A stretch of DNA of 34,920 nucleotides from Candidatus Gottesmanbacteria bacterium RIFCSPLOWO2_01_FULL_42_22 (lineage in GTDB: Bacteria > Patescibacteriota > Microgenomatia > 2-02-FULL-39-11): positions 1 through 34,920 of the forward strand of contig MFJU01000039.1 in assembly GCA_001779315.1 (NCBI GenBank), read 5' to 3'. Shown here piece after piece: positions 1-34,920 of this stretch (position 1 is the stretch's first letter; the number at the start of each line of letters is the position of its first letter). The translations under genes and the position numbers were made by a program. Below the pieces are notes generated by a model. It saw only the letters and a program-made list of their open reading frames with translations. It did no database searches and was not told the DNA's origin.

Positions 1-1049
1 TCCCGTCTTCTTGAGACCTGATCGGAAACGGCATTAATCAGACCGGAGATCGCTTCCACCGTCGTCCGGTAATTTTTGATAAAACCAGGAATGACCTCTT
101 CTATTTCCCTGGTATTCTTTTCTGAAACTGAAGGCGCGATGCCTTTTGGCAGCTCGTTTTTTATCTTTTTGACGGCGGCCAAAACAGCTGATTTGGGATA
201 ATCATAACGGAAAGCGCTCTGGATGGTCAGAGTCTTAATTCCGCTATATTCCTTAAGGGCGTTATCAAGATTGGCCGGAGAAAGACCTCCTCTAAACGGC
301 AAAGAACCTGTTCCCAACATGGGAAAAAGGGCAACACCGCAAGATTCCGACAGTTTTTTATATTTTGATAAGGCCACTTTTAAAGCTAATATGGTGGGAA
401 CCAAACCGGAATTCAAAGCCGGGTCGCTTCTGGCACAATAAGGACGGATATAGGAGGGTTTTTTTCCGAATTTTTTCCGGTGCAGATCGATATATTTGGC
501 TAAAATTTCATCGGAATACATGATGGTCGAGACCTGCTCAAAAAGAGGAATTATTTCAATATGTTCCAGGGACTCATTCATTTTCAAAAGTTTATGCTCA
601 ATACTCACCAGAAGGCGAAAGGCTTCCTGGATGTCAATAATTTCCTCGGCTGTTTCCGTCAGAGGTAAGATAGCCTCAAAAATAGGCGGCTCCCTAAATC
701 CCAAAGATTTGGCTAGTTGGCTTGAGGTGATAGCTACCATCAGTGCGCGGGCCAGTCTGAACTGCTTCTCCACCCTGGGATTGGGGAAGCGGAAGGTCAG
801 AAATTTTTCCCGGCCTAAAGGGTTTTTTTTAAAATAGCGGTAATACTCATGCAGCAGGCGGTCAACCACGGCTTCATCGACAAACTTGCCTTCCCAATCC
901 CAATTGTATTCATCAATAGCCAAATCGGAAAAACAGAGATAACTTTCATGGAGTTCGGCTGAAGCAGAAATAAACGGTCGGTTATGCCAATAGGGCTTGC
1001 CGGCATTGTCCGGATGCTGGGTTGCCATCGTCGTCGGTATTTTGCGCAT
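1..1049 (-). CDS. ppcA: Phosphoenolpyruvate carboxylase, archaeal type (C-terminus outside window)
   Basis: Carboxylates phosphoenolpyruvate to oxaloacetate, feeding aspartate and hence threonine and isoleucine. About 349 codons are open from ATG 1049 to the left edge with no stop; the family is about 500 residues, so roughly the last third is missing. The N-terminus reads MRKIPTTMATQHPDN, matching the (S/A)TQHPDN signature of the archaeal-type enzyme. Further family blocks follow in order: FEAILPLT, IIPLFE, ARSDPALNSG, GTGSLPFRGGL, TIQSAFRYD and a C-terminal FIKNYRTTVEAI segment. The start lies 3 nt after the recJ stop, so the two genes are probably co-transcribed with recJ first. This is not the large bacterial PEPC, which is about 900 residues. 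The fold call is firm; the enzyme class follows from the motifs. Confidence 0.88.
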   Translation of the reverse strand, partial: MRKIPTTMATQHPDNAGKPYWHNRPFISASAELHESYLCFSDLAIDEYNWDWEGKFVDEAVVDRLLHEYYRYFKKNPLGREKFLTFRFPNPRVEKQFRLARALMVAITSSQLAKSLGFREPPIFEAILPLTETAEEIIDIQEAFRLLVSIEHKLLKMNESLEHIEIIPLFEQVSTIMYSDEILAKYIDLHRKKFGKKPSYIRPYCARSDPALNSGLVPTILALKVALSKYKKLSESCGVALFPMLGTGSLPFRGGLSPANLDNALKEYSGIKTLTIQSAFRYDYPKSAVLAAVKKIKNELPKGIAPSVSEKNTREIEEVIPGFIKNYRTTVEAISGLINAVSDQVSRRR

Positions 1050-1052
1050 AAT

Positions 1053-2747
1053 TTAAATAGCAGCAGCTACCCTAGCATCCTTTAATTTTAAAATCAAGTT
1101 ATCGCGTCCCTTCCAGCTGTCCCTGTTGACGGTGAAAGCCAAATCCAACCTGACTCCGGGGGATAAAGAAGGCACCAGGTCCGCAAAATTAAAGGCAATT
1201 GCCTCTATAAATCCCGAATTTTGTTTAACCAGTAATTTCAAATGTTTCTGCTCTTTACCTAACCTGGAATATCCCGCTACTTCGGCGGAAAAGGAGGCAA
1301 AAACCGGCTGGGGATTGCCGATACCAAAAGGGGAAAGGCTTTCGAGGCAGGCAAGTAAATTATGATCAACTAAGGATAAGTCCAGAACGGAATCAATGGC
1401 CAAAGTTTCCTCCATCGATTTATTTAATATAACTTCTTGGCTTAAAGTAATTAAACTTTGTTTCAATTGTGCCAAATTACCCCTCCTGACAGTGAAACCG
1501 GCGGCCATCGGATGACCGCCGACAGAAATGAGCAACTTGGAAGTCCGGCGTAAAAGTTCCACGATATTAACCCCGGCAATACTTCTGGCAGAAGCTTTGC
1601 ATAACTCTTCTCCCACTGAAACCACAATGGCCGGCCGGTGGTATTGTTCGACCAGTTTTCCGGCAATAAGCCCGATAATTCCCTGGTTATAGTTTTGGCT
1701 TTCGACAAAAATCAGCTTGCCTAAATTGCCGTTGACGGACAGCTCGAGATTTAATGTTTTAAGTGCCATCGCAGTATGATCATCAGTCAAAATTTGCCGA
1801 TCCTTATTGACCGTATTTATCTTTTCAGCCAGCTCCCTCGCTCTTTCTCTATCCCTGGTGCAAATCAATCTCAATGAATCAAGCCCGTGCAAAATGCGGC
1901 CGGTGGCATTTAATCTGGGAGCTAAATAATGGCTGACACTGTAAGTGTCTATTTTTCCCTTTTCCAGTCCGGCTGAGACAATCAAAGCCTGAAGTCCGAC
2001 ACGTTTGCTATTTTTCAGAGTTTCCAAACCCCGCTTCACCAGACTTCTGTTCATGCCGGTTAAAGGCACCAGATCAGCAATGGTAGCCAGGGTTACCAAG
2101 TCCAAAAAAGTTTCTAATTTATGCTCCGCCCGCTCCTTACCCAGAATTTGCTCATAAAGAAAAACGGCAAACATCAGGCAAACGCCGGCGGCCGCCAATT
2201 TAGTCGTATGGACGATTGAAGAAGCTTTTGGCAGTTTAACGGGGGGCAAATGATGGTCAATTATAATTACATCCAACCCTTTTTTTTTGGCATATTCTAC
2301 CTCGTCTATAGCTGAAATGCCGTGATCGACAGTCAGAATCAGTTTCGGGTGATGCTGTTCTATAATTTTATCGATCCCGCTTCGGGACAAACCGTAGCCT
2401 TCCGTCACCCGGTGGGGAACAAAAGGCATGATCTTTCCTCCCAAATCGTGAATAGTTTCCCAGATAATGGCACCCGAGGTAATACCGTCCACATCATAAT
2501 CGGTATAGACCACCATCTGCTCTTTCTCCTTAAAAGCTTTTTGGATTCTGGCAGAGGCTTTAAGTAACTGTTTTTCTTCTATCCCGGCATTCTTCCAAGT
2601 TACCTCTTTCAAATCGGAATTTAAAAATTTATCAATGGCTTTTTTTCCCCTGATACCGCGAAGTCTCAGGAGTTCTTTAATGATTTCCTTATGAACTTCC
2701 CTGCCTGCGGAAAATTTTTTTCTGGAAGCGATTAACCATTTCTTCAT
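1053..2747 (-). CDS. recJ: Single-stranded-DNA-specific exonuclease RecJ
   Basis: 5'-3' single-strand DNA exonuclease of recombination and mismatch/base-excision repair, cytoplasmic. The 564 residues match the usual bacterial RecJ core. DHH phosphoesterase motifs are visible: TDYDVDGITSG (Asp83, 85, 87), LTVDHG (Asp141) and IIIDHHLPP (DHH 164-166), all metal ligands. The DHHA1 motif GGHPMAAGF is at 410-418, followed by an OB-like C-terminal domain. The ATG at 2747 lies 9 nt from a TATTAT box (2757-2762 on this strand), suggesting a leaderless mRNA, although no good -35 is seen. It is divergent from cca and is followed 3 nt later by the PEP carboxylase gene. Confidence 0.95.
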   Translation of the reverse strand: MKKWLIASRKKFSAGREVHKEIIKELLRLRGIRGKKAIDKFLNSDLKEVTWKNAGIEEKQLLKASARIQKAFKEKEQMVVYTDYDVDGITSGAIIWETIHDLGGKIMPFVPHRVTEGYGLSRSGIDKIIEQHHPKLILTVDHGISAIDEVEYAKKKGLDVIIIDHHLPPVKLPKASSIVHTTKLAAAGVCLMFAVFLYEQILGKERAEHKLETFLDLVTLATIADLVPLTGMNRSLVKRGLETLKNSKRVGLQALIVSAGLEKGKIDTYSVSHYLAPRLNATGRILHGLDSLRLICTRDRERARELAEKINTVNKDRQILTDDHTAMALKTLNLELSVNGNLGKLIFVESQNYNQGIIGLIAGKLVEQYHRPAIVVSVGEELCKASARSIAGVNIVELLRRTSKLLISVGGHPMAAGFTVRRGNLAQLKQSLITLSQEVILNKSMEETLAIDSVLDLSLVDHNLLACLESLSPFGIGNPQPVFASFSAEVAGYSRLGKEQKHLKLLVKQNSGFIEAIAFNFADLVPSLSPGVRLDLAFTVNRDSWKGRDNLILKLKDARVAAAI

Positions 2748-2761
2748 GGCTAGGATATAAT
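2732..2761 (+). promoter_or_regulatory. Putative cca promoter
   Basis: A perfect TATAAT at 2756-2761, with a weak TTAACC-like -35 about 18 bp upstream inside the recJ start. The predicted start of transcription is near 2768, leaving a leader of about 17 nt before ATG 2785. The 37-bp gap between recJ and cca must hold both divergent promoters. Confidence 0.45.
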
Positions 2762-2784
2762 ATTATCATGAATATAGGTTTTTT

Positions 2785-4158
2785 ATGATGAAACAATACC
2801 GTTTGCCTCCCTCTGTACGCAAAACCATCGATAAAATGAAAAAAGCCGGTTATGAATGCTATACGGTCGGCGGTTGTGTCCGCGATATGCTGCTTGGCCG
2901 CAGCACCCGGGACTGGGACTTTACCACCAATGCCCTGCCGGAAATGATCCAGAAACATTTTCCTGACAGCTTTTATGACAATAAATTCGGCACAGTCGGA
3001 ATCCCCATAAACATTGCCAACTCGGATAAAAAAGCCATTTATGAAATCACAACCTACCGTAGCGAAAAAGGCTACAGCGATTTCAGGCATCCGGACGAGA
3101 TTGTCTTCGGTGATTCACTTTCCGAAGATTTGAAAAGAAGGGATTTCACTATAAATGCTTTGGCCTACGACGGAGGAAAAATAATTGATCTTTTTGACGG
3201 TATAAAGGACATGGAGAAAAAAAATATCCGGGCGGTCGGCAATGCTGAAGTGAGGTTCCAGGAAGATGCTTTGAGGATGATGAGGGCGATCCGCTTAGCG
3301 ACTGAACTGGGATTTGCTATCGAAGAAAAAACAATGCAGGCAATTTCGCTCAAGTCAAAACTGATCACTAAAATTTCTTCGGAAAGAGTCAGGGACGAAC
3401 TTTTAAAAATTCTTAACTCCGATTTTCCCCATGACGGCATAAAGCTTTTACGCAATACCGGCCTACTAGCGGAAATTCTGCCGGAATTGGAAAAATGTTT
3501 CTCGGTGGAACAGAAAAGCCCGAAAAGGCACCATACTTTGGATGTGGGCAGTCATCTGCTTCAGTCCTTAAATAATTGCCCGTCGGAAGATCCGGTTGTC
3601 CGGCTGGCAACTTTACTCCATGACGTGGGCAAACCTCCCACATATCATAAAACCGAGGAAGGTGTAATTACTTTTTACAATCATGAGATTGTCTCTGCTT
3701 CGATAGCGTGCAACATTGCCCAAAGGCTGCATTTTTCCAAAAAGGACTCTGAAAAATTAGTCAAACTGGTCCGGTTCCACCAGTTTACCGTTGATGAAAG
3801 GCAAACCGATTCGGCAGTCAGGCGTTTTATCAGAAATGTCGGACCTGAACTCCTTCCGGATATGCTGGCTGTCAGAACAGGCGACAGGCTGGGAGGCGGT
3901 GCACGGGAAACCTCCTGGAGACTGGAACTTTTTAAAAAGAGGCTTTTGGAAGTCCAAAAACAGCCTTTTTCCGTAGCTGATCTGAAAGCCGACGGGCATG
4001 ATGTCATGAAAATTTATAAGACCGGCCCGGGTCCGATTATCGGCTCCGTCCTCAACATGCTCTTTAATGACGTGGTCGAGGGCAAACTGCCCAACGAACG
4101 CGAAATCTTACTTAAACGGATTAAAGACCTGAAAAAAGAATCCAATCCAAAAAAATAA
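2785..4158 (+). CDS. cca: CCA tRNA nucleotidyltransferase with HD domain
   Basis: Adds or repairs the 3' CCA end of tRNAs. The class II nucleotidyltransferase head has VGGCVRDMLLGRSTRDWDFTT (about residues 28-48), with the catalytic Asp43 and Asp45, and RRDFTINALAYD at 118-129. The RNA-binding neck follows with the RFQEDALRMMRAIRLA block. The C-terminal half has an HD phosphohydrolase region, HHTLDVGSHLL (249-259) and LLHDVGKPPTYH (277-288). The length of 457 aa is normal for HD-containing CCA/poly(A) polymerases. A second in-frame ATG directly follows the first, so the start is uncertain by one codon. It is single-gene with its own promoter; the transposase unit follows directly after its stop. 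Confidence 0.94.
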   Translation: MMKQYRLPPSVRKTIDKMKKAGYECYTVGGCVRDMLLGRSTRDWDFTTNALPEMIQKHFPDSFYDNKFGTVGIPINIANSDKKAIYEITTYRSEKGYSDFRHPDEIVFGDSLSEDLKRRDFTINALAYDGGKIIDLFDGIKDMEKKNIRAVGNAEVRFQEDALRMMRAIRLATELGFAIEEKTMQAISLKSKLITKISSERVRDELLKILNSDFPHDGIKLLRNTGLLAEILPELEKCFSVEQKSPKRHHTLDVGSHLLQSLNNCPSEDPVVRLATLLHDVGKPPTYHKTEEGVITFYNHEIVSASIACNIAQRLHFSKKDSEKLVKLVRFHQFTVDERQTDSAVRRFIRNVGPELLPDMLAVRTGDRLGGGARETSWRLELFKKRLLEVQKQPFSVADLKADGHDVMKIYKTGPGPIIGSVLNMLFNDVVEGKLPNEREILLKRIKDLKKESNPKK

Positions 4159-4162
4159 TATC

Positions 4163-4179
4163 TACACTCCCGAGGTGTA
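4163..4179 (+). repeat. REP-like imperfect palindrome, left copy
   Basis: TACACTCCCGAGGTGTA, with 5-bp arms TACAC/GTGTA around a TCCCGAG loop. It sits 4 nt after the cca stop and could act as a weak 3' end for cca. It is identical to the copy at 4906-4922. Confidence 0.75.
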
Positions 4180-4209
4180 TAGTAGGATGTATAGTATAAT
4201 GAACTTGTC

Positions 4210-4881
4210 ATGCCTATTAGAAAACTACCTCTCGTTACCAACCATATTTATCATATTTTTAACAAAGCGATTGATAACAAACCCATATTTTTAGATAGAA
4301 GAATCCTACAAAGAACTATTGACTCAATTAACTATTATGGAAATTATAAAACTCAGGTCAGACTATCTCATTTTTTAAATTGGTCGATTAAAAGAAAAAA
4401 TCAATATCTAAAAGATTCAGCAAATAAAAGTAAAAATCTTATAAATCTACTTTCTTACTGTCTTATGCCAAACCATTATCATTTACTACTAGAACAGAAA
4501 AGTGATAACGGCATTAGTAAGTTTATGGGAAATTTTCAGAATAGCATTTCGAGATATATTAATACTGTATCAAATAGAAAAGGATATGTATTTCAAGGTC
4601 AATTTAAAGCAGTCATAATTGAAACTAATGAACAACTTATACATGTATCTAGGTATATTCATTTAAATCCTTACTCCTCATTTTTTGTGAAAAATATTGA
4701 AGATTTAAAGCAATTCAAATGGTCATCTTTAAATGAGTATATATCAAGACAAAAAATATTATGTGATATAGATTTAATTCTATCGAATTTTAAAAATGGA
4801 AACGATTATTGGGAATTCGTTGAAAATCAAGCTGAATATCAAAGGAAATTGGAAGAAATTAAACATCTGACACTTGAATAA
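4210..4881 (+). CDS. REP-associated tyrosine transposase (Y1_Tnp family, IS200-like HUH)
   Basis: A single-strand DNA transposase of the Y1/HUH class. Its 223 residues start with the family opening HIYHIFNKAIDN. The HUH metal-binding motif is HYH at 89-91 within CLMPNHYHLLLE. A candidate catalytic Tyr116 lies in SISRYIN, followed by the conserved YVFQGQFKAV (126-135) and SRYIHLNPYSS (148-158) blocks. The family is 150-250 residues, so this copy is full length and may be active. A TATAAT at 4195-4200 ends 9 nt before the ATG, giving an essentially leaderless transcript. The A+T-rich codons differ from those of the neighbours, a sign of transfer. It belongs with the flanking palindromes. Confidence 0.9.
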   Translation: MPIRKLPLVTNHIYHIFNKAIDNKPIFLDRRILQRTIDSINYYGNYKTQVRLSHFLNWSIKRKNQYLKDSANKSKNLINLLSYCLMPNHYHLLLEQKSDNGISKFMGNFQNSISRYINTVSNRKGYVFQGQFKAVIIETNEQLIHVSRYIHLNPYSSFFVKNIEDLKQFKWSSLNEYISRQKILCDIDLILSNFKNGNDYWEFVENQAEYQRKLEEIKHLTLE

Positions 4882-4905
4882 TTAATCCTGAGATATCCTG
4901 CCTAT

Positions 4906-4922
4906 TACACTCCCGAGGTGTA
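4906..4922 (+). repeat. REP-like imperfect palindrome, right copy
   Basis: Exact second copy of TACACTCCCGAGGTGTA in the same orientation as the left copy, located 25 nt after the transposase stop and 12 nt before the secF 3' end. Confidence 0.75.
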
Positions 4923-4934
4923 AAGTTAATTGGG

Positions 4935-5837
4935 TTATTTTTTTCTCTTGCGGGACCATTCCTCCCAGATGACCAGGATGGGGGCAGCATTGAAGATGGA
5001 TGAATATGTTCCGGAAGTGATACCTACCAATAGGGCTACGATAAACCACCTGACGGATTCTCCTGAAAACAACAGCAGGGCAAACAGGGTAAATAAGACG
5101 GTCAGAGAGGTGGACAGCGATCTGGCCAGAGTCTGAACCAGAGAAAAATTAACAATCTGGGAAAACCCTTCACCGGCTTTATGAATTAAATTCTCCCTGA
5201 TCCGGTCAAAAACCACGATCGAGTCATGGACGGAAAAACCCATGACTGTCAAAAGAGCTGTTATAAACAGGCTGTCGATCTCAACTTTGAAAAAGTGCCC
5301 TAAGATTGAAAATATTCCCAAAACGAGAAGTACATCATGGATGAGGGCTGCCACGGCGCTGAAGCCGAATTTCCAGGATGAATAAGGTTTGGGGATTGCC
5401 CGAAAGGAAAGAGCAATATATATAATAATGGCAATGGAAGCGACGATAACCGCATAGATGGCATTACGGGTCGTCTCCCGCCCGATTGTCGGTCCTACTG
5501 TTTCATAACGGATTTCTGAAACAGGCGCAATTTCCTTAGACAAACTTTTTTGGAATTCAGCTTTCTGATCCTTGTCAATCGGCTTCAAGCGGAAAAGATA
5601 AGTATTATCGCCAACCGGTGAGACAGTCACTAACTGAAGTCCCTGTTTATCAGCAATTTCGGAAAAGCGCTTTACCTCGATTGCTTTCTCACTTTTAAAT
5701 TTAAATTCCAAAAGCGTACCTCCGGTAAAATCAATTGATGGCGCCACCCCCCATAGAATCAGGGAAATAATTCCGGGAATAATGACGATGCCGGAGAAAA
5801 TTAAAAACCACCATTTTTTACCGATAATATCAATCAT
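4935..5837 (-). CDS. secF: Protein translocase subunit SecF
   Basis: Membrane partner of SecD in the Sec accessory complex that uses the proton-motive force to help pull exported proteins across. The 300 aa have an N-terminal membrane segment (about 10-30), then DFTGGTLLEFKF as the SecF first periplasmic motif. A periplasmic region follows, then five membrane segments with ALLTVMGFSVHDSIVVFDRIRENL as the conserved SecF core, ending in a basic tail EEWSRKRKK. The start is 3 nt after the secD stop, so the two are coupled. It is the last gene of the operon that begins near 9.63 kb. Confidence 0.95.
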   Translation of the reverse strand: MIDIIGKKWWFLIFSGIVIIPGIISLILWGVAPSIDFTGGTLLEFKFKSEKAIEVKRFSEIADKQGLQLVTVSPVGDNTYLFRLKPIDKDQKAEFQKSLSKEIAPVSEIRYETVGPTIGRETTRNAIYAVIVASIAIIIYIALSFRAIPKPYSSWKFGFSAVAALIHDVLLVLGIFSILGHFFKVEIDSLFITALLTVMGFSVHDSIVVFDRIRENLIHKAGEGFSQIVNFSLVQTLARSLSTSLTVLFTLFALLLFSGESVRWFIVALLVGITSGTYSSIFNAAPILVIWEEWSRKRKK

Positions 5838-5840
5838 GTC

Positions 5841-7169
5841 TTAGTGTGTATACATTAATTTGATTAAAGTCCTGGTGACGGTAATGGCTGAGAAAAGTGA
5901 AATGGAGATACCGATTGCTAAAGTAATGGCAAAACCTCGTACGATACCGGAACCGAACCAATATAAAATAGCGCAGGTGATCAGGGAGGAAATATTGGAA
6001 TCGCGTATCGAGGGAAAAGCCCTGGCAAATCCTAATTTAAGTGAAGTGGCAAAATCCTTGCCCTCTCTCAATTCTTCCTTCATCCTTTCGAAAATTAGGA
6101 TATTGGCGTCAACGGCCATGCCGATTGAGAGAATAAACCCGGCAATACCGGCCAAAGTCAAAGTCACAGGAATTATTTTAAAAATTGACATGACAATCAA
6201 AGCATAAACTATCAAAGCACTATCGGCGATAAGGCCCAAAAACCCGTAATTAACAATCATAAAAACAGCCACTGTCATCAATCCTATCGCTCCGGCTGTC
6301 AAGCTTTTTTGGATGGTCTCCTGTCCCAGCGTTGCTCCGATATGACGCTGTTGGACAATCTTTAACGGAACTGGTAATGCGCCGGCATTCAACAGAACGG
6401 CTAAATCTTTAGCTTCTTTAACGGTGAATGAACCCTGTATGACAGCATTGCCTCCTGTAATTGCCTGATTTACCCGGGGAGCTGACAGGAGTTGGTTGTC
6501 AAGAAAAATAGCCACAGTTTTTCCGCTATTTCTTTTGGTTAATTCTTCAAACATTTTGGCGCCTTCCGTATCAAACTGCAAACCTACCTGGGGATTACCG
6601 CTGTTCTGGTCAAAAATTACTTCACTTTTTTTAAGATTTTTCCCGGTAATGCCTGACTCTTTCGGCCAAACCTGTAAATATGAAGAAGGGGTGGCTACTT
6701 TGGCCGACTCTGAAGCCTCTTCCCTGAATGATAATTGGGCGGTCGTACCGATCAGTCCCACCGCGTCTTCTACATTTGCTACACCGGGGATCTCAACAAT
6801 AATCCGGTAGGCCTCCCCTGTTTTTGATTCCTGGACGACCGGTTCGGTCAAACCGTACATATTGATTCTTGTCTCGACAATATTTTTAGCGCTGTCAAAA
6901 GCGCTCTTCCTGTCTTTCTCAGCGATTTTTGACATGTCCGCTTCCATGACCAGATGTGTTCCGCCTGACAGATCCAATCCAAGTCTGGTTGTAAATTTGC
7001 GCTTTATTTTTAGGGGACCGAAATTTATATTAATATCAGGAGAACCGACTGTCCTTTTGCTATTCTGTAAAAAAGGAATTGTTACCTCGAATTTTTCCGG
7101 CAAAACCATCCAGATGGATAAAACGGTAATCACCGCCACCAACCATAATAAACGTCTGTGAGATTTCAT
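5841..7169 (-). CDS. secD: Protein translocase subunit SecD
   Basis: RND-fold component of the Sec accessory complex. N-terminal membrane helix, then RLGLDLSGGTHLVMEADM (the D1 motif). A P1 domain with VETRINMYGLTEPVVQE follows, then a head region, and five membrane helices ending in the SecD motifs AVDANILIFERMKEELREG and a GFAITLAIGISISLFSA block. 442 aa is slightly short compared with many SecD proteins, as often seen in reduced genomes. The ATG directly abuts the stop of the upstream AbrB-like gene with no gap, indicating translational coupling. Confidence 0.95.
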   Translation of the reverse strand: MKSHRRLLWLVAVITVLSIWMVLPEKFEVTIPFLQNSKRTVGSPDININFGPLKIKRKFTTRLGLDLSGGTHLVMEADMSKIAEKDRKSAFDSAKNIVETRINMYGLTEPVVQESKTGEAYRIIVEIPGVANVEDAVGLIGTTAQLSFREEASESAKVATPSSYLQVWPKESGITGKNLKKSEVIFDQNSGNPQVGLQFDTEGAKMFEELTKRNSGKTVAIFLDNQLLSAPRVNQAITGGNAVIQGSFTVKEAKDLAVLLNAGALPVPLKIVQQRHIGATLGQETIQKSLTAGAIGLMTVAVFMIVNYGFLGLIADSALIVYALIVMSIFKIIPVTLTLAGIAGFILSIGMAVDANILIFERMKEELREGKDFATSLKLGFARAFPSIRDSNISSLITCAILYWFGSGIVRGFAITLAIGISISLFSAITVTRTLIKLMYTH

Positions 7170-7352
7170 TTATTTATCCGCGGGCAACATTAACTGCAGA
7201 CTGCCTTTGAACTTTATTCTGACTTCCCCCCGTTCCCTTAATGCCGTGACATCAGCCGTATCGCCTTTCTTGATACCCAAAGCATGAGTAAATGAGGCCG
7301 GTATAATAACTGCCAAACTGTGAAGTCCTGCCCTGATCACTTTGTGTTTCAT
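7170..7352 (-). CDS. AbrB/SpoVT-like small DNA-binding protein
   Basis: A 60-aa protein with the swapped-hairpin AbrB pattern: an early strand, then VIIPASFTHALGIKKGDTADV, where the hydrophobic-P-x(n)-LGI-KGD core is diagnostic. Such proteins act as dimeric transcription factors or antitoxins. It overlaps the upstream HTH-nucleotidyltransferase gene by 4 nt (ATGA) and abuts secD, so it is inside the sec operon. It may autoregulate this operon; that is inference. The target site is unknown. Confidence 0.72.
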   Translation of the reverse strand: MKHKVIRAGLHSLAVIIPASFTHALGIKKGDTADVTALRERGEVRIKFKGSLQLMLPADK

Positions 7353-7924
7353 TTCACTAATTCGTATTCGTCCCCGATGACCATGATTCTCGAACCTTTG
7401 AGTACCTCTATGATAAAAGGGTCACGCCTTTTTTTACGGAATTCAAACTCATCCTCGGTCATCACCGTATAATTTATCTCCCCCTCCCGGCGGACTTCTT
7501 CTTTTCGAACAATCTGTCCCAACTCAGGCAGGACGACTTTACCGACTATCAAGAGATCTACTTCATTACCGGTCCTGGGAATATGTCTGGAAAAGCGGCC
7601 GGAAATCATAGCATATTTTATTTTGCCCAGTTTTAACTTGTTTTTAAGAATATCTCCTCCCAGACCAAATGTTTTTTCAATCAGCTCCAGAAGATCAAAA
7701 TATAAAGCGTGATCGCGCCTGAGCATGTAAAAGAGACGGTTGGCCCGCCTTTCTTTGCTCATCATGCCGGCTTTTTCCAAATGTGCCAGTTCACGTCTTA
7801 CGGCATTGATTTCCTCCTCTGTCCGTCTGACGATATCCCTGACATGAAAAATTTTATTCGGGGACAGGAAAAACAGACGGAGAATTTTCAGGCGGACTCT
7901 CGATATAATAAGATCATCAAGCAT
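7349..7924 (-). CDS. Winged-helix regulator fused to a degenerate nucleotidyltransferase domain
   Basis: 191 aa. Residues about 1-75 form a winged helix (ISRVRLKILRLFFLSPN, then VRRELAHLEKAGMM, typical of an ArsR-like recognition helix followed by a wing). Residues about 100-190 resemble a minimal nucleotidyltransferase (KYAMISGRFS...NEVDLLIVGKV). The normal GS-x-SDxD motif is altered: only one Asp of the pair remains (N-E-V-D), so catalysis is doubtful and the domain may only bind ligand or partner. An AAGGGG-like ribosome site precedes the ATG. It is directly upstream of, and overlaps, the AbrB-like gene, so the two may form a regulatory pair or a toxin-antitoxin-like module. Confidence 0.7.
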   Translation of the reverse strand: MLDDLIISRVRLKILRLFFLSPNKIFHVRDIVRRTEEEINAVRRELAHLEKAGMMSKERRANRLFYMLRRDHALYFDLLELIEKTFGLGGDILKNKLKLGKIKYAMISGRFSRHIPRTGNEVDLLIVGKVVLPELGQIVRKEEVRREGEINYTVMTEDEFEFRKKRRDPFIIEVLKGSRIMVIGDEYELVK

Positions 7925-7974
7925 GTTATTCCCCTTTCCCGGACAGGATTAATAATGCGGGCAGAATAACTTTT

Positions 7975-9144
7975 TTAATAGCTGACCTGCTGTTCACTCG
8001 GCACGACCTCGATCCAAACCGGACCCCGGGTGAATTCTATTTCCTTGCCGACTGAATCGGAAAAAACAGTGCGGCCGATCCGGCTTTTTTTGGACCAGCT
8101 GCCGACAATTGCTTTGCCGTCCTGGAAAATCAGGGCTTTACCGGAACCTAAGGTATCATAAAGAATATGGGCATGATCATCAACCGGGCCGGTAATCTCG
8201 GATATCTGGACAACGATATTTTTGGCCATCAGGGCTTCCTTTGTTTCCAAATCAAGATGTAATTTACCTCCCGTCGACCTCTTGTAGCTGTTGGCGGTTT
8301 TGTCATAACTCCAAAGAACATCGTAATCGTCATAACCTTTGGCAAAAACTATATTGATATTTCCGGTTGTCCCGCGCTCTACTTCTTTAGGATCATCCTT
8401 AAACTGCCACTGCCTATAATTCTTATCCCAGGCAATGCCTTTCTCATCCGTATTTGTCCATTCGCGCTTCTCGGCGATTTTATAGAGATTTTCCGAGAAG
8501 CAGACCATTGTATGCTCTGTCGCGACAGGATGATCCAACCTGTCAGGATTCCTATAGCAGTCAGGATAACCGATGCCGAACTGGTCCAAATCCTTAATGC
8601 CGAAGCGGTCAATTTGGCAAAGAGCTTTGGCCCTTTCATCAACCGTATCATCGGCACAGCGCCCTGCCCCGCCGACATGGTTATAAAGGGCATCGTATTC
8701 GGATACCCAATCGACAAAATAAGTCCTGGCGCTTCTGACCGGAGCAAAAATAATATTTTCCATCGGTGTATTGCAGTAAAACAGACCCATCATCCTGGTG
8801 ATCCAGCCCTCGGCAATCGCTTCGTAGACGATATCCGCCCGGGACAGACCCGATTGCGGCCGTGATTCCGCACTGTTTTCTATCATGACAGCCAAAGGAC
8901 GCCTTTTCTCATATATATCGCTTTCCTGTTTGGTATACATGACACCGTTCAACGGGCACTCCTGATCTCTGGGCACAGACGGATCAACTTTGAATTTCGG
9001 TTTTTGTCCGGGAGAAACATTGATAATGGGAGAGTTAATGTCGCCGGAGGGAGGCTGGCTTAAATTAAAAGCGGCAAAGGAAATTCCGGTTGACAATAGA
9101 TATAAGCCCAATCCCATCATGATATTTATAAGTTTAAAATTCAT
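7975..9144 (-). CDS. DUF3048 (YerB-like) exported protein
   Basis: 389 aa. The N-terminal signal/anchor segment spans about residues 5-25 (hydrophobic, ending near SFAAF). The DUF3048 N-terminal domain is recognisable from RRPLAVMIENSAESRPQSGL, ADIVYEAIAEGWITRMMGLF and PVRSARTYFVDW. The C-terminal DUF3048 part follows with WSYDKTANSYKRSTGG and GSGKALIFQDGKAIVGSWSK. The molecular role of the family is unknown; B. subtilis YerB is a lipoprotein. No lipobox cysteine is clear here. A good AAGGAGA site precedes the ATG and overlaps the end of the DUF4446 gene by 11 nt. Confidence 0.85.
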   Translation of the reverse strand: MNFKLINIMMGLGLYLLSTGISFAAFNLSQPPSGDINSPIINVSPGQKPKFKVDPSVPRDQECPLNGVMYTKQESDIYEKRRPLAVMIENSAESRPQSGLSRADIVYEAIAEGWITRMMGLFYCNTPMENIIFAPVRSARTYFVDWVSEYDALYNHVGGAGRCADDTVDERAKALCQIDRFGIKDLDQFGIGYPDCYRNPDRLDHPVATEHTMVCFSENLYKIAEKREWTNTDEKGIAWDKNYRQWQFKDDPKEVERGTTGNINIVFAKGYDDYDVLWSYDKTANSYKRSTGGKLHLDLETKEALMAKNIVVQISEITGPVDDHAHILYDTLGSGKALIFQDGKAIVGSWSKKSRIGRTVFSDSVGKEIEFTRGPVWIEVVPSEQQVSY

Positions 9145-9628
9145 TTAAATTCTCCTTTACTGTTTTTTTATTAGCTTCGTAAGCCATTTTTATGGCTTTC
9201 TCTTCCTCTTTTGAAAGTTCATGCCCCACACCTTTTCCATGTCTGACATTCTTGGCATACCAGCGGCTCTGTCCCCGGTTATGAAGAGAAGTCAGCACAA
9301 TACCTGTGTCTTCCCCGTTAAGTAGTGCCATAACAAATGACTGGTCTCCGCCCGTATCTGAAAAAGGATTGTATCTGAGTATGCCTACTCTTTGAATAAA
9401 ACCCAGATTCCTGACAGATTGCCTTTGAATTTCATCTTTTATGTGGTTTATATTCTCCTTATCCCCGTCAAGCTTGACCAGAATGGAATTTAAAATATCG
9501 GCTAAATTTTCTTTGGATGAAAAGTTTACCAGCTTTGTCAGAAGCATTTTATATTTGTTTAGATAATATGTCAGTATGCTTAAATAAATAATTATACCCG
9601 TCAGTATAATAATTAAAGCCGAGTCCAT
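9134..9628 (-). CDS. DUF4446 membrane-anchored protein
   Basis: 164 aa. One membrane helix at about residues 4-23, then a helical region, then the DUF4446 core RYNPFSDTGGDQSFVMALL (about residues 85-103) and VLTSLHNRGQSRWYAKNV. It ends with the acidic helix LSKEEEKAIKMAYE typical of the family. Function is unknown; the family is widespread in Firmicutes and Patescibacteria. It is the first gene of the operon running to secF and has a near-consensus promoter upstream. Confidence 0.85.
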   Translation of the reverse strand: MDSALIIILTGIIIYLSILTYYLNKYKMLLTKLVNFSSKENLADILNSILVKLDGDKENINHIKDEIQRQSVRNLGFIQRVGILRYNPFSDTGGDQSFVMALLNGEDTGIVLTSLHNRGQSRWYAKNVRHGKGVGHELSKEEEKAIKMAYEANKKTVKENLNEF

Positions 9629-9667
9629 ATTTGTAAAGCGGGTAAATGAGTAAACTATGTATTCGAG

Positions 9668-9696
9668 ATTGTACTGACTTTACAACTTACTGTCAA
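9668..9696 (-). promoter_or_regulatory. Sigma-70-type promoter of the DUF4446-secDF operon
   Basis: On the minus strand TTGACA (9691-9696), a 17-bp spacer, and TACAAT (9668-9673). Ten or more consensus positions out of twelve with ideal spacing. Transcription should start near 9661, giving a leader of about 33 nt before ATG 9628, with no obvious Shine-Dalgarno site. Confidence 0.8.
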
Positions 9697-9719
9697 TATG
9701 CTACGCTCAAATCCCCTTT

Positions 9720-10010
9720 ATGCCAAAGAAAACCAGAAAACTGAAACTGCGGGCGGATAAACTGCGGCTACTTCATTTAACCAAGCAATCTGCAGAATCT
9801 GTCAAGTCCCCAATTGAACCGCCTCAATCCGCCTTGAAATATTCTTTACAAACCGAAGCTGAATCAACAGAAAAGATTGCTGTAACAGTCCCAAATAAAC
9901 AACATCACGTCCCTGACCTGCATTTAAAAAAGGATCTTTTAAGAATAACTCTGTTTACGGTTTTTGCTTTGATTGTTCAAGGTGTGTTATATTACTTTCT
10001 ACGAGGCTAA
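9720..10010 (+). CDS. Small C-terminally anchored membrane protein, unknown function
   Basis: 96 aa, no family recognised. The N-terminus is strongly basic (MPKKTRKLKLRADKLRLL), the middle polar and Ser/Pro/Gln-rich. A single hydrophobic helix LLRITLFTVFALIVQGVLYY ends the protein, so it is probably tail-anchored with the basic part in the cytoplasm, where it could bind nucleic acid. It is divergent from the DUF4446 operon and upstream of the zinc-ribbon gene. It is probably real: unlike shadow frames it has no overlapping gene and a sensible membrane segment. Confidence 0.6.
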   Translation: MPKKTRKLKLRADKLRLLHLTKQSAESVKSPIEPPQSALKYSLQTEAESTEKIAVTVPNKQHHVPDLHLKKDLLRITLFTVFALIVQGVLYYFLRG

Positions 10011-10025
10011 TCAGGCTCGAAAAAA

Positions 10026-10052
10026 CCCACCTACGCATAAAGCTTCGGTGGG
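10026..10052 (-). terminator. Hairpin with T-run on the minus strand, also in the zinc-ribbon leader
   Basis: CCCACC (10026-10031) pairs with GGTGGG (10047-10052), with a partly paired interior. On the minus strand the stem is followed by TTTTTT, so it is an intrinsic terminator guarding the DUF4446 side against read-through from cutA. On the plus strand it lies in the 5' leader of the zinc-ribbon gene. There an alternative stem CTTCG/CGAAG (10043-10057) would compete with it just before the AAGGGGGG ribosome site. Confidence 0.6.
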
Positions 10053-10071
10053 CGAAGGGGGGTGAAGATTA

Positions 10072-10212
10072 ATGGCAGAAATGTATTGCGTCAAATGTCG
10101 CGCTAAAAGGGATGACCCCAATGCCCAGAAAGTTACCATGAAGAACGGCAAGCCCGCTCTGAAAGGTAAGTGTCCGGTCTGCGGAACTGGCATGTACAAG
10201 ATCGGCGGTTAA
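10072..10212 (+). CDS. DUF5679 zinc-ribbon protein
   Basis: 46 aa. Two CxxC-type knuckles, MYCVKCRAK at the start and GKCPVCGTGMYKIGG at the end, around VTMKNGKPALKG. This is the compact DUF5679 pattern, common and highly conserved in Patescibacteria. The four cysteines should bind one zinc. Role is unknown, possibly RNA or ribosome related given its size and charge; that is inference. A strong purine-rich site (AAGGGGGG) precedes the ATG. Confidence 0.85.
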   Translation: MAEMYCVKCRAKRDDPNAQKVTMKNGKPALKGKCPVCGTGMYKIGG

Positions 10213-10237
10213 ATTAACGGAGATTTTTCCCATTCAT

Positions 10238-10269
10238 AACCCCTTCACTTAATTTTATGAAGGGGTTTT
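10238..10269 (+). terminator. Intrinsic terminator after the zinc-ribbon gene
   Basis: AACCCCTTCA / TGAAGGGGTT 10-bp stem with a 10-nt loop, followed by TTTT. It lies between two convergent genes and may work in both directions, better on the plus strand. Confidence 0.75.
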
Positions 10270-10281
10270 GATATCGACTTT

Positions 10282-10587
10282 TCAAGTTAACTCCAGATTC
10301 ATCCATTCGTCAATTTCCCTGCTTGATTTTCCTTCCCAATAAATTATGTCAGGAAATTCATAACTATGCTGTTTTTTAATCGCGGCAACAGCCTGAACTA
10401 ATTTCTTCCTGACGGTTTTGACAATCATCACCGCTTCTGCCTGTTTCTCCACTTTCCCCTGCCAGCGGTAAACTGAAGTCACCTTGTCCAAAATATTGAC
10501 ACAAACAGCCAGTTTCCCCTCCACCAGATTCCCTGCTATCTTTTCCGCTTCTTGCCTGTTGGCACATGGTACGTATATCATGAACAT
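10282..10587 (-). CDS. cutA: Divalent cation tolerance protein CutA1
   Basis: 101 aa, the usual length for this trimeric ferredoxin-like protein. Family blocks: MIYVPCANRQEAEKIAGNLV, KLAVCVNILDKVTSVYRWQG, EAVMIVKTVRKKL and the YEFPDIIYW strand. CutA1 was linked to copper tolerance in E. coli; its general role is unclear. The first ATG and the third codon (also ATG) are both possible starts. It is single, convergent with the zinc-ribbon gene and divergent from the Phd/PIN pair. Confidence 0.9.
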   Translation of the reverse strand: MFMIYVPCANRQEAEKIAGNLVEGKLAVCVNILDKVTSVYRWQGKVEKQAEAVMIVKTVRKKLVQAVAAIKKQHSYEFPDIIYWEGKSSREIDEWMNLELT

Positions 10588-10608
10588 TTAAATATATTTT
10601 ATCATATC

Positions 10609-10638
10609 TTGACAATTGCGATAATCTTAAGATAAACT
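10609..10638 (+). promoter_or_regulatory. Promoter of the Phd/PIN toxin-antitoxin pair
   Basis: A perfect TTGACA at 10609-10614 and TAAACT at 10633-10638 (18-bp spacer). The -10 ends 9 nt before ATG 10648, so the transcript should be nearly leaderless. Confidence 0.6.
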
Positions 10639-10647
10639 AAAGATAAT

Positions 10648-10938
10648 ATGAATATTAACGATGTACAACCAATTTCCACTAAACAGTTAAGGGAAACTAT
10701 GCCATCTATCAAAGAAAGGCTCCTGGCGGGAGAATCATTTTATTGGATTGACCGTTCTAAACCAATCGGAATGATTAAGCCCCTTGAACCCAAAAGAAAA
10801 GCCCCCATGAATGCGAATGAATACAGGCAGCACATCAGAAAAATCGCGGGGGGTATCAATTCAAAAAAACCGCTTTCTCCAAAAGAATTAAACCGCCTGC
10901 TTGATAAGAGATATGAAGAAATGCTATCTGGACAGTAA
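10648..10938 (+). CDS. Phd/YefM-like antitoxin
   Basis: 96 aa. The N-terminal Phd/YefM fold reads ISTKQLRETMPSIKERLLAGESFYWIDRSKPIGMIKPL, where the hydrophobic/L-x-GE/RSKP-I pattern is typical of type II antitoxins that dimerise and bind their own promoter. The C-terminal half is basic and helical and should wrap the toxin. It is followed by a PIN gene that overlaps it by 26 nt, the expected order for a toxin-antitoxin pair. Confidence 0.8.
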   Translation: MNINDVQPISTKQLRETMPSIKERLLAGESFYWIDRSKPIGMIKPLEPKRKAPMNANEYRQHIRKIAGGINSKKPLSPKELNRLLDKRYEEMLSGQ

Positions 10939-11356
10939 TGTTTTGGTTTATTTAAAAGATAATAATTCCCCCCAGCAGAAATCGGCATTCAAGCTCATAT
11001 CATCATTTCTGCCTGAAGATTATGAGCTATTTCTGTCATCCCTAACGATTGATGAATATCTTCACTCATCCCTATTTATTCTGAAACACCACAAAATTCC
11101 TGTCCCGGAACGATTCAAAAAGGTATTTGAGGCATTAAAAACAATTCTTGACCTTCAGCATTTAAAAATTGTAAATCCATCCGATAGTAAGGAAAATAAT
11201 TTAAAAATCGTAGACATAATGCAGAATTTTAATTTAAATCCCAGAGACGCGTACCATTTTTTAACAATGCAGGAAAATGATATTCATGAGTTTGCCACTT
11301 TCGATAATGACTTTAAAGAAGTATTTACAAAAAAATATCTAAAACATAGCGAGTAA
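10913..11356 (+). CDS. PIN-domain toxin (VapC-like ribonuclease)
   Basis: 147 aa from ATG 10913 (MKKCYLDSNVLVYLKD); an in-frame TTG at 10901 is less likely. PIN-domain acidic residues are in place: Asp in YLDSNVL, Glu in LTIDEYLHS, Asp in LNPRDAYHF and Asp in FATFDNDF. These coordinate Mg2+ for RNA cleavage. It overlaps the antitoxin gene by 26 nt, which keeps the two translated together. The target RNA is unknown. Confidence 0.82.
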   Translation: MKKCYLDSNVLVYLKDNNSPQQKSAFKLISSFLPEDYELFLSSLTIDEYLHSSLFILKHHKIPVPERFKKVFEALKTILDLQHLKIVNPSDSKENNLKIVDIMQNFNLNPRDAYHFLTMQENDIHEFATFDNDFKEVFTKKYLKHSE

Positions 11357-11375
11357 GATTTTGAATTTGTTTTCA

Positions 11376-11405
11376 TTGACAGGGAAAGCGGGGAAAGAGT
11401 ATAAT
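11376..11405 (+). promoter_or_regulatory. Promoter of the leucine operon
   Basis: Consensus TTGACA (11376-11381), an 18-bp spacer and consensus TATAAT (11400-11405). The predicted start of transcription is near 11412, directly at the leucine-rich leader peptide ATG (11415). It is one of the strongest promoters in the window. Confidence 0.85.
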
Positions 11406-11414
11406 TACAAAATC

Positions 11415-11468
11415 ATGCCGGGATTTTCTCTCCTAAACCTTGATTTGGGCCTTCTTCTGAAGGCTTAA
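11415..11468 (+). CDS. leuL: Leucine operon leader peptide
   Basis: A 17-codon ORF, MPGFSLLNLDLGLLLKA. Seven of 17 residues are leucine, including a Leu-Leu pair and a Leu-Leu-Leu run, using CTC, CTA, CTT, TTG and CTG codons. It starts 9 nt after the -10 box, so its mRNA is leaderless or nearly so. Its 3' part forms segment 1 of an attenuator and its stop lies 7 nt before segment 2. Stalling at Leu codons under leucine shortage would allow read-through into DUF2000-leuB. It has no homology to the enterobacterial LeuL; the assignment rests on position, composition and RNA structure. Confidence 0.85.
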   Translation: MPGFSLLNLDLGLLLKA

Positions 11469-11530
11469 AGGGTTTGGGGAGAAAATTTTTTTATTAAATT
11501 TGAATCTCTCCAAACAGGAGAGGTTTTTTT
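11423..11530 (+). promoter_or_regulatory. Leucine attenuator: 1:2, 2:3 and 3:4 alternative RNA stems
   Basis: Segment 1 (TCTCTCC 11427-11433, inside the leader ORF) pairs with segment 2 (GGGGAGA, about 11476-11482) in a long hairpin (11423-11486) closed by ATTTTCTC/GAGAAAAT. That hairpin also carries a run of seven T. Segment 2 (TTTGGGGAGA 11473-11482) can instead pair with segment 3 (TCTCTCCAAA 11505-11514) as a 10-bp antiterminator with one G-U. Segments 3 and 4 form the terminator. Segments 1 and 3 share the identical TCTCTCC, the mark of a switch. A ribosome at the leader stop would cover segment 2, while one stalled on the Leu codons would free it. Confidence 0.85.
11503..11530 (+). terminator. 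Attenuator terminator (3:4 stem) of the leucine operon
   Basis: CTCTCC-AAACA-GGAGAG stem (11506-11522), extended by AAT/GTT pairs, followed directly by seven T (11524-11530). It lies 140 nt upstream of the first operon gene. Confidence 0.85.
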
Positions 11531-11650
11531 GATGGTTGGTTAACGAAGACGAACCCAAGAGAGGATGAGTTTACCAATCCATCAATCCCGAACTTGCGCT
11601 CTTGCGAGGCATGGATATAAATAATGCGAGCAAGTAAGCATAGTTCTGGG
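11531..11650 (+). promoter_or_regulatory. Structured RNA leader of unknown class before the first leucine-operon gene
   Basis: About 120 nt between the attenuator terminator and the ribosome site (AAAGGAG 11657-11663). A first imperfect stem pairs GATGGTTGGTTAA (11531-11543) with TTTACCAATCCATC (11570-11583). A second element is closed by CCCGAAC (11587-11593) and GTTCTGGG (11643-11650), and contains CTTGC/GCAAG and GCAT/ATGC pairings around an A+T-rich loop. No T-box or familiar riboswitch consensus is visible. With the promoter and attenuator this accounts for the whole 314-nt gap between the PIN gene and DUF2000. Confidence 0.45.
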
Positions 11651-11670
11651 ATTATGAAAGGAGACTTTTT

Positions 11671-12099
11671 ATGCAGCCAGAAGAATTAGAAAATAAATTT
11701 GTCGCTGTCCTAAATAAGAAAATTCCGATCGGGAGCCTGATGAACGCTCTCGGACACATGGCCGCCGGTTTGGTCGGAAGTTACCCCAATATTCCCAAGA
11801 TGCGTTTTGACTCGTATTTCGACCAAAACGGTAATGATCATAAAAGCATTTCCGATCATCCGTTTATTATTTTGTCCGCTGATAATTCCAACCAGCTACG
11901 CATGCTTAGACAAAGTTTGACAGAGTCCGGTGTTCATATTGTTGACTTTACCAGCACCATGACAGTCGGATCGTATGCAGAACAAAAAGAACGGACTAAA
12001 AATACACCGGAAGAACAGCTTGAATATTACGGAATCTGTATGTTCGGCAAAAATAACATTATTAATCCGCTTACAAAAAAATTTTCTTTATGGAGGTAA
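11671..12099 (+). CDS. DUF2000 family protein (Pth2-like fold)
   Basis: 142 aa. The start matches the DUF2000 pattern: KFVAVLNKKIPIGSLMNALGHMAAGL, followed by PFIILSADNSNQLRMLRQSL and VDFTSTMTVGS. Structures in this family resemble peptidyl-tRNA hydrolase 2, but catalytic activity is not established. It is the first structural gene behind the leucine attenuator, with a good AAAGGAG site 8 nt before the ATG. The stop is 1 nt before the next start, so it is firmly in the operon. A role linked to tRNA quality is inference from the fold and the next gene. Confidence 0.75.
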   Translation: MQPEELENKFVAVLNKKIPIGSLMNALGHMAAGLVGSYPNIPKMRFDSYFDQNGNDHKSISDHPFIILSADNSNQLRMLRQSLTESGVHIVDFTSTMTVGSYAEQKERTKNTPEEQLEYYGICMFGKNNIINPLTKKFSLWR

Positions 12100-12100
12100 C

Positions 12101-12568
12101 ATGGCAGATTCCACTTATCAGAAATTAAAACAATTCTATGCCGACTCTAAAGTGCTTTTTCGGGAACTAGTTCATGACCCCGGTGCATCGGCCGAAGAAT
12201 ATCACCAAGCTTTGGGCTGCCGGTATGAACAGCAGCTTAAATGTTTATTGATAAAAGTCTATGAACAAAATAAGGAATATTTTGTCATGGTTACTATTCC
12301 CGCAAATAAACGTGCGGATTTTGAAACAATTAAACAGCATTTCAATGCCAAAAAAATCCGTGGGGCAACACTGGATGAGTTACGTCAGGTAACCGGCTGC
12401 GAGTATGGTGAGGTGCCCGCCTCCGGAAAGATTTTCGGTATTTCCCTTCTTATGGATAAAGATTTTCTCAATGAACAGGAAGTATATATGAATGCTGGAA
12501 TCGTCACTAAATCATTTGTTGTCAATCCGAAGGATCTGATCAAGATTGAAGAGCCGTTAATATTCTGA
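12101..12568 (+). CDS. YbaK/ProX-type aminoacyl-tRNA deacylase domain protein
   Basis: 155 aa from ATG 12101; an in-frame ATG at 11975 is rejected because the ribosome site GGAGG directly precedes 12101. The YbaK/INS fold is visible: LGCRYEQQLKCLLIKV (the usual K in the core strand), FVMVTIPANKRADFETIKQHF, IRGATLDELRQVTGCEYGEVPASGKIF (the conserved GxxPPFG-like turn), and VYMNAGIVTKSFVVNPKDL. Relatives hydrolyse mischarged tRNAs such as Cys-, Ala- or 2-aminobutyrate-tRNA(Pro). Its position in a leucine operon suggests protection against side products of 2-oxo acid synthesis; the true substrate is unknown. Confidence 0.78.
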   Translation: MADSTYQKLKQFYADSKVLFRELVHDPGASAEEYHQALGCRYEQQLKCLLIKVYEQNKEYFVMVTIPANKRADFETIKQHFNAKKIRGATLDELRQVTGCEYGEVPASGKIFGISLLMDKDFLNEQEVYMNAGIVTKSFVVNPKDLIKIEEPLIF

Positions 12569-12578
12569 AAGAAGTCGA

Positions 12579-12917
12579 ATGAAAACCAAATCCTTATTTT
12601 CAAAATATAATCTGGCCGAGGTGGATAGAAAGCTCGGCAATAATTTCTGGACACCTGTCGACGTGGCAATTATAAACGATTGGGTGTTAAGGGCGGCGGC
12701 TTGCAAAGGGATAAATAAGTGGCATAAACATAATGAAGACGAGTTTTTTCTCATTTATAAAGGTAAAATCACTGTCTTAACCGAAAAAGGAAACGTCGAT
12801 TTAGAGGAAGGAGAAGGGTATGTCGTACCTAAAGGTGTTAAACATTACTGCAGAGCAAATGAACGGGCGGTGGTTTTGCTTTTGGAACCCAGGAAAGTCA
12901 ATACCAAAGGAGACTGA
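12579..12917 (+). CDS. Single-domain cupin protein
   Basis: 112 aa. Cupin motif 1 is [20 protein letters not shown] (about residues 47-66), with the two His and Glu as metal ligands. Motif 2 is [18 protein letters not shown], with the last His ligand. The substrate cannot be told from sequence; small cupins include isomerases, dioxygenases and ligand sensors. The stop overlaps the leuA start (TGATG), so it is translationally coupled to leuA, suggesting a role in, or sensing of, the leucine pathway (inference). Confidence 0.8.
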
Positions 12918-14425
12918 TGAAAAATCAGAAAATTTATATTTTCGATACGACTTTGCGGGACGGCGAACAGTCGCCGGGGGCAAAACTTAATACCGACCAA
13001 AAAATCCAGCTGGCTCTGCAACTGGAAAATCTGGGGGTGGATGTAATTGAGGCCGGTTTCCCTGTCTCCAGTCCCGGAGATTTCCGGTCAGTTGAGAAAA
13101 TATCGGCAATTATCAGAAATGCGGTCGTCTGCGGACTGACCCGGGCGGTCAGGGAAGACATTGACGCGGCTTCCAAAGCTTTGAAAAAAGCCAGATATCC
13201 CAGGATTCATACCGGCATCGGCGCCTCGGACGTCCACATCAAATACAAATTCAAGTCAACCCGGGAAAAAATCCTGGCAAGAGCTATCGAAGCGGTCAAA
13301 TATGCCAAAAAACATGTGGCAGAGGTGGAATTTTATGCCGAGGATGCCGGCAGGGCTGATTTGGAGTTTTTGGCAAAAATGATTCAATCCATTATCCGCG
13401 CCGGGGCGACCGTCGTCAATATTCCTGATACGACCGGTTACTGTTTCCCGGAAGAATTCGGCCAAAAAATAAAATTTTTAAAAGAAAATGTTGCCAATAT
13501 CGACAAAGCCGTCATCAGCGTCCACTGCCATGACGACCTGGGTCTGGCTACTGCCAATACTTTAGCCGGTATCACATACGGAGCAAGACAGGTGGAAGTG
13601 ACTGTCAACGGTATCGGCGAACGGGCCGGCAATACTTCACTTGAGGAAGTGGTCATGGCCTTGTATACCAGGAAAGATTTTCTCAATTTCACAAGCGGAA
13701 TTAAGCATAAGCAAATAGTCAACACATCCAGAATAGTGTCACACATTATGGGTATCCCTATTGCGCCGAATAAAGCCATTGTGGGCGCCAATGCTTTCGC
13801 CCATTCTTCCGGTATCCATCAGGATGGGATTCTCAAAAGGCGGGAAAATTATGAGATTATCGATCCGAAAACTGTCGGCATCGGACAGTCGCAAATCATA
13901 CTGTCTGCCAGAAGCGGCCGGGCAGCTTTAAAGCACAAACTTGAAAAAATGAATATCAATATTTCAGGTGGGGAATTGGAAAGTCTTTATCCAAAATTCC
14001 TTGAGCTGGCTGATGCCAAAAAAGAAATTTTTGATGAAGATATCCTAACTCTTTTAACCGGCGGCGGCAACGGAAAAAACGGGCAGAAGAAAATTAAATT
14101 GTTGGATCTAAATATTTTTTCCGGAGTCAAAAAAAAGCCCTGGGCAGAAATAAAAATTAAGGTATCAGGAAAAGTTAAAACAGCCCAAACTTCCGGCAAC
14201 GGCACCATTGACGCTATTTTTTCAGCCGTCAATAAATCCCTGGGGAAAAAATTTCCCTTAAAAGAATTCCTGATACAGGCGGCAACTGCCGGTTCCGATG
14301 CCCAGGCCAGAGTCAATATTGCTCTTGAGGATAAGAAGAAACTTTATTGGGGTTCGGCAGTTCACACGGATACGGTCATGGCCGCGGCTCAAGCCTATAT
14401 CGATGCGATAAACCATTTGCCATGA
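12917..14425 (+). CDS. leuA: 2-isopropylmalate synthase
   Basis: Condenses acetyl-CoA with 2-oxoisovalerate, the committed step to leucine. 502 aa, normal length. The N-terminal TIM barrel has [12 protein letters not shown] (9-20) and [10 protein letters not shown] with metal His residues. The linker has [20 protein letters not shown] and PKTVGIGQ. The C-terminal regulatory domain is at about 385-500 ([22 protein letters not shown]), where leucine normally binds. The motifs fit LeuA rather than citramalate synthase. It overlaps the cupin stop by one base and the leuCD start by ATGA. Controlled by the leader attenuator at 11.4 kb. Confidence 0.95.
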
Positions 14426-16323
14426 AGAGTAAAATTAGCGGCCGGATAACCTCCGTTTTCCCTGACGACATCAATACCGATGACATCGTACCGGCCTGGA
14501 CCCTGCAGGAATCAACGGAGAGGAAATATTTTGCCAACTATGCTTTTGCCAATTACGACTCCGGTTTTATAAAAAGATGTGCCGGCGAAAAATCAAACAT
14601 CATTGTCGCCGGAGAATATTTCGGCTGCGGCTCAAGCCGGGAACAGGCTGTCTATGCTTTGCAGGAAAACAGGGTGACGGCCGTCATCGCCAAATCATTT
14701 CCCGATATTTTTTACCGTAATTGCCTCAACAACGGTTTGTCTTTAATCACTGTTCCTGATATAGCCGGTTTTAAATTGAAGGATTCAATTGAAATTGATC
14801 TAGAAAAGAAACAAATCAGCGTCAATAAAAATAAAAAAATCAGTTTTAAGATGCCGGAGGCTGATGCCAAATTATTTGCCCTGGGAGGGAAACTGGCGGC
14901 CGTCCAAAAGCATCTGGCGGAAATCCTCCAACAGGGAAAATATACAAAAATAAATTATTGGCAGGCAAAAAAGACAAATCATATTCCGCAGACAATAGTT
15001 GAAAAAATTATTTCCGACCATTTGGGTAAAACGGTTTCTGCCGGAGACAAAATTGACAAACTGCCCATTGACCTTCTTTTTTTCAACGAGGTGATTGCCC
15101 CTCCGGCAATTGCGCAATTCCAGAAAGACTTTAGTAGAGTTTTCCAAAAAATGAACAGCGGAGAAAAAGTCTTCGATCCCAAAAGGATATTTTTTATCCC
15201 CGACCATACCGTTCCCTCATCATCTGTAGCTGTATCCGAAGGCATTGATTTCATGGAAAAATTTGCCGTCGAAGCGGGAATCAAATGCTATAAAGAGGGC
15301 GACGGAATCGAGCATGTTGTCCTTATTGAAGACGGATATATCGTCCCCGGTTCAATCATTTTGGGCACTGACTCCCATACAGACACCAACGGCGCCTTAA
15401 ATGCCCTGGCTTTGGGAGTAGGCACTTCCGACGCATCTTTTGCCCTGGCCACCGGTCACCTCTATGATTTTAGAGTGCCAGAAACTATCCGGATAAATCT
15501 GACCGGAAAATTCTCAAAAGGCGTTAGTGCCAAAGATCTGATCTTAACTTTAATCGGTAAAATGGGGGTTGACGGGGCAGTCAGAAGGATAGTCGAATTC
15601 GGAGGGCCGGCTTTGATGAATATGTCCATGGACGAAAGGACGACGGTTGCCAATATGGCTGTCGAGATGGGCGCCAGGACGGCCATTTTTGACCATGACC
15701 GAATTTTGGAAAAATATCTTGCCGGCCGGGCTAAATTTCCCTATAAAACATACTCAGCTGATAAAGACTTTCATTACGAAAAAGTCATCACGGTTGAATT
15801 GGCCACATTGGAACCGACGATCGCCTTTCCCCACAAACCGGCCAATACCACTTCAATCGGGAAAATCAAAGAGTATATGAAAAAATCGCAAGAATCGACA
15901 AGCGCCGACTTTGCCCGGGTGAATAATCTAAAAATTACGGATGCTTTTTTGGGTGCCTGCACCAACGGCCGTTTTGACGATTTTCTGGAAGCGGCTAAAA
16001 TCATCAAAGGCAGGAAAGTGCATCCGAAAGTGAATTTCGTTGTAATTCCGGCTTCCAGAAAAGTCTATAATAAGCTTTTGGAAAAAGGTCTTCTCAAACT
16101 GTTTGCAGATGCCGGTGCCAATATAGAATCTTCCAATTGCGGTCCATGTTTCGGCAAGCACATGGGAGTGGTCGGCCGCGGCGCGCAAATGATTTCTTCC
16201 TCAAACCGCAATTATATCGGCCGCATGGGAAGTAAGGAGGCAAAAATATTTTTGGCCTCCCCCGCTTCCGTCACCGCCGCTGCCGTCAGCGGTGAAATTA
16301 CCGACCCGAGGAAATTTTTATGA
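14422..16323 (+). CDS. leuCD: Fused 3-isopropylmalate dehydratase, small (LeuD) plus large (LeuC) subunit
   Basis: Interconverts 2- and 3-isopropylmalate through 2-isopropylmaleate. One 633-aa chain from ATG 14422; the longer frame from 14347 is rejected because it overlaps leuA. Residues about 1-170 are the swivel LeuD domain ([37 protein letters not shown]). Residues about 190-633 are LeuC ([27 protein letters not shown]). The three [4Fe-4S] cysteines are present: Cys513 in GACTNG, and Cys573 and Cys576 in NCGPCFG. Usually LeuC and LeuD are separate proteins; the swivel-first order recalls aconitase B. The start overlaps leuA (ATGA) and the end overlaps leuB (ATGA). Confidence 0.9.
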
Positions 16324-17390
16324 AAAAAACCATTGCCGTGTTGCCTGGCGACGGGATCGGACCGGAGGTCGTCAGACAGGCGGTCAAAGTTTTAAAATCT
16401 GTAGCTTATAAATTCGGGCATGAATTTATTTTCAGGGAAGGGTTAATCGGGGCCGGAGCAATTCAGAAAACGGGCCGTCCCCTGCCGGAAGAAACACTGA
16501 AACTCAGCCGGCAAGCCGATGCTATACTTTTGGGAGCAATTGGCGACCCGAAATATGACAAAGATCCGCAGGCAAAAATCCGACCCGAGCAGGGTCTTCT
16601 GAAACTGCGCAAATCTCTCAATCTCTTTGCCAATTTGCGTCCGGTCAAAATTTATCCGCAACTTTTAAATATCTCGCCTCTTAAAAATGAGAGGATAAAA
16701 AAGGTGGATATTATGGTGGTCAGGGAACTGACCGGAGGCATTTATTTCGGACAGCACAGGCGCTACGACGGAGGGTATTCGGCTTCGGACTTGAGTGTTT
16801 ACACTAAAAATGAAATAACAAGAGTGGCTAAAATCGCCTTTAACCACGCCTCTAGAAGAAAAAAAATCCTGCATTCGATAGACAAAGCCAATGTGCTGGC
16901 GACTTCCTGTCTCTGGCGCGAGACTGTTTCTGATTTGTCTGAAGATTATCCGGAAGTGGAAGTTGTCCATATGTTTGTTGATACTGCCTCCATGCAGCTT
17001 GTCAAAAATCCGCGGCAATTTGACGTCATCCTGACGGAAAACATGTTCGGCGACATTCTGACAGATGAGGCCTCGGTCATTGCCGGCTCGATCGGACTTC
17101 TGCCTTCGGCCTCAATCGGGGATAAACACGCTCTCTACGAACCGATACATGGAGCTTTCAATAAAGCCGCCGGCAAGAATATTGCCAACCCGATCGGCAC
17201 CATTCTTTCGGCTGCCATGATGCTGAAAATGTCATTTCAACTGGATATGGAAGCAAGGGCAATTGAAAGGGCAATTGAAAAAGTTATCGATTGCGGATTC
17301 TGCACAAAAGAAATTGCCGGTGAAAATACTGAGGCGGAGAAAATATTGGGGACAAAAGAGATCGGCAATCTCCTCGCTAAACTGATTTGA
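16320..17390 (+). CDS. leuB: 3-isopropylmalate dehydrogenase
   Basis: Oxidises and decarboxylates 3-isopropylmalate to 2-oxoisocaproate, using NAD. 356 aa, normal length. Motifs: VLPGDGIGPEVV (N-terminal), LGAIGDPKYD, RPEQGLLKLRKSLNLFANLRP (substrate Arg residues), VVRELTGGIYFG, DKANVLATSCLWRE, VDTASMQLV (catalytic Asp), and the NAD site LYEPIHGAFNKAAGKNIANP. The start overlaps leuCD by ATGA, with a GAGGAAA ribosome site. Its 3' end overlaps the convergent PIN gene by 14 bases. Last gene of the leucine operon. Confidence 0.95.
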   Translation: MKKTIAVLPGDGIGPEVVRQAVKVLKSVAYKFGHEFIFREGLIGAGAIQKTGRPLPEETLKLSRQADAILLGAIGDPKYDKDPQAKIRPEQGLLKLRKSLNLFANLRPVKIYPQLLNISPLKNERIKKVDIMVVRELTGGIYFGQHRRYDGGYSASDLSVYTKNEITRVAKIAFNHASRRKKILHSIDKANVLATSCLWRETVSDLSEDYPEVEVVHMFVDTASMQLVKNPRQFDVILTENMFGDILTDEASVIAGSIGLLPSASIGDKHALYEPIHGAFNKAAGKNIANPIGTILSAAMMLKMSFQLDMEARAIERAIEKVIDCGFCTKEIAGENTEAEKILGTKEIGNLLAKLI

Positions 17391-17766
17391 AGTATTTTTT
17401 CAATTTTTCATCAAATGAGGCAAAATCTTTTACGGGCAACTCTTTGGCCAAAACTAAATTGTAACAATCCTCCAAACTTAAAGTTGTTTTTTTATAAATT
17501 TTCAAACTGTTAACCAATCTTTCTTTTTCATGAAAGACAATAAAAGTAAGATTAAGAATCTTATTCAGTGTTTTATTCAATTCATCTTTATTTTTTTCAT
17601 AATATGATTTCAATACCCAATATATTTCAAAAAAAACAATCAATGAGGTAAATAATTCCGTCTTGCCTTTGGCTCCCGAAAGAAACAAATTTTTGGCAAT
17701 AGAATACTGTTCGGAATTATCTTTTAGAAGAAATCTGAGGAAATAATTCGTATCGACAAATATCAT
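17377..17766 (-). CDS. PIN-domain toxin (VapC-like)
   Basis: 129 aa. PIN pattern: MIFVDTNYFLRFLL (Asp5), LIVFFEIYWVLKSYY (Glu), LSLEDCYNLVLAKE (Asp) and FASFDEKLKKYF (Asp), all expected metal ligands of an RNase. It follows an AbrB-type antitoxin with an ATGA overlap, forming a VapBC-like pair. Its last 14 bases overlap the end of the convergent leuB, so transcription from either side could interfere with the other. Confidence 0.83.
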   Translation of the reverse strand: MIFVDTNYFLRFLLKDNSEQYSIAKNLFLSGAKGKTELFTSLIVFFEIYWVLKSYYEKNKDELNKTLNKILNLTFIVFHEKERLVNSLKIYKKTTLSLEDCYNLVLAKELPVKDFASFDEKLKKYFKSV

Positions 17767-18011
17767 TTACTTTCACTGAAATATTCCCGTTTGGATTTTT
17801 CAATAATTTCTTCCATACTCCTGCCTTTCCATTTTTTAGGCATTTTTAAAGATCCGGCCAATTCTTCAACCAGATCTTCGGCCGGTGTAATAACTACTTT
17901 GCCTCCTTCTTCCGAAACAATCACTTTTTGTCCGACTTTCAATCCGATCTTCCTGACGATATCAACAGGAAGAGTCAACTGGTTTTTACTGGTAATCGTG
18001 GCAATTTGCAT
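17763..18011 (-). CDS. AbrB-type antitoxin (VapB-like)
   Basis: 82 aa from ATG 18011 (MQIATITSKNQLTLPVDI). A TTG at 18023 would give 86 aa but lies upstream of the predicted transcription start. The AbrB fold is seen in TITSKNQLTLPVDIVRKIGLKVGQKVIV, and the C-terminal MPKKWKGRSMEEIIEKSKREY is a toxin-binding tail. The gene overlaps the PIN gene by 4 nt. The promoter (TTGACA 18046-18051, TATAAT 18025-18030, 15-bp spacer) and three ACAAGG repeats lie directly upstream. Probably autoregulated. Confidence 0.82.
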   Translation of the reverse strand: MQIATITSKNQLTLPVDIVRKIGLKVGQKVIVSEEGGKVVITPAEDLVEELAGSLKMPKKWKGRSMEEIIEKSKREYFSESK

Positions 18012-18014
18012 AAT

Positions 18015-18058
18015 ACAAGGCAATATTATAATAACAAGGAATTAATGTCAATACAAGG
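18015..18058 (-). promoter_or_regulatory. Promoter and triple-repeat operator of the AbrB/PIN pair
   Basis: Three ACAAGG hexamers (plus-strand starts 18015, 18034 and 18053) are spaced exactly 19 nt apart, so they face nearly the same side of the helix. They bracket the minus-strand TATAAT (18025-18030) and TTGACA (18046-18051). The arrangement fits cooperative binding of the AbrB-type antitoxin to repress its own promoter. The binding itself is inference. Confidence 0.6.
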
Positions 18059-18077
18059 AAGTTTAATATTGACTTTG

Positions 18078-18995
18078 TTATAAAAATATACTTACCATCA
18101 GAGGAATATAGATTAAAGCAAAGATTGTTGACAAAAGAACAGCAATCGCTGCTTTTTGGGGCTGTACTTTAAGAATTGTGGCAAAGGAGACAGTGTTGGC
18201 TGCTAAAGGAGACAGCGACAACAAAAACATAATCTGGTAGGTATCCCTGTTTAAGAGCCGGAACAGATTGATATCCGCTAAAATCACCAGCAACATCAAT
18301 AAAGGCCAGAGGAAAAATTTGGCCAAAAAGGCCAATGAGACAAATTTAAAATCGATGCGGAAATCAGTAATTTCTGAAAGTGCCAGCCCGACAATCATCA
18401 TCCCTAAGACAGTATAAGCACCACGGAATAATAGGACCGTATCAAAATAAATCCGGCTTAAGGGAATTTTCGCCATATTTAATATCAGTCCGAGAAAAAA
18501 CGCGTAAAGAAGCGGCAATTTAAAAAGTTTATTTAGACTTTCCGTAACCGTATGGTGCCCGCGGGCGGTTATAAAAAAGCCCAAAGTAGATTCATAAAAT
18601 ATACCGCCTAGGATCAAGAGAGCGACGATACCGATGGCTTTTTCCCCAAATACCGCCACAGTCACAGGTAAGCCGAAATAACCGATATTTCCCGTGCCGG
18701 CAGTAAAGGCCAAAATATGGCGGGTGTTGTCCGGCCATATTTTTTTGGTCAATTTATAAAAACTTAAACACAATAATGTGGCTATGGAAAAATAAAATAC
18801 GGGCAGCATAAAAATACCTAAATTTAATTCCGTGGTTAATACGCCATGAAAAATAATGACCGGAGTTACGGTGTAGATCAGGACTGAGGCTAAAGTTTCC
18901 TTTTGCGCTTTGAGATACTTACCGCATAGAAAACCCAAAAAAATTATGAAGTAAAGCGGTATTAATTTAATAACCAATGAGAAAAAAATTTCCAC
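18078..18995 (-). CDS. AEC family (auxin efflux carrier-like) permease
   Basis: 305 aa with about ten membrane segments in two five-helix repeats. The family features are an N-terminal helix FIIFLGFLCGKYL, GTGNIGYFGLPVTVAVFGEKA in the first half, and SPLAANTVSFATILK in the second. The latter matches the bacterial AEC motif with conserved Asn and polar crossing loops. AEC members export small carboxylates or amphipathic compounds. It starts with GTG 11 nt after the ilvE stop, so it is the last gene of the ilv operon and may export a branched-chain amino or 2-oxo acid; that substrate is inference only. Confidence 0.85.
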   Translation of the reverse strand: MEIFFSLVIKLIPLYFIIFLGFLCGKYLKAQKETLASVLIYTVTPVIIFHGVLTTELNLGIFMLPVFYFSIATLLCLSFYKLTKKIWPDNTRHILAFTAGTGNIGYFGLPVTVAVFGEKAIGIVALLILGGIFYESTLGFFITARGHHTVTESLNKLFKLPLLYAFFLGLILNMAKIPLSRIYFDTVLLFRGAYTVLGMMIVGLALSEITDFRIDFKFVSLAFLAKFFLWPLLMLLVILADINLFRLLNRDTYQIMFLLSLSPLAANTVSFATILKVQPQKAAIAVLLSTIFALIYIPLMVSIFL

Positions 18996-19006
18996 CTTTT
19001 TTCAAT

Positions 19007-19927
19007 TTAAACTTTGGATAGCCAGGAGGAATATTTGCGTTCGTTGCCGCGTACAATCGAGAAAAAGAGTTTCTGCAGTTTTCCGGTTACCGGTCCCATT
19101 TTTCCTGTGCCGATTGTTCTTGAGTCAATTGAAGCTATCCAGGCCAGTTGTGCACCCGTACCTGACAGGAAGGCTTCATCAGCAATATAACTTTCAGTAC
19201 GGTCTATCATTCTCTCGCTTATTGGAATGCTCAAATCCTGTGCCAACTGGATAATGGATCTTCGGGTAATTCCTTCTAAAATATCAGCAGACCTGGGAGA
19301 TGTAATCAGCACCCCGTCCCTGACCATGAAAAAATTAGCCGCGGAGCCTTCGGCAATATGACCGTCTTGCGTCATCATCAATGCATCGTCAAAACCCAAG
19401 TTTACGGCATCGGCCTTGGCTAATGATGAATTGATATAACCGCCGGTTATTTTTGCCCGGGACGGAATCATATTATCATTGATCCTGGTCCAGCTGGAAA
19501 TCATTAATTTTAAGCCTTTATGGATAGGCAGATATTCACCTAAAGGAATCATGTAAATGGCAAAATCAAAGGTGAGGCGGGACAAGTCCGGAGACAATTC
19601 AAAGTTTGCGGCATAGGCAATCGGCCTGATGTAAAAATCCGTTTTGGCATTATTTTTCTTGGCCAGTTCCAGCGTGACTTCAACCAATTTAGCGTGATTA
19701 TAGGGAATTTTGGTATTGAGGATTTTTAAACTGTTGAGGAAGCGGCTGTAATGATCCGCTAAGCGGAAAATATGTGAGCTTTTTTTACCGCTTGTCTGAT
19801 AACCGCGGATGCCTGCGAAAACCGCATTGCCATACTGCAGGGCATTGGTCATGATGGAAACTTTGGCCAATTCCGCCGGAATTATTTTGCCCTGAAAATA
19901 CGCGAACGGCAAAAAGGAATCGCTCAT
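19007..19927 (-). CDS. ilvE: Branched-chain amino acid aminotransferase
   Basis: PLP enzyme making valine, leucine and isoleucine from the 2-oxo acids. 306 aa, typical. Fold-type IV features: YGNAVFAGIRGYQT, HIFRLADHYSRFLNSLKIL, the PLP lysine in RAKITGGYINSSLAKADA, DGHIAEGSAANFFMV, ITRRSIIQLAQDL and the late SGTGAQLAWIASID. The start ATG lies 18 nt after the ridA stop. The tight operon context with ilvDBNC fixes the role. D-amino acid aminotransferase is a less likely alternative given length and motifs. Confidence 0.93.
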   Translation of the reverse strand: MSDSFLPFAYFQGKIIPAELAKVSIMTNALQYGNAVFAGIRGYQTSGKKSSHIFRLADHYSRFLNSLKILNTKIPYNHAKLVEVTLELAKKNNAKTDFYIRPIAYAANFELSPDLSRLTFDFAIYMIPLGEYLPIHKGLKLMISSWTRINDNMIPSRAKITGGYINSSLAKADAVNLGFDDALMMTQDGHIAEGSAANFFMVRDGVLITSPRSADILEGITRRSIIQLAQDLSIPISERMIDRTESYIADEAFLSGTGAQLAWIASIDSRTIGTGKMGPVTGKLQKLFFSIVRGNERKYSSWLSKV

Positions 19928-19945
19928 ATTATTATTTCAAAGCAT

Positions 19946-20374
19946 CTAACAACACCCGCCGCAGCAGCCCTCATCATCGGCGTGCCCGTGGGAAGAACTT
20001 TTATAGGCAATGCATTCAATCTCGATAATGGCATCTTTGGGCAGCCTGGTCACCTGGACGGTGGCTCTGGCAGGATAAGGCTCTGAAAAAAATTTACCGT
20101 AGATGCCGTTTACTACCGGAAAATCTTCCATGTTTGTCAGATAAACAGTAACTTTGAGCACATTTTTTTCTGCGGTACCGGCTGCTTTGAGAACTTCGTT
20201 TAAGTTTTTTAAAACCTGGCGGGTTTGTACATTGATGCCGCCTTTGACCATCTCGCCCGTCTTAGGATCATTGCCGATCTGGCCGGAAACAAATACTAAA
20301 TCTGAGATTTTAACCGCCTGGGAATAGGGCCCGATGGCTTTGGGACTTTTATCCGTAACAACTGCTTTTTTCAC
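19946..20374 (-). CDS. ridA: RidA family 2-iminobutanoate/2-iminopropanoate deaminase with Cys-rich tail
   Basis: Hydrolyses reactive enamine/imine intermediates made by PLP dehydratases such as threonine deaminase and so protects PLP enzymes including IlvE. 142 aa; RidA is about 125. Core: AIGPYSQAVKISDLVFVSGQIG (N-terminal), KVTVYLTNMEDFPVVN, YPARATVQV (the conserved active-site Arg) and IIEIECIAYK. An unusual C-terminal tail SSSHGHADDEGCCGGCC follows, which looks able to bind metal. The start is GTG overlapping the upstream TGA. It is placed between the threonine synthase fusion and ilvE, where its activity is needed. Confidence 0.92.
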   Translation of the reverse strand: MKKAVVTDKSPKAIGPYSQAVKISDLVFVSGQIGNDPKTGEMVKGGINVQTRQVLKNLNEVLKAAGTAEKNVLKVTVYLTNMEDFPVVNGIYGKFFSEPYPARATVQVTRLPKDAIIEIECIAYKSSSHGHADDEGCCGGCC

Positions 20375-22233
20375 GTTTTTTCCTTTCCGTTCCTAAATCT
20401 TTGATAAACAAGTTCATTATACCCTTTTTCATAGGCTTCGATAGAGGCGACAATGATATCCGGCGAAGTCCCTTTTTCCACAACCTGGGTGCCGTGCTCG
20501 TCCTGCAAAACCATAGTGGCCTCAACTGTTGCATCCGAACCGGTGGTCGGAATCTCAACGGCAAAATCGGTCAGTTTGAATTTGACCGGATCTTTTTTCT
20601 GAATGGCGGCGGTGATGGCGCGGATGGCAGCATCAACCGGGCCGACTCCGTCGCTCTTTTCCGTCGTTTTACGCCCTTTTATATCAACCGTCACAGTGGC
20701 CAGCGGTTTCTTTTTCTTGAAAGTTTCGACGTGAAAATCAAGCACTTCCAATGTTTTTTTCCGTCTTTCATCGGCTATGACCGTCTCAATAATTGACTGC
20801 AAATCCGCCTTGACGATCTGTTTGCCTTTGATATTGATGAATTTGGCGATAACGTTGCGGATGATTTTGAGTGTTTCTTCATCCAGATTCAGGCTGAATT
20901 CCTTTTTGATTTTTTGCTTAACTTCCGACAGAGCCGGGACTTTGGTAAAAATCAGCTTTTCCTTTTCACCGACACTGCCTGCTCGCAAACTCAAAAAATC
21001 GCTGTCCATCACTCTTTCGACTTCGGATAAAACCGGCTCTATGATCGGCGGTTCGGCAATGACTTTCAAAGTGGTGGCCGGATCTTTGAGCCCGGCCCCG
21101 GTGGCCACACAGACAACCGTGTCGTTTTCTTTGATCAGACCTTTTTTAATTAATTTTTTTAAAGCTGCTATAACTGTCGCCGATGAAGGCTCGACATAAA
21201 GAGCCTCGAGTCTGGCCAATTCCTGCTGGGCTTTTAAGGTTTCATCATCAGAAACGGCAACGGCCTGCCCTTTTGACTCTTGTAAAGCGGCAAAGACTTT
21301 GGGTGCGTCAATCGGATTGCCGACAGCAATTGCCGAACAGACGGTTTGTGGTTTATTTACCGGTTCGAGTTTACTCTTTTTCTCAAAAGAGGTGACAATC
21401 GGGTTCGCTCCGTCTGCCTGGACAGCGACCATATGCGGCAGTTTGGGGATAAGTCCGAGGCGGTAATATTCCTTGAAGCCTTTCCAGATATAGGACAGAT
21501 TAGTGCCCATACCGACCGGGACCAGGACCCAATCAGGCGGGGAAAACCACAATTGCTCACAGACCTCGTATGATAACGACTTCTGTCCTTCACCCCGGAA
21601 AGCGTAATCACCGGCCAGATAGAAGCGGTAATGGGCGGCTACCTTCATCGTCAGATTATAAGCATCGGAATAAGTGCCCCTGACCTGGATAACATTAGCT
21701 CCATAAGAAATGGCCTGGGCTAGCTTTCCCCGCGGCGTATTTTCCGGCACAAAGACAAAACAGGTGAGTCCTGCCTGGGCGCTGTAGGCAGCCACTGAAG
21801 CCGCCATGTTGCCGGTTGAAGCCACACAAACTTTGGCAAAGCCCAACTCCTTGGCTTTGTTGATCTCGACAAAGCTCCCTCTGTCTTTGAAGGCGCCGGT
21901 CGGGTTTAAACCCTCGTTTTTGATGTAGAGTTTTTTAAGAGACAGTTTTTTGCCTAAGGATTCCGCCTTGTGGAGCTGTGTCGCTCCCTCATCCAAAGTC
22001 ACTAAATGTTTTTTTTCTTTTAAAGGATAAAAATCCAGATATTTGATGACTTTGGGCGGGGCGTTTCGAAGCAGATAGGTATTCAAATCAGCCAGCTGGT
22101 CATAATCGTAAACGATATCCAAGGGCCCGCCGCAGCTGCAAACGGTCGTATTTTCCTTTTCATCCCAAACTTTTCCGCACAGAAAACAGCTGATATGGTA
22201 AAAATGTCCGTTGGTTGTCATTTTTTCTGCCAT
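20371..22233 (-). CDS. thrC: Threonine synthase fused to a LeuA-type regulatory domain
   Basis: Makes threonine from O-phosphohomoserine (PLP, fold type II). Residues 1-395 are the catalytic part: a zinc-ribbon-like start with Cys16, 19, 32 and 34, EGLNPTGAFKDRG with PLP Lys116, STGNMAASVAAY, and RGEGQKSLSYEVCEQLWF. The sequence NPTGAFKDRG favours synthase over deaminase. Residues about 395-440 are a linker containing a repeat-like stretch. Residues 441-620 match the C-terminal part of LeuA: a helical hinge, then DGVGPVDAAIRAI, TTGSDATVEATM and DIIVASIEAY, as in the leuA of this window. The second ATG (22221) forms ATGA with the ilvC stop and may be the true start. The domain could sense isoleucine or leucine (inference). 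Confidence 0.88.
   Translation of the reverse strand: MAEKMTTNGHFYHISCFLCGKVWDEKENTTVCSCGGPLDIVYDYDQLADLNTYLLRNAPPKVIKYLDFYPLKEKKHLVTLDEGATQLHKAESLGKKLSLKKLYIKNEGLNPTGAFKDRGSFVEINKAKELGFAKVCVASTGNMAASVAAYSAQAGLTCFVFVPENTPRGKLAQAISYGANVIQVRGTYSDAYNLTMKVAAHYRFYLAGDYAFRGEGQKSLSYEVCEQLWFSPPDWVLVPVGMGTNLSYIWKGFKEYYRLGLIPKLPHMVAVQADGANPIVTSFEKKSKLEPVNKPQTVCSAIAVGNPIDAPKVFAALQESKGQAVAVSDDETLKAQQELARLEALYVEPSSATVIAALKKLIKKGLIKENDTVVCVATGAGLKDPATTLKVIAEPPIIEPVLSEVERVMDSDFLSLRAGSVGEKEKLIFTKVPALSEVKQKIKKEFSLNLDEETLKIIRNVIAKFINIKGKQIVKADLQSIIETVIADERRKKTLEVLDFHVETFKKKKPLATVTVDIKGRKTTEKSDGVGPVDAAIRAITAAIQKKDPVKFKLTDFAVEIPTTGSDATVEATMVLQDEHGTQVVEKGTSPDIIVASIEAYEKGYNELVYQRFRNGKEKT
20974..21036 (-). repeat. 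Repeat-like insertion encoded inside the threonine synthase fusion linker
   Basis: Encodes PVLSEVERVMDSDFLSLRAGS (residues about 400-420). The LSEVER and LRAGS peptides are the kind produced when short palindromic repeats of the type found between genes in many draft genomes are read in frame. From general experience this looks like such a repeat. A second copy in this window was not found to prove it, although the ilvN-ilvC gap holds a similar palindrome. Confidence 0.4.
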
Positions 22234-23273
22234 TTCTCAGGCCTAAGACTCCTGACTTTAGCTCCGGCCCGCCACATTTCACTGTTTTTAATCTCATCGA
22301 GTTCCCGCTTTAGATTCTTTTTGTAATCCGGACCGGAATTGGACTTGAGGACCCGTCTGGTCTCTTCTCCCTTTTTGACTTTTTGGTAAAGTTCCTTAAA
22401 GACCGGCGCAACAGCTTTGCGGAATTTGCCTTTCCAGTCCAAAGCACCTCTTTGGGCGGTCGTGGAGCAATTGGCAAACATCCAGTCCATGCCGTTTTCA
22501 CCGATTAAGGGGATTAAAGACTGGGTGGCTTCCTCAACTGTTTCGTTAAAGGCTTCGCTGGGTGTGTGTCCGCGGCGGCGAAGTTCTGCGTACTGCGCTT
22601 CCATGAGGCCGGCAATTGCCCCCATCAGAACTCCCCTTTCTCCGGTCAAATCGCTGTAAACTTCCTTTTCAAAGGTTGTCTCAAACAAAAAGCCGGAACC
22701 AATCCCTATGCCTAAGGCTTTGACCCTATTAAAAGCTCTACCCGTAGCGTCTTGGAAAACGGCAAAACTGGAATTAATACCTGATCCTGCCAAAAAGTTG
22801 CGGCGGACACTGCGGCCGGCGCCTTTGGGAGCGACCAAAATCACATCGATACTTTTCGGCGGCACAACCCCTGTCTGTTTGTGGAAGGTAACGGTAAAAC
22901 CGTGGGAAAAATAGAGGGCTTTGCCTTTCGTTAAATACTTTTTGACTGTCGGCCAAAGAGCTACCTGGCCGACATCGGATAAAAGATAGGCAATGACTGT
23001 CCCTTCTTCGGCTGCCTTTTCAATGGAAAATAAATTTTTACCCGGCTTCCAACCGTCAGCAAGGGCTTTATCCCAGGAAGGTGAGGGCTTCCTCTGCCCA
23101 ATCACAACATTAAAGCCGCTGTCTCGTAAATTCATGGCCTGGGCCGGACCCTGGACGCCGTAACCGATGACGGCAATGACTTCGTTTTTAAGCACATTCC
23201 TGGCTTTTTTAAAAGGGAATTCCTCCCGGGTAACCACTGTTTCCAAAGTATCTCCAAATTTCATTTTTGACAT
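22218..23273 (-). CDS. ilvC: Ketol-acid reductoisomerase
   Basis: Converts 2-acetolactate or 2-aceto-2-hydroxybutyrate into the dihydroxy acids, using NAD(P)H and Mg2+. 351 aa, class I length. The Rossmann start VIAVIGYGVQGPAQAMNLRDSG is at about 32-53. The cofactor loop IGQRKPSPSWDKA follows, then SHGFTVTFHK, APKGAGRSVRRNFLAGSGINSSFAV, the metal-binding DLTGERGVLMGAIAGLMEAQ and the ETVEEATQSLIPLIGE knot region. The ATG has a GAGGAGG site 7 nt upstream. It overlaps the threonine synthase gene downstream. A 110-nt palindrome-rich gap separates it from ilvN. Confidence 0.95.
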   Translation of the reverse strand: MSKMKFGDTLETVVTREEFPFKKARNVLKNEVIAVIGYGVQGPAQAMNLRDSGFNVVIGQRKPSPSWDKALADGWKPGKNLFSIEKAAEEGTVIAYLLSDVGQVALWPTVKKYLTKGKALYFSHGFTVTFHKQTGVVPPKSIDVILVAPKGAGRSVRRNFLAGSGINSSFAVFQDATGRAFNRVKALGIGIGSGFLFETTFEKEVYSDLTGERGVLMGAIAGLMEAQYAELRRRGHTPSEAFNETVEEATQSLIPLIGENGMDWMFANCSTTAQRGALDWKGKFRKAVAPVFKELYQKVKKGEETRRVLKSNSGPDYKKNLKRELDEIKNSEMWRAGAKVRSLRPEKWQKK

Positions 23274-23287
23274 AAAAATCCTCCTCT

Positions 23288-23381
23288 ATCCCGATGACTA
23301 TCGGGATTGAGCCCGCCATAGAGCGCTCCGTTGAGCCGTGTACGAATAGTACCTGAAGGCGAACGGCAAGCTCAGGCGGGC
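23288..23381. repeat. Palindrome-rich spacer between ilvN and ilvC
   Basis: Two inverted repeats. ATCCCGAT (23288-23295) and ATCGGGAT (23300-23307) form an 8-bp hairpin just before the ilvC ribosome site. GCCCGCC (23311-23317) and GGCGGGC (23375-23381) enclose a region with further palindromes (GAGCGCTC at 23321-23328; CCTGAAGGCG...GCTCAGG). There is no T-run after either stem, so termination is unlikely. It may be a mobile palindromic repeat, an RNA-processing or stability element, or a translation control for ilvC. Confidence 0.6.
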
Positions 23382-23383
23382 AA

Positions 23384-23866
23384 CTATTTAAATAACGCTG
23401 TCCGGCCTGTGCGGACAAATTCCAGCATGACGAAATCCTTCATGTTTTCATAAAAAGCGTCGATCTTATTTTCATCGCCGGTGACCTCTATTATCAATGA
23501 GTTCTTGGCCATATTGATACATCGGCCGCGGAAATGCTCTATAACCCTCAGGATATTACTTTTTTCCCGGACATTTTTAACAGCTACCTTCATTAAAGCC
23601 AGTTCCCGCAAAACAAGCATTTCACTCTGTAGGCTTTCGGCTTTAACTACGTTCACCAGTTTTCTGACCTGTTTTACCATATTGGTAATTTGCTCATGGT
23701 GACCATAGACGGTAATGGTAAATCTGGATATGCCCGGAGTTTCCGAATGGCCCACGGTGGCCGATTCAATATTGAACTGTTTCCTTCTGAAAAGCCACAA
23801 AATGCGGAAAAAAACGCCCGGTTTGTTCTCCGCCCAGATAATGATATTGGATAATTCTCCGCTCAT
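23384..23866 (-). CDS. ilvN: Acetolactate synthase small (regulatory) subunit
   Basis: Regulatory subunit of AHAS. 160 aa, typical. The N-terminal ACT domain reads LSNIIIWAENKPGVFFRILWLFRRKQFNIESATVG, binding valine at the ACT interface in the family, followed by GISRFTITVYG. The second domain has VKQVRKLVNVVKAESL and HFRGRCINMAKNSLIIEVTGDENKID. Starts 2 nt after the ilvB stop, so it is coupled and expressed in fixed ratio with the catalytic subunit. Confidence 0.93.
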   Translation of the reverse strand: MSGELSNIIIWAENKPGVFFRILWLFRRKQFNIESATVGHSETPGISRFTITVYGHHEQITNMVKQVRKLVNVVKAESLQSEMLVLRELALMKVAVKNVREKSNILRVIEHFRGRCINMAKNSLIIEVTGDENKIDAFYENMKDFVMLEFVRTGRTALFK

Positions 23867-23868
23867 TT

Positions 23869-25584
23869 TTATTTCAACTCCTCTTTAGAAACAACCATTT
23901 CACCGATTCCCGCTCCGGCCGGTATCATGGGAAAAACATTTTCCTCTGCCTGGACGACAAATTCGATCAGAAACGGACCGCGGGTTTTACGGGCAATGCC
24001 AATTGCCTCACGGGCTTGCCTTAAATTTTTGGCTTTTAGCGATTTGATGCCGAATCCCTCACACAGTTTCTGGAAATCGGGATTTTTAAGCTGTACTTCT
24101 GAATAATTTCCTTTATAAAATAATTCCTGCCACTGGCGGACCATACCTAAATAATTGTTATTTAAAAGGGCAATTTTCACTTCCGTTTTTTCCTGAACGA
24201 TCGTCGCTAATTCCTGCAAAGTCATCTGTATGCCTCCGTCCCCGATGGTTATCCAGACCTCACGGGCCGGATCGCCCAGTTTAGCTCCCATGCCTGCCGG
24301 CAGGGCAAATCCCATTGTGCCTAAGCCCCCTGAAGTAAAATGGCTATTGTATTTCCGGTACTGGTAATAGCGGGCGGCATACATCTGATTCTGGCCCACA
24401 TCTGCTACAATGGTCGCCTCAAAATCCGTCTGTCTGGCTATTTCATTAATAACCTGGGCAGATTTTAATTTCGGGCTTTCCAGTTCCTTGGTAAAAACTT
24501 TATCCTTTTCTTCTTTTTTCCAAACCTCAAACTTTTTAAGCCAGAGGGGATTTTTCTTCTGTTGAAGAAACGGCAGCAATTGCTTTAATACCAATTTGGC
24601 ATCCCCGACCACACCCAAAGCTGGCATGATATTTTTGCCGATTTCAGACGGGTCAATGTCAATATGAATGATTTTGGCCTGCGGAGCATAAAGAGAAGTT
24701 TTACTGGTTACCCTGTCATGGAAGCGCATGCCGACGGCCAGTAAAACATCCGTTTCCAGGGGCGCGCGGTTGGCGGCAACGTTGCCGTGCATGCCCGGCA
24801 TGCCCATATAAAGAGGGTGATTTTGGGGAATAGTCGAAAGCCCGAGCTGGGTTAAAGTCACCGGAATATCCTGTTTTTCAGCAACAGAAAGGAGGGTTTT
24901 GCCGTCTCCTGACAAAAGGACACCGTGTCCGGCCACAATCAACGGCCTTTCGGCATTATTAAGAAGATCGGCAATTTCAGCAAGCTCTTCTTTAGTTGCC
25001 GTCAATTTCAATCTGTTTTTAAGATGTTCATTATTTTCCTTATACTGGAACTGCGCATAATTGACCTGGGCGTCTTTAGTGATATCGATCAGGACCGGTC
25101 CGGGACGGCCGGAGACAGCCAGAAAAAACGCTTCACTGAAAACAGAAGCAATATCTTCTGTCTTTGTCACCAAATAATTGTGTTTGGTAACAGGTAAAGT
25201 AACTCCCAACATATCCGCTTCCTGGAAAGCGTCCGTACCCAAAAGCGACGAGGGTACCTGGCCGGTGATCGCGACTATGGGAATGGAATCAAGCATGGCA
25301 TCAGCCAAACCGGTCACCAAATTAGTAGCCCCCGGACCGGAAGTGGCGAAACAAACACCGGGTCTGCCGGTTACCCAGGCATAACCTTCGGCCGCATGGG
25401 CTGCCCCCTGTTCATGCCGCACCAGAACATGCCTCAATTCAGGATATTTATAGAGAGCGTCATAGATCGGAATGTTAGCCCCGCCCGGATAACCGAAAAT
25501 TGCAGTGACGCCTGCCCGCAATAAACATTCACAGATGATTTCCGCTCCCTGGACTTTCTGACCTGTTTTTAATCTGGTTTTCAT
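23869..25584 (-). CDS. ilvB: Acetolactate synthase large (catalytic) subunit
   Basis: Thiamine diphosphate enzyme condensing two pyruvates, or pyruvate with 2-oxobutyrate. 571 aa from ATG 25584; a longer frame to 25680 overlaps ilvD by 94 nt and is rejected. The N-terminal ThDP domain has FGYPGGANIPIYDAL and RHEQGAAHAAEGYA (catalytic Glu58). A central FAD-type domain follows. The C-terminal ThDP domain has GDGGIQMTLQELATIVQ and the NNNYLGMVRQW motif. The gene starts 2 nt after the ilvD stop. With ilvN it forms the complete AHAS holoenzyme. Confidence 0.95.
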   Translation of the reverse strand: MKTRLKTGQKVQGAEIICECLLRAGVTAIFGYPGGANIPIYDALYKYPELRHVLVRHEQGAAHAAEGYAWVTGRPGVCFATSGPGATNLVTGLADAMLDSIPIVAITGQVPSSLLGTDAFQEADMLGVTLPVTKHNYLVTKTEDIASVFSEAFFLAVSGRPGPVLIDITKDAQVNYAQFQYKENNEHLKNRLKLTATKEELAEIADLLNNAERPLIVAGHGVLLSGDGKTLLSVAEKQDIPVTLTQLGLSTIPQNHPLYMGMPGMHGNVAANRAPLETDVLLAVGMRFHDRVTSKTSLYAPQAKIIHIDIDPSEIGKNIMPALGVVGDAKLVLKQLLPFLQQKKNPLWLKKFEVWKKEEKDKVFTKELESPKLKSAQVINEIARQTDFEATIVADVGQNQMYAARYYQYRKYNSHFTSGGLGTMGFALPAGMGAKLGDPAREVWITIGDGGIQMTLQELATIVQEKTEVKIALLNNNYLGMVRQWQELFYKGNYSEVQLKNPDFQKLCEGFGIKSLKAKNLRQAREAIGIARKTRGPFLIEFVVQAEENVFPMIPAGAGIGEMVVSKEELK

Positions 25585-25586
25585 AG

Positions 25587-27305
25587 TTAACTGGTGATAG
25601 CGCCCAATGAGGCGCTTCCCACTAATTTGGCGTATTTGGCCAGGACCCCCCGCCGGTATTTCGGCTGAGGTTTCCGCCATAATGCCTGTCTTTTTCTAAT
25701 CTCAGCAGCTGTTATTTTTAATTCAACTGTTCCGCGATCAGCATCAATATCCACAGTATCCCCGTCCTTAACCAAAGCAATCAGTCCTCCTTCATAGGCT
25801 TCCGGTGAAATATGGCCGACCATGATGCCGTGGGTGCCGCCGGAGAATCGGCCGTCAGTAATAAGGGCTACGTCTTGGCCAAGTCCGGCCCCCATCAAAG
25901 CAGAAGAGGGTGAAAGCATTTCGCGCATGCCCGGACCGCCTTTGGGGCCTTCGTAACGGATTACTACCACGTCGCCTTTTTTTATTTTGCCTGCCAAAAT
26001 CGCCTCGAGAACTGATTCTTCATTTTCAAAGACTCTCGCCGGACCTTTGTGACGGGTGATTCCCGAACCGGCCAGTTTGATGACGGAACCCTCAGGAGCC
26101 AGATTGCCGTAAAGAATTCTGACATGGCTGTTTTTTCCGCTTAACGGTTTTTCCAGACTGTAAATGACATCCTGGCCGGCCGGCCTGGTTGGAGCATTCC
26201 GTAAATTTTCGGCTACAGTCATGCCGGTAACCGTCAGGCATTCACCATGGAGTAAATCTTTTTCCAAAAGCATCTTCATGACCATGGGAACTCCGCCGAT
26301 TGTGTGCAAATCCTCCATGACGTATTTGCCGAAAGGTTTAAAATTGCCGATTAAAGGCACTTTTTTGGCGATCTTGGCAAAATCGGCAAGGGTCAGTTTC
26401 ACGCCGGCTTCATGGGCGATAGCCAGAAGATGCAAAACGGCATTGGTCGAGCCGCCGATAGCCAGTACAAAAGTCACGGCATTCTCAAAAGCCTCCCTGG
26501 TCAAAATATCACGTGCTCTTATCCCTTTTTTCAAAAGATAAAACAGTGCTCCCACGCTTTTCCGGCAATCTTTTATCTTTTTTTTTGACAGCCTGTTTTG
26601 CCGGTCACCGGCCAGGTTTGAAGATGAATAAGGCAGACTGATACCTAAAACTTCAAGACTTGAAGCCATGGTATTGGCGGTATACATCCCGCCGCATGCC
26701 CCAAAGCCGGGACAGGACGCACATTCGACATCATGAAATTCCTTATCCTTCATTTTGCCGGCACTCCGGGCGCCGATGGCTTCAAAAATCGAAACTACGG
26801 TCAGATCCCGGCCGTGCAGCTTCCCCGGTAAAATACTGCCGCCATAAAGAACTAAACCGATGGCATTATTTCTGGCCAATCCCATGGCAGCTGCCGGAAT
26901 GGTCTTGTCGCAGCCGCAAAGAGCAATTAATCCGTCAGCACTGTAGGCTTCATGCGAAGTTTCGATACAATCGGCTATCAGATCCCGGGAGACCAGGGAA
27001 TACTTCATACCCTCCATGCCCATGGTTTCACCGTCGGTGACAACCGGTGTTCCGAATAAAAACGGTTTACCCCCTTGTTTTTCAATTTCAGAAGTTACCA
27101 TTTCTCCCAACGCCTGAATATGGGCATTGCAGGGAGTGGCGTTGGTAAACGGACAGGCTACGGTGACAATCGGTTTTTGGAAATCCTCATCGCGGAAATT
27201 GACAGCACGCAACATCGCGCGGGCCCCCGCCCTTTTGACCCAATCGCGGCCGCCAACCGTCCCAGTCAGCAGGTGACTTCTCCATTTCAGTTTATTAGTA
27301 CTCAT
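25587..27305 (-). CDS. ilvD: Dihydroxy-acid dehydratase
   Basis: Fe-S enzyme giving 2-oxoisovalerate and 2-oxo-3-methylvalerate. 572 aa, typical. Cluster-binding cysteines are in TNATPCNAHIQ, GCDKTIPAAAMG and CASCPGFGACGGMYTANTM. C-terminal swivel blocks are GRFSGGTHGIMVGHISPEA and DGDTVDIDADRGTVEL. The first gene of the ilv operon, it lies directly behind the attenuator. The only Shine-Dalgarno-like GGAGG is in the 3' arm of the terminator stem, 13 nt before the ATG, so folding of that stem could also hide it. Confidence 0.96.
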   Translation of the reverse strand: MSTNKLKWRSHLLTGTVGGRDWVKRAGARAMLRAVNFRDEDFQKPIVTVACPFTNATPCNAHIQALGEMVTSEIEKQGGKPFLFGTPVVTDGETMGMEGMKYSLVSRDLIADCIETSHEAYSADGLIALCGCDKTIPAAAMGLARNNAIGLVLYGGSILPGKLHGRDLTVVSIFEAIGARSAGKMKDKEFHDVECASCPGFGACGGMYTANTMASSLEVLGISLPYSSSNLAGDRQNRLSKKKIKDCRKSVGALFYLLKKGIRARDILTREAFENAVTFVLAIGGSTNAVLHLLAIAHEAGVKLTLADFAKIAKKVPLIGNFKPFGKYVMEDLHTIGGVPMVMKMLLEKDLLHGECLTVTGMTVAENLRNAPTRPAGQDVIYSLEKPLSGKNSHVRILYGNLAPEGSVIKLAGSGITRHKGPARVFENEESVLEAILAGKIKKGDVVVIRYEGPKGGPGMREMLSPSSALMGAGLGQDVALITDGRFSGGTHGIMVGHISPEAYEGGLIALVKDGDTVDIDADRGTVELKITAAEIRKRQALWRKPQPKYRRGVLAKYAKLVGSASLGAITS

Positions 27306-27337
27306 ATAATAAAATAAGCCTCCAATATTGGAGGCTT
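27304..27337 (-). terminator. Attenuator terminator (3:4 stem) before ilvD
   Basis: Perfect inverted repeat GCCTCCAATATTGGAGGC flanked by AA/TT, at plus positions 27316-27337. On the minus strand the stem is followed by TATTTTATTATATG, a T-rich though not uninterrupted tail, directly abutting the ilvD ATG. Confidence 0.8.
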
Positions 27338-27417
27338 TAATCGTCTATTTAAAAAGTTCGGCCCGTCTGCCTCCCAATATTTATCCCTGTCCAATGACAG
27401 GGACAATAATCGGGAGG
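27316..27417 (-). promoter_or_regulatory. Ile/Val attenuator: alternative RNA stems before ilvD
   Basis: Segment 1 (minus-strand CCTCCC, plus 27412-27417, in the leader ORF) pairs with segment 2 (GGGAGG, plus 27370-27375) around a strong CCCTGTC/GACAGGG hairpin (27385-27402). Segment 2 (AATATTGGGAGGC, 27369-27381) can instead pair with segment 3 (GCCTCCAATATT, 27324-27335), 12 bp with one bulged G: the antiterminator. Segments 3 and 4 form the terminator. The leader stop codon touches segment 2, so a ribosome that finishes would block the antiterminator, while one stalled on Ile/Val codons would leave it free. Confidence 0.87.
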
Positions 27418-27443
27418 ATATTGATTTGATTGTGACGCGCCAT
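27381..27443 (-). CDS. ilvL: Branched-chain leader peptide of the ilv operon
   Basis: A 20-codon ORF, MARHNQINILPIIVPVIGQG. Eight of 20 residues are Ile, Val or Leu (five Ile, two Val, one Leu), clustered at positions 7-17. It starts 10 nt after the predicted -10 box (27454-27459), so its transcript is essentially leaderless. Its 5'-proximal half contains segment 1 and its stop abuts segment 2 of the attenuator. It would stall under shortage of isoleucine, valine or leucine. It shares no obvious sequence with enterobacterial ilv leaders; the assignment is by composition and position. Confidence 0.85.
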   Translation of the reverse strand: MARHNQINILPIIVPVIGQG

Positions 27444-27453
27444 ATTTATTTTA

Positions 27454-27482
27454 TATATACCAGAAAGAATTTTCTTTTTCAA
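27454..27482 (-). promoter_or_regulatory. Promoter of the ilv operon
   Basis: On the minus strand TTGAAA (27477-27482), a 17-bp spacer, then TATATA (27454-27459). The -35 overlaps the stop of the upstream bactofilin-like gene, so the operon is separately transcribed. Start of transcription near 27447, directly at the leader peptide ATG. Confidence 0.75.
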
Positions 27483-28630
27483 GCTTTTCTGCTTTTACGG
27501 ACGGTTTTAAGAACCAATGTTTTCCTGCTTTTCAAAGCCAAATATGCCCCTCCGAAACCGGTAAAAGTAACCAGGAAAGTCACCAGCGGCTTGACCGGTA
27601 AAAGAATCAAAATCCAATATATAATAAGACCGGCTACCAATGACCAAATTTCCTGTCTCTCTTCACCGAACCGCCCCATTAGAAGCGATCCGATAAGATA
27701 AATCACCGGAATCCTGGCCAGGTACAATGAAAAACAGTATAAAAGGGCCAGGAGTAAAGCTAGTGGAATCCCCAGAATAGTCACTGCCAAAACTATAAAA
27801 ACAAGCGTAAAAATAAAAATGCTTAATAAACCAAACAAAAATGACTTTAATGGCCGGGTTTTAATAAAATCGGATGCCCGCATGGTAAATTTCGGGAAAA
27901 ACAGCAAAAAAGCGATTCCCATGATCAAGGTGAAGATGAAACTGCCGATGGAAACAGCACCGCCTGCTTTGCCGGCTGCATTCCTGATTTTGGACTCCGC
28001 TCCTTCCTCCGTCCGGTTGAAATATACCCTACCTCCTACCCGCGTATCATCAACCGAAGATTTTTCGTTGCTCCAATAAGTCATATTTCCGCTGATATTG
28101 GCATTTGGAGTCAGTCTTATGCTGCCGATGGCTGCCTCAACATCTCCTCCCACATTGTTGGCAATGGTCAAATTGCCTCCGGCTACTTTGACGTATTTTC
28201 CCACCGGTGAAGTCAAATTTAGATTTCCGAAAGCCGCAGCCAAACCACCGACTATTTCCCCTTCCCCTGTAAAGTCTACATTACCGGCAGCCAATGAAGC
28301 ATTGCGGCCGATAGTCCCTGATATATTGATATTGCCTCCGGCCAAACGCAGATTCTGGCTAACATCCCCTGAAATATTAATCTGTCCGCCGGCTACCAGA
28401 AGATCACCGTTAATCGTCCCGCTAATATAAACCTGTCCTGCGGCGGCATAAACATCGCCGTTGACCGTGCCTTCTATTTCCACTCTTTCCGCCGCGGCAA
28501 AAACATCATGGTCGACAATTTCATCACTCTCTATGCGATAAACTTTAATTGAGGAGTCTGAATTCTGTGCCAATACGTGGGTGATCGGAAGGATAAGAAA
28601 AAGGAGAAAGAACAGTAAAAGCTTTTTCAT
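27479..28630 (-). CDS. Bactofilin-like repeat protein with signal peptide and membrane domain
   Basis: 383 aa. A signal peptide at 1-21 ends ITHVLAQ. Residues about 30-200 form repeated short strands with GTVNGDVYAAAGQVYISGTINGDLLVAGG-like units: the bactofilin/polymer-forming beta-helix pattern, here outside the membrane. A membrane domain of about four to five helices follows from about 225 (GSFIFTLIMGIAFLLFF, LFGLLSIFIFTLVFIVLAV, GIPLALLLALLYCFSLYL). The C-terminus is strongly basic (LVLKTVRKSRKA). Such proteins are frequent in Patescibacteria; the role, perhaps an envelope scaffold, is unknown. A promoter precedes it. Confidence 0.75.
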   Translation of the reverse strand: MKKLLLFFLLFLILPITHVLAQNSDSSIKVYRIESDEIVDHDVFAAAERVEIEGTVNGDVYAAAGQVYISGTINGDLLVAGGQINISGDVSQNLRLAGGNINISGTIGRNASLAAGNVDFTGEGEIVGGLAAAFGNLNLTSPVGKYVKVAGGNLTIANNVGGDVEAAIGSIRLTPNANISGNMTYWSNEKSSVDDTRVGGRVYFNRTEEGAESKIRNAAGKAGGAVSIGSFIFTLIMGIAFLLFFPKFTMRASDFIKTRPLKSFLFGLLSIFIFTLVFIVLAVTILGIPLALLLALLYCFSLYLARIPVIYLIGSLLMGRFGEERQEIWSLVAGLIIYWILILLPVKPLVTFLVTFTGFGGAYLALKSRKTLVLKTVRKSRKA

Positions 28631-28639
28631 AATGACTAT

Positions 28640-28667
28640 TCTATATAAAATCAGGCTTTGCAGTCAA
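28640..28667 (-). promoter_or_regulatory. Promoter of the bactofilin-like gene
   Basis: Minus-strand TTGACT (28662-28667) with TATAGA (28640-28645; 16-bp spacer), or the overlapping TAGAAT at 18 bp. The -10 ends about 9 nt from the ATG at 28630, again close to leaderless. Confidence 0.55.
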
Positions 28668-28678
28668 ATAAAATTGAC

Positions 28679-29119
28679 TTATAAAGCAGATTCTAATTCT
28701 TTCAAAATCTCCGAAAACTCAATCGGACTGACAATTTTAACGCCCTGGACATTTTTTATAACTTGCAGGTCTTTATCACCGGACACTAGGTAGTCTGCTT
28801 CTCCTACCACTGCGCATGCCAACAAAAAATCGTCTTTTTTATCCCTCGTCACTTTGGGTATCAGTTCAGTTATTTCGGGTATTACATCAGCAACTTTGGT
28901 TAACACTTCCAATAATTCTTGTGCGTCCGCTTTTGATATTCGGCTTGAAAGATACTTTTTTCCGGTGAGTTTTTGATTGAGCTCATTAATGACATTATGG
29001 GGCAATAGAAGTTTATATTTGCTCTCAAATCCCGCTTCAATTATGGTCGTGATTATCTTATCTTTATCGCTTTTTAAGAGATAGCTGATAAAAATATTAG
29101 TGTCAAATAAAACTCTCAT
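28679..29119 (-). CDS. PIN-domain toxin
   Basis: 146 aa. PIN acidic residues in place: MRVLFDTNIFISYLL (Asp6), LPHNVINELNQKL (Glu), KKDDFLLACAVVGEADYLVSGD (Asp residues). This longer PIN subgroup is often annotated as a putative toxin PIN family and accompanies Phd-type antitoxins. It lies 17 nt downstream of the Phd-like gene. Only weak ribosome-site signal is visible. The target RNA is unknown. Confidence 0.82.
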   Translation of the reverse strand: MRVLFDTNIFISYLLKSDKDKIITTIIEAGFESKYKLLLPHNVINELNQKLTGKKYLSSRISKADAQELLEVLTKVADVIPEITELIPKVTRDKKDDFLLACAVVGEADYLVSGDKDLQVIKNVQGVKIVSPIEFSEILKELESAL

Positions 29120-29136
29120 GGGGAATGTAATGAAGC

Positions 29137-29478
29137 CTATCTTTCAAATTTAATTTTCCCTTCTTTTTCCAAATCCTCCACAAGCTCCCGGCTGAAGCGA
29201 TTGGCTATATCATCTGCCTCCTGTTCAATCAGTTTTCCTTTAACCCGAACTTGTACCCGGGTACGTACCTGACGAAGTCTTGCCAATGCTTCCTTTTGTC
29301 TTGCCCGTTCCCGAGTCTCTTTTAATACTTTTAAATCTTCTATGGAAACAATTGCCACAACCGGCTCTCCGCGGTTTTCTACGATTACTTCGGGATATTT
29401 ACCACGGGATACTTGACTGACAATTGAACCGAAGTTGTTTTTTACCTGGCTGGCCGGAATAGTTTTTGATGACTGCAT
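29137..29478 (-). CDS. Phd/YefM-type antitoxin
   Basis: 113 aa. The N-terminal Phd/YefM domain reads TIPASQVKNNFGSIVSQVSRGKYPEVIVENRGEPVVAIVSIEDL, typical of DNA-binding antitoxin dimers. The C-terminal half is helical and highly charged (KETRERARQKEALARLRQV, then EADDIANRFSRELVEDLEKEG), for toxin binding. Its promoter and a 12-bp palindrome lie directly upstream, suggesting autorepression. It overlaps nothing and leads the antitoxin-toxin pair. Confidence 0.85.
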   Translation of the reverse strand: MQSSKTIPASQVKNNFGSIVSQVSRGKYPEVIVENRGEPVVAIVSIEDLKVLKETRERARQKEALARLRQVRTRVQVRVKGKLIEQEADDIANRFSRELVEDLEKEGKIKFER

Positions 29479-29501
29479 TATTTATTTGAACAAAATATTA
29501 A

Positions 29502-29544
29502 CTAATATATTAGCTATAATAATGGACAATTAGTATTTAGTCAA
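29502..29544 (-). promoter_or_regulatory. Promoter and palindromic operator of the Phd/PIN pair
   Basis: Minus-strand TTGACT (29539-29544), a 17-bp spacer and TATTAT (29516-29521). Just downstream a perfect palindrome CTAATATATTAG (29502-29513) covers the transcription start. That is a likely binding site for the antitoxin. The -35 lies within the remnant epimerase frame. Confidence 0.65.
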
Positions 29545-29619
29545 GACAAAGCCGGTTAAAAGCTCAAGGGTAAGATGGGAGCCGATAAACCCGGCAACTC
29601 CGGTAACTAGTATCTTCAT
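29530..29619 (-). pseudogene. N-terminal remnant of an NAD-dependent nucleotide-sugar epimerase/dehydratase
   Basis: A 29-codon frame MKILVTGVAGFIGSHLTLEL... then stop. The GxxGFIGSHL Rossmann opening is diagnostic for extended short-chain dehydrogenases such as UDP-glucose epimerases (about 310 residues), so only a tenth remains. Its ATG overlaps the upstream membrane-protein stop (ATGA), as a functional operon partner would. The frame runs into the promoter of the Phd/PIN pair, suggesting that a deletion or insertion of that module cut the gene. Confidence 0.7.
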
Positions 29620-31391
29620 TCTTCTTCGGAAATTCCGGCAGGAGATGTTGATATTTGCAAATTCTCCAAATCCGCAGATTCAGTGGCTTCTGTCGGAGTC
29701 GGTTCCGGTTCGGGATATTCCCATTGCTGTCCGAATGACAGATTACGGTAAAGAATCAGACTGTCATCCTCATATTCTTTTACAAAATCTGCATCCTTAT
29801 CCAAAAACTGGTATTTATGCCAATCCGCATCTTTGGCCAAAATAATGTACTTAACATCGATAGGCGACAGATCCCGGCTCCAGTCAACCCGGTAATCCAC
29901 GTTCTCCCCCAATAAATTCTTACCGGTATTCTCCATGGCCAGTAAGCCTTCCACATGAAGGGTTTCAGGATTCCGTTCAAAATTCGAAAGGGAAATATTT
30001 TCCAGGTTTTGCGCTGATATGACAGGCTTCTTAAAAAAGTAAACGGCCGGATTGGCAGAGACAATATTGTTATTAAAATGCAATTTAAGATAATGGTGCC
30101 ACGGGAAAAAAAGCGTCAGGAATTGTCCTTTATCGTCCGATATAACTTTATTGACTTTCTGCCAACCCTCGGGGTAAAAGACCGGTTTTAATTGTCTATA
30201 GAAACCCCAGAAGAGGGGCAAGCTGTTAAAAATCAGCAAAAGTATTAAAACTGCCGAAAGGGTAAACTGCTTCCAACCTGATATTTTTGGGAATATTGAA
30301 GACAAGCCTAAAGGAGCAAAAAAAGCATAAAACAGAAAGATGGCAGACACCAGTTTTTGCGGTTCCCTAAACCCTCTCAGAATAGGTATTTTCTCGTAAA
30401 ACCAAAGAATGGACTGTGACAGATGGGGGGAGGCAATACCAATGGCCAGGTCCAGGCCTAACAGAAAAAAAAGTGCCAACGCCACCAACAGGGTAGTATT
30501 TTTCCTTTTCAAAAGCTCTTTGATGAATCCTAAAATGGACAAGCTTAACAAGCCCAGAGTGACTGCCGGCCATAGGGGAAAAAGTTGCTTCGGCAATAAA
30601 TAATATTTATAAAGCTCGGGCCAAAAGCCGTAACCGGACAGCAAGTTGAAAAGAACACCCAGTTTCGGGTCGGCTACAGATCGAAAAGCCATTAGTTCCT
30701 CCCGGGTAACCAAAGATAATGAGGCGGATAAATCGTTGCCGATAATAAAGCCTGTCAGCCAGTTGGCATTAAGCAAAAGGAAAATAATGAGAAAGCCCAG
30801 TATTTTTAAGAGAAAGTCCTTTGGTTTCCCGATTTGCTCCCCTTCTAAAATCAGAAAGGCCAAAAGATAAATCAGGAAAAAAATGGCAGCAATGAAAAAA
30901 AAATGCAGGGAAACGGTAGCTAAAAGTGTCCAGAATAAAGCCAGAAAAACAGCCGTCATAAATTTTTTTGACCGTAAAAAGAACTGTAAAAGAACAATCG
31001 ACCAGGGCAAAAGGGCATAGCCGAACATTAAAAGCCACTGGCCGGCAACCAGCCTCTGATAAACAAAGGGATTAATAATGTAAATCAATCCTGATAAGAG
31101 CCTCACGGTTAGGTTATTTGAAGGAATCAGAAAATACATGCCGAATGCAGCCGTAAAGAATGTCAGAATCAACAGGAATTTATGAAGAATAAAAGAGGGG
31201 ATAAAATTTCCCAGTATAGAAAAAAATGAACCGGAGAGAAAATCGGCCGAGGAGAACATAGGAGCGGGATAGTTCGGCCCCATCGGCAAATCAAGAGCGA
31301 TGATATAGCCCGGCAAAAGAAGGGGCAGAACGATAAAAGCAACCATTAGGGTAATAAAAAAAATGGCGGTCAAGTGCTGGATTATTTTCAT
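29616..31391 (-). CDS. Polytopic membrane protein, GT-C glycosyltransferase-like
   Basis: 591 aa. About eleven to twelve membrane helices spread over residues 8-400, an acidic loop after the first helix (IALDLPMGPNYPAP), and the motif PILRGFREPQKLVSA near the late helices. That motif is typical of polyprenyl-phosphate-sugar GT-C or YfhO-like proteins. A soluble C-terminal part follows (about 400-591), ending in a Pro/Glu-rich acidic tail EYPEPEPTPTEATESADLEN. The exact family is not recognised with certainty. Its context among a LytR_C protein and an epimerase remnant supports a role in cell-surface glycan assembly. Confidence 0.6.
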   Translation of the reverse strand: MKIIQHLTAIFFITLMVAFIVLPLLLPGYIIALDLPMGPNYPAPMFSSADFLSGSFFSILGNFIPSFILHKFLLILTFFTAAFGMYFLIPSNNLTVRLLSGLIYIINPFVYQRLVAGQWLLMFGYALLPWSIVLLQFFLRSKKFMTAVFLALFWTLLATVSLHFFFIAAIFFLIYLLAFLILEGEQIGKPKDFLLKILGFLIIFLLLNANWLTGFIIGNDLSASLSLVTREELMAFRSVADPKLGVLFNLLSGYGFWPELYKYYLLPKQLFPLWPAVTLGLLSLSILGFIKELLKRKNTTLLVALALFFLLGLDLAIGIASPHLSQSILWFYEKIPILRGFREPQKLVSAIFLFYAFFAPLGLSSIFPKISGWKQFTLSAVLILLLIFNSLPLFWGFYRQLKPVFYPEGWQKVNKVISDDKGQFLTLFFPWHHYLKLHFNNNIVSANPAVYFFKKPVISAQNLENISLSNFERNPETLHVEGLLAMENTGKNLLGENVDYRVDWSRDLSPIDVKYIILAKDADWHKYQFLDKDADFVKEYEDDSLILYRNLSFGQQWEYPEPEPTPTEATESADLENLQISTSPAGISEEE

Positions 31392-31397
31392 GAATGG

Positions 31398-32663
31398 TTA
31401 GGGATTGACACCGGCGATGATCAGTATATCAAAACCGGCAGGTACGGAAGCCTGGGAACTTTTCATATCAGAGAGCTTGAGAATATCCTGAAAAAGAGTT
31501 ACAAAATTCTCTTTGTTGTCTTTGACTGCCACTTCCCAATTCGGATAATCGCCTTCGCTGTTGCCTGTTTCTATATTTTTAAAGCCGGCTTCTTTCAGTT
31601 TAGCGGCAGTCGTGGCTGCCAGACCTCTAATATCGGTCCCGTTTTGAACCATTATTTTCAGGATGCTTGTCTCATCTGTAATTTTGGCAACCGGAATTAC
31701 TGTCGGTGTCGGTTCAGCTGTCGGAGTCGGCGTAATGACAGTCGGAGACGGCGCGGGAGTACTCTTTTTGGGCATCTTAAACATTTTGGCTAGTTTTATA
31801 TCAGGAATTTTAGGCAGCTTGAATTTCAAAAGCCTGATTTGAGGATACAAGAAATATCCGGCAACGATAATTACCGCGGCTATGGAAAAAACGGTAAATA
31901 ATCTACTATATCTTCCGAAAAATTTCCCTTTTTCTCTTAACGGCCGGACTTCCAATCTTTTTAAGGAAAACGATCCCCTATTGACTAAGCGTGTGCTTTC
32001 CCCCTCTGCCCGGGGTAGGGTATCGGGCGGGATCTGTCTGGATCTTATTAACATAATAATTTCCTGGATTGTACCGATAAAAAGAAATAGGAAAGTGTAG
32101 TTGCCCAAGCTGTCAGCTAATTCTTTTTTCTGAATTAATGTCGCCAGTAGTGCTGATAAAATCAGGGATAGTGCCACCATAATGGCGATACGGCCGCTAA
32201 ATTTCCTAATAAGAAATGAGAGAAGAATATAACCTGCCAGGCTGGCAAGGAATCCTCCCAAAAGAGGATACAGAAGGACGGTCGTCACCAGGCTGATAAG
32301 GATTGCCGGGGCCACTGACTTTGTTTGCCTGTTTGATGTCTGAAATAAAAATTTCCTGATAAAATTGAGAAAATCTTCTCTGGTCTGTAAGTAAAGCAAG
32401 ACCCCGCCGGTAAATAACAGGTAAGCATCAATCAACAGGTTTTTCAATAGATTTAATGACCAGTCAAATGATTCAATAAGGAAGAAGCTGAGAAAAACCA
32501 AACTGGAAGCGATAAAAAATTTATAGTAAATATTTTTTTCCTTCCCGAGTATGAAATAGGCGGATATAGCTGAAGTCAATGCCAAATCAAATGAGGATAA
32601 AAGCAAAACTGAAAGAAATACGGCACAGGCAATCGCCAGGCGGGCAGTCGGAGTAAGTATCAT
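31398..32663 (-). CDS. Membrane protein with C-terminal LytR_C domain
   Basis: 421 aa. Several membrane helices in about residues 10-200, a basic cytoplasmic stretch (about 210-250), another helix (VFSIAAVIIVAGYFLY), then a Pro/Thr-rich linker (PTPTAEPTPTVIP). Last comes a LytR_C domain (ILKIMVQNGTDIRGLAATTAAKLKEAGF), a fold often attached to LytR-CpsA-Psr proteins. The catalytic LCP domain is absent, so it is not a full LCP ligase. It overlaps the upstream gene by 4 nt (ATGA) and lies 6 nt before the polytopic gene. Confidence 0.72.
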   Translation of the reverse strand: MILTPTARLAIACAVFLSVLLLSSFDLALTSAISAYFILGKEKNIYYKFFIASSLVFLSFFLIESFDWSLNLLKNLLIDAYLLFTGGVLLYLQTREDFLNFIRKFLFQTSNRQTKSVAPAILISLVTTVLLYPLLGGFLASLAGYILLSFLIRKFSGRIAIMVALSLILSALLATLIQKKELADSLGNYTFLFLFIGTIQEIIMLIRSRQIPPDTLPRAEGESTRLVNRGSFSLKRLEVRPLREKGKFFGRYSRLFTVFSIAAVIIVAGYFLYPQIRLLKFKLPKIPDIKLAKMFKMPKKSTPAPSPTVITPTPTAEPTPTVIPVAKITDETSILKIMVQNGTDIRGLAATTAAKLKEAGFKNIETGNSEGDYPNWEVAVKDNKENFVTLFQDILKLSDMKSSQASVPAGFDILIIAGVNP

Positions 32664-33916
32664 TTTGTCAGCAAATTAAAATCGTCAAAGAAACCGGCAC
32701 CATTGGGAGCCACTGCAATACCAACTCCACCGGCATCAAACGTATTATCAGTAACGTTGCCCAATTTTGTGAAATCTTTGTTATCCAGGGAAAAATAATA
32801 GGTCAGGGAATTATCACGGAGAGTCGCTTTCAGCCAAAACGGCTGGTCTTTGCTGAAAGCAAAATTACTGATCTGACCGTTTATCAAAGCTGAAGTTTTC
32901 GGAGAACCTGAAGCAAGATAATATTTCGTGACTGACCATTCATTGCTGTCTAATCCGCCAACGGCAAAATAGTAACCGAAACCTGTTTTATAATCACCCC
33001 GGACAAATAAGCCGATGGAACCCGGCCTCATGGCTGTGATCTTTGTACTGAAGGAGAAATCTTTGACGCTGCCGACTTTTTTTAAGGTGGCGACCCCTTT
33101 ACCGATATTATATGAGTACAGGGTAGTTTTACCATCCTGCGCGGTCGCCAGATTAAGAAAATGCTCATAACCGTCCCACTGCCATTCCTTATCAAAAAGT
33201 TCTTCTTTCTCTCCCCTGAGCCAACCGACTTCCAAATTGGCTTTGGTTCCTGGACGGGAAACCAGTTCAAGCTGGACCCTTTCCACTTTATCCCAGGTAA
33301 AGGGAATATTTGCGGCAGAAGACGTCGCTTTTTTTGTTTCGTCATTTGATTCTGCAGTATTTGACAGAAAAAAACGGTGTTTTGGGATACTCAAAAAATT
33401 CATGCCTTCGGTAAGATTTGTGGCCGGAAACCGATAATAATTATTCAGATCTTTATCAGAAAAGAGGATGTTGAATGATTCCAGATCATCCGGCTCAGTT
33501 TTCAGATTGACGGTCAATTTGAAGAGACCTACCGCTGCCAGATTAAGAGGCTTAAAAAGATAAACTTCGGCTTTTTGCCTGTCCCGGTCAATTATGGAAA
33601 TGACCGATTCATCGCGGGTGGCTCCTTCCTCAAGACTGCCTTCCCCCTGCCAGGTTTCGCTTTTGTCAAACTTGGCGATATTTACCAGGCTGTCAGCAGG
33701 AACAGCTCCGTATGAGAGCTTGTACTCCTCATCGGCAAAGAGAATATCGACGACGTTCTTATTGCCGATATCAACAGCTTTCTCTTTTTTTCCAAATGTC
33801 GGAAGGGTAAATATCCCCTTTTTAAACATCAGATAACCGCCGAAAAGTACTGTCAGGGCTATAAGAATGAAAGGGGCATACTGTTGTATTAATCTGTCAA
33901 TTTCGTTTTTGTCCAT
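32660..33916 (-). CDS. Membrane-anchored protein with LamG/concanavalin-like C-terminus
   Basis: 418 aa from ATG 33916 (MDKNEIDRLIQQYAPF); a TTG frame to 33964 is rejected because the promoter lies between. One helix at about 16-36 (FILIALTVLFGGYLMFKKG) anchors it. The rest is extracytoplasmic and strand-rich. The end (GSIGLFVRGDYKTGFGYYFAVG, LTYYFSLDNKDFTKLGNV, GGVGIAVAPNGAGFFDDFNLL) is the jelly-roll pattern of LamG or DUF1080-type carbohydrate-binding domains. It has its own promoter and overlaps the LytR_C gene. Probably surface glycan binding (inference). Confidence 0.65.
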   Translation of the reverse strand: MDKNEIDRLIQQYAPFILIALTVLFGGYLMFKKGIFTLPTFGKKEKAVDIGNKNVVDILFADEEYKLSYGAVPADSLVNIAKFDKSETWQGEGSLEEGATRDESVISIIDRDRQKAEVYLFKPLNLAAVGLFKLTVNLKTEPDDLESFNILFSDKDLNNYYRFPATNLTEGMNFLSIPKHRFFLSNTAESNDETKKATSSAANIPFTWDKVERVQLELVSRPGTKANLEVGWLRGEKEELFDKEWQWDGYEHFLNLATAQDGKTTLYSYNIGKGVATLKKVGSVKDFSFSTKITAMRPGSIGLFVRGDYKTGFGYYFAVGGLDSNEWSVTKYYLASGSPKTSALINGQISNFAFSKDQPFWLKATLRDNSLTYYFSLDNKDFTKLGNVTDNTFDAGGVGIAVAPNGAGFFDDFNLLTK

Positions 33917-33935
33917 CTGTGTTAAGTTAAATCGT

Positions 33936-33964
33936 AATATACGCCTGCTTTTTTTAATTGTCAA
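33936..33964 (-). promoter_or_regulatory. Promoter of the LamG-like/LytR_C/membrane-protein cluster
   Basis: Minus-strand TTGACA (33959-33964), a 17-bp spacer, TATATT (33936-33941). One mismatch from consensus. The transcription start falls about 12 nt before ATG 33916. The -35 overlaps the stop codon of the upstream gene. Confidence 0.8.
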
Positions 33965-34920
33965 TCAGAGCGGCTTTTGGACAACCATAAATAAAATACC
34001 GATCCGGTCAATGAGATAAATGTGACGATTAAGCCGAAATTAAATAATCTTTGGGGATAAAACTCAATAATCATTTCCATCTCATGCCCGTTCTTAAAAT
34101 CACCCGGAGACAGTTGCCAGGCATTGGCATAACCGTTGATAAAAAAGTGCTTGTTTTCAGGGACGGCTTTAAGGAACAAAGTTTCGAATATATTTCTGTC
34201 AGAAAAAGTCTGGCTGTGACTTTTTTCTATGATTTTATCCTCCAAATACGAAGCAACTGTTTGCTTTGCCTTAAGTTTTGCTTTTATATTTCCGTTATTT
34301 ACCGGATAGAGTTTCCAGTCCGGATGGAAAGATTCGCTGAAAACCAAAGTTAAAGGATTTGTCGTCTTATTTATTTTCAGGTAATATTTGGTGTTATTGA
34401 TTTTGCTGAATTCTATAGCAGGTACATCGTTTGGCTTTTCCGTCAAAACCAAGGTAATATCCCCGGCCTTAAAGGAATTTATTGCATTGCCGTCAGATAT
34501 CACTTTCAAAGAATAACTCTCCGGCCCAAGCTCAATTTGACCGATATTGATCCAGGGAATTTTCCTTTCCTCTGCACTTAGTTCTTTCTCCAAAATTCTT
34601 CCGTCTATGTCAACTGAAATTTTTCCGCTGTTAGTAAAGAGTGTTCCGGCTCTGACCGATAGTGCATAGATGCCCTTTTTAGGGATTTTAAAACGGGATT
34701 TATCATCCAAAAAAACCTGCTTTATGCCGTCTTTTGCCAGATCGGTTTTTTTATCCCCTACAGTCGATTCAGTTTTTGGGAATTTATCGATTTTATCGCA
34801 GCATGGGTTGCCGGGCAGGAGAAAATAAGAGTTAAAATCCGCTTTGGGGGTCTGACTTTGAAATCCGATTTTGGCAAAGTAGTATGCCGGTAACTCTGTA
34901 TTTGGCAATACAGGCAATAC
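33961..34920 (-). CDS. Membrane protein, C-terminal part (gene continues past the right edge)
   Basis: Open to the window edge with 319 codons and no clear start (the first in-frame TTG at 34917 is not convincing). The visible part is extracytoplasmic, strand-rich and ends in one membrane helix near 290-310 (FGLIVTFISLTGSVFYLWL) and a short tail. The segment PLTLVFSESFHPDWKLYP followed by FFINGYANAWQLS resembles the C-terminal beta domains of large GT-C/YfhO-type glycosyltransferases. It is probably the end of such an enzyme; the catalytic part would be outside. Confidence 0.5.
   Translation of the reverse strand, partial: VLPVLPNTELPAYYFAKIGFQSQTPKADFNSYFLLPGNPCCDKIDKFPKTESTVGDKKTDLAKDGIKQVFLDDKSRFKIPKKGIYALSVRAGTLFTNSGKISVDIDGRILEKELSAEERKIPWINIGQIELGPESYSLKVISDGNAINSFKAGDITLVLTEKPNDVPAIEFSKINNTKYYLKINKTTNPLTLVFSESFHPDWKLYPVNNGNIKAKLKAKQTVASYLEDKIIEKSHSQTFSDRNIFETLFLKAVPENKHFFINGYANAWQLSPGDFKNGHEMEMIIEFYPQRLFNFGLIVTFISLTGSVFYLWLSKSRSD

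Follow-up and report, generated by a model that had tools for sequence, protein, structure and literature searches.

Does the short stretch of DNA ahead of the leucine biosynthesis genes of a Gottesmanbacteria genome serve as a leucine-responsive, ribosome-mediated transcription attenuator of the classical type? To our knowledge, gene regulation in Patescibacteria (CPR), to which Gottesmanbacteria belong, is little known, and few members are culturable. The stretch occupies positions 11376–11530 of the window, that is, the whole 34,920-nucleotide piece of DNA analysed, which is contig 39 of a genome (G000) of 1,419,839 bases and 93.3% completeness. The attenuator reading, to which we assign a probability of roughly 0.9, is supported by the anatomy of the element, its recurrence across the Gottesmanbacteria family, covariation among its segments, and the match between leader codons and downstream pathway.

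Anatomy of the leader region and its operon

The upstream neighbour, a PIN-domain gene, ends at 11356 and is followed on the forward strand by a promoter that matches the consensus at all 12 letters, as the original prediction had it: a −35 box TTGACA (11376–11381) and a −10 box TATAAT (11400–11405), separated by an 18-nt spacer. The −35 box is TTGACA in nine of the ten leu leaders of the Gottesmanbacteria family, the sole departure being TTGCAA in G001. Judging from the 9-nt gap between the −10 box and the start codon, transcription would begin at 11412–11414, 0–3 nt 5′ of an ATG at 11415. This ATG opens the predicted leader ORF (11415–11468, forward strand), which encodes the peptide MPGFSLLNLDLGLLLKA, with leucine at 7 of its 17 codons.

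Four segments on the same strand complete the element. Segment 1 (11420–11440, with a bulged U at 11431) lies within the leader ORF and is supported by folding, a species-swap test, and synonymous recoding. A nested 10-bp hairpin (11445–11468) takes in the final part of the ORF, Leu-Leu-Leu codons included. Segment 2 (11470–11489; core GGTTTGGGGAGA, with TTTGGGGAGA at 11473–11482) can pair with segment 1 or segment 3. Segments 3 (11502–11511) and 4 (11517–11526) are the 5′ and 3′ arms of the anticipated intrinsic terminator, a hairpin at 11502–11526 with seven T at 11524–11530. The TCTCTCC repeat that had been noted is present at 11427–11433 and 11505–11511, but the real segments are longer than these heptamers.

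The operon behind the attenuator runs DUF2000–ybaK–cupin–leuA–leuDC–leuB, all on the forward strand. Its first gene encodes a DUF2000 protein (11671–12099; PF09391, 130.9 bits) and is preceded by a Shine–Dalgarno-like sequence. The second encodes a YbaK-like aminoacyl-tRNA editing domain protein (12101–12568; PF04073, matched in the ORF read from 11975, with the start at 12101 picked by its Shine–Dalgarno sequence) and the third a cupin protein (12579–12917; PF07883). These are followed by leuA, encoding 2-isopropylmalate synthase (12917–14425; HMGL-like and LeuA_dimer), a leuD–leuC fusion (14422–16323; Aconitase and Aconitase_C), and leuB (16320–17390; Iso_dh). The expected leuA, leuCD, and leuB genes are thus present, with three further genes ahead of them and with leuC and leuD fused. 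Leucine makes up 8.0% of codons across the six genes.

The companion Ile/Val attenuator placed in the same block by the original prediction also has its leader, an ORF encoding MARHNQINILPIIVPVIGQG (27381–27443, reverse strand) before ilvD–ilvB–ilvN–ilvC, with counterparts in eight other family genomes; the T tract of its terminator is interrupted, and the terminator rule of our script did not accept it. Within this ilv operon, at the place expected for ilvA, the window encodes a fusion of a threonine-synthase-like PLP enzyme with a LeuA allosteric (dimerisation) domain (20371–22233, reverse strand; TIGR00260, 263.6 bits against a cut-off of 167.1). The fusion is the sole match over the thrC cut-off in G000, G008, and G004, and a second match over this cut-off is present in G001, G009, and G014.

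Folding and synonymous recoding of the leader

The 1:2 pairing joins 11420–11440 to 11470–11489 and encloses the nested hairpin; this region folds at −38.2 kcal/mol (z −6.5), a value that none of 200 shuffles equals, and the nested hairpin by itself at −13.4 kcal/mol (z −4.0; 1 of 200 shuffles equals it). The 2:3 pairing alone (48 nt) reaches −16.7 kcal/mol (z −4.3; 1 of 200) and the 3:4 pairing −13.2 kcal/mol (z −3.0; 2 of 200). Because the 2:3 core comprises 11 bp (11472–11482 with 11505–11515), most of segment 2 is able to pair with the segment on either side. The three pairings are mutually exclusive, and when segments 2, 3, and 4 are folded without segment 1, the 2:3 antiterminator prevails (−16.7; z −2.0; 9 of 200).

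Synonymous recoding of the window peptide abolishes the native 1:2 strength: none of 300 recodings reaches the native pairing with segment 2, and at most 7 of 300 do so in each of the ten family leu leaders. Among all 46 leaders tabulated (see below), 31 pair more strongly than the mean of their recodings (mean z −0.97), and in five (G364, G325, G175ilvB, G234, and G006leuS) the 1:2 pairing is weaker than in most synonymous recodings. By this measure, strong coding-level 1:2 pairing is limited to the leu leaders of the Gottesmanbacteria family.

Recurrence and covariation in related genomes

The leuA gene is rare in the class, being found in 34 of 373 genomes (E ≤ 1e-80), and its surroundings were examined in all 34. 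The contig ends before the operon start in G007, G039, G101, and G313, leaving 30 genomes. All 30 have a leader ORF and a terminator before leuA or its operon, a count of unequal rigour: a strict composition-blind scan finds the leader in 22 of them (for G009, the ilv leader), and the remaining eight (G001, G004, G161, G255, G283, G311, G351, and G058) come from a looser scan or from reading the upstream DNA. The peptide of G058, MVCSTVINVVLSP, is the least convincing of these leaders.

Leu leaders of the Gottesmanbacteria family include MTGISLLNPDLSLLLKV, MKNLFLLNLFLLLPGEF, and MIWQALLNQLNLLLLKV; G008 is the only genome of the same genus in the search. The Leu codons on which the original prediction was staked are retained, since all ten family genomes with upstream sequence have a leader with six or seven leucines and the 1/2/3/4 architecture. 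The TCTCTCC/GGGGAGA/TCTCTCC pattern fared differently in its two aspects, the architecture being kept in ten of ten but the exact heptamer varying. Segment 2 starts with GGTTT in every one of these ten leaders. A second termination point had been claimed near 11492, where a T7 tract follows the 1:2 hairpin in the window, but it is poorly kept in relatives; a run of at least five T after segment 2 occurs in only three of the ten family leu leaders (G000, G008, and G004), and this termination point was therefore not adopted.

Covariation analysis upstream of leuA, proposed as a check on the attenuator, shows that segments 1, 2, and 3 co-vary in the Gottesmanbacteria family. In a hand alignment of the 10-bp 1:2 core from nine genomes (G008, with one U–U mismatch by eye, was left out), all 90 cells hold standard pairs. 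Pair types differ on both sides at positions 6, 7, 9, and 10, with the changes at 7, 9, and 10 coming from the window alone, its bulged base set aside, and that at 6 from G010. Native pairings were also compared with species-swapped ones, each upstream region being free to choose its best site (20,000 permutations; floor p 5e-5). Among the ten family leu leaders, native 1:2 pairing exceeds swapped pairing (−19.6 versus −15.8; p 5e-5, the floor), as does 2:3 pairing (−14.2 versus −12.3; p 0.006), and across all 46 leaders both pairings give p 5e-5, again the floor. The 21 leaders of other families are strong in 2:3 (p 5e-5), with a 1:2 pairing that as a group is no better than swapped (p 0.44), and in 16 of the 21 the stop codon lies −4 to +9 nt from the start of segment 2. 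Outside the Gottesmanbacteria family, we read the arrangement as a reduced form of attenuator, with the blocking of segment 2 left to the ribosome.

These results bear on an alternative account of the element, in which the terminator is an ordinary one belonging to the PIN-domain gene, the Leu-rich ORF arose by chance, and the leu operon is read from an unseen promoter further down. A terminator 150 bp past a gene would not be odd. This account nevertheless has to accommodate a perfect promoter match between the PIN gene and the terminator, the recurrence of the arrangement at leu in ten family genomes and at ilv, cys, and thr-related operons (below), and a pairing that synonymous recoding destroys, and we regard it as hardly credible.

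Comparison with known RNA elements

A further possibility is that the RNA senses leucine or leucyl-tRNA directly, as a T-box or riboswitch, or binds a protein such as the DUF2000 product, with the ORF unused. T-box leaders sense tRNA charging, control a terminator, and, unlike the window element, are not known to have a leader ORF. They do occur in the class (matches in 69 of 137 genomes at E ≤ 0.001, and over the cut-off in 9 of 137), and DUF2000 stands directly behind the element; yet neither a T-box (RF00230) nor a riboswitch model matches at the site, whether at the gathering score or at E up to 10, and a frame of control codons 5–23 nt before segment 2 recurs among the leaders, with the amino acid changing with the operon. 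A T-box or other direct RNA sensor at 11376–11530 was rejected for want of a model match, and direct sensing or protein binding with the ORF unused appears very unlikely. The Rfam leucine leader family, which we take to be RF00512, likewise gives no match, either at its gathering score or among the 14 matches listed at E up to 10; the nearest leader model among those listed is Phe_leader, with 22.2 bits against a cut-off of 55.

Elsewhere in G000, T-box matches were found at C34:3676–3840, C4:60634–60862, and C27:5332–5481, all below the curated cut-off. The idea that attenuators replace T-boxes in the class was rejected because T-boxes are present there.

Leader codons, pathway, and geometry

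The leader table comprises 46 rows, chosen partly for richness in Leu, Ile, and Val and not by operon type; five further leaders (G161leu, G194leu, G319leu, G000ilv, and G002ilv) were dropped after failing the script's terminator rule. In the 16 leu leaders, 35% of residues are Leu and 7% are Ile or Val; the corresponding figures for the 21 ilv or ilv-led leaders are 17% and 28%. The difference L − (I + V) separates the two sets without overlap (p 3e-7, uncorrected for species kinship; the leu peptides of G364 and G325 are almost identical).

For these 37 leaders, leu and ilv together, the distance between the final codon of the nearest upstream run and segment 2 has a median of 15 nt (range 5–23), the run being sought, by definition, upstream of that segment; a ribosome stalled at such a distance would be expected to leave segment 2 only just accessible. 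The window has its Leu run 14 nt and its stop codon 5 nt before segment 2, a placement that suits the proposed attenuation. Stop codons fall −4 to +9 nt from segment 2 in 32 of the 46 leaders and 9–34 nt beyond its start in the other 14, among them the G006 leu leader (30 nt) and six of the seven ilv leaders tabulated for the family. In those 14, the stop codon is too far downstream for segment 2 to be covered, in the way proposed below, by a ribosome that has reached it.

Proposed mechanism

For the window we propose that RNA polymerase initiates only a few bases from the leader AUG and that the ribosome begins on a leaderless end. With charged leucyl-tRNA plentiful, the ribosome would reach the stop codon and cover segment 2, or leave and allow 1:2 to re-form; with segment 2 thus occupied, segment 3 would pair with segment 4 and transcription would end at the T7 tract. 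When leucine is short, the ribosome would stall on the run of Leu codons, some 14 nt short of segment 2, and mask segment 1, so that segment 2 pairs with segment 3, no terminator forms, and DUF2000–ybaK–cupin–leuA–leuDC–leuB is read.

The same parts might instead sense the arrival of a ribosome, or translation in general, with leaderless initiation as the sensor. In its favour, the start codon lies near the 5′ end and the 1:2 pairing would form without a ribosome; untranslated RNA would therefore terminate. The contrasting Leu and Ile plus Val contents of leu and ilv leaders point to the amino acid, however, which makes a signal other than leucine highly improbable.

Scans for leaders

The first filter for leaders was biased towards richness in Leu, Ile, and Val. 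A composition-blind scan run to remove this bias (promoter, gap of 7–12 nt, ORF of 11–34 codons, terminator), with limits fixed after leaders had been seen, covered 1,316,844 bases of leuA-region loci, both strands counted. It returned 30 matches, against a mean of 1.0 per copy in three Markov-shuffled copies, none of which had a match rich in Leu, Ile, or Val. Twenty-seven of the 30 stand before leu, ilv, ilvA, or citramalate synthase genes, including one (L073:9370) separated from leuA by 0.66 kb and a second leader; the three elsewhere are L041:6628 (reverse strand), L058:16856, and L070:4465. Since the loci were chosen for leuA, the scan speaks to where such leaders stand, not to their frequency across whole genomes.

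Two patterns searched for in whole genomes are independent of leuA. The pattern GAGAG-N18-48-CTCTC-N3-8-GAGAG-N-TTTT gave nine rows at eight sites in 15 genomes, six at leu and two at ilv, and no match in the reversed control of the same genomes; G000 and G008, whose leu leaders have GGGGAG, gave none. The GGGAG form of the 2-3-4 pattern gave 18 sites against none in the control. A GGCGG-type pattern was discarded, its one match in 15 genomes falling in apparent coding sequence.

Candidate attenuators before other genes

At 10 of the 18 GGGAG sites, the residues of the leader ORF fit the next gene. A Cys run or pair (CCC; CC in G004) precedes a gene resembling cysteine synthase or cystathionine beta-synthase in G004, G007, G012, G013, and G014. 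Two of these genes were compared with family models: that of G013 is over the cysK cut-off, and that of G007 has cystathionine beta-synthase as its best model, below cut-off; those of G004, G012, and G014 are named by sequence resemblance. In G011, a Cys run from a leader starting near the contig end precedes a PIG-L deacetylase resembling bacillithiol BshB (below cut-off). Aromatic and Ser leaders are among the ten as well: FFYFYF before DAHP synthase in G002 (over cut-off) and SPSS before a SerB-like phosphatase in G006 (below cut-off). Apart from the ten, G006 has a Leu leader, MNIFFLLLLRTA, before DUF2000 and a partial leuS.

Thr runs or repeats precede an epimerase-type dehydrogenase and a Kbl-like gene at GGGAG sites in G000 and G004, and also in G008; these Thr-rich leaders are at loci L137, L085, and L132. 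The gene pair presumably resembles the threonine-degrading tdh–kbl, and no tdh model matched the dehydrogenase. An attenuator that answers to starvation would be sensible there only for genes that produce threonine. In G000, G004, and G008, no separate thrC exceeds the cut-off.

Five of the 18 sites carry a conserved run-less peptide (MQNFNFISLIAFQFIVGG, MQINLITLISVQLFAGG, and kin) before large proteins, of which the three scanned (G000, G008, and G005) have no Pfam match. These leaders, each with a 2-3-4 attenuator, are at L131, L133, L136, L144, and L146 (G003, G005, G008, G004, and G000); the peptide is perhaps an arrest peptide and not a starvation sensor. The sites in G002:C23, G006:C22, and G009:C1 have no clear reading. 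Outside the family, a leader with IIAITTT lies ahead of threonine ammonia-lyase, whose match exceeds the cut-off, and one with III..III ahead of a citramalate synthase-like gene that narrowly misses its cut-off. At L090 (G012:C66, around 317), the terminator pattern matched what appears by eye to be a cobalamin riboswitch.

Leaderless-type starts

In 40 of the 46 leaders, and in all 25 from the window's family (mode 10), the start codon follows the −10 box after a gap of 7–12 nt, within a range bounded by the promoter-picking script, which examined gaps of 5–13 nt. No Shine–Dalgarno-like motif precedes the leader ORF in any of the 46, and three of the six window operon genes have one (DUF2000, ybaK, and leuA). 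Given these gaps and the missing motif, the leaders look leaderless, with start sites deduced from promoter spacing. Summed over 15 family genomes, TTGAC-17..19-TATNNT is followed by ATG at 8–10 nt 208 times, versus 53 in the reversed control, and at 18–20 nt 106 times, versus 48; leaderless starts may therefore be common in the Gottesmanbacteria family.

A recurrent promoter of leaderless type, TTGACCAT...TATCATA-CATAAG-ATG, was seen before large proteins beginning MDNLPK (L100 and L106) or MDDPSK (L119). At L104, TTGACCAT...TAGTATACTAC...ATG precedes a small basic protein that looks like ribosomal protein S20.

Relation to known attenuators and implications

The leucine attenuator mechanism is itself classical and already known. 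In enterobacterial leuL, a short ORF containing a run of Leu codons is combined with mutually exclusive 2:3 and 3:4 pairings and with an intrinsic terminator before leuA. The window element shares the Leu-run ORF, the exclusive pairings, and the terminator before the leuA operon; it differs in its patescibacterial host, in lacking a Shine–Dalgarno-like motif, in a start codon 9 nt after the −10 box, and in an operon that starts with DUF2000–ybaK–cupin and has leuD and leuC fused.

Leaderless leader ORFs are known elsewhere. In the alphaproteobacterium Sinorhizobium meliloti, the 5′ end of the trp attenuator transcript (peTrpL) is reported to be the ATG of the leader ORF (PMC7298713). The window element would resemble peTrpL in combining transcription attenuation with a leaderless leader ORF, the 5′ end being stated for peTrpL and deduced for the window, and differs in sensing, as proposed here, Leu where peTrpL senses Trp. 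For the ilvBNC attenuator of the actinobacterium Corynebacterium glutamicum, another branched-chain attenuator, initiation on leaderless mRNA is likewise part of the published discussion, and a terminator hairpin (H3) and an anti-antiterminator are described; it concerns one operon and was tested by mutation (PMC11857589). In contrast, the window has separate leu and ilv leaders, predicted from sequence. Searches of the open-licence literature returned no published report of a leader-peptide attenuator in Patescibacteria or CPR; in the CPR papers checked, "leader peptide" denotes a bacteriocin or natural-product leader and not an attenuator.

DUF2000 is linked to leucine by its gene neighbourhood. 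In both the window and G004 it is the gene immediately following the Leu attenuator; it lies between a Leu leader and leuS in G006, and adjoins leuB in G161, G194, and G319. Its name was found in no paper of the open-licence literature searched, and by sequence it resembles no PDB entry more than weakly, the best match being 2gax (E 0.099).

On a broader scale, we consider it more probable than not that Microgenomates-type Patescibacteria run a set of leaderless leader-peptide attenuators as a main amino-acid-sensing system beside T-boxes, responding to Leu, Ile/Val, Ile, Thr, Cys, aromatic residues, and Ser, each before the matching pathway. The set would take two architectures: a four-segment form in the Gottesmanbacteria family and a reduced form in other families, which has lost segment 1 and often has its stop codon directly against segment 2. 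If true, no earlier description of leader-peptide attenuation in Patescibacteria exists, so far as our searches show, and patescibacterial ribosomes would initiate on leaderless mRNAs. The leaders tie DUF2000, a family of unknown function, to leucine, and they offer evidence, at the level of sequence, that Patescibacteria couple transcription to translation, initiate on leaderless mRNAs, and sense amino acids.
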